Shown here: positions 1 to 64,000 of the stretch, one piece after another | How the letters are laid out: each line of letters opens with the position of its first letter | How positions within the stretch are numbered: the stretch's first letter is position 1 | Assembly: GCF_904846075.1 (NCBI RefSeq) | Contig: NZ_CAJGZH010000001.1 | Location: 558,001 to 622,000 of the forward strand | Length of the DNA stretch: 64,000 nt | Source: Psychrobacter glacincola | Lineage (GTDB): Bacteria > Pseudomonadota > Gammaproteobacteria > Pseudomonadales > Moraxellaceae | Direction: 5' to 3' | Program-made: the position numbers and the translations under genes | The notes under the pieces: model-generated | What the model was told of the DNA's origin: nothing | What the model saw: only the letters and a program-made list of their open reading frames with translations | Database searches by the model: none

Positions 1-301
1 ATGATATGACGGATGACACTGCTTCATTCTTCACCAAAAGCTCTAGATAAGGGCTGATAGCTGATTCACCTACCGCACCAGCCGAGATAGCAACGGCGTT
101 TAAAACCACCTGCACGACAGTAATAAAACTGCCAGGGTGCTCTTGCATTTTAAGGACGTCAAATGCACGGACATCCCCTTCTTTTGCCATGATTTGTAGC
201 TTGATTTTGCGACCAGCAGCGATGGCAATCTCGGCAGCGGATACAAAGGCGCTTAGGGCAAGCAATAACAGAAGAAAGATACTAGCAGTTAGCAAACTCA
301 T
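1..301 (-). CDS. CNNM-domain (hemolysin-family) membrane protein, 5' part only
   Basis: The reverse strand reads from an ATG at 301 off the window edge for 100 codons without a stop. The N-terminus MSLLTASIFLLLLLALSAFV is a membrane segment, followed by SAAEIAIAAGRKIKLQIMAK and then a second hydrophobic stretch around VVQVVLNAVAISAGAVG. This pattern (helix, S-AE---A, short amphipathic region, second helix) is typical of the DUF21/CNNM transmembrane domain of YtfL/YhdP/CorC-type proteins, which usually carry CBS and CorC_HlyC domains further on. Those domains lie outside the window, so the assignment rests on the N-terminal domain only. Family members are linked to Mg2+/Co2+ or polyamine tolerance; no specific substrate can be read here. 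Confidence 0.75.
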   Translation of the reverse strand, partial: MSLLTASIFLLLLLALSAFVSAAEIAIAAGRKIKLQIMAKEGDVRAFDVLKMQEHPGSFITVVQVVLNAVAISAGAVGESAISPYLELLVKNEAVSSVIS

Positions 302-424
302 GACATACTCGGTAAAAAAATATAAGGATTAAAATAATTGGAGTTAAAGAATGAATGGGTTGGAAATACAAAAAAGAAAGTGTTGTGTATAAAATATTGG
401 CGTTAAAAATTGGTTTATAAAAAC

Positions 425-450
425 TAAAAAAGCTGGGTAAGCACCCAGCT
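425..450 (-). terminator. Rho-independent terminator of nadE
   Basis: Perfect 8-bp stem (AGCTGGGT / ACCCAGCT, loop AAGC) at 431-450, followed on the reverse strand by a six-T run. It lies 100 bp past the nadE stop codon. Confidence 0.8.
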
Positions 451-550
451 AATCGTCAATAAATTTGAGTTTTTATAAAAGTATTAAGCTAGCCGTGTTG
501 CTCGCGTTCTACATAATAAAAGTAGGGCAAGCAACAATGGTTAATATAAT

Positions 551-2242
551 TTAGCCTTTTATTGACCATTTATTCACTAATGGATAACGGCGTTCACGTC
601 CAAAGGCTTTGTGGCTAATTTTGGTGCCAATTGGCGCTTGTAAACGCTTATATTCACTATTGTCTACCATCTTGATGACTTTTGCGACCATTTCGGCCTC
701 AAAGCCCTTATTAACAATGTCTTGATAGCCCATATCTTCATCGATGTATGACATTAAGATGCCATCTAACACATCATAGTCAGGCAAGCTGTCTTGGTCT
801 TTTTGGTCTGGGCGTAACTCAGCAGATGGCGGGCGAGTGATGACGCGCTCAGGGATGACAGGGGTGTCTTCCAAGCGGTTGCGATAGCTGGCTAATTTAT
901 AAACCTGCGACTTATAAACGTCTTTTAGCACATCAAAGCCGCCTGCCATATCACCATATAATGTCGAATAGCCAACGGCCAACTCAGACTTATTACCAGT
1001 GGTAATGACCAAATGCCCAAACTTGTTGGACAATGCCATCAATACCACACCGCGCGCACGCGCCTGAATATTTTCCTCAGTAGTGTCTGCTGGGGATTTG
1101 TTAAATAGTGGGGCTAGAGTATGACGGATGCCTTCGACCGCATCAAAAATAGGACAAACCGTATAAGAAACGTTTAAGCGGCGTGCCTGTGCTTGGGCAT
1201 CTTCTAGACTGATTTGAGAAGTATATTCATAAGGCATCATCACTGCATATACCTTGTCAGCGCCCAAGGCATCAACCGCGATACATAGCGTCAATGCTGA
1301 ATCAATACCACCTGATAACCCAACGATGATACCAGTGAATCCTGAATGATTGACGTAGTCGCGCAGGCCAACGACCAATGCTTGATACATCTCTGACTCA
1401 CGGCTCAGCGTTAATGGCGCTTTAGATTGACTATCGAACTTGGCCGTTTTGACATCTAACGTGGCTAGCAATAGCTGATTCATGAAACGCGGTGCTTCGT
1501 GTGCAACGCTACCGTCAGCTTGTATGGCCATAGAGCCACCATCAAACACCAAGTCGTCTTGACCGCCAACAGCGTTGACATACACAATAGGCAAATTATT
1601 TTCACGGCTACGCTTGGCCAGCATCGTTTTACGATTGTCTTGTTTTTCGATCTCAAAAGGTGAGGCATTCAAGCTAACAATCAGATCAGCACCTTGCTTT
1701 TTAAGCTCGGCAATAGGGCCTTTTTCCCACAGGTCTTCACAGATGAGCAGACCGATAGTGATGCCTTTATAGTCAAATAAAACTTGGTTGCGACCTTTAT
1801 CAAAATAACGACGCTCATCAAATACGCCATAATTTGGCAAGATTTGCTTATGATAAAAGCCTTTTTGATGACCATTATGCAAGATAGCAGCAGAGTTGAA
1901 AGTACCATGATGGTCGACATGTGGATAACCGACAATCATCACGATGTCATCGATATCACTTAAAGTAGACAAGGCGCTTTTGATGCGACCAGATAAACTT
2001 GGGCGTAGTAATAAATCTTGCGGTGGGTAACCTAATAAAGCAAGTTCTGGGAAAATAATGACATCCGCACCTTGCTCACGAGCTTGCAATGCGAGTGCAC
2101 GCATTTTTTCAGCATTGGCAGTGATATCACCAACCAAAAAATGCGACTGAGCCAATGCAAAAGTAACGGTTTCTTGGGTTTTATTGGTCTTACTGGCCTC
2201 AGTTGAGGGAGTTATATTGGGATTATCATTGTCTTTTGACAT
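551..2242 (-). CDS. nadE: Glutamine-dependent NAD+ synthetase
   Basis: Catalyses the last step of NAD synthesis, amidating nicotinic acid adenine dinucleotide with ATP and glutamine-derived ammonia. The N-terminal nitrilase-type amidase domain (residues about 25-290) shows the triad: Glu66 in FPELALLGYPP, Lys132 in HKQILPN and Cys168 in LLICEDLW. The C-terminal ATP-pyrophosphatase domain starts with the P-loop SGGIDS at 310-315. I chose the ATG at 2242 (563 aa) because AGGA lies about 10 bases upstream. An in-frame ATG at 2287 would add 15 residues (578 aa) but lacks a clear ribosome site. The gene is monocistronic, with its own terminator at 425-450. Confidence 0.96.
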   Translation of the reverse strand: MSKDNDNPNITPSTEASKTNKTQETVTFALAQSHFLVGDITANAEKMRALALQAREQGADVIIFPELALLGYPPQDLLLRPSLSGRIKSALSTLSDIDDIVMIVGYPHVDHHGTFNSAAILHNGHQKGFYHKQILPNYGVFDERRYFDKGRNQVLFDYKGITIGLLICEDLWEKGPIAELKKQGADLIVSLNASPFEIEKQDNRKTMLAKRSRENNLPIVYVNAVGGQDDLVFDGGSMAIQADGSVAHEAPRFMNQLLLATLDVKTAKFDSQSKAPLTLSRESEMYQALVVGLRDYVNHSGFTGIIVGLSGGIDSALTLCIAVDALGADKVYAVMMPYEYTSQISLEDAQAQARRLNVSYTVCPIFDAVEGIRHTLAPLFNKSPADTTEENIQARARGVVLMALSNKFGHLVITTGNKSELAVGYSTLYGDMAGGFDVLKDVYKSQVYKLASYRNRLEDTPVIPERVITRPPSAELRPDQKDQDSLPDYDVLDGILMSYIDEDMGYQDIVNKGFEAEMVAKVIKMVDNSEYKRLQAPIGTKISHKAFGRERRYPLVNKWSIKG

Positions 2243-3049
2243 TGTTATTGTTCCTATCGATATATGGTTTAAAATTTGTTGGGTCATTGTTGATTTAAAA
2301 TAAAATCAAAGTAAGTCCGAAATTCACTCAAAATAGCACTCTGCCATATCGAATTCTAATAGTGAACCGAGATGATGAGCTTGCTTACGCACAGTATCCA
2401 ACGTTGTAACGCCCCTCTACAGGTTTGATCTTATGATAGTCTATAGAAGGACGCTAAAAGAGGGCTGTAGCGCATCGTCTGAAAAATGTTATATATGTAG
2501 AATGATCCAAATAAATAAGAACAAACGAATTTAATGCTATTAAAAAGCTTAAAATAATTGCTTTAGTATAGCATCAATTATCGTTGCAAATAGAACGCGC
2601 CAGTGAATTACCTTTCAATAGGTCAGTTTACAGTATGAATGTAAAATATCCTTTTAGTGCATTGTTTTTACATGTTAAATCTATGTGTCAACTTCTATCT
2701 ATTAATGTCATCATCTAGTAAGCTTATACAGAGAAAGTTGTAAGTAAAGATTACAACATATCGTTATATCATTATCGTATTTTGCGGCATAATAAGCCGT
2801 GATAATCGCTTGATATTTATCTTGCGTTAGTCAAAACTATCGTCTGTAAGTATGTTACGGTATGCTACGATTTGATGCTCTCAAAGCAGGTTTACTGGTA
2901 CGGATTGTTTACACCCCTCGCTAATGAATACCGCTAATGGACAGGGTCTTTTTATGGGCACCGTCTGTGAGTTGATATTCATCACACATTTATAAACTTG
3001 CCAGCAAGGTCACGATAGATCTTTGCTGTCTGCTCTTGGTTTATACGCT
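2243..3049. other. Intergenic gap between divergent nadE and the AI-2E-type permease
   Basis: About 800 AT-rich bases that must hold both divergent promoters. I see no tRNA-like fold, no convincing open reading frame and no repeat. A weak C-rich/G-rich pair near 2410-2465 could fold but has no T-run. Nothing else can be supported. Confidence 0.5.
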
Positions 3050-4177
3050 ATGATTGAAAATTGGACAAAAGAATTTATTATTCAGCGCTTATTGGCTATT
3101 ACTCTGTTGGTGGTGCTGTTCGTACTATGTTTTCAAGTGGTACAGTTTTTTATTGTACCCGCATTATGGGCGGCGATTTTAGCGTATGTTACCTTTCCTA
3201 TTTATAACTTTTTTTATGAAAAAGTAAAGCTGAGTCCTAATTTTAGCGCTGCTATTATGACGGTGAGTATCTCCTTAATGATAGGTGTGCCACTGGTTAT
3301 CGGTGTTTTTATTCTACAGCAAGAAGCCTTGAGCCTAATCAGTAACTTGATTTATCGTATAAAAGTGGGTTATTTAGATGTGCCTGATTCTATTAAAGAT
3401 ATGCCTATCATCGGTCAGCAAGTGAAAGATGTGCTGTGGAGAATCAATAAAAACCCAGAAGGGACGTTAGAGGCGTTTCGTATTTGGGTGCAGTCACATT
3501 TATATTATGGCAAAGTAGCATTTGATGTGGTGTTTAGCGGTCTTGCCAAGTTAGGTATGGCGCTGATGACGTTGTTTTTCTTTTATCGTGATGGTACCAG
3601 TTTGGTGCGTCAAATTCGCCAAGCACTGCGTAATATCATTGGCAATCGCATTGATGGTTATATTGATTCTGTGGGTACGACCACGCGTGCGGTGGTTTAT
3701 GGTATTGGTTTGACGGCATTGGCACAAGCACTGCTCGCAGGTGTGGGTTACTACTTCGCTGGTGCACCAAGTCCTATCTTACTCACTATCGTAACCTTTA
3801 TTATCGCCCTGATTCCGTTTGGCACGCCATTTGTCTGGGGTGGTGTATCCATTTGGTTGTTAAGCCAAGGTCATACTGTAGAAGGGATTGGCTTGGCACT
3901 ATGGGGCACTTTGGTTATCAGCTGGGTTGACAATCTCATCCGTCCTATTGTGATTAGTGGCGCGACCAAAATCCCTTTTATTATTATTTTTATTGGTGTA
4001 TTAGGTGGTCTAACGGCTTTTGGCTTTGTTGGTTTGTTTATCGGTCCTGTGGTGCTAGCCATCGGATTGGCGGTATGGCGAGAATGGATATCGCAGCATA
4101 AAAATGAGATATTTGCCCCGCAGGATTTGGTATTGTCTGACAACCAAACGTTGCCACCAGTCAATGAATCAGAGTAG
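3050..4177 (+). CDS. AI-2E family transporter (PerM/YdiK-like)
   Basis: Polytopic inner-membrane protein of about 375 aa with paired N-terminal helices, a hydrophilic central segment (about residues 100-150) and a C-terminal block of helices. The ending GLTAFGFVGLFIGPVVLAI is the signature of the AI-2E/PerM exporter family. Family members have been linked to autoinducer-2 export or Na+/H+ exchange; the substrate here is unknown. I prefer the ATG at 3050. A TTG at 3023 would add nine residues and neither start has a strong ribosome site. pdxB begins 12 bases downstream, so the two are probably cotranscribed. Confidence 0.88.
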   Translation: MIENWTKEFIIQRLLAITLLVVLFVLCFQVVQFFIVPALWAAILAYVTFPIYNFFYEKVKLSPNFSAAIMTVSISLMIGVPLVIGVFILQQEALSLISNLIYRIKVGYLDVPDSIKDMPIIGQQVKDVLWRINKNPEGTLEAFRIWVQSHLYYGKVAFDVVFSGLAKLGMALMTLFFFYRDGTSLVRQIRQALRNIIGNRIDGYIDSVGTTTRAVVYGIGLTALAQALLAGVGYYFAGAPSPILLTIVTFIIALIPFGTPFVWGGVSIWLLSQGHTVEGIGLALWGTLVISWVDNLIRPIVISGATKIPFIIIFIGVLGGLTAFGFVGLFIGPVVLAIGLAVWREWISQHKNEIFAPQDLVLSDNQTLPPVNESE

Positions 4178-4189
4178 AGGCACATAGTC

Positions 4190-5350
4190 ATGTTAAATAA
4201 GAATACTGCAAGCGCTATGCAAAATAGAGCGAACTCTATTAACAGCATTACTATCGTGGCTGATAGCAATATCGCGAGCTTGGATGCGTTTTTTAATGCT
4301 TCGATGCTTGGACAGGTATCTGAGCAGACGGTCAATATAATCACCGTCGCTGGACGCGATATCAATGCGCAGTTGCTCGCAGAATTACAACCTGATGTGC
4401 TGTTGATACGCTCGGTGACGCCAGTAGGCGAGGCATTGCTAGCCAATAATAACAGCGTAAAATTTGTCGGTTCGGCGACTATCGGTACCGATCATGTCGA
4501 TCAAGACTATTTAGCGGCGCGAAATATCACTTTCGCCAATGCGGCTGGATGTAGCAAGCATTCTGTTGCGCAGTATGTCTTGACGGCGATTTTGACGTTG
4601 CGTCCGCACTATTGGCAGCAATCCACGAAGCCATTAACATTGGGCATCATCGGACTTGGTAATATTGGTAGTACGCTCGCTCAGTATGCCAATGATTTAG
4701 GCTGGCAAGTACTAGGCTATGATCCATTACTGCCTGCATCAAATACGAATAATGCCAGCCTTGAGCAAGTGCTTAGCCAAAGCGATGTAGTGAGCTTACA
4801 TGTGCCTTTAACCGATAAAAAAGATACTACAAACCCTAGTGGCAGTGATTATCCAACAAAGCATTTGATTGACGCAACTACGCTGGCAGTGACGCCTGCG
4901 CATACTTTGCTGATTAACAGCGCGCGCGGATCAGTCATTAATGCGCGTGATTTAGAAGCAGATATTGAGCGCACAGATCGCCAAGTAGTGCTCGATGTGT
5001 TTGAATTTGAACCAGAGATTTCTGAGAGTTTATTGTCCAAACTGGCTATCGCCACTCCTCATATCGCAGGCTATACGGTCGAAGGTAAGTTGCGTGGTAC
5101 GCAAATCATCTATGACGCTTTATGTGAAAAGTTAGCAGTCTTGCCTGTATTGTCGATGCATAGTTTGCTACCCCTCAATACTTATCTCTGGTCTGAGCTA
5201 AAAGCACATCCAGACAGATTACAGAAATTTTACGACATCATGCACGATGATGCTGCACTAAGAAGCAAGCTGGCTGACGGTCAAGTAAAGGGTGCTGACT
5301 TTGATCAGTTGCGCCGAGATTATCACTTACGCCGTGAATGGCAGTGGTAA
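4190..5350 (+). CDS. pdxB: 4-phosphoerythronate dehydrogenase
   Basis: Second step of the DXP-dependent pyridoxal phosphate pathway: NAD-dependent oxidation of 4-phospho-D-erythronate. The D-2-hydroxyacid dehydrogenase fold is visible. The substrate domain includes the early motif SATIGTDHVD, then comes the Rossmann glycine motif GIIGLGNIGSTLAQ. The catalytic Arg, Glu and His sit in INSARGSV, DVFEFEPE and ATPHIAGYT. GCSKHSVAQYVL is characteristic of PdxB. Length 386 aa is normal. Relative to E. coli PdxB the C-terminal dimerisation region looks divergent but present. It follows the permease gene by 12 bases and precedes epmA by 72. Confidence 0.93.
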   Translation: MLNKNTASAMQNRANSINSITIVADSNIASLDAFFNASMLGQVSEQTVNIITVAGRDINAQLLAELQPDVLLIRSVTPVGEALLANNNSVKFVGSATIGTDHVDQDYLAARNITFANAAGCSKHSVAQYVLTAILTLRPHYWQQSTKPLTLGIIGLGNIGSTLAQYANDLGWQVLGYDPLLPASNTNNASLEQVLSQSDVVSLHVPLTDKKDTTNPSGSDYPTKHLIDATTLAVTPAHTLLINSARGSVINARDLEADIERTDRQVVLDVFEFEPEISESLLSKLAIATPHIAGYTVEGKLRGTQIIYDALCEKLAVLPVLSMHSLLPLNTYLWSELKAHPDRLQKFYDIMHDDAALRSKLADGQVKGADFDQLRRDYHLRREWQW

Positions 5351-5422
5351 AAGTTAGGCAGCCTTCAACCTTAAAGTAGCATCTGAGAACTTATTCTTAT
5401 CCTTTAATTGCAGTAAATAATA

Positions 5423-6448
5423 ATGACCCAAGCAAGTAACTCTTCTTCAAAACCCAGCTATGCGCCGACCATGACATTGGCAATGGCTCAGCAGCGTGCG
5501 CAATTGATGAGCACCGTTCGTCAGTTTTTTGCCACGCATCAAGTGCTTGAAGTGCAAACACCGCTACTATCGCAGGCTGGTAATACCGATACTTTCTTAC
5601 AATCAGTCGCCGCACAAGTGACTTACCAAGATAAACCTTGTACTTATTATCTGCATACTTCACCTGAGTTTGCTATGAAGCGTTTACTTGCCAGCTGGCA
5701 AGTGCCTATATATCAAATTTGCTCCGTATTTCGAGATAACGAAATAGGCGTACGCCATAATATCGAATTTACCATGCTTGAGTGGTATCAGCCGAATTAT
5801 AGTCTGGATGATATGGCGGCTGAATTAGGTGAATTATTAGCGGCGCTTTATGGACATTCAGTGGTAATGAGTCATTACCGCTATGTTGATGCGTTTATGG
5901 ATTTTGTCGGCATACATCCGCTAGCAGCTAGCCTTGATGCCCTGCAAGCAGTAGCAGAAGATAAGGGTTTGACAGGTTTTGATTTTAATAGCGACTTGGC
6001 TAACACAGAAGATGGCGAAGCAGATATTCGTCAAAGCTGGCTGGATTTGCTGTTTAGTCATGCGGTCGAGCCAAACTTGGGTCACTACTTACCGACCTTG
6101 ATTATAGAATATCCGCTTGCCACGGCGGCACTGGCAAAAACAGCGGTTGATAAAGAGGGCAATACAGTCGCTAAACGTTTCGAGCTGTATATCAATGGCA
6201 TTGAGATTGCCAACGCTTATGATGAGCTAGCAGATGGACAAGCGTTAAGAGAACGGTTTGAGCGAGACAATCAACTGCGTAAGCGTCATAACCTACCACA
6301 AATGCCAATCGATGAGCATTTATTAGCAGCGTCTGATGCTTTAATACCCTGTAGCGGTATCGCCGTTGGTATCGATAGATTACTTATGGTAATCACAGGC
6401 GCGAATAGCTTAGAAGATGTGATTTCTTTTCCAAGCGGTTTGGCCTAG
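5423..6448 (+). CDS. epmA: Elongation factor P--(R)-beta-lysine ligase
   Basis: Class II aminoacyl-tRNA-synthetase-like enzyme (GenX/PoxA/YjeA) that attaches (R)-beta-lysine to a conserved lysine of EF-P, relieving ribosome stalling at polyproline. The sequence shows the class II motifs without an anticodon-binding domain: motif 1 region VLEVQTPLLSQAGNTD, motif 2 around FRDNEIGVRHNIEFTMLEW, and motif 3 near the end in GIAVGIDRLLMV. Length 341 aa fits EpmA (about 325) and not full lysyl-tRNA synthetase (about 500). No clear Shine-Dalgarno precedes the ATG. A terminator follows at 6505. The partner genes epmB and efp are not in the window. Confidence 0.93.
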   Translation: MTQASNSSSKPSYAPTMTLAMAQQRAQLMSTVRQFFATHQVLEVQTPLLSQAGNTDTFLQSVAAQVTYQDKPCTYYLHTSPEFAMKRLLASWQVPIYQICSVFRDNEIGVRHNIEFTMLEWYQPNYSLDDMAAELGELLAALYGHSVVMSHYRYVDAFMDFVGIHPLAASLDALQAVAEDKGLTGFDFNSDLANTEDGEADIRQSWLDLLFSHAVEPNLGHYLPTLIIEYPLATAALAKTAVDKEGNTVAKRFELYINGIEIANAYDELADGQALRERFERDNQLRKRHNLPQMPIDEHLLAASDALIPCSGIAVGIDRLLMVITGANSLEDVISFPSGLA

Positions 6449-6504
6449 TCGATTATTGAGAGACTTAATATAGTTGCCACTTATTTATTTGACAAGCCTA
6501 TTAG

Positions 6505-6547
6505 AAAAAAGCGAGTAACCCATTAGGCTTACTCGATTTTTTCGTTT
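6505..6547. terminator. Bidirectional terminator between epmA and the NAD(P)-binding protein
   Basis: Seven-base stem CGAGTAA / TTACTCG with a ten-base loop, flanked by A6 on the left and T6 on the right. It can end transcripts from both converging genes. Confidence 0.8.
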
Positions 6548-6568
6548 TAATCGCTATAAAGTTGATTC

Positions 6569-7207
6569 TTATAATTTTGCAATCGCTTCATCAATCGCAG
6601 TCTCACCGTTATGCAAACTAAAGACTTTCTTGATGGTATTATTGGCATTTAAGACGGCTGCCAGAGTAGTCGCCACATCGGCAATTGAATTTTCTCCAGC
6701 ATTATTATCGTTGACAGTGATTGTACCAGTCGCTTCGCGCTCTTTTAGTGCCCCTGCTTGAACGATAGTGTAGTTAAGGCTACTGTTATTAATCAACCAC
6801 TGATCCGCATAGTGTTTGCAGATATAGTATTCTTTTAGGTCAGCAATACCAGCATTGTCCCATTTACTGGTGTCTAACGAAAAGACGGTGCTAAGCATAA
6901 TATAGCGCTTAATGCTTTTGTCCTCTGCGGCTTGCATGGTCTTGACCGCCCCATGTAAATCCACTTCTAAGACGTCTTTGCCGCCAGACCCTGCAACGAA
7001 ATAGATAGCGTCAATATCTCGATCAATTTGCTTTTGTATAGCCTCTTTTTCGGCAGTGATATCTAAATCGAGTTGGCTATAATTATCATCGGTAAACAGT
7101 TTTTCTTCTTGGCGTGTCGTGCCAATAACTTGATGGTTATCCGCTAATAGCTGCTTGACCAAATCCTTTCCCACTCGACCACTTGCCCCAATTACTAAAA
7201 TTTTCAT
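6569..7207 (-). CDS. NAD(P)-binding atypical short-chain dehydrogenase (YwnB/NmrA-like)
   Basis: Cytoplasmic protein of about 212 aa opening with the nucleotide-binding motif MKILVIGASGRVGKDLVKQL. TTRQEE follows the second strand, where NADPH-preferring members carry a basic residue. AIYFVAGSGGKDV and the YMLSTVFSLD region match the SDR_a5/NAD(P)H-binding family. The full Tyr-x-x-x-Lys active site is not obvious, so it may be a flavin or quinone reductase or a sensor; the substrate is unknown. The ATG at 7207 is chosen because AGGA lies six bases before it. The ATG at 7213 overlaps that ribosome site. Confidence 0.8.
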   Translation of the reverse strand: MKILVIGASGRVGKDLVKQLLADNHQVIGTTRQEEKLFTDDNYSQLDLDITAEKEAIQKQIDRDIDAIYFVAGSGGKDVLEVDLHGAVKTMQAAEDKSIKRYIMLSTVFSLDTSKWDNAGIADLKEYYICKHYADQWLINNSSLNYTIVQAGALKEREATGTITVNDNNAGENSIADVATTLAAVLNANNTIKKVFSLHNGETAIDEAIAKL

Positions 7208-7267
7208 TGTCATTCCTATTCTTATATACGTTATCGTTGTTGTAAAAACTGACTATAGCGTATCAAG

Positions 7268-7299
7268 AAAAAAAGGCACACTTCGTTATGAAGCGTGCC
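7268..7299 (-). terminator. Terminator of the purE-purK-yaiI operon
   Basis: Ten-base stem GGCACACTTC / GAAGCGTGCC with one mismatch and loop GTTAT, followed on the reverse strand by T7. It lies 80 bp past the yaiI stop. Confidence 0.78.
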
Positions 7300-7381
7300 G
7301 ATTGCATAGTGTTTGGTTATGGCGTGTATACAGTTTGCAAAGTGGATAAGATCAAAAAATCAAAGACAAAGCGGGTGAAAA

Positions 7382-7831
7382 CTAGCGTACCAACTTGTTT
7401 AATCCATCAGCAAAAGCTTTTTTATCACGATCGCCATAAGGTTTTTGACCACTCATTTCTTGTAGCTCGAGCACGCCAGTACCGCGCATGGTATCCATAA
7501 AATCACGCATATTGAGTTTTTGCTTGATGTTATTTTTATCATAAACCATACCGCGTGTCGTCAAGACCATACCACCTTTGTCCAAAATGTCATTAGCCAA
7601 AGGAATGTCGCTAGTAATAGCCAGATCGCCTGGCTGTATTTGCTCAACGATATAATCGTCGGCTTTATCAAACCCTGATGGCACCACCGTCATGACAAGC
7701 AGTGGTGACTTACGCAGTTTGATCGGCTGATTGGCGACGAATATTGCCATGGTTTGTGTGCGTTCAGCGGTTTTGATAATCAAATCTTTGGCAATCAATG
7801 GCACCGAATCGGCATCTACCCAAATCTGCAT
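7382..7831 (-). CDS. yaiI: YaiI/YqxD family protein (DUF188)
   Basis: 149-aa protein with the DUF188 start MQIWVDADSVPLIAKDLIIK and the later motif DLAITSDIPLANDILDKGG. These conserved acidic residues make it look like a PIN-like nuclease fold; the function is not established. The start codon overlaps the purK stop by one base (TAATG), so translation is probably coupled to purK. It is the last gene of the purE-purK operon and is followed by a terminator at 7268. Length is normal for the family. Confidence 0.88.
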   Translation of the reverse strand: MQIWVDADSVPLIAKDLIIKTAERTQTMAIFVANQPIKLRKSPLLVMTVVPSGFDKADDYIVEQIQPGDLAITSDIPLANDILDKGGMVLTTRGMVYDKNNIKQKLNMRDFMDTMRGTGVLELQEMSGQKPYGDRDKKAFADGLNKLVR

Positions 7832-9189
7832 TATTTCTTAACCTTTTCTGTTTTTGCCTTAGCGTCGATAGCCTGAGTTGTTTGGCTGTCATCGATATGG
7901 ACTTCTATACTCTCTAAAATATTGTCATTGTTATTGTCAGTAGTGATTAGACTATCTGCCGCTTTTGGCTGGCTATCAATCGCAGATGGTTTTTTCTCAA
8001 GTCCCATTTTATTGGGTAGCGTAGCGACGAGCTTGGCTAAAGCAGGCTCTAAGTCGGCAACATCATTGGGCATCAAGGTAATATGCGCAATTTTGCGGTC
8101 ATCGCGTTCTGCTTTGTGGTAGCTATGATAGTGCGCACCATCGATATTTAGTACGTCGCTGATATCTGGATATTGCCCCAAGATATTGAGCATAATCGCT
8201 GGATGCACGTTGTCGGTATCACCTAATGGCAGATTGACGACGGCGCGAATGTGGTTTTCAAATTGGCTAGTGACAGCGCCTTCAATACTCCAATGTCCTG
8301 AATTGTGCACACGTGGCGCAATTTCATTAGCGAGTAGCGTGTCATGACCACGCGCATCTTTGGTCACAAAGAGCTCAAGTGCCATCACACCAACATAGTC
8401 TAAGTGGTTCATGATCTTGGTGATGGCATCGGTTGCTTGTTTGAATAAATGACTGGTGCCAACGGCAGGCGCTTGGGTCTTGGCTAAAATACCATTATGA
8501 TGATGGTTTTCGACCAAATCGTAGCAACGAACCTGACCATTTTGTGCGCGTGCGGCGATAATAGAAAGCTCGCGGCTAAAGTTAATAAAACCTTCTGCAA
8601 TCAAAGGTGCTGGCGTTGGCGTTAGTGAGCCCTTACCCGTAACTGCATCTTTAAGATCTTGCCATGCCGCCTTGATATCACTGTCTTGTCTAATCACGAA
8701 CTGACCTTTGCCATCATAACCACCACGGCTGGTTTTTAGGACGATAGGCAGTCCTAATTCATGACAGGCTTGCTGCAAATCCGCTTCAGAGTTGACAGCC
8801 AAAAAGGGTACAGTGGCGATCTCAAGTGCATTGAACATCTGCTTTTCTTTCAAGCGGTCTTGAGCGATATCAAGCGCAATCAATGGCGGAAACATACCTT
8901 GTTTGCTACCTGATTTTGACAGATCAGTCAGCTGTTCAACTGTCGCCGTCGGTGTGTTTTCAAACTCTAAGGTAAAAACGTCTGCTGCTGCGATGAAGTC
9001 TGCTAACTGATCACTATGAAAGACGCGACCGTATAGGCTAGCAGGGCAGTCAGCGCTGTCTTCTAAAAACACACATTGGTAGCCCAGTGGCATCGCTGCT
9101 TCGGCAAGCATCATACCAAGCTGACCACCGCCTAAAATACCGATGGTACGAATGGTTTGGGTAACAGGGTAAGCGTTCGCTGTAGTCAT
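7831..9189 (-). CDS. purK: 5-(carboxyamino)imidazole ribonucleotide synthase
   Basis: ATP-grasp enzyme of de novo purine synthesis that carboxylates aminoimidazole ribonucleotide to N5-CAIR. Visible parts: pre-ATP-grasp motif GILGGGQLGMMLAEAA, ATP-binding loop KTSRGGYDGKGQ, and metal-site motifs LANEIAPRVHNSGHWS. At 452 aa it is longer than the usual 355-400 because of a charged, low-complexity C-terminal tail of about 60 residues after LVATLPNKMG. The tail is rich in D, N, K and T and is probably disordered. PurE, which consumes the product, is encoded 190 bp upstream. Confidence 0.95.
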   Translation of the reverse strand: MTTANAYPVTQTIRTIGILGGGQLGMMLAEAAMPLGYQCVFLEDSADCPASLYGRVFHSDQLADFIAAADVFTLEFENTPTATVEQLTDLSKSGSKQGMFPPLIALDIAQDRLKEKQMFNALEIATVPFLAVNSEADLQQACHELGLPIVLKTSRGGYDGKGQFVIRQDSDIKAAWQDLKDAVTGKGSLTPTPAPLIAEGFINFSRELSIIAARAQNGQVRCYDLVENHHHNGILAKTQAPAVGTSHLFKQATDAITKIMNHLDYVGVMALELFVTKDARGHDTLLANEIAPRVHNSGHWSIEGAVTSQFENHIRAVVNLPLGDTDNVHPAIMLNILGQYPDISDVLNIDGAHYHSYHKAERDDRKIAHITLMPNDVADLEPALAKLVATLPNKMGLEKKPSAIDSQPKAADSLITTDNNNDNILESIEVHIDDSQTTQAIDAKAKTEKVKK

Positions 9190-9265
9190 GGCAGGCTCTT
9201 TGAGTTAAAAATGAATAATATTTTGGGTTTATTAAAAGGCAAAAAGTCATCTATTAAAATAGGAA

Positions 9266-9286
9266 AAGGTGCATTACATGCACCTT
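9266..9286 (-). promoter_or_regulatory. Stem-loop in the purE-purK spacer
   Basis: Perfect 8-bp inverted repeat AAGGTGCA / TGCACCTT with a five-base loop. The reverse strand has no T-run after it, so it is more likely a processing or stabilising hairpin than a terminator. Confidence 0.45.
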
Positions 9287-9379
9287 GTATTAAGTAAAAC
9301 CCATCTAAAAATAAATATCAAGTAAATAGCGGCTATATCTCAATAATGGGATTCAAGAACCGTTATAAAAGACAGGTAA

Positions 9380-9940
9380 TTAGGTATTGTTAATGCCGGG
9401 CGTTGGGCTAGCAAGGATGGTATCAGTTTGCATTTGGCGCAGATCGTCCAGCTTAGCCGCAATGGTCTCATCATTCAATGCTAACACTTGAATCGCAAGC
9501 AGAGCAGCATTGTAAGCGCCTGCTGAGCCAATCGCTAATGTGCCAACTGCGACGCCTTTAGGCATCTGTACGATAGACAAGAGGCTATCCCAACCGCTGA
9601 GCATGGAAGACTTTACAGGAACACCAAACACAGGTAACGGCGTTTGACTGGCACACATGCCAGGCAGATGAGCAGCACCGCCAGCGCCAGCGATGATAAC
9701 TTGTAGACCGTTATCCTTTGCACTTTTTGCATAGTCAAACAATCTATCAGGGGTGCGGTGTGCTGAAACCACTTCACAATCAAAAGCGATATCAAAGTCT
9801 GCGAGCAATTGCGCTGCCGCACTCATGGTTGCCCAATCAGATTGTGATCCCATAATAATGCCAACTTTCGGTTGACCAGCAGGGGAGGCGATAGGGCTGT
9901 TTTGATCCATCGTGTTAACAGTAGCTGTTGTGGTGCTCAT
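9380..9940 (-). CDS. purE: N5-carboxyaminoimidazole ribonucleotide mutase
   Basis: Class I PurE converts N5-CAIR to CAIR in purine synthesis. Conserved pieces: [14 protein letters not shown] near residue 27, the active-site motif [13 protein letters not shown], and [14 protein letters not shown]. Length 186 aa includes about 24 extra N-terminal residues relative to E. coli PurE. A GAGGAT ribosome site lies nine bases upstream of the ATG at 9940, which supports this start. It is the first gene of purE-purK-yaiI. I did not find a convincing PurR-type operator upstream. Confidence 0.95.
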
Positions 9941-10039
9941 GCTTTGATATCCTCAAAAAGACTATCATACAAAAGTTTTGTTGCCTTCGTAAAGCCAAGT
10001 TTGATTTTTAATAAAAAAGCGGGGGCAATAGCACCAATT

Positions 10040-11005
10040 TTATGGATTGGGGTTTGCCGTTTTATCATGGTGATATTGGACAAAGTTACTGGCTTTTAGT
10101 GGCAGTGGTTGCTCAGTATCGAGCTGATAACAAGTCAGATATCCGCTGTCTACCGCTGCTGAATAATCAGTACAGGCAACTTGTGAACTCAGTGGCTCAG
10201 GCGTGCCAGTTAGCCAATAATGACCGACAAATACCGCTTTATCCGTTTTCAGAGCGAAATCAATATTTTCAGCCAACACCTCTTTTGGAATCTGCGCCAA
10301 TGCTGATGCAGGCGCACGCGCCACCTCATAAAGACGGCGTTTATTAAGCCCGTCAAGCCACCAGCGCACTCGCACGCGCTTGCGCTCAGTGCCTTCTTTA
10401 TCGACCATTACAATGCCATCGGGTAGTGCTGTTTCCACGCCTTTTAATACTCGCTCTAGCGCATCAAATGGCGCCGTATTTTCTTTAGCAGTGGCGACTA
10501 GCCCGTGCGGTGTTAAGCGGTTATCGTCAGTCAATAACGGTTGAAGTACCGCCATACTATCGACATCCCAGCAGGCATGAACAAAACAAGCATACGTGGT
10601 TTCAATCCATAGGGGCAGCTCATATAACCGATTAAGCCAATATTGATGACGCTCTGAGCCAAAGGATACTTCGGCTAAAAATGCGGCATGTTGGCGGGTA
10701 TGGATATCATTGTGCGAGCGCAGATATTGGCTGGAGTTATCAGGATCAAGTGTGGCAAAAGTTAGGGCATTATATTCATGATTACCCATCACTGCATCCG
10801 CCACGTTAGCATCTAGCATGGCAAAAACAATCTCCAGGGTAGCCAATTGCTGTGGTCCTCGGTCAATTAAATCACCGATAAATAACGCTCGATGCCCTGC
10901 TGGTGGTACAAAATATGTACCATTATGAACATAACCTAGCTGCTTTAATAAACCAACTAACTTGTTTGCGTAGCCGTGAATATCACCAATAATATCTATC
11001 ATCAT
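10040..11005 (-). CDS. Calcineurin-like metallophosphoesterase (Ser/Thr phosphatase type)
   Basis: About 321 aa with the metallophosphatase signatures in order: IDIIGDIHGYANKL (metal ligands Asp and His), FIGDLIDRGPQQ, and VMGNHEYNAL (Asn and His ligands), then the later metal-binding histidines in CFVHACWD and VFVGHYWL. This resembles PrpA/ApaH-type bacterial phosphatases. The substrate could be phosphoprotein or a dinucleotide polyphosphate, and the sequence does not decide. The ATG at 11005 or 11002 is preferred over the TTG at 11014. No terminator is obvious after the stop. Confidence 0.85.
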   Translation of the reverse strand: MMIDIIGDIHGYANKLVGLLKQLGYVHNGTYFVPPAGHRALFIGDLIDRGPQQLATLEIVFAMLDANVADAVMGNHEYNALTFATLDPDNSSQYLRSHNDIHTRQHAAFLAEVSFGSERHQYWLNRLYELPLWIETTYACFVHACWDVDSMAVLQPLLTDDNRLTPHGLVATAKENTAPFDALERVLKGVETALPDGIVMVDKEGTERKRVRVRWWLDGLNKRRLYEVARAPASALAQIPKEVLAENIDFALKTDKAVFVGHYWLTGTPEPLSSQVACTDYSAAVDSGYLTCYQLDTEQPLPLKASNFVQYHHDKTANPNP

Positions 11006-11146
11006 AATGATCAAATTCTTACATAGTTTGTTAAATATAATTTTTTATAAAACACAACGCGACGTTAATTATCGCTCAATCACGTGAACTACCACCATAA
11101 ACCAAGTTCTGATTTTAGTTTTTATTACTGAGTTTTATCATGAAGC

Positions 11147-11755
11147 TTATAACCCAGGTGATAAGAGTGCATTGATAAAATGTGGTAGGACTTGCGGTTC
11201 TAAAATAATCGTGGCAATAACCCCAAACGCGCCGCCCCACATATGCGCCATATGATTTATATTAGAGCCGCCCCGTTTGTCTGCATAGATACTATAAGCG
11301 ATATAAGCGACGGCGAATAATATCGCAGGTATAGGAACAATCGCGAATAGGTAGATTTTCTCCCACGGTGCCAGCAAAATAAAAGCAAACAATACGGCTG
11401 ATACACCGCCTGACGCGCCAAGGCTCAAATAGCTCGCATTGTTTTTATTCTTGAGGTAGCTTGGAATCATCGCAATGATAATAGCCAATACGTAAAAGAC
11501 CACAAAACCATAACCAAATAAGAACGGCTGATACAGCCCTTCAATAGCACGACCAAAAAAATATAAAGTAAACATATTAAAGAGCAGGTGCATGCTATCG
11601 GCATGAATAAAGCCATGCGTGACAAAACGGTCCCACTGCCCATTATTTACCGCTGGCGGATAAAAAATAAGCCGATTAAATACTGTTTTGTTTTGCCATG
11701 CCACTAAGCTGACAATAACCGTGATAATAATAATAAGGGTCGTATGATTGAACAA
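11147..11755 (-). CDS. Rhomboid-family intramembrane serine protease
   Basis: Six-helix membrane protein that cleaves transmembrane substrates within the bilayer. The catalytic serine is in GASGGVSAVLFA and the catalytic histidine in NHMAHMWGGAFG. HADSMHLLFNMFTLYFFG matches the conserved L1-TM2 region. The reading frame is open from a TTG at 11812 and contains no early ATG. I prefer the TTG at 11755 (202 aa, MFNHTTLIII...) because AAGGA stands seven bases before it and the first helix begins immediately after. The 11812 start (221 aa) has no good ribosome site. Confidence 0.85.
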   Translation of the reverse strand: MFNHTTLIIIITVIVSLVAWQNKTVFNRLIFYPPAVNNGQWDRFVTHGFIHADSMHLLFNMFTLYFFGRAIEGLYQPFLFGYGFVVFYVLAIIIAMIPSYLKNKNNASYLSLGASGGVSAVLFAFILLAPWEKIYLFAIVPIPAILFAVAYIAYSIYADKRGGSNINHMAHMWGGAFGVIATIILEPQVLPHFINALLSPGL

Positions 11756-12129
11756 AGGAAAATCCTTAGGCTGCGCCTGATATGTGACAAGGTGATGAAT
11801 AACAATGTTCAAAGCCTACGCATTATGGCTGAGTGCAAACTAAATAGGACTGACAAGCAATTATTAAGCATGAGCTATTTATAATAAAGTAATACTAACA
11901 GTAGTTATGACAATGCAAAAACTTATTATGTGACAAAATAGTGCATTTATATGCTTTTATAGTGAATAATATAGCAGGCTGTCAGGCAAATTGAGTAATG
12001 CTTCGTATCTTGACGGTAATGGTGGGTTAAATAAGAGCGGTATCTAAGAATGCAGACGCTAACGACAAGTAAAATAAACGTTTCATGCGTTGGTGAATTT
12101 AAAATAAAGGCCGAAAGAGGCAGTAATCT
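11756..12129. other. Intergenic gap before the first OmpA-like paralogue
   Basis: About 370 AT-rich bases between divergent genes. I see no RNA gene or strong hairpin. AAAGAGGCAG just before 12130 serves as ribosome site for the next gene. Confidence 0.4.
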
Positions 12130-13758
12130 ATGAGTATTATCGACCAATTAGAAAAGACCGTAACGCCAGCTGTCATAGGTGAGCGCAATAGTCAGGATAG
12201 TGTGGCTTACATCAGCTTACTAGAGCAGTTTTATGCCATCTTGGCATCACGTCTCGCCTTGCCGCAAGTGTACTCACAATTTATCCGCGCCGAGCAAGGG
12301 ATGGTTGATAGAGTCACAGAAAGTTCACTGTTCGAACAACTGTGGCAAGATAAAAGTGTACAACAGATTATGATCCGAGAGCTGTCTACCATGCATCATA
12401 TTGATGAGTCTGCTACGTTACAGCTGCTCATCAATGCCGCGCCACTGGCCTATCGTGAGCTGACAGTATTGGCAAACGGCCAGTTTTTGCCAGCGTTTTT
12501 GCAGGGAGAGCAGGCGGCACTGCGTCAGTATTTACCGATGTGGTCAGCACCTATTATTACTGCTCCTCAAAACGTCAATAGCGCATCAGAATCACACCCA
12601 CACATCGTCGCAGATATTGATAGCGTACCAGTGCGTGACATCTCTTTGGATGGTCGGCAAAATTCTCATATAGACACCAGTACGATCGCCGCAGCGACAG
12701 CCGCTTATAGACAAAATGCTGATACAGCAGATAAAATAGATATTGGAAATACTGATGTAGAAAGTATGAAGATAGGCGATACCGATGGCCATTTTAGTGC
12801 TCATAATGGTGCCATTCATGCCAATCCATCCGCGCATCATTTGGCAGAAAATAGCAGTATGAAGCAAGAAAAAGTGCGTACTCGCAATCAACGTAATGAT
12901 TTACTGGTACGGGTGGGTTTATTAATAGTAGCCATTGCCGCGATAGGGCTTGCTGCTTGGGCAATATTAATTAGACCGAACAACGCGCCGCCTGTAGAAG
13001 CCGCTGCGACAGTGCCTGTTGTGGTAGCACCAGCGCCCGCACCAGTAGCGCAGGTAATGACTCCCATTGAGCTCATCGTTGGCGTAGATAACAGCGGTAG
13101 TCTTTATACCTGTAGTGCTACCATTGGCGATGCAGCGCTACAAAGCACCTTGCAACAAGCGCTCAATACCAGCTTTGGTGAGCAAGCGAGTATTTGCGAA
13201 TTAACAGTACAGGCTGGAGTTGCTAGTAGTATTGCCAACTTACCAGAGGAAGTACTGCCCAATGTCTTGACGATGATTAGGTCTACGCCATTTGCACGCC
13301 TACACTTGCAGAATGATCGTCTTATGTTAGAAGCGCCAGACAGTATGCTCTTGCAACGACTGGTTACGGATATACGTACTTTGATACCTGCCATGGTCAT
13401 CGATAGTACTGCACCATTACCATTGCCTGAAAATAACGATGCCAATGTAATGAATAATACGAATAACCAGTTTGAGAATGAGGGAGCTGCCAATAATCAG
13501 TATGCTAATGACTATAACAACAGTGGGTCTGGAGAGTTCCAAACAGCAGATGATGATACAGGCGATCGTATCGTACCTAATCCTGTACCCAACAATTATA
13601 GTAACAATGCCAACAATATTCCCAGCAACATTCCTAACAATATCCTTAACAATACACCGATGAATAACAGACCGTCAGGTTCTATTTCAGAATCGGAGGT
13701 AGATGATATGGCAAGCACACTCATCATTGCTGAACCTGCGCAAGTAAGGAATAAATGA
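12130..13758 (+). CDS. Single-span envelope protein, paralogue of the next OmpA-like protein but without an OmpA domain
   Basis: 542 aa. The N-terminal soluble domain (about 1-140, MSIIDQLEKTVTPAV..., LLEQFYAILASRLA) is clearly homologous to the N-terminus of the protein at 14223. A polar linker follows. One membrane helix (about 260-282, VGLLIVAIAAIGLAAWAILI) comes after basic residues, predicting cytoplasmic N and periplasmic C. After a Pro/Ala stretch there is a BON-like domain (about 315-430, SLYTCSATIGDAALQ) also shared with the paralogue. Where the paralogue continues into an OmpA domain, this one has about 100 residues of low-complexity Asn-rich sequence. Function unknown. Confidence 0.75.
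   Translation: MSIIDQLEKTVTPAVIGERNSQDSVAYISLLEQFYAILASRLALPQVYSQFIRAEQGMVDRVTESSLFEQLWQDKSVQQIMIRELSTMHHIDESATLQLLINAAPLAYRELTVLANGQFLPAFLQGEQAALRQYLPMWSAPIITAPQNVNSASESHPHIVADIDSVPVRDISLDGRQNSHIDTSTIAAATAAYRQNADTADKIDIGNTDVESMKIGDTDGHFSAHNGAIHANPSAHHLAENSSMKQEKVRTRNQRNDLLVRVGLLIVAIAAIGLAAWAILIRPNNAPPVEAAATVPVVVAPAPAPVAQVMTPIELIVGVDNSGSLYTCSATIGDAALQSTLQQALNTSFGEQASICELTVQAGVASSIANLPEEVLPNVLTMIRSTPFARLHLQNDRLMLEAPDSMLLQRLVTDIRTLIPAMVIDSTAPLPLPENNDANVMNNTNNQFENEGAANNQYANDYNNSGSGEFQTADDDTGDRIVPNPVPNNYSNNANNIPSNIPNNILNNTPMNNRPSGSISESEVDDMASTLIIAEPAQVRNK
13564..13670 (+). repeat. Asn-rich low-complexity coding repeat
   Basis: The 3' end of the preceding gene contains degenerate tandem units around AACAATATTCC / AACAATATCC, giving N-N-I-P-x-N-I-P-N-N-type peptides. 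Such repeats tend to change length by slippage. Confidence 0.6.
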
Positions 13759-14222
13759 TTGGATAATAGAGGTGTTTAACGATTGTTTAATCATCTATCC
13801 ATTGAAACAAGTTATCAAGTAAGGATGGTGGTATAAGTTGCTTATATCGCCATTTTTTCTGTTGATACCCAGTCAGAATTATATAAAAAACCACAAAGTA
13901 TCTGAAAAAAGGATGTATTTTCTCCATTTATACATAAGTTTTACTGATTCTTTTATGGCTTCTCACTGGGTTAATGATTGGTTATTTGCCATGTTTTTGG
14001 TTACGTGTGACACTTGAAATATTACCTAACGTATCATTTGTACAACAACCTGTTGATTGTTAACACTGACTTAATACTTTTATAATGATGAAAATTGAAC
14101 AGGGTCAAGATGGTTTTAGCTGTCATGGTTCTTATTTTAAATCATTATTTTATCTGGTATTTTTTGAATATTTTAATTATATAAATCGATACTAATATAG
14201 GCATTAATAGGAGAATTGTATT
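13759..14222. other. Long AT-rich leader upstream of the OmpA-family gene
   Basis: 460 bases separate the two paralogues, so the second is probably transcribed from its own promoter. AGGAG at about 14210 is its ribosome site. I see no terminator with a clear T-run after the first gene and no RNA gene. Confidence 0.45.
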
Positions 14223-15818
14223 ATGGATATTATCAGTCATTTGACGCGTACAGTCAGCCCAGCCGTGCTGGAAGATGATCATAGTCCCGCTAAAAAAGGG
14301 CTGCTTGAACAGTTCTATGCTATTTTTGCGGCTCGCTTAGCGGATAACGATACTTATAATCGTTTTGCAAATGAGAATATCACTCGTGATGACCAAGGGT
14401 TTTATGACCGTGTATGGAGCGATGATTCGCAACGTGATCAAATCGCTCGTGAGCTGGCAGGCAAGCATAATGTTGATGCAACGTCTTCGCGTGGACTGAT
14501 AGCGATGGCAGCGCCACTGGCTTTTCACGAAATCAAAAGCTTGGCAGGTACTACACCAGTGCCGCAGTTCTTAAATGATAATCTCGACAGTTACCAGCGT
14601 TATATCCCTGCTTGGGCAAGCGCCGTTCTGCCAGTCGGTGTGTTGGCAGCGACGCCTGCTGCTGGCGCGCGTATCGCTGATACGGTGAGCACCGCTCCAT
14701 TGCAACGCGAAGAAGAGCAGCAAGGCAGCTTTATGAAAGCATTGCTCCCCATTATTGGCTTGATTATTTTAGGCGCATTGGCTTGGGCTTTACTTCGTGG
14801 TTGTCAAGAGAACCCTGAGCCTGTCGCTACACCGGTGGCCACTGCCCAACAAGCAGCGCAGGGAGAGGGTCAGTTGGCAGTGGCAGGTGATATTGAGCCT
14901 GCATCATTGCGCATTGCGACTGGTGAAAATAGTGAGCTGTATGCTTGCCGTATGAATGTGGGCGACGAGACCTTGCAGACCAATGTAATGAATGCGTTAA
15001 CCAGTGCATTTGGTGAAGAAGCCAATAAATGCCGTGCTGATGTCGATGACAATTTTGCAGTAGATATGCCAGCAGCGGCTCAGCTAGCTACTATCTTGCC
15101 TATCGTCAAAAATGTACCAAATGCGAGCATGATCATCAAAGGCGATGTTATCACTGTCAATGCGCCTGATGCAGCGGCATTAGATAAGCTAGTGGCTGAC
15201 TTACAAGCGGCTGTTCCTGCGATGACCATACAAGCCGAAGGACCGTTAGATTTGCAGGGTGAGATTGATAATAGTTTGGCAGCTGCGGATGTTGCTATGA
15301 CCAATCTTGGCAAAAACCCAGATCCACGTGATGTGGCTCGTGCATTGAGTATTCAGGTTATCAACTTTGAAGTGGATGAAGCGGTCATTCCTGATGTCAA
15401 TAAAGAGCTGCTTGACCGCGCTGCTAAGATTATCAACGAAGTACCGAATATGAAGCTGACGATTATCGGTCATACTGACAGTCAGGCATCAGATTCTTAC
15501 AATGTAGAATTGTCTCGTGATCGCGCTGAGGCAGTGAAAGAGTATTTGGTATCTCAAGGTGTCGATGCTAGTAAACTGATGACGAAAGGCATGGGTGAAT
15601 CAGAGCCGATCGCTGATAACTCAACTGAGCAGGGTCGCTTCCGTAATCGCCGTATTGAATTTATAGTCAATGACGAGATGGCCAGTGCGAACGATGGTAT
15701 GATTATTAGTAATAACGCGCTTGACCCAGACTTAAACCCTCTAGATAGCAATAACGATGACTTATTGCCTGATGGTGATGATGCCACTCAAGGTACGGCA
15801 GTAGATCCAACCAATTAA
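14223..15818 (+). CDS. OmpA-family peptidoglycan-binding envelope protein
   Basis: 531 aa. The N-terminal domain (about 1-140) and membrane helix (about 178-196, ALLPIIGLIILGALAWALL) match the upstream paralogue. They are followed by a BON-like domain (about 235-345, ELYACRMNVGDETLQ). The OmpA C-terminal domain (about 375-485) has the key motif IIGHTDSQASDSYNVELSRD with the Asp that contacts diaminopimelate, plus SRDRAEAVKEYL and QGRFRNRRIEF. It should sit in the inner membrane with the OmpA domain in the periplasm bound to the wall, as in MotB- or DotU-like arrangements. The acidic tail is probably disordered. Ribosome site AGGAG, then a terminator at 15852. Confidence 0.88.
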   Translation: MDIISHLTRTVSPAVLEDDHSPAKKGLLEQFYAIFAARLADNDTYNRFANENITRDDQGFYDRVWSDDSQRDQIARELAGKHNVDATSSRGLIAMAAPLAFHEIKSLAGTTPVPQFLNDNLDSYQRYIPAWASAVLPVGVLAATPAAGARIADTVSTAPLQREEEQQGSFMKALLPIIGLIILGALAWALLRGCQENPEPVATPVATAQQAAQGEGQLAVAGDIEPASLRIATGENSELYACRMNVGDETLQTNVMNALTSAFGEEANKCRADVDDNFAVDMPAAAQLATILPIVKNVPNASMIIKGDVITVNAPDAAALDKLVADLQAAVPAMTIQAEGPLDLQGEIDNSLAAADVAMTNLGKNPDPRDVARALSIQVINFEVDEAVIPDVNKELLDRAAKIINEVPNMKLTIIGHTDSQASDSYNVELSRDRAEAVKEYLVSQGVDASKLMTKGMGESEPIADNSTEQGRFRNRRIEFIVNDEMASANDGMIISNNALDPDLNPLDSNNDDLLPDGDDATQGTAVDPTN

Positions 15819-15851
15819 TGCACAGAGGATTGTGTGAGTCATTACTAATTC

Positions 15852-15890
15852 AAAAAACCGCATCTTATAAAGGTGCGGTTTTTTATTTTG
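15852..15890. terminator. Bidirectional terminator between the OmpA-family gene and nagZ
   Basis: Stem ACCGCATC / GGTGCGGT (one mismatch) flanked by A6 and T7, between converging genes. Confidence 0.82.
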
Positions 15891-15913
15891 TTAAGGCTGT
15901 TGTTTATAGGTGG

Positions 15914-15955
15914 CTAATGATAAGTATCTAATGATAAGTATCTAATGATAAGCGA
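15914..15955. repeat. 14-bp tandem repeat, three units
   Basis: The unit CTAATGATAAGTAT occurs at 15914 and 15928 exactly and at 15942 with the last three bases changed. The array ends exactly where the nagZ stop codon begins (15956). Confidence 0.85.
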
Positions 15956-17041
15956 TTACTTATAAGCGGTCGGATCTTTTAATTCAGTAGCGCTGCGAGT
16001 CGCTTGTGCCTCAGATTGAGGATTAAAAAAGGTTTGAGTCACGTTTTTCTTTGCCTGTTGCCAATAATCAAATTGTTGACAAGTTGATTCCAGATCACCT
16101 TGCCATGTTGGTATCTGTCCGCACATTGTTTTAATACGGTTTTGATTGGGATAAGGCAGCTCTTGTGCGGTCTCTGCGGCTTCATGGGCGGCGACGCGAT
16201 CATTACAAACCAGCGCAATATCACAACCCGCTTCAATCGCGGCTTTCACACGTGCGCTGACATCGCCCGCGGCTTGAGCACCTGCCATACATAGATCATC
16301 AGAGAATAAGACCCCATCAAACTTTAGCTGATCCCGTATGATGTCCTTGAGCCAAATTTTAGAAAAACCTGCTGGCTTATCATCGACTTGCGAAAAAATA
16401 ACATGGGCAGGCATTAAGGCATCAAGCCACGGTAAGGTTTGGGCAAAAGGCTGCATATCGCTATGCATAATCTCATCTAAGCTACGCGTGTCGATGGCTT
16501 CAGCCACATGCGAATCAGGCGCAATGGCACCATGACCGGGGAAATGCTTACCTGTGGTTGCCATGCCAGCGGCTTTCATACCGCGCATAAACTGAGTCGC
16601 CAGCGCAATGATCGCTTGCGGCTCTTGATGAAAGCTACGATCCCCAATGACTTGGCTAATGCCATCTCTGTCAAGTACTGGGGCAAAACTGAGATCAATG
16701 CCCACGGCCAACACTTCTGTTGCCATTAGATAGCCACAATCGTAAGCACAGCTTAGCGCATGGCTAGGCTCTTGATTAAATAATTCCCCAAGCTTGCCCA
16801 TGGCGGGTAGTGGGGTAAAGCCATTGCGCAGGCGTGCGACTCGTCCACCTTCTTGGTCGACGCCGATTAATATATCTGGGTTGTGATAACGTATGTCGTC
16901 ACACAACGCCCGTACTTGTGCCGCATCTGCAACGTTTCGGGCAAATAAAATCACCCCGCCCACTTGTGCCTGTTTGATTAAGCTGACATCTTCTGCTGTC
17001 AGTGCGGTACTATCGATATCAATCATTAAAACGCCGTACAT
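15956..17041 (-). CDS. nagZ: Beta-N-acetylhexosaminidase
   Basis: Glycoside hydrolase family 3 enzyme of peptidoglycan recycling that removes GlcNAc from anhydro-muropeptides in the cytoplasm. Motifs: IGVDQEGGRVARLR, the catalytic-loop KHFPGHGAIAPDSHV with the general acid/base His, and the nucleophile Asp in FSDDLCMAGA. There is no signal peptide, which fits a cytosolic NagZ. At 361 aa it is slightly longer than E. coli NagZ (341) owing to a polar C-terminal tail. AAGGA lies seven to eight bases before the ATG at 17041. In related bacteria NagZ products can influence AmpC induction; no ampR/ampC is seen here. Confidence 0.94.
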   Translation of the reverse strand: MYGVLMIDIDSTALTAEDVSLIKQAQVGGVILFARNVADAAQVRALCDDIRYHNPDILIGVDQEGGRVARLRNGFTPLPAMGKLGELFNQEPSHALSCAYDCGYLMATEVLAVGIDLSFAPVLDRDGISQVIGDRSFHQEPQAIIALATQFMRGMKAAGMATTGKHFPGHGAIAPDSHVAEAIDTRSLDEIMHSDMQPFAQTLPWLDALMPAHVIFSQVDDKPAGFSKIWLKDIIRDQLKFDGVLFSDDLCMAGAQAAGDVSARVKAAIEAGCDIALVCNDRVAAHEAAETAQELPYPNQNRIKTMCGQIPTWQGDLESTCQQFDYWQQAKKNVTQTFFNPQSEAQATRSATELKDPTAYK

Positions 17042-17570
17042 TGCGTAATCCTTATGGTGTTATATATTGTTATATGATCGGTTCAGCTTCAAATAAATAA
17101 ATGATGATAATTGGCAATGCGCCACTATTATCAAAACTGCTTTATTATGACAGTTATTATTAGATGAGCATAATGTGGCAGATGAATAGACTCAAATCAA
17201 TTCGCGAGTGGGCATTGAATCGTCAATAAATGACCCAAATAATGATGAACAATAAATGTAATAGAAAGTTTGGTATGTGCAGGCGTAGCGTGTAAGATTG
17301 CTTATACAGTTTGAGACAGTTGGATATCTATGTGCATGATAATATTGAGTGATTTTTAACAATATATTAGCAAACAGCAATGGCATTTAGTGACCATAAC
17401 TATTCAGAAAATAGCATTTTAGAAAGTATCATTGAATACATATTCGATTGATAGTGGTAGATAAATATTTCGTGACTTAAAGATAAAGCATTTATAGGCG
17501 GCGACTGATTTAATCACTTTTGATTTTTATAAAACAAATAATATTATTAACGTAAAATAACTAGGTATAT
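17042..17570. other. Intergenic gap between divergent nagZ and prc
   Basis: About 530 AT-rich bases expected to hold two divergent promoters. I see no open reading frame worth calling, no RNA gene and no strong inverted repeat. Confidence 0.4.
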
Positions 17571-19784
17571 ATGATGAAAAAACAACCAGCACAGTGGTTA
17601 CTCAGTGCAGCGTCAGTGGGCATCGCCGGTATTATTCTCACCCAGAGCTACGGGACGGCAATGGCCGACACCAATACTGAAGGCTTTGTACAAACCCCTG
17701 AACAAAAAGTCACCACTCGCCAAGTAGCCGCATTGCTGGATCGTAGCCACTATTTAAATCAGCCGCTAGATAGCAAAACGGGCAGCGAAATCTTGTCTAT
17801 GTATATTGATAGCCTTGACCCAAACCATACGTTGTTTTTGCAATCTGATGTGGATGAGTTTAAGAAAAAATACGCCGATGAATTCGGTGCTCGCCTCAAG
17901 CGTGGCGACTTGTCTGCAGGAGTAGAGGTCTTTGAACGCTATCGCAAGCGCTCAAATGAGTATTTTGCGATGGCGAGCAAGATGCTAAAAACCGATATTG
18001 ATTTGACGAGTGATGATACGATCGTGCTTGACCGTGAAAAACTCAATCATTTTAAAACCAAAAAAGAGCAGCGTGATTATTGGACGCGTCAGCTGAAATT
18101 TCAGCTGATGAGTATTACCTTGGGCCAAGAAGATGAAAAAGCCAAAGAAAAAGTATTCCTGAGCAATCCAGATATTACTCGTGGACAAGATTTGGTGCGC
18201 AACGACCAACGTACACCAAGCGAGATTTTACAAAACCGTTTATCGCGACAGCAAGAGCAGTTTAAGCGTCTCACAAACGATGAAATCATGGAAACCATCT
18301 TAAATACGGCGATGCTGACTTACGATCCGCACAGTAATTATTATGCACCGATTCAGGCCAACGAATTGCAAATCCAATCTAGCCTGCAATTAGAAGGCAT
18401 TGGCGTCTCTATTCGTCCTGACCGTAAAAACCCAGATTATACTCGCATCGTGACCTTGGTCGATGGTGGTCCAGCAGCCAAATCTGGTCAGATTAAACCC
18501 AATGATTTGATTATCGGTATTGCCAAAGATGGCGAGAACATGACAGACGTGGTTGGCTGGTCAACGCGTGAGATTGTGAGCTTGATTCGCGGTAAACGTG
18601 GCACGTCAGTGACCATCAAAGTGCGTCAGCCAAATACCCCTGATGCCAGTGCCCGTAACGTGACGGTGGTTCGTGACATTATTCAACAAGAAGAGTCAGG
18701 GGTTACCCAGCGCGTGGTAGAAGTACAGCGCCCTAATATTGATAAAACGCCAAAACGCATCGGTGTCCTTGAGATACCAAGCTTTTATCTGAATTATCAG
18801 GCACGCCGTAACGGTGAGGATTATCGCAGCGTCAGTATCGATACCGAAAAAGCGTTGAAAGCGTTGAATAAAGAAAATATTGATGGCCTCGTGGTTGATT
18901 TGCGCAATAATCCAGGTGGTTCATTGGATGAAGTAGCAAAAATGCTTGGCTTCTTTATCAAGAGCGGACCGATGGTGCAAATCCGTGACAATCGCGGCAA
19001 CATCCAAGTCTACCGTGACGATGATGGTGGTGAGCAACTTTATGATGGCAAAGTGGTCGTTATTACCAACCTAGCGTCTGCCTCAGCCAGTGAGATATTT
19101 GCCGCGGCTATCCAAGATTACGGTCGTGGGCTAGTGGTTGGCAGTACGACAACGGGTAAAGGTTCAGCGCAGATTCAACTCGATAATTTGGCATTGGGTT
19201 CAGCCACTTTAACGCAGCGCAAATTCTATCGCATCACTGGTGGTAGTACGCAGAATAAAGGTGTGGTACCTGATGTAGAGTTGGTCAATATCTACGATGA
19301 TGCCACTTTTGGCGAACGTGCGCAGAAAAAAGCGTTGCCTTGGGATACCATCAAAACGGCGCCTTACAAGCCTGAAGGTAAGTTCACTGATACGACGCTG
19401 GCGACACTTAACCAGCAGTCTAAAATTCGTCAAGAGCAAAACCCACAGTTTGTTTATCTATCAGCGCTAAACAACATTCGCGATATGGAAGATGAGAAAA
19501 AACCAGTTCCTCTGGATATCAATAGCCGCCGAGCTAAGATGCAGTTGATTGAAAAGCGTTCATTAGAGGCTGAAAACAAACGTCTTATTGCAACGGGTGA
19601 GCGCCCTTATGCCAATTGGAACACCTATCAAGCGGCAATGGATGCAAAATTTGAAGAGCGCAGTCGCATGAAAGCCAAGGAGCGCCCAGAGCTACCTGAA
19701 GACGAAGCCTTCATCAATGAAGCGGCCTATATTATGCTAAGCGCTGAACCTAAAGCATTGTTAAGCCCTGAAGAGAAGCTATAA
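17571..19784 (+). CDS. prc: Carboxy-terminal (tail-specific) protease Prc
   Basis: Periplasmic S41 serine protease that trims C-termini and degrades tagged or misassembled envelope proteins. It starts with a signal peptide (about 1-32, cleavage near GTAMA-DT). The helical N-domain is followed by a PDZ domain (about 245-330, GIGVSIRPD...GPAAKSG) and the S41 core with DLRNNPGGSLDEVAK. The catalytic Ser is in SASASEIFAAA and the Lys in TTGKGSAQIQ. A DUF3340-like C-terminal helical domain completes it. Length 737 aa versus about 680 in E. coli. It may act on NlpI- or MepS-type partners, none of which are in the window. Confidence 0.95.
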   Translation: MMKKQPAQWLLSAASVGIAGIILTQSYGTAMADTNTEGFVQTPEQKVTTRQVAALLDRSHYLNQPLDSKTGSEILSMYIDSLDPNHTLFLQSDVDEFKKKYADEFGARLKRGDLSAGVEVFERYRKRSNEYFAMASKMLKTDIDLTSDDTIVLDREKLNHFKTKKEQRDYWTRQLKFQLMSITLGQEDEKAKEKVFLSNPDITRGQDLVRNDQRTPSEILQNRLSRQQEQFKRLTNDEIMETILNTAMLTYDPHSNYYAPIQANELQIQSSLQLEGIGVSIRPDRKNPDYTRIVTLVDGGPAAKSGQIKPNDLIIGIAKDGENMTDVVGWSTREIVSLIRGKRGTSVTIKVRQPNTPDASARNVTVVRDIIQQEESGVTQRVVEVQRPNIDKTPKRIGVLEIPSFYLNYQARRNGEDYRSVSIDTEKALKALNKENIDGLVVDLRNNPGGSLDEVAKMLGFFIKSGPMVQIRDNRGNIQVYRDDDGGEQLYDGKVVVITNLASASASEIFAAAIQDYGRGLVVGSTTTGKGSAQIQLDNLALGSATLTQRKFYRITGGSTQNKGVVPDVELVNIYDDATFGERAQKKALPWDTIKTAPYKPEGKFTDTTLATLNQQSKIRQEQNPQFVYLSALNNIRDMEDEKKPVPLDINSRRAKMQLIEKRSLEAENKRLIATGERPYANWNTYQAAMDAKFEERSRMKAKERPELPEDEAFINEAAYIMLSAEPKALLSPEEKL

Positions 19785-19820
19785 ACGGTCAGTATTGTCA
19801 GCCAAAAAGGCTGTGATTAA

Positions 19821-19850
19821 AATCCACGTAAGCATATGCTTACATGGATT
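19821..19850. repeat. 30-bp near-perfect palindrome after prc
   Basis: AATCCA-C-GTAAGCATATGCTTAC-A-TGGATT: all bases pair except one C/A position. It starts 36 bp after the prc stop. There is no T-run, so it may stabilise or process the prc mRNA end rather than terminate it. Confidence 0.55.
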
Positions 19851-20067
19851 GACGTTTATACCTCTTACTAACCATGAGGCAATCTGCGATTATAACTGTA
19901 CGGCACGATTGAACGAAAAGGTTCATTGATACTAGGGATTGGTATCTCAAAGGTCGCATCAGGGATAGGTGGTTTGCTGATTAAGGATGATAAGGCTAGA
20001 TGCCTGTCAGTTATAGGATACTCCGGGATTAGGTATCATATAACGATAACATGGATGGTTAGTGATA

Positions 20068-20105
20068 AAAGCCGCATAACGCTTGTCGTTATGCGGCTTT
20101 GTTAC
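20068..20105. terminator. 14-bp perfect stem-loop, probable terminator
   Basis: AAAGCCGCATAACG, loop CTTGT, then the exact reverse complement, ending CTTTGTT. The flanking T-tract is short, so termination efficiency is uncertain. Confidence 0.5.
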
Positions 20106-20261
20106 GTCTGCTATATATTAATTGAGAAACACGACTAACTAGCTAATAGATGCTAATAGGTAACTCAGTAGCAGTGAATAGTTTGTAAGCCTGTCAGGTT
20201 GCTTAATGTACGCCTAAGAGGCTCATATTTTAAAAAGGTGATTGTGATAAATAATAGCCAT

Positions 20262-20298
20262 AAAAAAAGATCAGTAGACAAAGCCACTGACCTTTTTT
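20262..20298. terminator. Terminator after slyD
   Basis: A7 GATCAGT ... ACTGACC T6: a stem-loop with poly-A/poly-T flanks, usable on both strands, 61 bp past the slyD stop. Confidence 0.72.
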
Positions 20299-20358
20299 GA
20301 CCAAATGGCAGTCTTAATAAAGACTACCATTTAACATCTCACTATACTCTAGAAGAGA

Positions 20359-20844
20359 TTAGTGCTCAACGCCACCAGCACCATGGACATGACCATGGTT
20401 TAGTTCGTCTTCAGTTGCTGCACGTACTTCTTGGATTTCAACATCAAACGTCAAACGCTTACCAGCCAATGGATGGTTTGCATCAACGGTCACTTCTTTG
20501 TCATTTACTTCAGTAACGGTAACTAGCATTACTTGGCCGCCAGCTTCTGACTGAAACTGCATACCCGGCTGGATATCTTCAACGCCTTGGAAGTTATCAC
20601 GTGGTACATGCTGTACCGCTTGCTCTTGATATTCGCCGTAGCCATCAGCAGGTTCAACAACAGCATTGACTTGCTCGCCAGCAGATTTACCTTCTAGCTG
20701 TTGCTCAAGGCCTGGAATGATGTTGCTGTGGCCATGCAAGTAGGCAAGTGGTTGACCTTCTGGTGATTGGTCAAGAATGTTGCCTTCGTCGTCTTTTAGT
20801 GTGTAATTGAATTTGACGGCAGTGTCTTTTGCAATAATAGTCAT
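20359..20844 (-). CDS. slyD: FKBP-type peptidyl-prolyl cis-trans isomerase SlyD
   Basis: 161-aa cytosolic prolyl isomerase/chaperone. The FKBP half-domains flank an insert-in-flap domain: KFNYTLKDDEGNILDQS and AYLHGHSNIIPGLEQQLEG belong to the FKBP part, VVEPADGYGEYQEQAVQHVPRD to the flap, and DANHPLAGKRLTFDVEI closes the fold. The tail HGHVHGAGGVEH is a short His-rich remnant of the metal-binding tail of E. coli SlyD, so nickel delivery is possible but weaker. AGGAT precedes the ATG. Monocistronic, with a terminator downstream. Confidence 0.94.
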   Translation of the reverse strand: MTIIAKDTAVKFNYTLKDDEGNILDQSPEGQPLAYLHGHSNIIPGLEQQLEGKSAGEQVNAVVEPADGYGEYQEQAVQHVPRDNFQGVEDIQPGMQFQSEAGGQVMLVTVTEVNDKEVTVDANHPLAGKRLTFDVEIQEVRAATEDELNHGHVHGAGGVEH

Positions 20845-21176
20845 AAGTTATCCTAAATATATCTATGTAAAAAATTAAATACGGTTGCAATAAACCTAAA
20901 AAATCCAATCAGCAAGCCAAATAGCCACATCATTAGTCAATTATCATCAGTTTATTAAGTAACTTTAGCAGTTAGCATCTTTAATTGAGATGGCTCATAT
21001 AACTTTCAAGGTAAAAACAATAAAAAATGCTATTTTATACTGATAAATGGCATTTTTTATGAAAATAAACACAGTTTTTTGTGGTTTGAAGACTGTAAAT
21101 GGATATTCGGGGTTTGCCAGTTGCGTTTTTGGACAATGGCTTTTACCATAATGATATAAATAAGGATAAAAAGACA
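20845..21176. other. Intergenic gap between divergent slyD and the M61 peptidase
   Basis: About 330 AT-rich bases; probably the two promoters. An in-frame ATG at 21099 belongs to the downstream reading frame but is not used as start here. No other feature seen. Confidence 0.4.
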
Positions 21177-23177
21177 ATGACTTCATTTGCCAATAATTCA
21201 GGCAGTCAGCTATCAGATGCTAATACAATCAGCGATCACCATAAAGCTAAAGCTGATATCAATTATCGACTCAATTTCGAGCGTTTTTCTGAGCACTTGG
21301 TTGATGTGTCGCTCAATTTTACGGCAGTAAATGATGCGCCTCAACTTTGGATGCCAGCGTGGATACCAGGCAGTTATCTGATGCGTGAGTTTGCGCGCAA
21401 CATTACCGCGGTGCATTATCAGATGTTAGACAGCCAGATGCTAGATAGTAAAGCATTAGACAGCCAAATCATGGATGACGATACTCACGAGACTTATCGC
21501 GCGCACAAAATAGATAAAAACACGTGGCAATTACCAAAAGCTAAAGCAGGGCAAGCCATCAGTGTCCACTATGAAGTTTATTGCTATGATTTATCGGTAC
21601 GTACTGCCTATGTCGATCAGCAACGTTTGTATGGGAATTTCACCTCATTGGCATTGGCTGTAGAAGGGCAGGAGCATCGAGCTGTACAAGCTAGCTTAGC
21701 AGTGCCAGCAGCATTTTTAGCAGGTAAAGACGAGAGTCGGCTGCTATTGGCATGTGGGTTAGAGTCTACTCATCTACGTCTTGATGGGCAGCATAGCTAT
21801 GGACTACAGGCAGGCAGTTATCACGACCTTATTGATTACCCGTTTGAGATTGCAGAGCAAGATAAGTTTGACTTTATTATTCAAGACAGTACGCATCAGA
21901 CGCTACATCATCGTTTTTATCTCTCAGGTAAGCATAGCGCCAATATGGGCAGGCTACAGCAGGATATTACTCAGATCTGTCAGTGCTATTTAGATTGGTT
22001 GGGTGATGCGCCATTTAATGATTATACGTTTATGACCTTTGCCAGTGGTCAGGATTATGGTGGACTTGAGCATATCAATTCGACCAGTCTCATTACGCCG
22101 CGCCGAGACTTACCAACTCTTGATGAGCCAAAAATACCAAGCACCGATTATCAGCGATTTTTGGGCTTATGCAGCCATGAGTATTTTCATTCGTGGTGGG
22201 TCAAAACGGTACGCCCAGATGTTATGTTGGATGTCGATTTGCGCCGCGAGGCATTTACACCACTGCTATGGGTATTTGAGGGCTTTACTTCGTATATCGA
22301 TGACTTTATGTTACAAGCGTCGGGCGTGATTGATAAGCCAAGCTATCTCAAGCTACTGGCTGAGCAAATTAATCGTTACTATCAAACCGCGGGTCGCGCG
22401 TATCAAAGCATTGCAGAGTCGAGCTTTGATGCGTGGATTAAGCTATACCGTAACGATGAAAATACAGGCAATGCTGGTATCAGTTATTACAACAAAGGCG
22501 CACTGGTGGCGTTATGCTTGGATTTGACACTGCTCCAAAAGAGCAATGGTCGCTATCGTCTGTTTGATGTGGTCAAGGTTTTTTATACTCAAGCAAAGCA
22601 AAACGACAATAAACGCATTGGCATCAATAGTGCTGATATGGGTTCAGTCATTGGGCAATTCATGCCGATAGAGGATTGGGAAGACTTTGAGTATAGTTAT
22701 GTCAATGGTGTCGAAGAGTTGCCAATTGAAGCGCTGCTAGCAGCAAACGGTATTAGCATGCATAGTAATAGCAAAGAGACGGCTGACAAGCATGTGCCTT
22801 GGGGCATGCGCTGTACTGAAACACCTGCTGGACTCAAAGTTAATCGCGTGACACGTGCTAGTGTCGCTGCTAGTGCAGGTATTTCAGCGAACGATGTCAT
22901 TGTGGCGCTTGACGGTATCAAAGCTGACAGTAAACAATTGGCGTTGCTAAGTAATGTAGAGCGCGATATTGAGTGTCATCTTTTTCGCCGCGATGAATTA
23001 ATGCGTGTCAATGTGCTGCCTAAAGCGGCTGATGAAGCCATCGACAAAGCATCTCCGCATAAAGTGAGCTTGCACTTGGCAAAAGCAAATCAATCGTCAG
23101 GAGTCAGTGATAATTCTTCTCCAGTCGATGCAGGCTGGCAAACATGGCTTAACGCTATAGAGCGTTATCAAAGTTAA
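21177..23177 (+). CDS. M61 family glycyl-aminopeptidase-like metallopeptidase with PDZ domain
   Basis: About 666 aa. The N-terminal beta-rich domain has WMPAWIPGSYLMREFARN, a hallmark of M61. The catalytic zinc motif is HEYFH in LGLCSHEYFHSWWVKTVRP, with the third ligand Glu expected in LWVFEGFTSYIDD. A PDZ domain sits near the C-terminus (about 555-640, GLKVNRVTRASVAASAGI). No signal peptide is evident, so it is probably cytosolic. I chose the ATG at 21177 (MTSFANNSG) because AAGGA lies about ten bases upstream; an in-frame ATG at 21099 would add 26 residues without a ribosome site. Family members cleave Gly/Ala-rich N-termini. Confidence 0.9.
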   Translation: MTSFANNSGSQLSDANTISDHHKAKADINYRLNFERFSEHLVDVSLNFTAVNDAPQLWMPAWIPGSYLMREFARNITAVHYQMLDSQMLDSKALDSQIMDDDTHETYRAHKIDKNTWQLPKAKAGQAISVHYEVYCYDLSVRTAYVDQQRLYGNFTSLALAVEGQEHRAVQASLAVPAAFLAGKDESRLLLACGLESTHLRLDGQHSYGLQAGSYHDLIDYPFEIAEQDKFDFIIQDSTHQTLHHRFYLSGKHSANMGRLQQDITQICQCYLDWLGDAPFNDYTFMTFASGQDYGGLEHINSTSLITPRRDLPTLDEPKIPSTDYQRFLGLCSHEYFHSWWVKTVRPDVMLDVDLRREAFTPLLWVFEGFTSYIDDFMLQASGVIDKPSYLKLLAEQINRYYQTAGRAYQSIAESSFDAWIKLYRNDENTGNAGISYYNKGALVALCLDLTLLQKSNGRYRLFDVVKVFYTQAKQNDNKRIGINSADMGSVIGQFMPIEDWEDFEYSYVNGVEELPIEALLAANGISMHSNSKETADKHVPWGMRCTETPAGLKVNRVTRASVAASAGISANDVIVALDGIKADSKQLALLSNVERDIECHLFRRDELMRVNVLPKAADEAIDKASPHKVSLHLAKANQSSGVSDNSSPVDAGWQTWLNAIERYQS

Positions 23178-23245
23178 ATACATTGTTAAATATATTAATG
23201 TGAATGTATTTGTTCTCACTATTCTGTTCAATAATTTATTAAATG

Positions 23246-23283
23246 AAAGCCCCTGCCAAATAATATTATTTGGCAGGGGCTTT
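23246..23283. terminator. 38-bp perfect palindrome, bidirectional terminator
   Basis: AAAGCCCCTGCCAAATAAT followed directly by its exact reverse complement; no unpaired base across 19 pairs apart from what the hairpin turn requires. It lies between the converging M61 and DUF305 genes. Confidence 0.75.
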
Positions 23284-23354
23284 GTGTAATGACTGGCAGT
23301 CTTTTAAGGTTTATTAAAAATTAACAGCTAAGTCAGCGTTTAGTAATTCAGCAC

Positions 23355-24170
23355 CTAAGAAGCAGATTGCTCAGATTGCTGATGATTATCCGCTTCACTT
23401 GTGCCCTGTGTCTCTTTAGCCTTGTTATCGGTATTAGCATCTGCAATCCATTGTTGCATATGCTCAATCTCAGTCTGCTGACCATCGATGATATCTTGTG
23501 CCAATTGACGCATCTCTTCGTCAGTGCCATATTTTAGCTGAATGTTTGCCATCTCTAACGCGCCAATGTGATGCGGTAGCATACCACGTGCAAATGCCAT
23601 GTCAGGCACAGGATCGGCGATACCCAATACCATCTCGCCATTTAAGACATCCATGCTTCTGGCATACGCTTGCTGCATCGCTTCAGTATTGGGTTTAGGT
23701 TTGGCTGTATCAGGGTGGCTAGCAAGCCATTTATTCAAAATATCGATTTCAACTTGCTGAGCGGCGATAATCTCTTGTGCCAATTGACGCATCTCTTCGT
23801 CAGTGCCATATTTCAGCTGAATTTTTGCCATTTCTACGGCACCGCGGTGGTGTCCAAGCATCGCTTTAGCAAAGGCTGTATCAGGATCGTTATAACCCAT
23901 ACCGATCATCATCTCATCATGCATTCTAGTCATCGACCTTGTATAGTCTCTGAGTATGTCGGTCATTTGGCTCTCATCCGCGCTGTTTTCGCCACCTACT
24001 AGGTCGTTATCAGCGTCAACGTCATTTGGAGCATCGGCGATATCAGTCACAGGTGGGGTCGCTGCAGTAGGATCTGTGTCATCGTTGTCTTTTGTCGGCT
24101 GACAGGCGCTTAGTATAAGCGCCGTAGAGACGCTAGTGGCCAACAAGATCCAACGACGAGAAGCAAACAT
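23355..24170 (-). CDS. Lipoprotein with two tandem DUF305 domains
   Basis: 271 aa. The signal peptide ends in a lipobox LILSAC, so it is an envelope lipoprotein. After an acidic linker come two DUF305 (ferritin-like, CopM-type) repeats. The first is around MLGHHRGAVEMAKIQLKYGT and the second around MLPHHIGALEMANIQLKYGT; both continue with TDEEMRQLAQ and a Q-x-x-E-I segment. The His-His pairs and Met-rich helices are typical metal-binding sites. Family members have been tied to copper or silver tolerance; no copper regulator is adjacent. The near-identical halves suggest recent internal duplication. GGGAT precedes the ATG. Confidence 0.88.
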   Translation of the reverse strand: MFASRRWILLATSVSTALILSACQPTKDNDDTDPTAATPPVTDIADAPNDVDADNDLVGGENSADESQMTDILRDYTRSMTRMHDEMMIGMGYNDPDTAFAKAMLGHHRGAVEMAKIQLKYGTDEEMRQLAQEIIAAQQVEIDILNKWLASHPDTAKPKPNTEAMQQAYARSMDVLNGEMVLGIADPVPDMAFARGMLPHHIGALEMANIQLKYGTDEEMRQLAQDIIDGQQTEIEHMQQWIADANTDNKAKETQGTSEADNHQQSEQSAS

Positions 24171-24360
24171 AACATATCCCTATAATAAAAAATCAAATGA
24201 TAAGTGGATGAGACTTATGATACCTAAATAATGGTGTTCTGAAGCTTAGCAGATAAACCTTGCTCGTTCGAGACGCGATGTTTAGCAAGTCGTAATTGGT
24301 TTTAATTGCTACCAAAGCCAATGACTAAGACGTATTCTTATCTAAAAACTGATAGAAATA

Positions 24361-24377
24361 AGGACACGCCCTAATAA
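24361..24377. repeat. Single arm of a dispersed repeat
   Basis: AGGACACGCCCTAATAA matches 25145-25161 with one mismatch; the two copies bracket the pseudouridine synthase gene. No partner arm is visible here. Confidence 0.4.
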
Positions 24378-24433
24378 GCAGATGCCAGTCACGAGCAATC
24401 AGCAATGAGATACCAGTAGATTGATAGTAACAA

Positions 24434-25060
24434 TTAATTAAGAATGCCTAATTGCTGACAGCGTTCGCTAGTGAGATGAATGCGCACAAACTCACCAACG
24501 GCTAAATCACCCAATTCAAACCCTGCCACCGACCAACGTATCAAACGCAGACAAGGCAGTCCAACCTGCGCTGTCATACGTCTGACTTGGCGATTCTTAC
24601 CTTCATAAATCGTCAGCATGAGCCATGAAGTCGGTACATTCTTACGCTCACGAATAGGCGGCTCACGTTGCCATAAATCAATGGGTAAGTTTGCCTCTTC
24701 TACCATGAGAGCCGTCGCCGGTAGTGTCTTGCCATCTTTTAATTGTACGCCAGAGGCAAGCTCATTCAACTGCGCTGGCGTTGCTGTGCCTTCAACTTGC
24801 ACCAAGTAAGTTTTGCCCTGCTTATGACGGTTTTTTGCAAAATTAGCAGCAGAAGGTGGCTGGGTGATGGCTTTATTGACTCGACCATCACTCGTTAAAA
24901 TCAGCAAGCCCTCTGAGGTGGCATCAAGCCTACCAGCAATCCGTAAAGACTTATCGGTAAAATACTGTGATAGGGTGGTGTGATCATTGTTGCTGTCATC
25001 ACGAAACTGACTTTGCACCCCATAAGGTTTGTTGAATAAAATCAGACTAGAGGTCGACAT
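24434..25060 (-). CDS. rluE: 23S rRNA pseudouridine synthase, RluE-like
   Basis: 208-aa RsuA-family enzyme that isomerises uridine in 23S rRNA (U2457 in E. coli RluE). The catalytic Asp is in AGRLDATSEGLLILTSDG. KTYLVQVEGTA and EGKNRQVRRMTAQVGLP.LRLIR are family signatures. There is no N-terminal S4 domain, and the protein starts directly with LILFNKPYGV, which fits RluE (217 aa) better than RsuA, RluB or RluF. Its exact target is inferred. AGGAAA lies upstream of the ATG at 25060. Repeats flank the gene on both sides. Confidence 0.85.
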   Translation of the reverse strand: MSTSSLILFNKPYGVQSQFRDDSNNDHTTLSQYFTDKSLRIAGRLDATSEGLLILTSDGRVNKAITQPPSAANFAKNRHKQGKTYLVQVEGTATPAQLNELASGVQLKDGKTLPATALMVEEANLPIDLWQREPPIRERKNVPTSWLMLTIYEGKNRQVRRMTAQVGLPCLRLIRWSVAGFELGDLAVGEFVRIHLTSERCQQLGILN

Positions 25061-25396
25061 GGTTTGGGATTTCCTAAATTTGAATCATTATTTTGTGCGT
25101 ATTTTGAGGTTAGAGCGTGTCCTCAATTCACCATTTTTAAAACGAGGAAACGCCCTAATAAAACGTTATTTTTTTAAATCAACGCTATAAGCTGCAAATT
25201 TGTTGATTTTATATAAAGTATCTTTGTTATTTTGCGCGTTATTATAACAGTCTGTGTGGATGCTATTTTACTAAAGGGATTTTTACAGTATCGTTAAGTC
25301 AATAAATGATTATTCAGTGCATCACTATTTTACTTATTCATTTTTTAAATCGTTTGTCAGCATATCGCAACTTACCTATTGCTCAAAGTTTTTAGT
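25061..25396. other. AT-rich intergenic region upstream of icd
   Basis: Contains the inverted repeat at 25111 and otherwise AT-rich sequence with no coding or RNA signal that I can support. The icd promoter follows at 25397. Confidence 0.4.
25111..25158. repeat. Small imperfect inverted repeat, possible MITE or IS-end remnant
   Basis: AGAGCGTGTCCTC at about 25112-25124 pairs with GAGGAAACGCCCT at 25144-25156 (11 of 13 positions), separated by a 19-base AT-rich spacer. The right arm continues into a 17-mer shared with 24361. Confidence 0.5.
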
Positions 25397-25426
25397 TTGG
25401 CTAACCCGCGTTTAAAGCGGTATAAA
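25397..25426 (+). promoter_or_regulatory. Predicted sigma70 promoter of icd
   Basis: TTGGCT, 18-base spacer, TATAAA. The transcript would start about 70 bases before the icd ATG. The spacer contains a CCGC/GCGG inverted repeat. Confidence 0.5.
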
Positions 25427-25505
25427 TAATCATAATAGAGTGGCTAGCATAACAGAATGCTAAGGATGCTTGCGATATCTAACATACAACCAAGGAGTTT
25501 TATCT

Positions 25506-26765
25506 ATGTCTTATGAGAAGGTTATCGTCCCAAGAGACGGCGAAAAAATTACCGTAAATGCTGATCTGTCGCTAAATGTACCCAATCATCCTATTATCCC
25601 GTTCGTTGAAGGCGATGGTATCGGGATCGATATCACGCCGGTCATGATAAAAGTGGTCAATGCGGCCGTGGAGAAAGCTTATCATGGCAAACAGTCCATC
25701 ATTTGGATGGAGGCTTATCTTGGCGAAAAAGCCGCTAAAATATACGATGGTGACTATCTGCCAAGCGAGACGCTAGAGATTTTAAAAGACTATGTTATCA
25801 GTATCAAAGGTCCATTGACCACGCCAGTTGGCGGTGGCTTTCGCTCATTGAACGTAGCGGTACGTCAAGAGCTTGACCTCTATGTGTGTCAGCGCCCAGT
25901 TCGTTGGTTTGAAGGTGTACCAAGTCCTGTTCAGCATCCTGAGCTGACAGATATGGTCATTTTCCGTGAAAACTCAGAAGATATCTATGCAGGTATCGAG
26001 TGGAAAGCGGGCAGTGAGGATGCTAAGAAAATCATCAAATTCTTAAAAGAAGAAATGGGCGTTACGAAGATCCGCTTCGATGATGATTGCGGTATCGGTA
26101 TCAAGACAGTATCCAAAGAAGGCTCGCAGCGTCTGGTGCGTAAAGCCATTCAACATGCTATCGATAATGATTTGCCCAGTGTGACTTTAGTGCACAAAGG
26201 CAATATTATGAAGTATACCGAAGGCGCATTTAAGGAATGGGGCTATGAGCTGGCCGCAGAACGCTTTGATGCAGAATTATTAGATGGTGGTCCTTGGATG
26301 ACAATGAAAAATCCAAAAACAGGCAATGATATTATTATCAAGGATGTTATTGCTGATGCCTTTTTGCAGCAAATCTTGATGCGTCCTGCGGATTATTCAG
26401 TCGTTGCGACGCTAAACTTAAACGGTGATTATATCTCTGATGCCTTAGCAGCCGAAGTGGGCGGTATTGGTATCGCACCGGGCGCTAACAAAGGCGGCGC
26501 AATTGCGGTTTATGAGGCAACTCATGGCACAGCACCTAAATATGCGGGTCAGAATAAAGTAAATCCTGGCTCATTAATTTTATCAGCTGAGATGATGTTA
26601 CGAGACATGGGTTGGACAGAAGCCGCTGATCTCATTATCAGTGGTATCCAAGGTGCTATTGCTAATAAAACAGTCACTTATGACTTTGAGCGCCTCATGC
26701 CAGATGCTATCTTGCTCAGTACTTCTGAGTTTGGTAAAGCGGTTATCAAGCACATGGATGTTTAA
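25506..26765 (+). CDS. icd: NADP-dependent isocitrate dehydrogenase, dimeric type
   Basis: TCA-cycle enzyme converting isocitrate to 2-oxoglutarate and CO2 with NADP+. Key parts: GDGIGIDIT at the N-terminus; the substrate loop [19 protein letters not shown], which contains the Ser that AceK phosphorylates in E. coli; [14 protein letters not shown]; and the cofactor region [18 protein letters not shown], whose downstream residues fit NADP. Length 419 aa is normal. The start at 25506 is set by AGGAG nine to ten bases upstream; an in-frame ATG at 25470 is unlikely. An unrelated monomeric isozyme is convergent at 27091. Confidence 0.96.
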
Positions 26766-26859
26766 AAAGTATATAGAGCTGAGTCAGCAGTTATCAGAAT
26801 TTTATAGTATCAATAAAAATATCGATATTCACAAAAGTATCGCTGAACTTATCAATGTC

Positions 26860-26894
26860 AAAAAGCCACCTACAGTTATGTAGGTGGCTTTTTT
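26860..26894 (+). terminator. icd terminator
   Basis: 15-bp perfect stem (AAAAAGCCACCTACA and its complement, loop GTTA) followed by T6, 95 bp after the icd stop. Confidence 0.85.
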
Positions 26895-26969
26895 ATTGGC
26901 AGTTTTTTGCTGTTTATAAGTGATATTTTAAAAGTAACGTTTTAAACGTACTATCTTATGTTCAAGCAT

Positions 26970-27010
26970 AAAAAACACCGCTTAAGTCTGAGACCTAAGC
27001 GGCGTTTTTA
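26970..27010 (-). terminator. Terminator of the monomeric isocitrate dehydrogenase gene
   Basis: CCGCTTA / TAAGCGG stem with A5 and T5 flanks, 80 bp past the stop of the reverse-strand gene; could work both ways. Confidence 0.78.
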
Positions 27011-27090
27011 TTTTACCTAACTGGGTTCAAAAGTCTTTATAAGTAAAGAAAATTAAGCTCAATTGTTTGCTGTATTAGCACATGACTCAA

Positions 27091-29310
27091 TTACAATGAG
27101 GCGATTGCTGCATTGAATAGCGTGCTTGGACGCATCGCTTGTTCAGCCAATGCTTCGTCGGCCAAGTAGTAGCCTTTCAGGTCTACAGGCTTGCCTTGCG
27201 CTTCATTGAACTGTTTGATGATAGCGTCTTCACTGCTCTCAAGCTTTTGCGCCAGCGGTGCGAACTGTGCTTTTAGATCAGCATCTTTGTCCTGTGCTGC
27301 CAGCTCTTGCGCCCAGTACATCGCTAGATAAAAATGACTGCCGCGGTTATCAATCTCACCCGTTTTACGTGATGGGCCTTTGTTGTTCAGCAGCAGTTTT
27401 TCTGTCGCCGTATCTAGCGTATCCGCCAAGATTTGCGCTTTAGCATTGTTATCGTGACTGGCCAAATGCTCTAGAGAGACGGTCAAGGCTAAGAACTCAC
27501 CCAATGAATCCCAACGTAAATGGTTCTCTTCTAGTAGCTGTTGAACGTGCTTAGGTGCAGAACCACCAGCGCCCGTTTCAAACAAACCGCCGCCTTTCAT
27601 TAATGGTACGACTGACAGCATTTTCGCACTGGTTCCTAATTCTAAAATTGGGAACAAGTCAGTCAAGTAATCACGTAAAATATTACCGGTCGCAGAGATA
27701 GTATCCAGACCACGGGCAACGCGCTCTAGCGTATAACGCATCGCACGAACCTGTGACATGATTTCAATATGCAGGCCTGTAGTATCATGATCTTTTAAGT
27801 AAGTTTGAACTTTTTTGATCAGCTCGTTTTCGTGTGGACGGTAAGGGTCTAGCCAAAAGATAACTGGTGTATCTGATTCACGGGCACGGCGTACCGCAAG
27901 TTTCACCCAATCTTGGATAGGCTCATCTTTAACCTGACACATGCGCCAGATGTCACCGTTTTCAACCTGCTGCTCAAGCAATACCTCATCAGTATCTTCA
28001 TCGACAATACGAGCCAATCCTGAACCACTCGCCTCAAAAGTCTTGTCATGCGAGCCATACTCTTCGGCTTTTTGTGCCATCAAACCAACGTTAGGAACCG
28101 TACCCATCGTCGTTGGATCAAAATTGCCATGCCATTTACAGAAGTTAATCATTTCTTGATAGATACGCGCAAAAGTAGACTCAGGCATGACGGCTTTACA
28201 GTCATACATTTTGCCATCAGCACCCCACATTTTACCGCCTGAGCGAATCATCGCTGGCATAGACGCATCAACAATCACATCACTTGGTGAATGGAAGTTG
28301 GTGATACCTTTTGATGAGTCAACCATCGCTAGGCGTGGACGATGCACTTGGCAAGCATGTAAATCGCGTTCGATTTCTTCACGCTTACTGGCAGGTAGCT
28401 CAGCGATTTTTTCGTACAAACTTGCCATGCCGTTATTGACGTTGATACCTAACTCGTCAAAGAAAGCGCCATGCTTATTAAAGGCATCTTTATAGTAAGT
28501 TTTGACCGCATGACCAAACACGATAGGATGCGATACTTTCATCATCGTGGCTTTTACGTGCAGTGAAAACAAGATACCAGCTTCGCGGCAATCTTCCATT
28601 TCACGCTCATAAAACTCAAGCAATGATTTTTTGCTCATAAACATTAAGTCGATGACTTCTTTGTCCAGCAAGGCAATGCCTGTTTTGAAGACATGAATAG
28701 TGCCATCTTCAGCCACGCGTTCCATACGTACAGTACGTGCTTTATCCAAAGTGATAGATTGCTCACCAGCATAGAAATCGCCACTGTGCATGTGCGATAC
28801 GTGGGTCTGTGACCATTGCTTCCATTCACCCATAGAGTGTGGATGCTTGCGTGCATAGTTTTTAACCGCTTTTGGCGCACGGCGATCTGAGTTGCCTTCA
28901 CGCAATACTGGGTTGACAGAACTGCCCAAGCTTTTGCCGTAACGCTTACGGATCTCTTCTTCTTCTTCTGTCTTAGGATCATCTGGAAAATCAGGGATAG
29001 CGTAGCCTTTGCTTTGTAATTCTTTGATACAAGCTTTTAGCTGTCCAACAGAAGCACTGATATTAGGCAGTTTAATAATATTGGTATCTGGATCTTGAGT
29101 CAGACGACCCAGCTCAGCTAGATTATCAGGGACGCGCTGCTCTTCCGTTAAGTACTCTGGGAACTCAGCCAACACACGGGCAGCAACAGAGATATCGCTG
29201 GTTTCAACTTCGATGCCTGCTGTTTGAGTAAAGGCTTTTACAATTGGCAAAAATGATAAGGTTGCTAGCGCTGGTGCTTCGTCAGTTTTTGTATAAATAA
29301 TTTTAGACAT
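27091..29310 (-). CDS. NADP-dependent isocitrate dehydrogenase, monomeric type (IDH-II)
   Basis: 739-aa monomeric isozyme with the same reaction as icd but an unrelated large single-chain structure. Typical motifs are visible: [20 protein letters not shown] at the start, [23 protein letters not shown]-like [42 protein letters not shown], and [29 protein letters not shown] near the C-terminus. Length is diagnostic. In cold-adapted relatives IDH-II is often cold-active and differently regulated from the dimeric enzyme. AAGGA lies before the ATG at 29310. No aceK or glyoxylate genes are nearby. Confidence 0.96.
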
Positions 29311-30044
29311 TAGTTGGGCATTCCTTTTAGTTGTAATTAATAATAAGGCTCAAATATAAGTTAATAATTCCATGCAGTTCTGACGTAATAATGAATCATG
29401 CAACGATACTAAATAATGTGTCGCGAGTTTTTTGTAGCCAGTTTCTTGAAAACCATCGAGTCTGCTTAGAATTTTTCTTCGTTAAGCGGCAGTTTGACTG
29501 TCTTGTCTGAACGACCTGCTCATATGAATGACTTAAAAATAGAGTGCGGACGCTACATCATAGTTAACTGATTATAAATCTGATACGATGTCAATATCGC
29601 ATAATGAACTAAGTGTAGTGTTTTCGGTTGTTTCTAATATGTCTTAATTACATTAAGCTGTTAAGAGCCTTATTCTACCAGTCATCGATAAAAATTTCAT
29701 CCTTTCTATACAAACACTGCCTGCTAATATTCGTCATAAAACGATGAATAATACAATCATTATTCAAAAAACTGCCAGTCATATCATAGATATGAGTCGT
29801 GACTAAGTGATTCTTACTCTCATTGCAGCAATGAGCTGACAAACCAAATCATCTATGTTTTTAGAGATGACTTTACTGGGATAGCTTTTATTATCGAGAG
29901 CGCATTGTTATCTATTTTATTCGTAATATCTGAAAATTATGAGAGCATAATTGTGACAGAGTTTGAGTAGAATTTTGCTAGGCCAGTCATATACGAAACA
30001 AGGTATAAAAAACTACGCCCATATAAAAATAAATAGTGAGTATT
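29311..30044. other. 730-bp intergenic region upstream of both IDH-II and the DUF482 gene
   Basis: AT-rich and free of supported genes. It holds the promoters of two divergent genes. I see no tRNA, no long repeat and no strong hairpin. Its length would permit a regulatory RNA but I cannot identify one. Confidence 0.4.
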
Positions 30045-31403
30045 ATGAGTTTACAATATGCATTACTCAATGACACCAGCTGGCAGAGTCAAGCAGACTG
30101 GCAAACCCCCGATACCCCTTTTATGTCATTTGCTTTTTGGCAAGCGTTAGCTGACACTGGTGCGATTGGTGAGCAGGCAGGCTGGTTGCCGCTATTTGTG
30201 TTAGTACATCGTGTCGCAGATAGTCAAAGCGACAGCTCGATAGACCACGCTGATCATAGCGAAAACCATAGTGAAAACCATTCTGCGATTAATGAAGCTG
30301 CGCATCCTGTGGCGGTGTTGCCAGTATTCTTCAAAGGTCATCATCGCGGCGAGTTTGTGTTTGACCATTCATGGGCAGAAGCCTATGCGCGTTATGGTGT
30401 GGATTATTATCCAAGGCTGGTTACCAGCGTGCCCTATACACCGATTACGGGTCAGCGGCTTTGGTTGGCAAAAGGTGAGACGTTAACCACCGATATCATA
30501 AAGACAGCTATCGCAGGCGTCGATGATATTGCTCAGCAAGTAGGTGCTTCGAGTTGGCATGGATTATTCATCACGCCTGAATTGGCTACAATTGCGACGG
30601 CATCCATGCCTACTGATATTGATATAGCGCATTTGCTCACCGCTCAGGATAATGGTTTAGAATCAACCGCAATTGACATGCCTATACTGGAACGTCAAGG
30701 CTGTCAATTCTTATGGCAAAATAAAGACTTGCTACAAGACGGCCAACCGTTTGCTGATTTTGAAGCATTCTTAGCGACGCTAAAAGCCAAAAAACGCAAA
30801 ACCATCCGTGCTGAGCGTCGTAAGGTTGCCGAGCAAGGCATCAGCTGCCAGCGTAAATGCGGTGATGCGATTACCGATGAGGACTGGAAAGCCTTTTATC
30901 ATTGTTATGTGATGACCTATGCAGTACGTGGACAACAGCCTTATTTGACGATAGATTTTTTTATGGCACTGGCAGCGACTATGTCTGAGCACTTAATGCT
31001 CGCACAAGCGTTAGATGCCTCTGGAGAAATTATCGCCAGTAGCTTGTTTTTATACGATGATCGCCATAGCGAAAATGCCACTCTTTATGGTCGCTATTGG
31101 GGAGCACTGGGTGAGTACGACAGCTTACACTTTGAGCTGTGTTATTATCAAGGTATTGAGTTTGCCGTCGAGCAAGGGCTTAAGTATTTTGATCCGGGTA
31201 CGCAAGGGGAGCATAAGCTGGTTCGTGGTTTTATTCCAACGACGACACACTCTATCCACCGTATTTATGACCCACGTTTTGTGCCAGCTATCGCCAATTT
31301 TTGCGTCCAAGACCGTGAGCATATGGCGCAGTATCGTCAGCAAGCGTTTGAGGCATTGCCCTTTAATGCGGATAATATGCCAGCCTTTGATACCAATCAA
31401 TAG
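30045..31403 (+). CDS. DUF482 / FemAB-like GNAT-fold acyltransferase-like protein
   Basis: About 452 aa. The middle and C-terminal half match the family once named peptidogalycan biosynthesis/recognition: FLATLKAKKRKTIRAERRKV, LTIDFFMALAATM, ATLYGRYWGA, HFELCYYQGIEFAVEQGLKYF and the near-invariant DPGTQGEHKLVRGF. These proteins have a double GNAT fold like FemAB transferases, but the acyl donor and target are unknown. The run of S/D/H-rich residues near 70-90 is an insertion in a variable loop. The ATG at 30045 is preferred to a GTG at 30036. ubiC starts 65 bases downstream. Confidence 0.8.
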   Translation: MSLQYALLNDTSWQSQADWQTPDTPFMSFAFWQALADTGAIGEQAGWLPLFVLVHRVADSQSDSSIDHADHSENHSENHSAINEAAHPVAVLPVFFKGHHRGEFVFDHSWAEAYARYGVDYYPRLVTSVPYTPITGQRLWLAKGETLTTDIIKTAIAGVDDIAQQVGASSWHGLFITPELATIATASMPTDIDIAHLLTAQDNGLESTAIDMPILERQGCQFLWQNKDLLQDGQPFADFEAFLATLKAKKRKTIRAERRKVAEQGISCQRKCGDAITDEDWKAFYHCYVMTYAVRGQQPYLTIDFFMALAATMSEHLMLAQALDASGEIIASSLFLYDDRHSENATLYGRYWGALGEYDSLHFELCYYQGIEFAVEQGLKYFDPGTQGEHKLVRGFIPTTTHSIHRIYDPRFVPAIANFCVQDREHMAQYRQQAFEALPFNADNMPAFDTNQ

Positions 31404-31468
31404 GCTTTGCTTAATACGCCTGACGCTCGCTTTCTTTTTTATTATTATGTCACTATTAGCCGTTAACT

Positions 31469-31972
31469 ATGTCCAGTACTCCTTTTATTTGTCTTACCCA
31501 TTTTTCTCCTCCTAGTGAGCTACTCTCGTGGCTCAATGTCGCAGGCTCTCTCACGGCGGTGTTGGAAGTGAAAGCAGGGCAGCCCTTGCGCGTGGAGCGT
31601 AGCTTTGAGGGTTACCGATTGCTGTCATTGGCACAAAAAAAACAATTGAATGTCACAGGTGCCATGCTGAATCGTCCCATGCTAGCATGGGTGCGTGAAG
31701 CGCAACTATATGGCAATGACGCACGCCCGTGGGTGGCCGCGCAAAGTATCTTTCCGTTACCCAGTCTCAAAGGTCACGCCCGCCGTCTACAGCAACTCAA
31801 AGGTACACCCATCGGTTATGTGTTATTTAAACGCAGTCGAACCTTACCCAATCAGCGTTTTATCCAGCAGACTGCTGAAGGTTGGCAACGGCAAACACGT
31901 TATGATTGGTATGGTCGCCAGCTGCTGATCAGCGAAACTTTCTTGCCAGCATTTGTCGCTACTGACAGTTAA
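31469..31972 (+). CDS. ubiC: Chorismate--pyruvate lyase
   Basis: First committed step of ubiquinone synthesis: chorismate to 4-hydroxybenzoate and pyruvate. 167 aa, as in E. coli UbiC (165). The product-binding Arg is in AWVREAQLYGND and the essential Glu near the C-terminus in LLISETFLPAFV. WVAAQSIFP and TPIGYVLFK also fit the family. The next ubiquinone gene, ubiA, is not adjacent, unlike in E. coli. Probably cotranscribed with the gene at 30045. Confidence 0.85.
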   Translation: MSSTPFICLTHFSPPSELLSWLNVAGSLTAVLEVKAGQPLRVERSFEGYRLLSLAQKKQLNVTGAMLNRPMLAWVREAQLYGNDARPWVAAQSIFPLPSLKGHARRLQQLKGTPIGYVLFKRSRTLPNQRFIQQTAEGWQRQTRYDWYGRQLLISETFLPAFVATDS

Positions 31973-32430
31973 ATATCCATTAAGTAGCCAGTCAATAGAT
32001 AAATGTCGCTACTAATCTGTTGACCAACAACAGGCTAGGAGCAGGATGATAGCGGTAAACCATTTATTTTATTGGCTATTTATCTGCGTTATATCACCAT
32101 TTAATTCACTCAGCTTACAGTGAGGTTTTTTTGCGCTCACCGCACAAATTTTCATGTTACACTTAATGTTTAGCGATGATTTTGATGCCAGCGCGTATCG
32201 AGTTTATTGCCGAATTGGACAAGTTAATGACAGGCCTATTGCCTCTGCTTACTCCTACTTATCTTTGCTAATAGACTCAATTCACAATAATGGTCATACC
32301 ATAAAACTGAGCGTAAAAGTACCGCTGGTACTTTGAGCGACGTTGACACAGTAATCGTTTTATTGTGGGCAGCCTATAAGCTTCTTTTCAACGACATTTT
32401 TCAATGACAGTCACTACCTAGGACATCACT
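31973..32430. other. Intergenic region upstream of glyA
   Basis: About 460 bases. Holds a weak terminator-like element at 32106 and presumably the glyA promoter. I looked for a glycine riboswitch (paired G-rich aptamers) and did not recognise one. No reliable small gene. Confidence 0.4.
32106..32132 (+). terminator. Weak terminator-like hairpin downstream of ubiC
   Basis: Five-base stem TCACT / AGTGA followed shortly by T7, 134 bp after ubiC. The stem is short. Confidence 0.4.
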
Positions 32431-33687
32431 ATGTTTAAAGATATTTCTATCAAAGATTTTGATCCAGTACTTGCTGAAGCGATGGCTGCAGAAAGCGTTC
32501 GTCAAGAAAACCATATCGAATTGATTGCGTCTGAAAACTACTGCTCGCAAGCAGTGATGGAAGCGCAAGGCACAGATCTAACCAACAAATACGCTGAAGG
32601 CTATCCTGGCAAGCGTTACTATGGTGGTTGTGAGCATGTAGACGTTGTAGAGCAATTGGCGATTGATCGTGCAAAAGAGTTGTTCGGTGCTGAGTACGTC
32701 AACGTCCAGCCACATTCTGGTAGCCAAGCAAACTCTGCCGTATTTTTAGCGTTACTTGAAGCAAATGACACCGTACTAGGCATGAGCTTAGACGCAGGTG
32801 GTCACTTGACTCACGGCGCACACATTAACTTTTCAGGTCTGAACTACAATGCCGTACAGTACGGCTTGGTCGAAGGCACTGGTCTTATCGATTATGACCA
32901 AGTTGAAAGTTTGGCAAAAGAGCATAAGCCTAAAATGATTATTGCTGGTTTTTCAGCGTATTCACAGGTAGTCGATTGGGCACGTTTCCGTGAAATCGCT
33001 GATGAAGTTGGTGCTTATTTGCTAGTAGATATGGCGCACGTTGCTGGTCTAGTTGCTGGTGGTGTTTATCCAAACCCAGTACCGTTCGCTGATGTGGTTA
33101 CAACGACTACGCACAAAACCTTACGTGGCCCACGTTCAGGTATGATTTTGGCACGTGATGAAGTACTTGCTAAAAAGCTGAATTCTGCCGTATTCCCAGG
33201 TAACCAAGGCGGTCCGTTGATGCATGTCATCGCGGCAAAAGCGGTTTGCTTTAAAGAAGCGTTAGAAGATAACTTTTCTACTTATCAGCAGCAAGTGGTC
33301 AAAAACGCTAAAGCGATGGCAAAAGTGGTTCAAGACCGCGGCTATGAAATCATCTCTGGCGGTACTGAAAACCATCTCATGCTGATCAGCCTCGTTAAGC
33401 AAGAAATGACGGGTAAAGAAGCGGACAAATGGCTTGGCGATGCGCATATTACTGTGAATAAAAACGCCGTACCAAATGATCCAAAATCTCCGTTCGTTAC
33501 GTCTGGTATCCGTATCGGTACGCCAGCAATCACTACTCGCGGCTTCAACGAAGCGCAAGCGGGTGATTTGGCAGGTTGGATTTGTGATGTACTAGATAGC
33601 CGCGGTGATGAAGCCGTCGCTACTGAAGTACGCGGTAAAGTAAAAGCGATCTGCAAAGAGTTACCAGTTTACGAAAAAAATCAGTAA
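32431..33687 (+). CDS. glyA: Serine hydroxymethyltransferase
   Basis: PLP enzyme interconverting serine plus tetrahydrofolate with glycine plus 5,10-methylene-tetrahydrofolate; main source of one-carbon units. 418 aa, as usual. Motifs: [35 protein letters not shown], the PLP-lysine site [14 protein letters not shown], and [16 protein letters not shown] near the end. It is monocistronic, closed by a strong terminator at 33724. Confidence 0.97.
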
Positions 33688-33723
33688 GTCTTAACTGACT
33701 CTTTTTGAGAGCTGTATAACAAA

Positions 33724-33757
33724 AACCGCTTAGCTTTTGCTAGGCGGTTTTTTATTT
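33724..33757 (+). terminator. glyA terminator, first of three related hairpins
   Basis: AACCGCTTAGC TTTT GCTAGGCGGTT (one G-U pair) followed by T6 and another T-tract. Closely resembles hairpins at 34706 and 35292. Confidence 0.87.
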
Positions 33758-33778
33758 TTTTAATAAAAGGATAATTTG

Positions 33779-34519
33779 ATGATGCTACGAATTCATGCTC
33801 TTTACCATGTTGATTTTGAAGAGCTCAGCCATATCAAGCAGTGGGCAGATAATCGAGACCATAGTATTATGGTCACACGTTTTTATAAAAATGAACCATT
33901 ACCCGCGCAAGACAGTTTTGATTGGTTAGTCGTTATGGGTGGACCAATGAGCATTCATGATGAAAGTGACTTTCAGTGGCTAGCTGATGAAAAATCTTTC
34001 ATTCAGCAAAGTATTAATGACGGAAAAACCGTGATTGGTGTTTGCTTGGGTGCACAACTGATTGCAGATAGCTTGGGGGCGAAAGTTGCGCCATCAGGCA
34101 TAAAAGAGGTTGGCTGGCTGCCCATTCAATTGACCGAACAGGGGCTTGCGCATCCGCTGCTAGCAGATTTGCCAAAGAATGAATTCACTGTATTTCATTT
34201 GCATGGCGATGGTTTTGAGTGTCCCAAAGGCGCGATGCCAATTGCAACGTCACATACTTGGGCCAATCAAGGTTTTGTTTATCAAACATCAAAGCATAAA
34301 GAATTAGGTACGTGGGTGCTTGGTTGGCAATGTCATTTTGAAGTGACTAACAAGAGTATGGTAGATATGGTGTCGCATGGACAGACGTATATACAAGAAG
34401 CGATGATTGATCATCCTGACTCTGTGCAAGCGGCTGATGAGATCCTAGCACTAGGGGACACGTCTATTGCAGATAACAATGCATGGCTCTCGACCATGCT
34501 AGATAAACTAGCTAGATAA
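33779..34519 (+). CDS. Class I glutamine amidotransferase-like protein (GMP-synthase type)
   Basis: 246 aa with the triad type of class I amidotransferases: nucleophile Cys in VIGVCLGAQLIADSLGA, and His and Glu in LGWQCHFEVTNKS. The oxyanion strand is VVMGGPMSIHDES. It stands alone without a synthetase domain, like the YfeJ/GuaA-N-like stand-alone proteins, some of which hydrolyse gamma-glutamyl compounds. The substrate is unknown. An AAGG site lies eight bases before the ATG at 33779. Confidence 0.85.
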   Translation: MMLRIHALYHVDFEELSHIKQWADNRDHSIMVTRFYKNEPLPAQDSFDWLVVMGGPMSIHDESDFQWLADEKSFIQQSINDGKTVIGVCLGAQLIADSLGAKVAPSGIKEVGWLPIQLTEQGLAHPLLADLPKNEFTVFHLHGDGFECPKGAMPIATSHTWANQGFVYQTSKHKELGTWVLGWQCHFEVTNKSMVDMVSHGQTYIQEAMIDHPDSVQAADEILALGDTSIADNNAWLSTMLDKLAR

Positions 34520-34705
34520 TTCAGTGAAACGCGATTAATAATCTGTAGCAGGTGAAAATTCAGTATAAAGAAAAGCGCTAAAATGACAGATGAGCAAACC
34601 AGTCAAGACTGTGGGTTTTACTTATCTTACTTACATAATAATACTCGCTATTGATTACTTAACCTGCGACCTATCTTTTATACAATCTCATTGAACTGAA
34701 GAAAG

Positions 34706-34740
34706 AACCATTTAGCTTCTGCTAGGTGGTTTTTATTTTT
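34706..34740 (+). terminator. Second glyA-type hairpin
   Basis: AACCATTTAGC TTCT GCTAGGTGGTT then T5 A T5. The stem contains G-U pairs and one mismatch. Same layout as the glyA terminator, including a following start codon about 25-30 bases later. Confidence 0.65.
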
Positions 34741-34762
34741 AATAAGAAATAAGGGGAGTACG

Positions 34763-35218
34763 ATGCCTATTTCTACATCTATGTCATTTTGTTTTTGTAG
34801 TGTTCGTGAGGAAAATTTAGCAAGTATGCTAAATGGTAGTATTACACTTGATGAGCTAAGAGAAAATCGTGACAACCAATACTTGGATGTGAAACAAGCA
34901 TCTTTTGAACACTATACGGAAGAATTGATTGAGCTGTTGGGAGAGGGACATTACGCCTTGTGCGATCTGTTATTTTTGGCAGACAACACGCCTCTGCATG
35001 AGCAGCATGACGGGCTATTATATGATGTGGCCGTCGTGCCTAAGATTGTCAAAGCGTTTGCCGCGACAGACTTAAAAAAATTGGTACACGACATCGGTTA
35101 CCACGAAGCAGAGAGCCAAGAAGGTTTGAATACGTTTCTTGAGAATTTAAATCATGTTCATAAGTTATTTGAGTTTGCAGAAGAGAACAAGCTCAATGTG
35201 GTTAGGTTTACGCTTTAA
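34763..35218 (+). CDS. DUF1877-like (YfbM-type) protein
   Basis: 151 aa, soluble, acidic. The start STSMSFCFCSVREENLASML and the end NHVHKLFEFAEENKLNVVRFTL resemble the opening and closing elements of DUF1877. The middle DGLLYDVAVVPKIVKAFAATDLKKL is similar in order to the same family. The function of DUF1877 is not known; members turn up in polymorphic toxin and phage contexts as well as housekeeping loci. Assignment by eye only; an unrelated small protein is possible. AAGGGGAG precedes the ATG. Confidence 0.55.
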   Translation: MPISTSMSFCFCSVREENLASMLNGSITLDELRENRDNQYLDVKQASFEHYTEELIELLGEGHYALCDLLFLADNTPLHEQHDGLLYDVAVVPKIVKAFAATDLKKLVHDIGYHEAESQEGLNTFLENLNHVHKLFEFAEENKLNVVRFTL

Positions 35219-35291
35219 TATATAAAAATTTGCGTTAAGTATTTGTTACTTGAAGTACTTTAAAACTTGAGCGTCTTAGTTTGATGTGAAA

Positions 35292-35324
35292 AACCGCTCA
35301 GCTGAATGGCTAGGCGGTTTTTTT
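35292..35324 (+). terminator. Third glyA-type hairpin, after the DUF1877-like gene
   Basis: AACCGCTCAGC ... GCTAGGCGGTT followed by T7; arms nearly identical to those at 33724. Confidence 0.8.
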
Positions 35325-35424
35325 GTGATTAAAATTGGTAGTAGTTTTTGAGATTTGGGTTGAGCTTATGTTTTAATCTAGCTTTCATTTTTTGTAAAAT
35401 GACAATGTTTTGACGCAACACAAA

Positions 35425-35673
35425 CTAATCCTTCTTCAGCGCATGACTGTCTTCTAATATGCCCATAAATCTCTCATATAACCAAGGTTCAGCATCATCG
35501 ATGGCTTGGTTATATATTTTAGAGCCGATCAAGTCCACCATAAAATCGAATAAGAACTTGGCAGGCAAATTACCGATATCCAAATCAAACTCTTCGCTCA
35601 TATAATCTCTCAAATTATCTAACAGCGCTTCTTCCTCTTCCTTCGATAACTTGATAAGTTTGTCTTTACTCAT
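35425..35673 (-). CDS. DUF2164 family protein
   Basis: 82-aa acidic protein matching DUF2164: KLSKEEEEALLDNLRDYMSEEFDLDIGNLPAKFLFDFMVDLIGSKIYNQAIDDAE (positions 8-62, conserved I-G-N-L-x-A and Y-N-Q-A-I-x-D-A). The function of the family is unknown. A GAGAGAAT site precedes the ATG. It stands alone between the DUF1877-like gene and gltS. Confidence 0.88.
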   Translation of the reverse strand: MSKDKLIKLSKEEEEALLDNLRDYMSEEFDLDIGNLPAKFLFDFMVDLIGSKIYNQAIDDAEPWLYERFMGILEDSHALKKD

Positions 35674-35746
35674 ATCATTCTCTCAATACTAGGTAATGAT
35701 CTAGCTTAGTTCAATCATATCTTTATAGGAAGGTTGAATAACCAAT

Positions 35747-35782
35747 AAAAAAGGCTGGGTTACGATAGCGTAGCCCAGCCTT
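35747..35782 (-). terminator. gltS terminator
   Basis: AAGGCTGGG-T-TACG / CGTA-G-CCCAGCCTT stem followed on the reverse strand by T6, 34 bp past the gltS stop. Confidence 0.83.
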
Positions 35783-35815
35783 ATTCAGGTTAATTCGACT
35801 TTATTGCTTATCAAA

Positions 35816-37090
35816 TTACATAAACGGCAGTTTAGTAAATATCTGCAAGATCGTCGCGTTGACGATATCGACAAAGAATGCACCAACCATTGGCACAATC
35901 AAAAACGCCTTAGGCGAAGGCAGATAGCGATCCGTGACCGCCTGCATATTGGCAATCGCCGTTGGCGTCGCACCCATACCGAAACCACAATGTCCAGCTG
36001 ACAAGACCGCTGCATCATAGTCTTTACCCATCACCTTAAAGGTTATGAAATAGACATAAACGACCATAATGACCGTCTGTACCAATAAGATAATCAACAC
36101 AGGACCTGCCAAATCAGTCAGCTGCCATAGCTTCAATGACAGCAGCGCCATGGCTAAGAACAGACTCAAAGAAGCGTTACCAAATACGTCGATAGAGCGA
36201 TCAAACATATCAAAATTAAAGATAGTGGTTAAGACATTACGAATAATCACACCACCTGCCAACGCCCAAACGAAGGTAGGTAGCTCAAACCACGTGCCTT
36301 GGGCAACAAGCGTCATGACATCCGCGAAGGCCAACGCTGCGGCAAACAATGCCAATGTCTCAATAGTAGAAGAGGCGGTGATAAAGCGCATGCTATCAGG
36401 TCTTTCGAAAATTTCTTTATTGCTACTCGCTGAATCTTCATCATGTTTGGTGCTATAAAGCGACTGCGCACCAGCGACTTTTTCGATGTCACTAGGATTG
36501 GGATTGGCGGGCGTTGGTTTCAACCCCAGCTTTTGAATCAGGCGACGGGCAACAGGACCACCAATGATACCACCAGCGACTAAGCCATAGGTGGCAACGG
36601 CGATACCAAGTGTCGTTGCACCGACCACACCGTAATCTTGCTCCAAGGTGATACCCCAAGCGCCTGCCGTACCGTGACCACCAGTCAGGGCGATAGAACC
36701 TGTCACTAATCCAAGTAGTGGATCAAGTCCCAACGCGCTTGCCATGGCCACACCAACGACATCTTGCAAGACGATAAAAACGGACACAACGATGGTAAAA
36801 ATCAACAATGGCGTACCACCAGCTTTGAGTCTACTAAAATCAGCGCTCAAACCAATAGAGGCAAAAAACATCAGCATGGTCGCCGTCTGTAATCCTTGAT
36901 GAAAGTTAAAACTATATCCCCAAATGATATTTAGAATATAGACCACTATTGCTGCGACCAAACCACCAGCAACAGGCTCTGGAATGTTAAAATCTTCTAA
37001 GAATTTAATTTTCTTGACCAAAAAGCGCCCAAGCAGCAGCACTAGAGTGGCTAGTATCAGCGTGTAATAGCCGTTTAGGGTAATTTCCAT
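35816..37090 (-). CDS. gltS: Sodium/glutamate symporter
   Basis: Ten-or-more-span inner-membrane carrier importing glutamate with Na+. Family motifs include LATLVLLLGRFLVKKIKFL, the pore-loop GGHGTAGAWG, and the second pore-loop region GHCGFGMGATPTAIANMQ with the repeated GxGxG pattern. Length 424 aa versus 401 in E. coli GltS; the extra is a hydrophilic loop at about 205-230 (KHDEDSASSNKEIFERPDS). AAGGA precedes the ATG at 37090. It complements the gltIJKL importer later in the window. Confidence 0.95.
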   Translation of the reverse strand: MEITLNGYYTLILATLVLLLGRFLVKKIKFLEDFNIPEPVAGGLVAAIVVYILNIIWGYSFNFHQGLQTATMLMFFASIGLSADFSRLKAGGTPLLIFTIVVSVFIVLQDVVGVAMASALGLDPLLGLVTGSIALTGGHGTAGAWGITLEQDYGVVGATTLGIAVATYGLVAGGIIGGPVARRLIQKLGLKPTPANPNPSDIEKVAGAQSLYSTKHDEDSASSNKEIFERPDSMRFITASSTIETLALFAAALAFADVMTLVAQGTWFELPTFVWALAGGVIIRNVLTTIFNFDMFDRSIDVFGNASLSLFLAMALLSLKLWQLTDLAGPVLIILLVQTVIMVVYVYFITFKVMGKDYDAAVLSAGHCGFGMGATPTAIANMQAVTDRYLPSPKAFLIVPMVGAFFVDIVNATILQIFTKLPFM

Positions 37091-37120
37091 ATATTAATCC
37101 TTTCTATAAAAATAAATTAA

Positions 37121-37160
37121 CCTGAATTCGGGATAAATATGGTTTTATCTCGAATTCAGG
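37121..37160. terminator. 40-bp inverted repeat after the RNase-barstar cassette
   Basis: CCTGAATTCG-G-GATAAA / TTTATC-T-CGAATTCAGG: 16 of 17 pairs with a six-base loop. The reverse strand continues TTAATTTATTTTT, so it probably terminates the barstar transcript. Confidence 0.65.
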
Positions 37161-37179
37161 TTTGTGTGGTGATTGGCGA

Positions 37180-37548
37180 CTAGGCATCATCCACGGACGG
37201 CATAATAACCCATAATTGCGGCTTGCCAAAATCTCTGTAGGCATCTTCAATGATGCTTTTGAAAACATTAAAATCTTCGGTGTTTATTTTTTCCACCGCT
37301 GTTAGATCCAGCATCAGGTGAGTCACTTCGCTGTCCGTTAAACAGTCCCATGCGCTATCCCAGTTATGTGAAAAATAGCTGGGAAAATTACAGGCATTGG
37401 CTAAGTTTGTTAATAATGTGGTTTTATTGAGTATCTCGTTTATAGGTATGTTAACAGTCTGAGCGGGCATGCTAGCATTTAGTGCTGTAGTTTTTTGGTT
37501 AATATCTTGGTCAAAACCCAGATTAATATAGTGGATGGCTTTACTCAT
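37180..37548 (-). CDS. Barstar-family ribonuclease inhibitor
   Basis: 122-aa cytosolic protein. The region PSYFSHNWDSAWDCLTD (about 56-72) aligns with the barnase-binding helix and loop of barstar. Asp64 and Asp68 correspond to barstar Asp35 and Asp39, which plug the RNase active site. It begins one base after the stop of the RNase fusion (TAA-T-ATG), so the two are translationally coupled. The expected role is to neutralise the upstream-encoded RNase in the cytoplasm. The N-terminal 30 residues are longer than in Bacillus barstar (90 aa). Confidence 0.88.
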   Translation of the reverse strand: MSKAIHYINLGFDQDINQKTTALNASMPAQTVNIPINEILNKTTLLTNLANACNFPSYFSHNWDSAWDCLTDSEVTHLMLDLTAVEKINTEDFNVFKSIIEDAYRDFGKPQLWVIMPSVDDA

Positions 37549-37549
37549 A

Positions 37550-38320
37550 TTATTTTACGTCCAGTCTGCGAAAGCTATCATAGTGATCAACGGTTAAGTA
37601 ATATACGGTCGGCGGATGACCACCTGTGACGATACGCCGTGCACCGCGATGTGACACGCCAGGGGTCGGCACGGTATATTCGCGGTAGTAGCCTTGCGAC
37701 TGCGTGGGCAATCTGCCCTCACGATTATAAAATGTCGTGCCATCTTTATGAGGATAAGGAAAAGGCCCGCCTCGTTGAATAAGGACAATGGTATTGTCTA
37801 TCTGAGCATCGCCCGTGACGCCGCTTGTCTTTGCTGGCTGTGCCTCTGATGAGGTTTGTGATACCGTCGTTGGGTCAATACTATCGGTCAAAAACCCAGA
37901 CGACAAATCACCAAAAAAGTAAACAGCGACGGCAATAAGAGCAATCAAACTAAATAGGGTAGAGCCTAAGCTTCTCTTGTTTTGGTTGCCACGCTGACTA
38001 TGACGATTGTCACGGGTAGTGTGTCGCGGGTTTTTGTTATTATCAGTAGGGTTGTTTCGGCTGCCAGTATTTGAATAGTGATTGGTTATATTTGAGTCTG
38101 GAGTGGCTAAAATACTCAATTCGTTGGAAGTGACTTCAGTGGCTCGTAGTTGGTTTTTATCATTACGCTCACTATTGAAATAGACGCTTTGACCAACGGT
38201 TATCGGCTGTGATAATCGCACTTTACTCACATGAAAAAACACGTCTTCACTTTGGTTGTCTACATCGATAAAGCCATAGCCTTTATCTGAATTCCAGTGC
38301 TTGATTTTACCACTCTGCAT
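37550..38320 (-). CDS. Cold-shock-domain / transmembrane / guanyl-specific RNase fusion
   Basis: 256 aa. Residues 1-66 form a cold-shock domain: RNP1 motif KGYGFI at 13-18 and RNP2 motif VFFHVS at 27-32. Residues 75-116 are a polar, basic linker. One membrane helix follows at about 118-137. The C-terminal 80 residues are a ribonuclease N1/T1/Sa domain resembling Streptomyces RNase Sa: GGPFPY, NREGRLPTQS, YYREYTVPTPG, RRIVTGG and VDHYDSF. The catalytic set is intact as Glu214, Arg229 and His246. The disulfide cysteines of RNase Sa are absent. Basic residues before the helix predict a cytoplasmic cold-shock domain and an external RNase. Barstar gene follows directly. Confidence 0.9.
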   Translation of the reverse strand: MQSGKIKHWNSDKGYGFIDVDNQSEDVFFHVSKVRLSQPITVGQSVYFNSERNDKNQLRATEVTSNELSILATPDSNITNHYSNTGSRNNPTDNNKNPRHTTRDNRHSQRGNQNKRSLGSTLFSLIALIAVAVYFFGDLSSGFLTDSIDPTTVSQTSSEAQPAKTSGVTGDAQIDNTIVLIQRGGPFPYPHKDGTTFYNREGRLPTQSQGYYREYTVPTPGVSHRGARRIVTGGHPPTVYYLTVDHYDSFRRLDVK

Positions 38321-38417
38321 AAGCCCACTTTCCTATCGCCTGTTTTGTTATCGTGCCGCATGATTTCTACCATACACATGGTTTTGATGCCGCATATATA
38401 ACATATTTGACACTACT

Positions 38418-38450
38418 AAAAAACGCCAGCAATTGAGCTGGCGTTTTTTT
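38418..38450 (-). terminator. proA terminator
   Basis: ACGCCAGC / GCTGGCGT stem, six-base loop, A6 and T7 flanks, 52 bp past the proA stop; it isolates the RNase-barstar cassette from proA transcription. Confidence 0.85.
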
Positions 38451-38501
38451 GTGGATTATACGTTAAATGAGAGAGTGGATGATAGGCTAAGCGACAAGAC
38501 G

Positions 38502-39803
38502 TTAGGCGCGAGTCTCACCATGACCATAAACGATCCATTTTTGTGAGGTGAGACCTTCAAGTCCTACTGGACCACGAGCGTGGATTTTATCGGTCGAGAT
38601 GCCAATCTCGGCACCCAATCCATACTCAAAACCATCGGCAAAACGACTAGAGGCGTTAATCATGACGCTCGATGAGTCAACTTCACGGATGAAACGTTGC
38701 GACTTGGTATAGTTGTCGGTAATGATGACGTCGGTATGATGGCTGCCATGAGTGTTGATATGTTCAATGGCTTCGTCAATACCTGACAAAACTTTTACCG
38801 CTAAGATAGGCGCTAAATATTCGGTATCCCAATCCTCAGCAGTGGCCGCAGACAGATGTCCAGCAAGCTTAGCATTGTCATTTAAGATGGCTTGCGACTT
38901 ATCATCAAGGCGCAGTTGCATCGCATCATCAGCGGCGATGATGGCTTCGGCAATCTTAGGTAATAGCTCACCCGCAACTGATTCGTCGATCAATAGCGTC
39001 TCCATGGTATTACACGTACCGTAGCGATGGGTTTTTGCATTGACGCTGACCTTGATGGCGATTTCGGCATCTGCATCGCTATCGATAAAGGTATGGCAGT
39101 TGCCATCTAAATGCTTGATGACAGGAACACGAGCATCACGGCTGATACGTTCAATCAATCCTTTGCCACCGCGTGGGACAATGACATCGACATAATCTGT
39201 CATGGTGATCAGCTCGCCGACAGCAGCACGATCTGTCGTTTGTAATACTTGCACACTGTGCTCAGACAGCCCGACTTTTTGTAGTCCTTCCAAGATACAC
39301 TTGGCAATCGCTTGGTTGGATTCAAACGCTTCAGAGCCGCCGCGCAAGATAATAGCGTTGCCTGATTTTAGCGCCAATGAAGCCGCTTCTAAGGTCACGT
39401 TAGGGCGCGACTCATAAATCATACCGACCACGCCGAGTGGCACCCGCATTTTACCCAAATGAATCCCTGATGGCTGATAGGTCATGTCAGTGACTTCGCC
39501 GATAGGGTCTGGTAATGAGGCGACGTCTTTTAACCCTTGGAGCATACCGTCAAAGCGGGCATCATTTAGCGCTAAGCGATCCAGTAAGGCTGCCTCTAAA
39601 TCGTTGCTTTGTCCATTATCCATATCGATTTTATTGGCAGCCAAAATATCTGATTTGGCCTCTTTTAACACATCATGAATCGCCATTAATGCTGAGTTTT
39701 TATCACCAGTGTTTGCCGCAGCCAGCACACGAGAAGCCGCTCGTGCTTGTTTGCCGACAGCTTGCATATAGGCAGTAACGTCTGTGGTATTCGATTGACT
39801 CAT
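38502..39803 (-). CDS. proA: Gamma-glutamyl phosphate reductase
   Basis: Second enzyme of proline synthesis, an NADPH-dependent aldehyde-dehydrogenase-fold protein. The catalytic Cys is in [75 protein letters not shown]-type motif (ending [16 protein letters not shown]) and VYGHGE are all present. Length 433 aa is slightly above E. coli (417). AAGGAAAA precedes the ATG. proB is not adjacent. Confidence 0.96.
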
Positions 39804-40252
39804 AAATTATTTTCCTTATGTTATAAATGTTTTAAGCAAATGAAAGCGCCCAAAAAGGCGAAAATGTGGCAAAAAGATGATTTTGATACCTGTCAGGTAT
39901 TATGCTATTTAACATAGAGGAGATTGAGGCGATAGTAAAGATGATTTTGTGAACAGTGCCTGCTTTACATAGCGTTTATGAGCATTGTTGTCGCGTCATT
40001 TTACTGACTTTACCATTACTGAATCCTTGCCATTTCATGATACAAGCACCGTTTTAGAGAAAGCAGAAACGCAAGCTTTCGGTTACGTGGTTTTAACAGA
40101 ACTGCGTTGTAACTACTAAGGTAGCTAGCATTAATCATACGTATAGTAGAGCTTAACGGTGCATCATAAAGCAATTAAAGGGCAGACATTCATGTACGAA
40201 TGGTTGCTCGTCAAATACAACTTAACAAATGAAATAATGATGGAGAATAAAA
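39804..40252. other. Intergenic region between divergent proA and a small lipoprotein gene
   Basis: About 450 bases. Contains the palindrome at 39886 and otherwise no supported gene or RNA. Confidence 0.4.
39886..39900. promoter_or_regulatory. 15-bp operator-like palindrome upstream of proA
   Basis: ATACCTG-T-CAGGTAT is perfectly symmetric, 83 bases upstream of the proA start. The size fits a dimeric regulator site; the protein is unknown. Confidence 0.35.
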
Positions 40253-40576
40253 ATGGCTATTAGAAATGACACTATCGACAACACCATGCGTAAAAGCTTG
40301 CTGGCAGTTGGTTTGGTTGCCGCGGCATTGACATTGGGCGCTTGCGGTAAGAAAGAGGAAGCACCTATGGAAACTGCTCCAGCCGTTGATGCACAAACAG
40401 CGGTAGAGGATGAAGCTACTGGTGTTGCGACAGCAGGCGAAGGTGATGATATTGCAGTTGCTAGTGCTGATGATGGCATGGCAGTGGGTAGTAATGATGA
40501 TGTGGCGGTGGCAACAGCAGATGACGCCGAAGTGCTGGACGGCACTGAGAGCGAAGAACATGTCTCGACGTATTAA
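40253..40576 (+). CDS. Small acidic lipoprotein
   Basis: 107 aa. A signal sequence with lipobox LTLGAC (Cys near residue 29) is followed by GKKEEAP and a strongly acidic, Ala/Val/Asp-rich tail of about 75 residues with recurrent A-D-D and V-A motifs. The tail is probably disordered. No family recognised. GGAG lies upstream of the ATG at 40253. Possibly an outer-membrane or periplasmic anchor, but nothing shows its function. Confidence 0.75.
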   Translation: MAIRNDTIDNTMRKSLLAVGLVAAALTLGACGKKEEAPMETAPAVDAQTAVEDEATGVATAGEGDDIAVASADDGMAVGSNDDVAVATADDAEVLDGTESEEHVSTY

Positions 40577-40981
40577 ATCGCTACTTTGATTAACTGATTA
40601 TCATTAGTGGATGATATAAGCGAATAAAACTAGATAATCAGATAAAACTACGCCCAGTACACGAAAGTGATAAAATAAGGCTCAGCGCTGTAAATACAGT
40701 CTGGGCTTTTTTGTGTTAGCTATTTAGTGGCTTATTAGTATTTATTTGCCACTGATTGAGCATTGATTCAGCGTTGATTGAGCATCTGGTTCAATACAGG
40801 ATTTGCCTTTTTGCTGTGTAATAAGAGACAATGAGGCATTTTTTCTATTTGTGTCACGAATCATTGCCTTATCACAATAATGCTATGATCGATGCTGATA
40901 CTATTTATGCTGCCTATGCCGCTATTTTTTATTTATTTTTATTCGTGTTTTCACTCATATTTATTGGAAGTCTGCTGAACC
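40577..40981. other. Intergenic region upstream of the ABC transporter ATPase
   Basis: About 400 AT-rich bases with a terminator at 40677 and presumably the transporter promoter. Short TTGATTGAGCAT-like direct repeats occur near 40755-40790 (attgagcattgattcagcgttgattgagc, about 29 bases), of unknown meaning. Confidence 0.4.
40677..40712 (+). terminator. Terminator after the small lipoprotein gene
   Basis: Interrupted stem with CTGTA / TACAG inner pairing and CTCAG / CTGGG outer pairing, followed by T6. Confidence 0.62.
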
Positions 40982-41779
40982 ATGCTTGATATTGCAAAAG
41001 ATCCGACTCGGCCTATCGCCTTAGATTTACAAGACGTCCATAAAAGCTATGGCTCATTGGCAGTGCTAAAAGGAGTGTCCCTTACCGCATATGACGGTGA
41101 TGTCATCTCTATTTTGGGCTCATCAGGCTCAGGTAAATCTACCTTACTGCGCTGCATTAATTTGCTCGAAAAGCCCAATCAAGGTCGTATTATTATCGGT
41201 AATGATGAGCTGATGCTCAAGCCTGCCAAGTCAGGTGAGCTGCAAGCGGTCGATATCAAGCAATTGGAAAACTTGCGCGCGCGCGTGGGTTTTGTCTTCC
41301 AAAACTTTAACTTGTGGCCGCACAAAACGATTTTGCAAAACATCATCGAAGGACCAACGCAGGTTTTAAAGATTAAAAAAGATCAAGCCATTAGCGATGC
41401 TGAAAAACTGCTCGATAAAGTCGGTTTGCTTGATAAAAAAGACGCTTATCCAGCGAATTTATCTGGTGGTCAGCGTCAGCGTGTGGCAATTGCCCGTGCG
41501 CTTGCCATGCAGCCACAAGTGCTGCTATTCGATGAGCCAACCTCAGCCTTAGATCCTGAGCTGGTCAATGAAGTGCTCGCTGTCATGCGTGAGTTGGCAG
41601 AAGAGGGACGTACTATGCTTATCGTCACCCATGAGATGCGTTTTGCGAGAGAAGTATCAAGCAAAGTGGTGTTCTTGCATCAAGGTGTGATTGAAGAGAT
41701 TGGCACGCCTGAGCAAGTTTTTGATAATCCTACCTCTGAGCGTGTCAAAGACTTTATGGCATCGCATCGTCAGAACTAG
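40982..41779 (+). CDS. Polar amino acid ABC transporter, ATP-binding protein (HisP/GlnQ-like)
   Basis: 265-aa ATPase that powers uptake, docked to the two permeases encoded at 45323 and 46070. Walker [15 protein letters not shown]-loop [12 protein letters not shown], signature [17 protein letters not shown], Walker [15 protein letters not shown], and H-loop VTHEMRF. The length and the insertion after [14 protein letters not shown] place it with HisP/ArtP (basic amino acids). It heads a cluster of three binding proteins and two permeases. The next gene begins after a 314-base gap with a hairpin. Confidence 0.93.
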
Positions 41780-42093
41780 CCTCGTATTTAGTATCCGTTT
41801 TATATGCAAAAATGGGGTGGTAATATTCTTACCACCCTATCGTCATTTTATTTTAAGCATAAAATTACTGCTTAGTAAGCAGCGTTGACCGTTTATTACT
41901 CGTTAATAACAGTCGGTATGTAAAACGTTTGTTTTTGATATTTTACTCAGGTATTATCAGAAGGTTTACAGGTGGTCGATAATGACGGCTGCTTGTGTAT
42001 TCTGCTATCTATATTGCTTGTCTGGCAGGGACGTCAGAGAACAAAATATCAGAACCCTACATTAAAAACCCATCAGAATTTAAGGAATGTATG
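41780..42093. other. Gap between the ATPase gene and the first binding-protein gene
   Basis: About 310 bases containing a stem-loop (41815) and AT-rich sequence that may include a second promoter for the highly expressed binding proteins. Confidence 0.4.
41815..41837 (+). promoter_or_regulatory. Stem-loop after the ATPase gene
   Basis: Perfect 9-bp stem GGGTGGTAA / TTACCACCC, loop TATTC, 36 bases after the stop and without a T-run. Probably an mRNA stabiliser or weak attenuator. Confidence 0.5.
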
Positions 42094-42891
42094 ATGTCGA
42101 ATTCTCGCCTATTGTGGTCATCGATGACCGTTACCGCCGCATTGATGCTGAGCGCCTGTAGTCAACCGGCTAATGAAACTACTGATAGCAACACTGACGC
42201 CACTGCAGCAGAAACGGCTGGCAAGACCATTCGTATCGCGACCGAAGGTGCTTACCCTCCTTTTAACTACACCAATGCTGATGGCAGCTTGGCAGGCTAC
42301 GATATTGACGTTGCCAATGCCTTGTGTAAACAGATGCAAGCCAAATGTGAAATCGTCGCTCAAGATTGGGATGGTATTATTCCGGGTCTTTTAGCACAAA
42401 AATATGATGCAGTGATTGCGGGTATGTCTATTACACCTGAGCGTCAAGAAAAAGTCGACTTTACCGAGCCTTACTTTGCCAATACGATGGTTTGGCTGAC
42501 CGATACCAAAGGCAGTTTTGATCCTATGGCGATCAAAAACTTGACACTTGGTGGTCAACGTTCAACCACGCCTGGCGCTTATTTACAAGATAACTATGAA
42601 GGCAAAGACGGCAATACTGTGCAGTTGTATGACAATTATGACAATGCTTATCTGGATCTAAAGTCTGGTCGTAGCGATGCGGTATTGGCGGAAAAAGTCT
42701 CTGCCAAATCATGGTTGGCAGACAACCCTGAAGGCTTTGGTATCGTTGGTGACGAAATTGACAATGACGATAATATTGCCATTGCTGTTCGTAAAGGTGA
42801 CGCACTCAGAGACGACTTTAATAAAGCACTCAGCGAAATCCGTAGTAACGGTGAGCTGGCACGTCTTGAGCAAGCGAACTTTGGTCAATAA
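42094..42891 (+). CDS. Polar amino acid ABC transporter substrate-binding lipoprotein 1
   Basis: 265 aa. Signal peptide with lipobox LMLSAC, so it is membrane-anchored. SBP_bac_3 fold: TIRIATEGAYPPFNYTNADG, GYDIDVANALCKQMQAKCEI, DGIIPGLLAQKYDAVIAGMS and PERQEKVDFTEPYF. These resemble LAO/HisJ-type binding proteins for lysine, arginine, ornithine or histidine. The two Cys of the HisJ-type disulfide (LC...KC) are present. AAGGA stands seven bases before the ATG at 42094. Next binding protein begins 32 bases after the stop. Confidence 0.92.
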   Translation: MSNSRLLWSSMTVTAALMLSACSQPANETTDSNTDATAAETAGKTIRIATEGAYPPFNYTNADGSLAGYDIDVANALCKQMQAKCEIVAQDWDGIIPGLLAQKYDAVIAGMSITPERQEKVDFTEPYFANTMVWLTDTKGSFDPMAIKNLTLGGQRSTTPGAYLQDNYEGKDGNTVQLYDNYDNAYLDLKSGRSDAVLAEKVSAKSWLADNPEGFGIVGDEIDNDDNIAIAVRKGDALRDDFNKALSEIRSNGELARLEQANFGQ

Positions 42892-42923
42892 TCTTCTGAT
42901 TGAAAAATGAAGGAATAGCAAAC

Positions 42924-43850
42924 ATGACAATATCAATGACATCATCATTAAAAACTAAGGCGCTTTGGCTTGCGCCATTAAGTGCCGCGATGCTTATGCT
43001 GGCTGGTTGTAATAATAGCGCCACGCCAGAAGATGGGGCGGCAGCTGACACCACAGCCGATGCACCTATGAACATAAAAATTGCCACCGAATCAAGCTAT
43101 AAGCCGTTCAGTTATACCGATGCTGATGGCAAGTTAATTGGTTATGAGATTGAGCTGGTCGACGCTCTGTGTGCACAAATGAAAGCAAAATGTGAAGTCA
43201 TCTCACAAGATTGGGATGGTCTCATTCCTGGTCTAAATGCCCAAAAATTCGATGCAATTATCGCAGGTATGTCGATCACGCCTGAGCGTAAAGAAGTGGT
43301 TGAATTCACTGACCCGTACTTTCACACCGGCATTATCTTGATCGGTAAAAAAGGTGATGACATTCGCGTTGATGCATTAAAAGGTCAGCCTATTGCCTCA
43401 CAGCGCTCAACCGTCGCTTCACAGTACTTGCAGGATGAACATGCAGATGCTGATATCAAGCTTTATGATACCCAAGACAATGCGTATCTGGATCTGACTT
43501 CAGGTCGCGTACGGGCAATGATGTCCGATAAAGTCACTGGCATCGATTGGCTAAAAACGGATGCTGGTAAAGACTATGAAGTGAAAGGACAAGAAATCAG
43601 CACCGACGAAGATGCCATGGGTATCGCGCTGCGTAAAGGCGATCCATTGGTCGCTAAGTTCAATAAAGCGTTGGCTGAATTAAAAGAAAACGGTACTTAT
43701 GACCAAATCACAGGCAGCTATTTTGGCACCAGCTCTACTGCTGCTGCGCAAAAAGCCGTGGCAACCACCGACGTAAAAGAAGTGATGGTGGTTGAAGGTG
43801 ATGATGCTGTTGAAGTGAAAGAAGAATCAGCTGAAGCGGCGACTAACTAA
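42924..43850 (+). CDS. Polar amino acid ABC transporter substrate-binding lipoprotein 2
   Basis: 308 aa. Lipobox LMLAGC followed by an Asn/Ala linker. Same SBP_bac_3 fold as its neighbours (NIKIATESSYKPFSYTDADG, GYEIELVDALCAQMKAKCEV, FDAIIAGMSITPERKEVVEF). The ligand-pocket residues differ (SSYKPF instead of GAYPPF; TGIILIGKK instead of NTMVWL), suggesting a different ligand. It ends in an extra acidic tail of about 45 residues (VMVVEGDDAVEVKEES) not found in the other two. ATG at 42924 chosen for AAGGA nine bases upstream. Confidence 0.92.
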   Translation: MTISMTSSLKTKALWLAPLSAAMLMLAGCNNSATPEDGAAADTTADAPMNIKIATESSYKPFSYTDADGKLIGYEIELVDALCAQMKAKCEVISQDWDGLIPGLNAQKFDAIIAGMSITPERKEVVEFTDPYFHTGIILIGKKGDDIRVDALKGQPIASQRSTVASQYLQDEHADADIKLYDTQDNAYLDLTSGRVRAMMSDKVTGIDWLKTDAGKDYEVKGQEISTDEDAMGIALRKGDPLVAKFNKALAELKENGTYDQITGSYFGTSSTAAAQKAVATTDVKEVMVVEGDDAVEVKEESAEAATN

Positions 43851-43858
43851 TATCATAG

Positions 43859-43920
43859 CTCATCTCTGTGCTCGGCTGATATGGCTGTCACGTATGGCGA
43901 TATTCGCTCATAGAGATGAG
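43859..43920 (+). promoter_or_regulatory. Extended stem-loop between binding proteins 2 and 3
   Basis: CTCATCTCT pairs exactly with AGAGATGAG 44 bases later, and an inner GATAT/ATATC-type pairing is possible. No strong T-run follows. Confidence 0.45.
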
Positions 43921-43952
43921 TGTTATTTTACTCACAAACCCCAAGGATGATC

Positions 43953-44864
43953 ATGAACAACCATTTTGACCAACACTGTGCAATCGCGAACGCGTCTGTT
44001 ATCAATGGCATCAAGGCGCGACGTTTTTCAGCGCCCTTGCTTGCGATGGCGGCGCTTTTAACCTTAGCAGGATGTAGCAATGGTCAAAATGATGCGAATG
44101 ATGATGTCAGCCCAGACGCCGCTGAGACCGCAGCGACGGGTGATGTGTTGCGTATTGGTACCGAAGGCGCTTATGCCCCCTTTAACTATACCAATGCGGA
44201 TGGCACCCTTGGTGGTTTTGATGTTGATATTGCCAACGCTATCTGTGCCGATATGAAGGTAACGTGTGAAATCACGGCGCAAGATTGGGACGGTATTATC
44301 CCGGGTCTAAAAGCGGGTAAGTATGATGCGATTGTGGCCGCTATGTCGGTGACGCCTGAGCGTGAGCAACAAGTCAGCTTTACAGAGCCGTACTTTAGCA
44401 ATACCTTAGTGTTTTTGGCCAAAAAAGACAGCAGCTTCGATCCTAGCAATAGCGATGATATCAATGCGCATTCTATTGCCGCTCAGCGCTCGACCATTTC
44501 TTCGCAGTGGTTAGAAAAGGTTTATCCAAATGCTGACATGAAGCTTTATGACACGCTAAGTAATGCGTTTTTGGATTTGGGTTCGAATCGTGTTGATGCG
44601 ATGGTGTCTGATAAGCTGCCAGCGCTAGAATGGCTTGGCTCCACCTCCGGCAGTCAGTATGCGCTCAAAGGTCAAGAGATTGACATAAATGATAATTTTG
44701 CCATCGCGGTGCGTCCAGGCGATGCATTGCAAGCAAAAATTAATAAGTCATTGGTTAATATTAAAGCGGATGGCACTTACGATAAAATCAATCAAAAATA
44801 TTTTGCGATTCCAGCGTCAAGCTCGACGGTCACTACTGAGCCGACAGAAAAACCTGCTGAATAA
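43953..44864 (+). CDS. Polar amino acid ABC transporter substrate-binding lipoprotein 3
   Basis: 303 aa. Long N-region then lipobox LTLAGC. SBP_bac_3 motifs VLRIGTEGAYAPFNYTNADG, GFDVDIANAICADMKVTCEI, DAIVAAMSVTPEREQQVSFT. Closest in pocket to binding protein 1 (GAYxPFNYTNADG, NTLVFL) and may share basic amino acid ligands. ATG at 43953 is set by AAGG six bases upstream; ATG at 43947 overlaps it. A terminator follows at 44951, separating it from the permease genes. Confidence 0.92.
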   Translation: MNNHFDQHCAIANASVINGIKARRFSAPLLAMAALLTLAGCSNGQNDANDDVSPDAAETAATGDVLRIGTEGAYAPFNYTNADGTLGGFDVDIANAICADMKVTCEITAQDWDGIIPGLKAGKYDAIVAAMSVTPEREQQVSFTEPYFSNTLVFLAKKDSSFDPSNSDDINAHSIAAQRSTISSQWLEKVYPNADMKLYDTLSNAFLDLGSNRVDAMVSDKLPALEWLGSTSGSQYALKGQEIDINDNFAIAVRPGDALQAKINKSLVNIKADGTYDKINQKYFAIPASSSTVTTEPTEKPAE

Positions 44865-45322
44865 GTCTTAAAATACATTTAGCACTGTTGCATCGTAACC
44901 GTGAGAATGCTGATTTTTAATAGGTTAATTTGAATTCCATTTCATAGGAAGGGTATTGCTTCAATAGCGATATCCTTTTTTTGTTTTTTATAAAAAATAG
45001 TTCGGTATTGTGATATTGACTGTTCGGTTTGTAAAAATATGACTAATCTAATGTGTTTTTAAGAAGATAAGCGTCTATTTAAGCACTGCTTTTACGTGTG
45101 AGTATTAACATAGCTGGCAGCGAATATGATAAAATCAGCGCTCATTTCTACTGTGTCAATTTCCGCCGCAATAATCGTATTGATTTGACGTCGATCTATG
45201 ACGCAAAGCACCAAGGTCTATTTGGTATAAAATACGCTTATCAGCAGCGCTCAGCGATTGATGCTGATTCTTTTAACTCATATTTTGCAAATTGCTAATA
45301 TAAAGAGACTGAGTGGATAATT
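44865..45322. other. Gap between binding proteins and permeases
   Basis: About 460 bases with a terminator (44951) and then an AT-rich leader. TTGACT at 45016 and TATGAC at 45038 (16-base spacer) could be a separate promoter for the permeases. No gene supported. Confidence 0.4.
44951..44989 (+). terminator. Terminator after the third binding-protein gene
   Basis: Ten-pair stem GGGTATTGCT / AGCGATATCC (two G-U pairs), loop TCAAT, followed by T7 and a second T-run. Confidence 0.78.
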
Positions 45323-46057
45323 GTGTTTGATTTACAAGGATTTGGCGCGCTACTACTGAGCGGCGCTACCGTCACCATCAAGCTTGCCATGACCAGTTTA
45401 GTCATCGGCATGGCTTTAGGGCTGCTCGGTGCCACAGCTAAGCTGTCCAACGTCTGGCTGCTGCGTAAAATTGCGACTGTATATACAGCGACAATGCGCG
45501 GTATTCCAGAGTTGCTATTGGTACTGTTTATCTATTACGGTGGCTCTATGCTGCTGATGACGATTCTCAAGAAATTCGGCTATAACGAATATGTTGAGAT
45601 TAGTGCCTTTTGGGGTGGCGTGATGGCGTTGTCTATCGCGTTTGGCGCTTATGCGACTGAAATTTTTCGCATGTCGATCCAAGAGATTCCGATAGGGCAG
45701 AAGGAGGCGGCACAAGCGATTGGTATGCGTCCTTTTCAGACGTTTTATCGCATTACCTTGCCACAAGTTTGGCAGATTGCGTTGCCAGGATTGGGCAATT
45801 TGTTTTTGGTGTTGCTCAAAGATACCGCATTGGTATCGGTCGTGGGTCTCAAAGACATTATGTATCAGGCATCACGTGCCGCCCAATCAACGCAGCAGCC
45901 ATTTACTTTTTATATGGCAGCGGCGATTATTTATCTGGGTTTAACCATGTTGATTACTGGTTTTATGATGTGGCTCGAATGGCGCGCCAATCCAGCGGCA
46001 CGCTACGCTAAAAAGCTGAGCCGTCAGTCAACCCACCGTCAATCGACCATAGGATAG
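45323..46057 (+). CDS. Polar amino acid ABC transporter permease (HisQ-like)
   Basis: 244-aa inner-membrane permease. GTVTIKLAMTSLVIG-type start (SGATVTIKLAMTSLVIGMAL), RGIPELLLVLFIYYGGS, and the EAA loop QEIPIGQKEAAQAIGMRPFQTFYRITLPQ that docks to the ATPase. The start is a GTG at 45323 (MFDLQGF); no ATG is available near it. It is 12 bases upstream of the second permease and partners with it and the ATPase at 40982. Confidence 0.92.
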   Translation: MFDLQGFGALLLSGATVTIKLAMTSLVIGMALGLLGATAKLSNVWLLRKIATVYTATMRGIPELLLVLFIYYGGSMLLMTILKKFGYNEYVEISAFWGGVMALSIAFGAYATEIFRMSIQEIPIGQKEAAQAIGMRPFQTFYRITLPQVWQIALPGLGNLFLVLLKDTALVSVVGLKDIMYQASRAAQSTQQPFTFYMAAAIIYLGLTMLITGFMMWLEWRANPAARYAKKLSRQSTHRQSTIG

Positions 46058-46069
46058 AGGAGAGATACT

Positions 46070-46795
46070 ATGGATTGGAATTGGCAGGTTATTTTTGATA
46101 GTATTCCTGATTTATTAAACGGGGCAGTATTGACCATACAGCTGGTGGTTATCTCAGGTATTATCGGTCTGTTTTTTGGTTTGGTTTTAGCCCAGTTGCG
46201 CTTGTCAAAAAGCTGGCTGGTACAGATACTACCCTTTTCTTATATCTTTTTCTTCCGTGGCACGCCGCTACTGGTACAGATATTTTTGATTTATTATGGT
46301 CTAGGACAGTTTGAGGCTATACGCAATTCGTTCTTATGGGAACCTGTGCTCAGTCAAGCGTATTGGTGTGCCATCATTGCCTTTACCATGAATACCAGTG
46401 CTTATTTGGCAGAAATCATTCGCGGTGCGATTCAGACCATTCCTGTTGGTGAGCTCGAAGCAGCTGACGCTATCGGTATGTCGAAATGGCAGAAGCTTAC
46501 GCGTATTACCTTACCCCGTGCCTTTGGTATTGTCATTCCAGCTTATAGCAATGAAGTGATCTTTATGCTAAAAGGCAGTGCGCTTGCGTCAACCATCGCT
46601 TTGATGGATATCACGGGTGTCGCTCGAACCATTAGTGCGCGAACTTATACCTTGATGGAGCTGTTCTTTGCTGCTGGTATTATTTACCTTCTATTATCAT
46701 GGGTGATTCTGTTTAGCTTTAGGTTGTTTGAAAAAAGAATGAACCGCCACACAAGCTATGTACCGCCTGATGTAATGACCAACACCATACCTTAA
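46070..46795 (+). CDS. Polar amino acid ABC transporter permease (HisM-like)
   Basis: 241-aa inner-membrane permease. NGAVLTIQLVVISGIIGLFF, FFRGTPLLVQIFLIYYGLGQF and the EAA loop IQTIPVGELEAADAIGMSKWQKLTRITLPR show a HisM/ArtM-type subunit. It forms the heterodimeric channel with the product of the preceding gene. GAGGAGAG precedes the ATG. Closed by a strong terminator at 46831. Confidence 0.93.
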   Translation: MDWNWQVIFDSIPDLLNGAVLTIQLVVISGIIGLFFGLVLAQLRLSKSWLVQILPFSYIFFFRGTPLLVQIFLIYYGLGQFEAIRNSFLWEPVLSQAYWCAIIAFTMNTSAYLAEIIRGAIQTIPVGELEAADAIGMSKWQKLTRITLPRAFGIVIPAYSNEVIFMLKGSALASTIALMDITGVARTISARTYTLMELFFAAGIIYLLLSWVILFSFRLFEKRMNRHTSYVPPDVMTNTIP

Positions 46796-46830
46796 TGGTT
46801 TGGCTCAAAATAATGCTAAAAAATCAATGA

Positions 46831-46872
46831 AATAGCGGGTTAATATCTTAATATTAACCCGCTATTCTTTTG
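46831..46872 (+). terminator. Terminator of the permease operon
   Basis: Perfect 16-bp stem AATAGCGGGTTAATAT and complement with loop CTTA, followed by CTTTTG. Confidence 0.78.
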
Positions 46873-46995
46873 TTTAACTGCCATTTATCTCATTTTTATG
46901 ACTATTTTTAAAATGAAGATAAGCCCTAGAAAAATAGCGACAGATAGTGCAGTATGTATGACCAAACTATCAATAATCTGCTGTGAGTGCCTAGT

Positions 46996-47712
46996 ATGAG
47001 CCAATCACCCCATATGTCTTTAATCAATGCGATTGCTGCCAGTGTCAATGATGACGCGAGCATTGCAACGGTTAACGATAGCGTACGTGCATCCATCGGC
47101 AAGGTGGTCTGTGTCGGCCGTAACTATGCGGAACACGCCCGCGAGCTTGGCAATGAGATACCAAAATCACCCATCTTATTTATGAAACCAGCATCGTCAG
47201 TGGTCAGTGTGCGTCATGATATCGTCCGTCCCAATCCAGCGATATATGGTGAGACCCATTATGAAGCTGAGCTGTGTGTGCAATTAGCAGCAGACTTATC
47301 GGCAGCCACGCTTGAACAAGCACAGCAAGCGATAGGTGGCGTGACCTTGGGGCTGGATTTGACCTTACGTGACTTGCAAAGTAAGCTCAAAGAAAAAGGT
47401 CATCCATGGGAGCGTGCTAAGTGTTTCGATGGTGCCTGTGTACTTGCTGATTGGATTGATCCGCAAGCGTTTGGTGATTTTAGTCATGTCGAATATCAGC
47501 TTTATATCAATGACGAGTTGAAGCAAGATGGTGACAGTGCATTGATGCTATTTCCAGTTTATGAATTACTGGCAGAGATTAGCCATGCCTTTAGCTTACA
47601 AGCAGGTGATGTAATTATGACTGGAACGCCAAGCGGCGTTGGCATATTACAAGCAGGCGATGCGTTAAAATTGAAGCTCGGTGCCCATGAATGGCAGGCG
47701 CAGGTTCAATAA
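46996..47712 (+). CDS. Fumarylacetoacetate hydrolase family protein
   Basis: 238 aa. The FAH core begins with IGKVVCVGRNYAEHARELGN, then SPILFMKPASSVV, YEAELCVQLAAD (Glu metal ligands), GLDLTLRDLQSKLKEKGHPWERAKCFDGA and GDVIMTGTPSGVG. This pattern is of YcgM/FAHD1-type oxaloacetate decarboxylase/acylpyruvase enzymes; the actual substrate is uncertain. The ATG at 46996 is preferred to the GTG at 46987. Followed by a terminator and then the phoX gene. Confidence 0.87.
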   Translation: MSQSPHMSLINAIAASVNDDASIATVNDSVRASIGKVVCVGRNYAEHARELGNEIPKSPILFMKPASSVVSVRHDIVRPNPAIYGETHYEAELCVQLAADLSAATLEQAQQAIGGVTLGLDLTLRDLQSKLKEKGHPWERAKCFDGACVLADWIDPQAFGDFSHVEYQLYINDELKQDGDSALMLFPVYELLAEISHAFSLQAGDVIMTGTPSGVGILQAGDALKLKLGAHEWQAQVQ

Positions 47713-47764
47713 ATTTTTATAGCAGCACTATTTTATCAGTCGTCAAATGCAGCGACGCCATCAT

Positions 47765-47796
47765 AAAATCCCAAGTTAACGCTTGGGATTTTTTCG
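47765..47796 (+). terminator. Terminator of the FAH-family gene
   Basis: AATCCCAAG / CTTGGGATT stem, loop TTAACG, followed by T6; about 50 bases after the stop and 25 before the Pho boxes. Confidence 0.8.
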
Positions 47797-47819
47797 TTTT
47801 ATAAGGTGCTTACAAAGTG

Positions 47820-47859
47820 CTGTCATGAGACTGTCATCTATGTTTCAACGTTCTGTCAT
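47820..47859 (+). promoter_or_regulatory. Tandem Pho boxes upstream of phoX
   Basis: CTGTCAT occurs at 47820, 47831 and 47853, and a degraded copy at 47842, so four units sit on an exact 11-base pitch. 47820-47837 (CTGTCATGAGACTGTCAT) is a classical 18-bp Pho box. PhoB binds such direct repeats with an 11-bp step under phosphate starvation. Confidence 0.8.
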
Positions 47860-47961
47860 AAACTCTCGGTAGACTTAGGCGTAATTCGTATTTTTGTGGT
47901 GATAATTTTAAAGCCGCGCCCAACTCTCCGCCAATCCAGCCTAATAGCAAGGTGACTGATA

Positions 47962-50163
47962 ATGACATTATTGAATAATAAACAACCACTTGCCCATGAA
48001 GTCGTTGAAGACTCTAATCCGACTGACAATATCGATTTTCAAACCGTTATTAGTCGTCGTTTAAATCGTCGTAGTATCCTAAAAGGTGGCACAGGATTGA
48101 CGGCGGCGGCTTTTTTTGGGGCGCTACCTTTGGTTGGCTGTAGCGATGATGATGACAGCAGTCCTATCAAAAATACTGATAATAACGCGGCTATCCCTGC
48201 ACAGGGGGATCTCAAACGTCCTGAGACTTTGAAGTTTACGGCAGTGGCGCATTCAACTGCCGAAACGATGAGCGTGGCAGCAGGCTATAAAGCCGAGATG
48301 ATATTACCACTGGGTACGCCGCTGATATCTGGTATCGACGATTGGAAAGACAACCGAGAGCAGTCGGCAGAGTCATTCGAGTGGCGCATGGGTGATAACC
48401 ATGATGGCATGTGGTTCTTTGGTAAAAAGGGCGGCGCTTATGATGCCAAAGCGGCAGAGAATGGTCTACTGGTGATGAATCATGAATATGTAAACAGTAA
48501 TGAGCTGAGTCCGTTTGGCTATCATGTGATCCAAGATAACAAAGCCGCGCCCATCTTTAAAAATAGTCGACTCGCGAGTGACGTGCGCCGAGAAGTCAAT
48601 TGCCATGGGGTAGCAGTGGTCGAGATGAAACGCCGCGCTGATGGCATGGGCTATGAGATGGTGACTGATTCGAAATATAATCGCCGTCTCACGAGTAGTA
48701 GTACGGCGCAGTTGACAGGGCCAGTTGCTGGTTCTGATTTGGTCAAGACTAAGTTTGATCCGACAGGCTTTCAGACGCGCGGCATCAATAATAATTGCGG
48801 TGCAGGCTTGTCACCTTGGGGTACCTACCTGACCACCGAAGAGAACTTTTTAGGGGTATTCGCCCGTGGGCAAGATGCTAGCCAATTAAGTGATGGGCAA
48901 AACTATGGTCGCGAACGCTACGGTGCAACAGAGGATTTCCCAGGCTGGGAGTATCTGTGGCACACACCTGAAGCCAAAGATGCCAAGATAGCCGATGAGT
49001 TTTCGCGCTGGGATATGACCGCCGTCGGTACCAGTGCGGCTGACGATTATCGTAATGGCTTTAATACCTTTGGCTATATCACCGAAATTGACCCTTTTGA
49101 CCAAAACTCTATGCCGCAAAAACGTACGGCACTGGGACGTTTTGCCCATGAAAACTGTGCTTATGCTCCGGTTGAACAAGGCAAACCGGTGGTCTTTTAT
49201 ATGGGCGATGATGCTCGCGGCGAATATATTTATAAGTTTGTCTCCAAAGCCACATGGTCAAATAGTGATATCGGCGGTGGCTTAAAAGCGGGCGATAAGT
49301 ATTTGAATGACGGTACGCTCTATGTTGCTATCTTTAATGAAGATGGCAGCGGTGAATGGAAAGCACTCGTCCATAGTCAAAACGGACTGGATGCTTCCAA
49401 TACGGTATTGCCTTTTAATGGACAAGATGAGGTGTTGGTTTTTGCTCGTGCCGCAGCAGATGTGGTCGGTGCAACCAAAATGGATCGACCAGAGTGGGTA
49501 TCGGTTAGCCCTATGACGGGTGAGGTATACGTCACATTGACCAATAATAAATATCGCGGCGTACGCGAAGATCAACCTGTGTCAGCCTCTAATCCGCGTA
49601 GCTATCAAGCAGGTGAAAAAGCGGCAGGTAATGACAACGGTCATATCATTCGCTGGGCAGAAGCAGGTGGCGATCATGCGGCCATGAGTTTTGAGTGGGA
49701 TATTTATCTGTTTGCCACGCCTTATGATCTGACCGCAGAAAATTTGTCACAGTTAAATGATAGCAATGATTTGTCTTCTCCCGATGGTTTGTACTTCGAT
49801 CCGCGTGGCGTATTATGGATTCAGACCGATGACGGCGCTTATACCGATACCAGCAGCTGTATGTTACTGGCGGCGCTGCCGGGTAAAGTCAGTGATGGGA
49901 CAGCCATAACGACCTCAGCGGGACAACAAACACGAGTTGGGATGCCTGCTAGTAATGACAATATCAAACGTTTTTTTGTCGGTCCTGAAGGCTGTGAAGT
50001 CACAGGTATTACCATGGCTCCTGACTTTAAAACCTTATTTATCAATATTCAGCATCCGGGTAATACTTGGGGCGCTGTTGCTGGAGGCAGTACGCCGCGC
50101 TCAGCGACCGTGATGATTACGCGTGAAGATGGCGATGTCATACTGGCAGAGTCGTTTGTCTAG
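47962..50163 (+). CDS. phoX: PhoX-type alkaline phosphatase (DUF839), Tat-exported
   Basis: 733-aa secreted calcium/iron-dependent phosphatase family. A twin-arginine signal SRRLNRRSILKGG (about 31-43) is followed by a hydrophobic stretch ending ALPLVGC, where Cys60 is a plausible lipobox, so it may be a Tat-exported lipoprotein. Later motifs include GVAVVEMKRR, WGTYLTTEENF, FGYITEIDPFD, ENCAYAP and SPDGLYFDPRGVLWIQTDDG, and the ending GPEGCEVTGITMAPDFKTLFINIQHPG typical of PhoX. It lies behind tandem Pho boxes, so induction by phosphate starvation through PhoB is expected. AAGGTG is the ribosome site. Confidence 0.92.
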   Translation: MTLLNNKQPLAHEVVEDSNPTDNIDFQTVISRRLNRRSILKGGTGLTAAAFFGALPLVGCSDDDDSSPIKNTDNNAAIPAQGDLKRPETLKFTAVAHSTAETMSVAAGYKAEMILPLGTPLISGIDDWKDNREQSAESFEWRMGDNHDGMWFFGKKGGAYDAKAAENGLLVMNHEYVNSNELSPFGYHVIQDNKAAPIFKNSRLASDVRREVNCHGVAVVEMKRRADGMGYEMVTDSKYNRRLTSSSTAQLTGPVAGSDLVKTKFDPTGFQTRGINNNCGAGLSPWGTYLTTEENFLGVFARGQDASQLSDGQNYGRERYGATEDFPGWEYLWHTPEAKDAKIADEFSRWDMTAVGTSAADDYRNGFNTFGYITEIDPFDQNSMPQKRTALGRFAHENCAYAPVEQGKPVVFYMGDDARGEYIYKFVSKATWSNSDIGGGLKAGDKYLNDGTLYVAIFNEDGSGEWKALVHSQNGLDASNTVLPFNGQDEVLVFARAAADVVGATKMDRPEWVSVSPMTGEVYVTLTNNKYRGVREDQPVSASNPRSYQAGEKAAGNDNGHIIRWAEAGGDHAAMSFEWDIYLFATPYDLTAENLSQLNDSNDLSSPDGLYFDPRGVLWIQTDDGAYTDTSSCMLLAALPGKVSDGTAITTSAGQQTRVGMPASNDNIKRFFVGPEGCEVTGITMAPDFKTLFINIQHPGNTWGAVAGGSTPRSATVMITREDGDVILAESFV

Positions 50164-50201
50164 TTAGACATTTGCATGAGTAATGATGTGTTTTTCTCAA
50201 C

Positions 50202-50236
50202 AAAAAAAACCCAAGTCATGGCTTGGGATTTTGTGT
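50202..50236 (+). terminator. phoX terminator
   Basis: CCCAAG / CTTGGG stem with A8 on the left and ATTTTG on the right, 46 bp past the stop. Confidence 0.68.
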
Positions 50237-50391
50237 TTTGGAGGATAGTTATTAATATGCAAGTATTGATATTAAAGGATAGCGCCTTTCTTTGACAATA
50301 AAGATACTTGATAATTAAATCATTTTCTTCTGTTTATGACAATTACAGGATAGTATGGAAAATCCTTTCAACTGCTTGATATGTTAACACT

Positions 50392-51861
50392 ATGCCCAGT
50401 CCAAAACCTTTAGAAACCATTCATGATTTATTTGCCACCACTCGGCGTCCAACTGCTATTGAGTCGGATACTGGTGAAGGTTTTCAGGGCGATGTCTATG
50501 AAGAGTTGGCGAAACTCGAATATATTTATGTCGATGAGCTGAGCGCCGAGACGGTGGACAACAGCTATAGCAAACCGCATCAGCCTATTACGTTGGTTGA
50601 TTTTTTTGAAGGCTTGGCTCAGTTGGCAACGATGGGCGTGGTGGAAGTCACTGATATTGTAGAGGCTATCCATCGTGAGATCCTGCTACGTCCTTTAGGG
50701 CGGTTTAATAAAGGCAATATTGAGCACTGGCAGCACGGTATCACGGGGCGGATTTATGGCACGGTGCGTTATACGATGCAATTGGTGGGCAATAATCTTG
50801 CCTCAGGGCTGCGTCTTTATAACACTGTTTCTAAACCCAAAAACATTCAACCTTTACCCAAAAACTTACGGCGCTTGGTCAATATTCTAAATGGCGTCAT
50901 GGGCGATCACCTTATCACTCATCACAATCCATTGGCAGTATCGATGGTGCTATACGATGAATACAATCGTGTACAAAGTGGTGCGCTGTCAGGGCGCGTT
51001 ATTATCTTATGCCATGGGCTTTGTATGAGTCATTTGAGCTGGCAGGTATCTGGAGAAGGCAATTTGGGTGAAGTGTTGGTCAATCACTTGCCAAAAGCGA
51101 CGGTGCTGTATTTAAACTATAATACGGGTCGGCGTATTTCTAGCAACGGACGTAGCTTTGCAAAAGTCTTGCAAGATTTGGTTGAGAATAATCCTGACGT
51201 CACTCAGATAGATTTAATCGGTCATAGTATGGGGGGATTATTAAGCCGTAGTGCGTTGTTTTACGGTAAAGAGCAAGGCTTTAGCTGGGTCAAACGCGTG
51301 GGCAATCTTGTCACCTTAGGCTCACCGCATCATGGCGCAAGCTTGGAGCAGATTGGACATTTTGTTCAAGATAAAATCGCTAAGCTGCCTTTTGCAGGAT
51401 CATTGGCTAAATTGGGCGACTTGCGTAGCGCTGGTATTATAGATTTACGTTACGGCAGTATTCGCGATGCTGATTGGAAGTCTACCGAAGGGCGCAGTGT
51501 GCTGCCAGCAGAGTTTCGTCATCCCACGCGTTTGCCCCTGCATGTGAATACCTATTTAGTGGCGGCAGCTTTGATTGAAACTCATTATGAATCTAAGACC
51601 ACAAGTTTGCTTGGGGACGGATTGGTCTCAGTAGAGTCAGCGCTCGGCGAATATACCGAAGAGCATACGCTAGCAGTACCAGAGGGACATAAGGCGATTT
51701 TTTATGGCGTCAATCACATGAATTTAATCTACAGCGATAGAGTACATGAGCAAGTTATTGCTTGGTTGTTGGATAATAGGCTAGGCGATGCCCATGATGC
51801 AAAGTATGGGCTTGATAGTCGTATCTATTCTTATCCAGAAGTGGATGAAGTGGCCAATTAA
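50392..51861 (+). CDS. Alpha/beta hydrolase, PGAP1/lipase-like
   Basis: 489 aa, soluble. The C-terminal two-thirds is an alpha/beta hydrolase: oxyanion region VIILCHGLCMSHLSW, nucleophile elbow LIGHSMGGLLSRSAL, followed by LVTLGSPHHGASLEQIG and the probable catalytic Asp/His near GDGLVSVESALG and YGVNHMNLIYSD. The GSPHxG pattern is shared with PGAP1-like acyl hydrolases and triacylglycerol lipases. There is no signal peptide, so it probably acts in the cytoplasm on lipids or polyester-like substrates; substrate unknown. A 165-residue N-terminal region is of unknown function. Confidence 0.85.
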   Translation: MPSPKPLETIHDLFATTRRPTAIESDTGEGFQGDVYEELAKLEYIYVDELSAETVDNSYSKPHQPITLVDFFEGLAQLATMGVVEVTDIVEAIHREILLRPLGRFNKGNIEHWQHGITGRIYGTVRYTMQLVGNNLASGLRLYNTVSKPKNIQPLPKNLRRLVNILNGVMGDHLITHHNPLAVSMVLYDEYNRVQSGALSGRVIILCHGLCMSHLSWQVSGEGNLGEVLVNHLPKATVLYLNYNTGRRISSNGRSFAKVLQDLVENNPDVTQIDLIGHSMGGLLSRSALFYGKEQGFSWVKRVGNLVTLGSPHHGASLEQIGHFVQDKIAKLPFAGSLAKLGDLRSAGIIDLRYGSIRDADWKSTEGRSVLPAEFRHPTRLPLHVNTYLVAAALIETHYESKTTSLLGDGLVSVESALGEYTEEHTLAVPEGHKAIFYGVNHMNLIYSDRVHEQVIAWLLDNRLGDAHDAKYGLDSRIYSYPEVDEVAN

Positions 51862-51913
51862 GCGTGCTCGAAACCAGTTATATCGTCAGTCATAAATTTC
51901 AAGCCCTGACATT

Positions 51914-51948
51914 AAAAACCCCCAAGCATCACACTTGAGGGTTTTTTT
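51914..51948. terminator. Bidirectional terminator between the hydrolase and hslO
   Basis: AACCC-C-CAAG / CTTG-A-GGGTT stem with A5 and T7 flanks between converging genes. Confidence 0.8.
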
Positions 51949-51977
51949 ATTACTAAGCGAGCTGCACTAAATCCTAA

Positions 51978-52958
51978 TTACTCAGAAAATATCGTGGTCA
52001 CATCGTCTTTATTAAATTTATACATCTCGCCACAAAAGCCGCAATCCATCTCAAAATTACCGCCTTGCTCATCAATGATGTCTAAGGCTTCTGCTTCACC
52101 GATTTGCTCAATGGCCATCTCACATTTCTCACGTGAGCAGGTACAACCAAATGATAAGGCAACAGGGTCGGGCGCGACGACATTTTCTTCATGATACAAG
52201 CGATAAAGGATTTCGTTGGCATCAAGCGTGGTCAACTCTTCAGCTTTCACTGTCCGTGTCAAAACGCTCAGACGTGTCCACAAGTCATCGTCGATACCCG
52301 CATCTTGGTTTTGCTCGACTTCATAGGTTTCTTCAGCAGTACGAGGAAGCATCTGTACCAACATTCCACCCGCTTGCAGACCATCAGACGCCAAATTAAT
52401 CAAGGTTGGAATCTGCGCCGATTGCTTTTGGTAGTGCGCTAAGCAGTCTGCCAAATTGTCATGGCTGCGCTCGACGATGCCTTGATAGGCTTCGCCGCCT
52501 TCAGGCTGAATGTTAATAAACAACACGCCTTGACCCATCGCACCCAATTCAGCAAATGCCTCTTTGGCATGAGTCATATTTTCCCAAGCCTGTACTTGCT
52601 CATCAGTCTCACCCTTCCAGCTAGCAAGGGCACGGATGATACCGTCTTGATTGCATTCTGCCATTGCCCAGTTTAGCAAGCTATCGCTGTCTGATGATTG
52701 CAACTGAATGGACAGATGACCATTGATTTTGACCGTGCCGATAAGCAAACTCGCTGCTGTCAGCATCTCACCCAATAAGCGCTTGATCGCTTCAGGATAA
52801 GGCTTTTGGGCTATCGTACTGGCATAGCTGCGTGATAGGCGCACCACATCACCGCGCACTGGCGAATCTTCAATAAAGAAACGTTGACGTACGTCATTGT
52901 CACTATGGTTGCCAGCATTCTGGCTGTCCGTATTAGGGACTTGAGTATCTTGTGTCAT
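51978..52958 (-). CDS. hslO: Redox-regulated chaperone Hsp33
   Basis: 326-aa cytosolic holdase activated by oxidation. The N-terminal domain has RFFIEDSPVRGDVVRLSRSYA and LLGEMLTAASLLIGTVK; the redox switch has CTC in LSFGCTCSREKCEMAIE and CGFC in FEMDCGFCGEMYKF, which bind zinc when reduced. Length is above E. coli Hsp33 (292) because of a 25-residue hydrophilic N-terminus. The gene is monocistronic. Cold-adapted aerobic bacteria rely on such oxidative-stress chaperones, but that link is inference. Confidence 0.95.
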   Translation of the reverse strand: MTQDTQVPNTDSQNAGNHSDNDVRQRFFIEDSPVRGDVVRLSRSYASTIAQKPYPEAIKRLLGEMLTAASLLIGTVKINGHLSIQLQSSDSDSLLNWAMAECNQDGIIRALASWKGETDEQVQAWENMTHAKEAFAELGAMGQGVLFINIQPEGGEAYQGIVERSHDNLADCLAHYQKQSAQIPTLINLASDGLQAGGMLVQMLPRTAEETYEVEQNQDAGIDDDLWTRLSVLTRTVKAEELTTLDANEILYRLYHEENVVAPDPVALSFGCTCSREKCEMAIEQIGEAEALDIIDEQGGNFEMDCGFCGEMYKFNKDDVTTIFSE

Positions 52959-53282
52959 AGGTCATTTATAGTATTAAGAAGTTGTTAGCTTTATGGGGAT
53001 TCATCGTGATTTATCAATTGGCCGTTAGATATTGTTTAACAGATTAAAGGCGTTTATTGGATAGTTATGGTGATACTAAACCCGATATCCTTAAAAAATA
53101 AGCCTCATTAAAAATTTTTTACCCACACCCGCTAATTTGTTGTACAGTAACATTAAGTTGCATTGTGATAAACAACAGCAACAACAACCGCATGGATGCG
53201 TGGCAATAAGGTCAATGAATAAGACCTATGTCGTCCAAGCACTCATTCAATCTTGTGATAATGTGATAAAAGGATGTATCTC
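52959..53282. other. Intergenic region between divergent hslO and gltI
   Basis: About 320 AT-rich bases including AGGTC/GACCT around 53212-53227 and repeats of TTGTGATAA. No gene seen; promoters of both genes expected. Confidence 0.4.
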
Positions 53283-54269
53283 ATGAGCTATCTATCTTCT
53301 AGGTCTTTCTCTAAACCTTTAACTCTCGCTGCTTTTATGGCACTAGGTCTTGCAGGGTGTAATAACAGTAGCCAAACCAGCACTGATGCGCCAGCAGATG
53401 ATGCAACAGCGACAGAAACCACTACCAACGGTACGCTACAAAAAATCAAAGACTCGGGTACTATCGTGGTCGGTCACCGTGATTCTTCTATTCCATTTTC
53501 TTATATCGCTGACGACCCAAATCAGCCGATTGGTTATGCGCACGATTTAGAGATGAAAGTCGTCGAAGCGGTTAAGCAAAAGCTAAACATGCCAGACCTT
53601 AACGTCCGTTATAACCTTATCACCTCACAAACCCGTATTCCCTTGGTACAAAACGGCACGGTCGACTTTGAATGTGGTTCGACCACCAACAACGAAGAGC
53701 GTCAAAAACAAGTGGCATTCTCTAACGGTTTCTTTGAAATCGGTACGCGTCTATTGACCAAAAAAGACTCAGGTATTCAAGATTTTGAAGACCTAAAAGG
53801 TAAGACCTTAGTCACCACCGCAGGCACAACTTCAGAGCGTTATATTCGTCAGTATAATGATGACAACAAAATGGACATGAATATCATCTCAGCAAAAGAC
53901 CACGGCGAAGGCTTCCTTATGCTAGAAAATGGTCGCGCGGATGCCTTTATGATGGATGATGTACTACTTGCTGGCGAAAAAGCCAAAGCAAAAAATCCTG
54001 ATGAATGGGTCATCGTCGGCACGCCGCAATCGTTTGAGATTTATGGTTGCATGATGCGTAAGGATGATCCTGAGTTCAAAGCAGTGGTCGATGAAGCGTT
54101 AGCGAATGTCTTTAAATCAGGGGAAATCAACAGCATTTATGACAAGTGGTTCTTAAACCCAATCCCACCAAAGAACGTCAATCTAAACTTTGAGATGTCT
54201 GACAACTTAAAAGCCTTGATTGCCAGTCCGCATGACAGCGCTCAGCCGAAAGTTGCGACGGCACAGTAA
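53283..54269 (+). CDS. gltI: Glutamate/aspartate ABC transporter substrate-binding lipoprotein
   Basis: 328 aa. Lipobox LGLAGC near residue 26. SBP_bac_3 fold with GTIVVGHRDSSIPFSYI, PIGYAHDLEMKVVEAVK, GTVDFECGSTTNNEERQKQVAFS and KGKTLVTTAGTTSERYI-type (LKGKTLVTTAGTTSERYIR) motifs; ECGSTTNN is typical of GltI/DEBP. It delivers Glu/Asp to the GltJK channel. ATG at 53283 preferred because AAGGA is eight bases upstream; an earlier in-frame ATG (53274) overlaps that site. The gap to gltJ contains a hairpin. Confidence 0.93.
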   Translation: MSYLSSRSFSKPLTLAAFMALGLAGCNNSSQTSTDAPADDATATETTTNGTLQKIKDSGTIVVGHRDSSIPFSYIADDPNQPIGYAHDLEMKVVEAVKQKLNMPDLNVRYNLITSQTRIPLVQNGTVDFECGSTTNNEERQKQVAFSNGFFEIGTRLLTKKDSGIQDFEDLKGKTLVTTAGTTSERYIRQYNDDNKMDMNIISAKDHGEGFLMLENGRADAFMMDDVLLAGEKAKAKNPDEWVIVGTPQSFEIYGCMMRKDDPEFKAVVDEALANVFKSGEINSIYDKWFLNPIPPKNVNLNFEMSDNLKALIASPHDSAQPKVATAQ

Positions 54270-54295
54270 TTATTGTCCTGCAACATAGCTTGCTT

Positions 54296-54333
54296 ACGTG
54301 TTCAGACTGATGTTGATGTCAATCTGAACACGT
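54296..54333 (+). promoter_or_regulatory. Stem-loop between gltI and gltJ
   Basis: Perfect 11-bp arms ACGTGTTCAGA / TCTGAACACGT around a 16-base loop, without a T-run. A likely mRNA stabiliser that lets gltI be expressed above the permeases. Confidence 0.6.
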
Positions 54334-54365
54334 AGGATTTTCAGTCGCTGCTCGGAGAGACAACC

Positions 54366-55112
54366 ATGAATTATAGCTGGAACTGGGGTGTGCTCTTTGA
54401 GCAGACTGGCATCGGTAATGAGCTTTATATCCATTGGATGATTACTGGTCTTGGCTGGCTACTATTGATTGGTAGTATCGCATGGGCCATTGCTATGGTC
54501 GTAGGTACTATCTTTGGCATCATGCGTACTTTGCCTAATAAGACCGCTCGTGCCATTGGCACCGCTTATGTGACATTTTTTCGTAATATTCCACTGCTTG
54601 TCCAGTTGTTCTTTTGGTTTTATATTGCACCTGGCTGGCTCACGCCCACGATACAAGAGTGGTGGTATAAGGATTTATCTCCTAACACGTCAGCCATGCT
54701 CTCAGCGAGTATTGGTCTTGGCTTATTTACCGCCGCTCGTATCGTTGAACAGGTACGTACAGGTATTGAGTCGTTGCCCGAAGGTCAGATCAATGCTGCT
54801 TATGCACTAGGCTTTAGTATTCCACAAGTTTACAAAGAAGTACTGCTACCGCAGGCCTTTCGTATTATTTTGCCCCCGCTCAGCTCTGAGCTGACCAACT
54901 GCTTCAAAAACGCCTCCGTCGCCTCGCTCGTCGGGGTAATGGAGCTGATCAGTCAAACCAAAACCATCAGCGAATACACCCAAAACAGCATCGAGATTTA
55001 TACCTACGCGACGATTATTTATTTAGTATTTAACTTATCGTTGATTGCTATTATGGGGTTAATTGAGCGCAAACTGCGTGTACCTGGGCTCATTGCAGGA
55101 GGTCAGAAATGA
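54366..55112 (+). CDS. gltJ: Glutamate/aspartate ABC transporter permease
   Basis: 248 aa. Starts NYSWNWGVLFEQTGIGNELYI and includes WMITGLGWLLLIGSIAW, TFFRNIPLLVQLFFWFYIAP and the EAA loop ESLPEGQINAAYALGFSIPQVYKEVLLPQ. Forms the membrane channel with GltK. Its last four bases overlap the gltK start (ATGA), so they are translationally coupled. Ribosome site GGAGAG before the ATG. Confidence 0.94.
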   Translation: MNYSWNWGVLFEQTGIGNELYIHWMITGLGWLLLIGSIAWAIAMVVGTIFGIMRTLPNKTARAIGTAYVTFFRNIPLLVQLFFWFYIAPGWLTPTIQEWWYKDLSPNTSAMLSASIGLGLFTAARIVEQVRTGIESLPEGQINAAYALGFSIPQVYKEVLLPQAFRIILPPLSSELTNCFKNASVASLVGVMELISQTKTISEYTQNSIEIYTYATIIYLVFNLSLIAIMGLIERKLRVPGLIAGGQK

Positions 55113-55780
55113 ACATGATGACCGAATTGGCAACAGCCTATCCTGGTTTGATGGGCGGCATGATTACCACCTTAAAAGTGCTGTTTTTGGCGATTATTGG
55201 TGGTATTAGCTTAGGAACGGTATTGGCGTTGATGCGCTTGTCTGGTATCAAAGCGCTGGAGATTCCAGCAAAGCTATACGTCAATTATTTTCGTTCTGTA
55301 CCGCTACTACTAGTGCTACTGTGGTTTTACTTTGCCGTACCGATGATTTATTTTTGGATAGCGGGTAAGTACTTACAACTTGATGCTGCTTTTGCCTCTT
55401 GTGTGGTTGCCTTTATGATGTTTGAAGCCGCTTACTTTTCAGAGGTGGTGCGTGCTGGTATTCAATCTATCGGTAGTGGTCAGGTTAATGCGGCTAAAGC
55501 GTTAGGCATGACTTATGGGCAGACCATGCGTCTGGTTATTTTGCCACAAGCCTTTCGCAAAATGCTGCCGCTAATCTTGCAGCAGTGTATTATTTTATTC
55601 CAAGATACAACGTTGGTTTTCGCTATTGGTTTGACAGATTTTTTCCGCGCCGCCTATGTACGCGGTGAGCTGATGGGTTTGCTGACGCCTTACATTTTGG
55701 GTGCTGGTGCGGTATATTTCATCATCAGTGTCAGTGCCTCCGTGGGCGTCCAACAATTGCAAAAGCGTTTGCGATTTTGA
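55109..55780 (+). CDS. gltK: Glutamate/aspartate ABC transporter permease
   Basis: 223 aa. GLMGGMITTLKVLFLAIIGG, NYFRSVPLLLVLLWFYFAVP and the EAA loop QSIGSGQVNAAKALGMTYGQTMRLVILPQ. Pairs with GltJ and the ATPase GltL; AGGAGG lies inside the end of gltJ as its ribosome site. gltL follows after 107 bases. Confidence 0.94.
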   Translation: MNMMTELATAYPGLMGGMITTLKVLFLAIIGGISLGTVLALMRLSGIKALEIPAKLYVNYFRSVPLLLVLLWFYFAVPMIYFWIAGKYLQLDAAFASCVVAFMMFEAAYFSEVVRAGIQSIGSGQVNAAKALGMTYGQTMRLVILPQAFRKMLPLILQQCIILFQDTTLVFAIGLTDFFRAAYVRGELMGLLTPYILGAGAVYFIISVSASVGVQQLQKRLRF

Positions 55781-55887
55781 TAGATATTTATCTTGGCTTG
55801 TGCTTTTTGAGTGTTGAGGCTTTGGTTGAGTAGTTGATTTAACTTTTCTTAAATGACGATTATTAAAAACAATGTGGTTAGGAGCCA

Positions 55888-56694
55888 GTGATGAGCAAAG
55901 CTGATACATACTTAAATGCCTTTGGCGGACTGGTCACCAATAATGGTCATGCTAGTGACGAGATGGTCATTCAAATGTCCGATGTCAGCAAATGGTATGG
56001 GGATTTTCAAGTATTGAGTGATTGTACGGCGCATGTACATAAAGGTGATGTCGTCGTCGTGTGCGGGCCATCAGGTAGTGGTAAGTCAACCTTGATTAAA
56101 ACGGTCAATGGACTGGAGCCTTTTCAAGAAGGTGGGATCATGGTAAATGGTATCTCAGTTGGTGCGGCAAAAACCAATCTGCCGAAATTACGCAGCCGTG
56201 TCGGCATGGTCTTTCAGCATTTTGAGCTATTTCCGCATTTGACTATCATTGATAATTTGACGGTCGCTCAAATTAAAGTATTGGGTCGTAAAGAGAGCGA
56301 GGCCAAACAAAAAGCCATGGCATATTTAGATCGCGTCGGACTAACGGTGCAGGCCGCGAAATATCCCGCGGAGCTATCGGGTGGTCAGCAGCAGCGTGTT
56401 GCGATTGCACGAGCGCTAGCAATGGATCCTGTAGCGATGCTCTTTGATGAGCCGACCTCTGCGCTTGACCCTGAGATGATTCAAGAAGTACTTGATGTTA
56501 TGGTTGAGTTGACTCGTGATGGCATGACCATGATGTGTGTGACCCATGAAATGGGCTTTGCTAGTCAAGTAGCCAACCGTATTATCTTTATGGACGAAGG
56601 TCATATTGTCGAGAATTGTAGTAAAGATGAGTTTTTTGAAGGGGCAAAAAGTGACCGCGCGCAACTTTTCTTATCGAAGATTTTGAATCACTAA
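55888..56694 (+). CDS. gltL: Glutamate/aspartate ABC transporter ATP-binding protein
   Basis: 268 aa. Walker [15 protein letters not shown]-loop MVFQHFELFPHLT, signature [17 protein letters not shown], Walker [17 protein letters not shown]-loop CVTHEMGFA. E. coli GltL is 241 aa; the extra 25 residues are N-terminal (before IQMSDVSKWYGDFQ) and an internal ATG could be used. AGGAGCC supports the ATG at 55888. Terminator at 56736. Confidence 0.94.
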   Translation: MMSKADTYLNAFGGLVTNNGHASDEMVIQMSDVSKWYGDFQVLSDCTAHVHKGDVVVVCGPSGSGKSTLIKTVNGLEPFQEGGIMVNGISVGAAKTNLPKLRSRVGMVFQHFELFPHLTIIDNLTVAQIKVLGRKESEAKQKAMAYLDRVGLTVQAAKYPAELSGGQQQRVAIARALAMDPVAMLFDEPTSALDPEMIQEVLDVMVELTRDGMTMMCVTHEMGFASQVANRIIFMDEGHIVENCSKDEFFEGAKSDRAQLFLSKILNH

Positions 56695-56735
56695 CCATTT
56701 ATATATTTTTTCTCATGTAGCTCTAGGGTGATATC

Positions 56736-56766
56736 AAGCGTCTATTTATCAATAGGCGCTTTTTTG
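56736..56766 (+). terminator. Terminator of the gltIJKL operon
   Basis: AAGCGTCTATT / AATAGGCGCTT stem (one G-U), loop TATC, then T6. Confidence 0.83.
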
Positions 56767-56908
56767 TGCGTGATAGCTTGATGTATTTAACAGTGATGTT
56801 GATATGATTGGTCTATAAGTGAGTAGATGAGTGCATGGCTGTTTACTGATACAATAGCGGTCAATATGCTAACAACTAAAATAATTGCTTATCTATATGG
56901 GAGCTAAT

Positions 56909-58129
56909 ATGAGCGCTGAAAACTCAGAAGTATCAAACAACGGTATCGTCATTATTGGTGCAGGTTTGGCAGGCTGGCATGTCATTGATGCCATTCGTGC
57001 GAAAGACAAAGACATTCCAATTACCTTAATTACTGCCGACAGTGGCGATCGTTATCACAAGCCAATGCTGACCATGGCTATTAGCCAAAAGAAAAGTGCA
57101 GCAGATTTGGTCAGAGCCACTGGCGTTGATGCCGCAGAAGCTGCAAATATTAAGCTACTTGCCAATACGCAAGTGACGGATGTTGACGCTAGTACTCAGC
57201 AGTTGCAGCTTATCTCTGCGCTGCGCTCAGATCCCGTCTATACCAATTACGCTACGATCGGCTATGATAAGCTGGTACTAGCGATGGGTGCGCATCCTAT
57301 CTTCCCAAAAAGCTTGCCAGAGGAACTAGTCTGGCATGTCAATCATATTGAGCGCTTTGGACAGTTGCAAGAAAAGCTAGCAACTGGCAGTCAGCACGTT
57401 GCTATCGTCGGTGCTGGTATGGTTGGGACGGAGATTGCAGAGGACTTATTAAAAGCAGGTCATCAAGTGACACTCATTGATTTAAACGATGCGCCACTAT
57501 CACAAATGCTACCGCCAAAAGCAACGGCTCGTATTGCCCAAGCAGTTAAGTCGCAAGGGATTAACTTTTTAGGAGGGTACCAGGTATCTGCTATTACTCG
57601 TATCAGTGATGGAAAACTGCAGGTCAGTTATGAGGCGCTAGCATCAGCGACAGAAAGCAGTACTGCTGAGCCAATCGAACCACTTATGGTCGATCATGTG
57701 ATTGCCAGTACAGGTCTGACCGTCGATGATAAGCTACCAACTGCAGCTGGTGTCGAGTTTGACCGTCGCACTGGTATCGTGGTAGATGCACCAACCTTGC
57801 GTACCAGTACAGCCAATATTTATGCGATTGGTGACTGTATGTCTATCGATGGCGTGCCGTGTCGCTATGTCGCCCCATTACGCGCTCAGGCTGCTACCAT
57901 TGCCGATGATGTGTTGGGTCTAGATCATAATGGCTACGATCATAAGCCACCCATGATTCGCCTAAAAAACAAAGCAATCTCCGTCATGGTGACAGGCGTG
58001 CCAAAAGCGACTGGTAATTGGCAGGTCAAGACAGAAAGTGATGAAGAGCTGGTCATGGACTTGCTAAATGATAGTGATGAAGTCAGCGCAACAGTAACGA
58101 TTAAATCGCCTGTAGCACCTAAAGCATAA
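56909..58129 (+). CDS. Rubredoxin-reductase-like NAD(P)/FAD-dependent oxidoreductase
   Basis: 406 aa. FAD-binding GIVIIGAGLAGWHVIDAIR at the start; NAD(P)-binding HVAIVGAGMVGTEIAEDLLKAG in the middle; second FAD motif NIYAIGDCMSIDG. HKPMLTMAISQKK corresponds to the region facing the partner in rubredoxin reductases. In alkane-degrading relatives RubB passes electrons from NADH through rubredoxin to AlkB. No rubredoxin or alkB gene lies here, so the partner is open. The ATG at 56909 is chosen for GGGAG upstream; ATGs at 56885 and 56897 are in frame but lack support. Confidence 0.87.
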   Translation: MSAENSEVSNNGIVIIGAGLAGWHVIDAIRAKDKDIPITLITADSGDRYHKPMLTMAISQKKSAADLVRATGVDAAEAANIKLLANTQVTDVDASTQQLQLISALRSDPVYTNYATIGYDKLVLAMGAHPIFPKSLPEELVWHVNHIERFGQLQEKLATGSQHVAIVGAGMVGTEIAEDLLKAGHQVTLIDLNDAPLSQMLPPKATARIAQAVKSQGINFLGGYQVSAITRISDGKLQVSYEALASATESSTAEPIEPLMVDHVIASTGLTVDDKLPTAAGVEFDRRTGIVVDAPTLRTSTANIYAIGDCMSIDGVPCRYVAPLRAQAATIADDVLGLDHNGYDHKPPMIRLKNKAISVMVTGVPKATGNWQVKTESDEELVMDLLNDSDEVSATVTIKSPVAPKA

Positions 58130-58151
58130 TTATAAAAGCATTACAAACCAT

Positions 58152-58190
58152 AGCCAGTGCTGCCATCTTTATGCAGCACTGGCTTTTTTA
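58152..58190 (+). terminator. Terminator after the rubredoxin-reductase-like gene
   Basis: Perfect 12-bp stem AGCCAGTGCTGC / GCAGCACTGGCT, nine-base loop, followed by T6. Confidence 0.87.
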
Positions 58191-58272
58191 TGTCTATCGC
58201 ATCTTTTATATAAATAATCAACTTAATAAGATGGCGCAGCAATAATAATCGATACGTCCTGTATCAATATTA

Positions 58273-58302
58273 TTGACAGGCTTTCATTTAAGAGGCTATA
58301 TA
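58273..58302 (+). promoter_or_regulatory. Predicted strong sigma70 promoter of the first acyl-CoA synthetase
   Basis: TTGACA, 18-base spacer, TATATA. The same sequence environment recurs at 60379 before the second synthetase, which supports it as functional. Confidence 0.7.
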
Positions 58303-58358
58303 GGTTAGGGCTTGATTTAATTATAGTCTATGGTGACAGAGAATATTCAAGGAAGAAT

Positions 58359-58406
58359 ATGACATTTACCTTTGTAGTCTATTACCGCTCTGATAACAAA
58401 CATTAA
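58359..58406 (+). other. Possible 15-codon leader ORF in the synthetase 5' leader
   Basis: TTCAAGGAAGAAT (58346-58358) places AAGGA just before an ATG that opens [15 protein letters not shown]-stop, 24 bases upstream of the real start. The same 13-mer occurs at 60431, where the ATG gives only M-N-R-stop. The peptide itself is therefore not conserved. Confidence 0.2.
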
Positions 58407-58429
58407 ACAGCAAAACGAAAGGACTCGTG

Positions 58430-60217
58430 ATGACTCAGATTACCGATTTTGACAGCATTATTAATGAAAGCACGCCTAATAACAGTATTCTCAACAATAT
58501 CCCTAAAGTTAATGTAGGCGTGCGTTCAGCAAATGCGCCACTCACCAAAAGCCATGATAAAGGTATTGATGTGCCGCTCATTGAAGCGACAATCGGTGAT
58601 TTTTTTGATGCCATTGTCAATAAATATCCTGATCGTGAAGCTTTGGTTTCTCGCCATCAAAATATTCGCTGGACGTATCGCGAACTACAAGAGAAAGTTA
58701 ATCAGTTAGCGAGTGCCATGATTGAAATGGGGCTAGAAATCGGTGATCGCATCGGTATCTGGTCACAAAATAATGCTGAATGGCTGTTGATGCAATTGGC
58801 AACCGCGAAAGTCGGCGTTATCCTCGTCAATATTAATCCTGCTTACCGTACCTTTGAGCTGCAATATGCACTGAATAAACTGGGCTGTTCGGCATTGGTA
58901 TTGATGCGTCATTTCAAAAGCAGCGACTATACGCAAATGATTCGCGAGCTATGTCCTGAGATTTATCATAAAAACTATACGCAGCTTGATTTGGTTGAGA
59001 TTCCGACGATTGAGCGCATTATTTGGATTGATGAGCCAAACTCTGATGAAGACTTTGATTTTATGCAAAAGTTCTCTACATGGATGGCAGAAGGTGATGC
59101 CAACGATTCACGTGTAGCAGAGCGCCAAGCCCAGCTGCAAAATACAGACTCTATCAGTGTGCAGTTTACCAGTGGGACGACAGGCACCCCAAAAGGTGCC
59201 ACATTAAGCCATCGTAACATCCTCAATAATGGCTATTTTCTTGGCGAAGGCATGAAGCTGACCTGCGAGGATAGACTGTGTATTCCCTTACCGCTGTATC
59301 ATTGCTTTGGCATGGTGGGTGGTAATCTAGCCATTTTGACCCATGGCGGTTGCGCCGTTTATCCTAATGACGGCTTTGATCCGCTTACCGTATTGCAAAC
59401 GGTCGAAGCAGAAAAATGTACCGCTCTGCTTGGGGTACCGACGATGTTCATCGCAGAGCTCGATCATCCAGAATTCGACAGCTTTGATTTGTCTAGCTTG
59501 CGTACTGGTATCATGGGCGGCTCTAGCTGTCCAATTGAGGTTATGCGCCGCGTCATGGATAAAATGCACATGAGCGAGGTGACGATTGCTTATGGCATGA
59601 CCGAGACCAGTCCAGCTTCTTGTCAAACCAGCTCGCAAACGCCACTCGAAAAAAGAGTCTCCACCGTAGGGATGGTGCTGCCCGCGCTTGAGGTCAAAAT
59701 CGTCGACACTGAAACGGGTGATGTCGTCCCGATTGGAGAGACGGGCGAATTACTCACTTATGGCTACGCGGTGATGAAAGGCTATTGGGGCAGCCGCTTT
59801 AAAACACGCGCGGCGATTACTGATGGCTGGATGCATACGGGTGATTTGGCGGTAATGGACGAAGATGGCTACATCACTGTGGTGGGACGTAGCAAGGACA
59901 TGGTCATTCGCGGCGGCGAAAACATCTATCCAGTAGAAGTCGAAAACTATCTCTATCGTCATCCGAAGATTCGCGATGTACAAATTGTTGGTGTTCCTGA
60001 TAAAAAGTATGGTGAGGTACTCGCGGCGTGGATTATTACAAAAGAGCCAAATAGCTTAAGCGAAGAAGAGGTAAGGCAGTTTTGTTGTGACCATATTGCT
60101 CATTATAAAGTGCCGACCTACTTTCGTTTCGTTGATGAATATCCAATGACCATCACTGGTAAAATTCAGAAATTCAAAATCGTTGAGCAAATGATAAAAG
60201 AATTGGGTCTGGAGTGA
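58430..60217 (+). CDS. AMP-binding acyl-CoA synthetase, copy 1
   Basis: 595 aa. ANL-superfamily enzyme that activates a carboxylic acid with ATP to acyl-AMP and then acyl-CoA. Motifs: P-loop-like [21 protein letters not shown] (about 240-260), [47 protein letters not shown] and the C-terminal catalytic Lys in [12 protein letters not shown]. Close to medium-chain fatty-acid and branched-chain acyl-CoA synthetases found beside leucine/isovalerate catabolism genes. AAAGGA lies six bases before the ATG. Its near twin is copy 2 at 60500, with matching promoters. Confidence 0.92.
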
Positions 60218-60238
60218 TTTGAGACTATTAATCACTGG

Positions 60239-60280
60239 AAAAGCTAGCTTTTTTCTATATATGATAAGGCTGGCTTTTTT
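60239..60280 (+). terminator. Terminator between the two synthetase genes
   Basis: AAAAGCTAGCTT pairs with AAGGCTGGCTTTT (G-U pairs and one bulge), followed by T6. It makes the two copies separate transcription units. Confidence 0.68.
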
Positions 60281-60378
60281 GATTTAAGTCATTCAGAAAA
60301 TTCGTCACTTAATCATGACTGATGAATTTATCTTATCTTATACTATCATTTTAAATGATACATATTGTATTACTATTA

Positions 60379-60408
60379 TTGACAGCCTTCGATTTAAGAC
60401 GGTATAGT
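60379..60408 (+). promoter_or_regulatory. Predicted strong sigma70 promoter of the second acyl-CoA synthetase
   Basis: TTGACA, 18-base spacer, TATAGT. Flanks resemble the promoter at 58273 (shared TATTGACAG and ATTTAAGA). Confidence 0.72.
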
Positions 60409-60499
60409 AGCTAACGCTAGTTAAGACCTGTTCAAGGAAGAATGAATCGGTGATAGGCGACTAATAAGCACCATAAAAAGTAAAACGAAAGGACTCGTT

Positions 60500-62275
60500 A
60501 TGACGCAAACTTCTGATTTTGATGCGACTCACATTAATTTTGATACTATTCTAAATAGCATTCCTAGTATTAATATGGGCGCACGCTCAGCAAATGCACC
60601 GCTTACCCAAAGCTATGATAAAGGCCCTGATGTGCCGCTCATTGAAGCGACCATTGGTGACTTTTTTGATGCTATCGTATCCAAGTATCCAGAGCGCGAA
60701 GCTTTGGTTTCTTGCCATCAAAATATCCGCTGGACATATCGCGAGCTACAACAGCAAGTCAATCAGTTAGCGAGTGCCATGATTGAGATGGGGCTGGAAA
60801 TCGGCGATCGCATCGGTATCTGGTCACACAATAATGCTGAATGGCTGCTCATGCAATTAGCAACGGCAAAAGCCGGTATTATCCTTGTCAATATCAATCC
60901 TGCCTATCGTACCTTTGAGCTGCAATATGCCTTGAATAAATTGGGCTGCTCAGCGCTTGTGCTTATGCGTCATTTCAAAACCAGCGATTACGCCAGTTTA
61001 ATCCGCGAACTGTGTCCTGAGATTTATCATAAAGACTATACCCAGCTTGATTTGGTCGAGATTCCAACGATTGAGCGCATTATTTGGATTGATGAGCCTG
61101 ACAGTAAAGAAACATTTGGCTTTATGCAGAAATTCTCTGCATGGATGGCGGAAGGCGATGCCAACGATCCACGGGTGGCAGAGCGCCAAGCCCAGCTCAA
61201 GAACGCCGATGCCATCAATGTTCAGTTCACCAGTGGCACGACTGGTACGCCAAAAGGTGCAACATTAAGCCATCGTAATATTCTTAACAACGGTTACTTC
61301 ATCGGTGAGGCTATGAATCTCACAGAAGAGGATAAACTGTGTATTCCGGTGCCACTCTACCATTGCTTTGGTATGGTGCTTGGTAACTTGGCGATTCTGA
61401 CGCATGGCGGTTGTATCGTTTATCCGAACGATGGTTTTGAGCCTTTGACCGTATTACAAGCCGTTGAAGAAGAGAAGTGTACGGGTCTACATGGTGTGCC
61501 AACGATGTTTATCGCTGAGCTTGACCATCCGGAGTTTAAAAACTTTGATTTATCGACTTTGCGTACGGGCATCATGGCAGGCTCTAGTTGTCCGATCGAA
61601 GTCATGCGCCGCGTCATCGACGAGATGCATATGAGTGAAGTCACCATTGCATATGGCATGACAGAGACCAGTCCCGTATCTTGTCAGACCAATGAACATA
61701 CGCCGCTTGATAAGCAAGTATCGACCGTTGGTTTAGTACAGCCTGCGCTTGAAGTCAAAGTCATCAATACTGAAACGGGTGAGACTGTAGCCTTGGGCGA
61801 GACAGGCGAACTACTCACACGTGGTTATTCAGTGATGAAAGGCTATTGGGGCAGTCGCTTCAAAACCCGCGCAGCCATCCAAGACGGTTGGATGCATACG
61901 GGTGATTTGGCTACGATGGATGAAGACGGTTATGTCAAAATCGTTGGTCGTAGTAAAGACATGGTGATTCGTGGCGGTGAGAATATTTATCCGGTCGAAA
62001 TCGAAAACTATCTCTATCGTCATCCGAAGATTCGAGATGTGCAAATCGTCGGTATTCCTGATAAAAAGTATGGTGAAGTACTCGCGGCGTGGATTATTCC
62101 TAAAGAAGCAGACAGCTTGACGGAAGAAGACGTTCGCGAGTTCTGTAGCGAGCATATTGCCCATTATAAAGTACCGACTTATTATCGTTTCGTGACTGAA
62201 TATCCAATGACCATCACTGGAAAAATTCAGAAATATAAAATTATTGAGCAGATGATAGAAGAGCTGAGTCTATAG
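60500..62275 (+). CDS. AMP-binding acyl-CoA synthetase, copy 2
   Basis: 591 aa, near-identical in most blocks to copy 1: [55 protein letters not shown] and the catalytic-Lys motif [10 protein letters not shown]. The two differ mainly in the first 30 residues, in the acyl-pocket segment (GGSSCP versus [14 protein letters not shown] versus LHGVPTMF) and at the C-terminus. This suggests a tandem duplication with shifted chain specificity. AAAGGA six bases before the ATG at 60500. Carboxyltransferase gene follows 115 bases later. Confidence 0.92.
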
Positions 62276-62390
62276 AAATTTGACCACTCTTATCTGTTAT
62301 TGTATGAATAAGATATATGAGTAAACGCTAAAATAAAGCAGAGAATAAAAAAAGCCACTTGCATCTACGTATTAAAGAAAAAGGGATATC

Positions 62391-64000
62391 ATGAGCGCTA
62401 TCATAACCAGTAAACTGAGTCCAAACGCCGCTGAATTCCAGCAGAACAGTGCCGCCATGCAAGCGGTGGTCGATGACTTATATGGTCACTTGCGTAAAGT
62501 CGTACAAGGCGGTTCAGAGCGTGCGCGTGCCAAGCATTTAGCCCGTGGCAAACTCTTGCCTCGCGAGCGTGTCGAGCGTTTGCTGGATGTGGGTACGCCA
62601 TTTTTAGAAGTGGCACCGATGGCAGCGTACGATATGTATGGCGAAGAGATTCCAGCAGCTGGCGTGATTGCGGGTATCGGTCGTATCAATGGTATTGAGT
62701 GTATGATCGTCTGTAATGATGCCACGGTAAAGGGCGGCACTTATTATCCAATGACGGTCAAAAAACATCTGCGTGCGCAAGAAATCGCGCAAGAAAACAA
62801 TTTGCCTTGTGTCTATTTGGTGGATTCAGGCGGTGCTAATTTACCCAATCAAGATGACGTGTTCCCCGATAAAGAGCACTTTGGTCGCATATTCTTTAAT
62901 CAAGCAAATATGAGTGCCGCAGGTATTCCACAGATTGCCGTGGTCATGGGCAGCTGTACGGCTGGAGGGGCTTATGTGCCAGCGATGAGTGATGAGTCTA
63001 TTATCGTAAAAGACCAAGGCACCATCTTTTTGGGTGGTCCACCACTGGTAAAAGCGGCGACAGGTGAAGAGGTCACAGCCGAAGATTTGGGCGGCGGCGA
63101 TGTGCATACTCGTCTGTCGGGGGTCGTCGACCACTTAGCACAAAGCGATACGCATGCGTTGTCAATTGCGCGCAACATCGTTAGCCATCTAAATCGTCCT
63201 GCTAAGCAAATCCCAAATCAAATCAAGCCGCTTCCGCCGCGCTATGATGCCAAAGAGCTATATGGCGTCATTCCAACGGATAAGCGTAAGCCATTTGATA
63301 TCAAAGAAATCATTGCTCGTATCGTCGATGACAGTGCTTTTGATGAATTTAAATCACGCTTTGGCACGACGCTAGTTTGTGGATTCGCTCATATCGAAGG
63401 GATGCCAGTCGGTATTATCGCCAACAATGGTATCTTGTTTAGTGAGTCAGCACAGAAAGGCACGCACTTTATTGAGCTATGTTGTAAACGCAAAATCCCA
63501 CTAGTATTCCTCCAGAATATCACTGGCTTTATGGTCGGTCGCAAATATGAAAATGAAGGCATTGCGCGTCATGGTGCCAAGATGGTGATGGCAGTCGCCA
63601 ATGCAAAAGTGCCAAAATTCACAGTCATCGTTGGCGGCTCATTTGGCGCTGGTAACTATGGCATGTGTGGCCGCGCTTATAGCCCGCGCTTTTTATGGAT
63701 GTGGCCAAATGCGCGTATCTCTGTGATGGGTGGCGAGCAAGCAGCATCAGTATTGGCAACGGTCAAGCGTGACAATTTTGATCGTAAAGGCGAGGCATGG
63801 AGTGATGAGGATGAAGCGGCATTTAAAGCGCCGATTCTCGATATGTATGAAAAGCAAGGTCACCCATATTATGCCACCGCACGTCTATGGGACGATGGCG
63901 TAATTGACCCTGCTGATACACGTCATGTATTGGCATTAGGGTTGAGCGCCGCGTATAACGCTCCGATCGAAGAGACGACTTTTGGTGTTTTTAGGATGTA
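62391..64000 (+). CDS. mccB: Acyl-CoA (methylcrotonyl-CoA) carboxylase carboxyltransferase subunit
   Basis: 536 codons are present and the reading frame ends FGVFRM followed by TA at the window edge, so the next base almost certainly completes a stop codon. Beta subunit of a biotin carboxylase complex, transferring CO2 from biotin to 3-methylcrotonyl-CoA in leucine breakdown. Motifs: [19 protein letters not shown], the first oxyanion [32 protein letters not shown], and the second NGGSFGAG-type [24 protein letters not shown] is the ribosome site. Propionyl- or geranyl-CoA carboxylase subunits are close relatives, so the substrate is inferred from the synthetase neighbours. Confidence 0.9.

Follow-up and report, generated by a model that had tools for sequence, protein, structure and literature searches.

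Which of the described phosphate-responsive promoters come closest to the one in front of the phoX gene of Psychrobacter? Acinetobacter belongs to the same family as Psychrobacter. In Acinetobacter baumannii, the expression of olsB goes up under phosphate limitation, and the Pho box of olsB has the same consensus, CTGTCATNNNNCTGTCAT, as the site considered here, in front of a different gene (PMC11828411). According to a review, the Pho box is made up of 7 well conserved and 4 less conserved bases, with CTGTCAT as the motif in E. coli, PhoB binds such 11-nt direct repeats head to tail, and the number of repeat units varies in Streptomyces coelicolor, which has both simple and complex operators (PMC4415409). 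A structural model lets PhoB sites overlap the -35 region, with contacts to sigma and alpha (PMC3348028), and the spacing between the Pho box and the core promoter is described as strict (PMC10294691).

Here we consider a window of 64 kb, that is, the whole stretch of Psychrobacter DNA that was analysed, in which an array of four CTGTCAT-like units precedes phoX. To judge from the nearest phoX relatives, the host is probably a near relative of P. immobilis and P. cibarius. On comparative sequence evidence, we predict that phoX is under the control of PhoB, with a probability of about 0.92.

Half-site array and the gene behind it

The features of the locus are as follows.

47765 to 47792, + strand: terminator-like hairpin plus T-run, lying after the upstream FAA-hydrolase gene and before the phoX promoter (only from a consensus scan, with 1 hit against 0.3 expected)
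47820 to 47826, + strand: putative PhoB unit 1, CTGTCAT (7/7), distal pair (sequence read, shuffle test, matrix scan)
47831 to 47837, + strand: putative PhoB unit 2, CTGTCAT (7/7), distal pair (sequence read, shuffle test, matrix scan)
47842 to 47848, + strand: putative PhoB unit 3, GTTTCAA (4/7), proximal pair, T for G at position 3 (sequence read, conserved TTCA core)
47853 to 47859, + strand: putative PhoB unit 4, CTGTCAT (7/7), proximal pair, adjoining the promoter (sequence read, conservation)
47870 to 47875, + strand: -10-like hexamer TAGACT, 10 nt past unit 4 (conservation across Psychrobacter promoters)
47962 to 50163, + strand: phoX, PhoX alkaline phosphatase, 733 aa (PF05787; PDB 3zwu)

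The initial annotation had described CTGTCAT at 47820, 47831 and 47853 together with a variant at 47842, and reading of the sequence confirmed that the four units start exactly 11 bases apart. The array is thus a direct repeat of CTGTCAT-like 7-mers at the 11-bp spacing of a Pho box. Within the 249 bp of intergenic DNA (47713-47961), four-unit scores reach a maximum of 25 out of 28 at spacing 11, while the spacings 8-10 and 12-15 give only 14-16. None of 20,000 dinucleotide shuffles, scored on both strands, reached 25, the top shuffle being 20, and the runner-up array elsewhere in the window scores 18. With at most two mismatches, CTGTCAT-N4-CTGTCAT occurs three times in the window, where 0.58 occurrences would be expected; the phoX site is the only perfect match. 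An extra half-match, CTTACAA (4/7), lies in register upstream of unit 1 at 47809-47815 and reads CTYACAM in the nearest relatives.

The array is a predicted Pho operator of a known kind, with the layout of the E. coli pstS promoter, and shows no essential difference from the Pho box as set out in the review (PMC4415409). The pstS promoter of E. coli (NC_000913.3) likewise has four units at 11-bp spacing, which match CTGTCAT at 7, 7, 5 and 6 positions there and at 7, 7, 4 and 7 positions at phoX. In both promoters, the third unit is the poorest match and has T in place of G at position 3; unit 1 of the phoB box of E. coli carries this substitution as well. A -10-like hexamer lies exactly 10 nt past unit 4 in both cases; in E. 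coli pstS it is TATTTT, which we take to be its -10. Unlike in E. coli, the array here precedes phoX, and the pstS and phoB genes of the host carry two-unit boxes only. The four-unit operator is here found on the gene of an exported phosphatase and not on that of a phosphate transporter, and the PhoB/PhoR logic of E. coli would be extended to Psychrobacter.

The phoX product matches both the family profile and a solved PhoX over its full length: the hit to PF05787 has an E-value of 6e-134 and 448 bits (cut-off 24) and covers profile positions 2-515 of 515, and the hit to PDB 3zwu has an E-value of 2.5e-107 and covers residues 89-729. By eye, it has a twin-arginine signal (SRRLNRRSILKGG) with a lipobox-like LVGC after it, and the open reading frame at 47962-50163 is the sole PhoX match of the genome. 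Transcription of phoX would start near 47882. The hexamer TAGACT at 47870-47875 is a modest match to TATAAT (4/6) and was absent from the output of a generic promoter scan. The gene after phoX (50392-51861) encodes a PGAP1/DUF676-like alpha/beta hydrolase.

Register and promoter geometry in related species

For the comparison, 73 loci with phoX relatives were used (the best 80 of 89 stretches), which include 64 Psychrobacter rows with upstream DNA, counting the window, and 50 distinct Psychrobacter promoters. Among the rows, L065 was anchored by hand, L073 was left uncounted, L074 had no anchor and L072 was without upstream DNA. In the 50 distinct promoters, the mean number of matches to CTGTCAT is 4.92, 4.86 and 4.32 at the offsets -33, -22 and -11 from unit 4, respectively, and at most 3.06 at all other offsets from -48 to -1. 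Therefore, the 11-base register is kept across Psychrobacter, and the loss of spacing in orthologous phoX promoters that had been named as grounds for refuting a Pho box is not observed.

When the gap between unit 4 and the hexamer was allowed to vary from 9 to 12 nt, it was 10 nt in 68 of the 73 rows, a count in which the scoring slightly favoured 10 and some automatic anchors were wrong (L009, L041, L042, L045, L051, L052 and L054). Re-anchoring required a gap of 10 and TANNNT, so that the gap and the hexamer are partly circular there; the remaining 5 of the 73 rows then also have the gap of 10. With TANNNT required, the hexamer is TAGACT in 36 of the 50 distinct promoters. The box would thus lie over the -35 region, with the putative -10 at a fixed distance.

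Four units are not universal in the phoX promoters of Psychrobacter. Both distal units have at least 5 of 7 matches in 46 of the 64 rows, and the other 18 have a partial distal pair or none. Six of the seven Moraxella rows keep units 3-4 (4-5 and 6 of 7 matches, respectively) and the 10-nt gap; two of these six, L060 and L071, have a weak four-unit array. In the seventh row, L056, only unit 4 is good. Some promoters (L010, L012-L014, L020 and L068; L027 and L029) have two or three units, with a unit 3 that looks unit-1-like or fused. By eye, it looks possible that the array was shortened by deletions of 11 or 22 bp that left fused units (the L010 group and L027/L029).

The window was also scanned with a PhoB position matrix, as had been proposed at the outset. 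The matrix was built without phoX, from 34 pstS and phoB box rows comprising 23 distinct 18-mers. Of the 35 distinct boxes in the list, the deviant phoB box L134 was excluded; the list did not include pstS of G011 and G021, which has no box, or pstS of G028, which has four units. Among the 127,966 places of the window, units 1-2 rank first by a wide margin, with 20.2 bits against 11.1 for the next place on all 18 positions, and 23.5 against 13.9 when only the 14 unit positions are scored. In the latter case units 3-4 are second, with a narrow lead (13.9 bits, against 12.7 for the third place), and ninth when the linkers are counted (7.2 bits on all 18 positions). Units 2-3 rank only 49th or 40th. 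The low rank of units 2-3 compared with units 1-2 and 3-4 therefore favours a predicted placement of the dimers on units 1-2 and units 3-4.

By contrast, a 34-nt model (R1) that also took in the linkers and the -10 of the 34 pstS and phoB boxes failed to single out phoX, which was ninth of 10 hits in the genome (9.1 bits, E-value 8.6). It was dropped as overfitted to the linkers and -10 of the training set, and it recovered its own two training sites.

Could units 3-4 work alone, with units 1-2 as a functionless relic? The 18 of 64 Psychrobacter promoters that lack the full distal pair are still anchored on units 3-4 and the -10 hexamer, as this explanation would have it. We nevertheless regard it as distinctly unlikely, in view of the conservation of unit 1, whose positions 2-7 have 0-1 changes per column compared with about 10 in the upstream flank (46 promoters; partly by construction), and of the matrix scan of the window, in which the distal pair is stronger than the proximal one.

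The weak third half-site

Changes per column were counted on a quick phoX tree for the 46 four-unit promoters. These rows were chosen by units 1 and 2 and not by unit 3, which had half weight in the anchoring. The mean number of changes per column is 1.57, 2.43, 3.0 and 0.86 for units 1-4, respectively, 1.67 for the -10 hexamer, 10.45 for the upstream flank and 4.27 for the downstream leader. Within unit 3, positions 1, 2 and 7 are free, with 8, 8 and 4 changes, positions 4-6 have none, and T occupies position 3 in 45 of the 46 promoters. The unit at 47842 had been called decayed, which is not borne out, as its TTCA core is conserved no less than that of the perfect units. Since positions 4-6 are unchanged and T is present at position 3, unit 3 is rather a kept variant than a decaying copy.

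The consensus G at position 3 of unit 3 is found in 14 of the 18 Psychrobacter promoters without the full distal pair, against 1 of the 46 with it. A tentative explanation is that unit 3 is kept weak by selection, which would make phoX dependent on both dimers and confine its expression to strong starvation, and that lineages losing the distal pair regain the G and obtain a one-dimer switch. We find this doubtful, the more so as there is no parallel gain in unit 4, which is perfect in 38 of the 46 promoters that have the distal pair and in only 6 of the 18 that lack it in full.

Independent-pairs tests were performed on the quick tree, using five pairs on well-supported branches. Within Psychrobacter, the G at position 3 goes the same way as the distal pair in a mean of 0 pairs and the opposite way in 2, with no difference in 3 (lowest p 0.25); no pair is contrary for this trait. 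A unit-3 score of at least 5 goes the same way in 0.2 and the opposite way in 1.2 pairs, and a perfect unit 4 the same way in 1.5 and the opposite way in 0. With Moraxella added, the values are 0.9 same and 2.0 opposite for the G, and 0.2 same and 1.7 opposite for the unit-3 score (lowest p 0.125). None of the pairs tests for an improvement of unit 3 upon loss of the distal pair is significant, the five pairs representing too few independent events.

PhoB, PhoR and further Pho boxes

The host genome encodes both PhoB (TIGR02154, 332 bits, cut-off 296) and, adjoining it, PhoR (391 bits, cut-off 334). From residue 127 on, 60 of 103 residues of this PhoB are identical to E. coli PhoB. In the alignment to the E. 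coli protein, the DNA-contacting helix is kept with one replacement: D192-R193-T194, D196-V197-H198, R201, R203 and T217-V218-R219, which we assume to be residues that touch DNA, are retained, and R200 is replaced by K.

The perfect 18-mer of the box occurs once in the 3.3-Mb genome (5 contigs), at phoX. There are three genome sites with one mismatch, located in front of pstS (L076), in front of phoB (L078) and within an unrelated gene (L077), the last of which is CoA-transferase-like by eye. The phoX promoter thus shares its box with the core regulon genes pstS and phoB, where the distances from the box to the start codon are 74 and 88 bases, respectively. Looser matches are mostly background, because with at most three mismatches there are 232+222 places in the genome compared with 155+151 for a reversed control pattern, only about 1.5 times as many. 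We examined 30 of the 36 places with at most two mismatches; 21 of them are inside open reading frames of 150 aa or more, and 5 are at most 320 bases ahead of a correctly oriented open reading frame, including those of phoX, pstS and phoB.

Such boxes recur among the 30 Psychrobacter genomes compared. With a two-unit box defined by at least 11 of 14 matches, phoB was found in 29 of the 30 genomes and has the box in all 29, pstS was found in all 30 and has it in 28, and phoX has it in 23 of the 23 genomes examined. As a control, 29 rows read in the wrong orientation score 7-10. A phoX match is present in 26 of the 30 genomes; in G021 and G023 the match is short or distant, and G014, whose phoX is split, was excluded from the box count.

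Only G021 and G011 have a pstS without the box. In G021, the main pstS match is without an array, and a second pstS-like gene (L201, G021:C32:77700-78400) has an array of 20/28 upstream. G011, a Psychrobacter genome rated 100% complete, has neither PhoB nor PhoR above the cut-off, no phoX match and no box at pstS (L155, L198 and L200). Its best PhoB match is 209 bits (cut-off 296) and its best PhoR match 148 (cut-off 334; PhoR was sought in four genomes), and it retains other PhoB-like regulators. This is an apparent loss of the Pho regulon. The lack of phoX in G011 is weak evidence, because G005, G012 and G025 also have no phoX match and yet have phoB; the telling point is the absent pstS box, a single case.

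G011 bears on the question whether the array is bound by another regulator of the OmpR family, with phoX answering another signal. Tandem half-sites are common in that family, related regulators do exist in the host (22 matches to the PhoB model, one of them above the cut-off), and PhoB has K in place of the E. coli R200. Even so, such an assignment is highly improbable: the remainder of the recognition helix of PhoB is kept, a CTGTCAT-like unit at 11-base spacing also precedes phoB and pstS, and the box is missing at pstS of G011, which lacks PhoB and PhoR but keeps other PhoB-like regulators. The presence of PhoB and PhoR, the kept helix, the boxes at pstS and phoB and the conserved spacing together support the original proposal of a Pho box before phoX. 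Single copies of CTGTCAT are frequent (24 on both strands of the window), yet the chance recurrence of a 7-mer is a negligible explanation for an array whose score is reached by 0 of 20,000 shuffles and whose register is conserved across 50 distinct promoters.

Predicted regulation of phoX

With PhoB as the regulator, two head-to-tail PhoB~P dimers most likely activate phoX at low phosphate. When phosphate is short, PhoR would phosphorylate PhoB. One PhoB~P dimer would then occupy units 3-4, at about -40 to -23 and overlapping the -35 region, and a second dimer would bind units 1-2 directly upstream, head to tail, and help to keep the first one on the weaker unit 3. The pair of dimers would extend over about -62 to -23 relative to the predicted start. 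Their joint recruitment of the sigma-70 polymerase to the -10 hexamer, which lies 10 nt downstream, would lead to production of the exported phosphatase. We infer two-dimer occupancy and cooperativity for this promoter; not every species needs two dimers, because 18 of the 64 promoters are without the full distal pair. Induction of phoX by phosphate limitation, which the initial annotation had put forward as firm, is a strong prediction by comparison. Among the literature matches listed, no Psychrobacter expression data were found in the titles and abstract openings.

The species with two-, three- and four-unit phoX promoters constitute a natural series on the use of two dimers and of a poor half-site. 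Four-unit arrays are also seen in front of pstS, with a score of 25/28, in G001 (L152) and G028 (L164), while the other boxed genomes have two units there; G001 has a four-unit array at phoX too.
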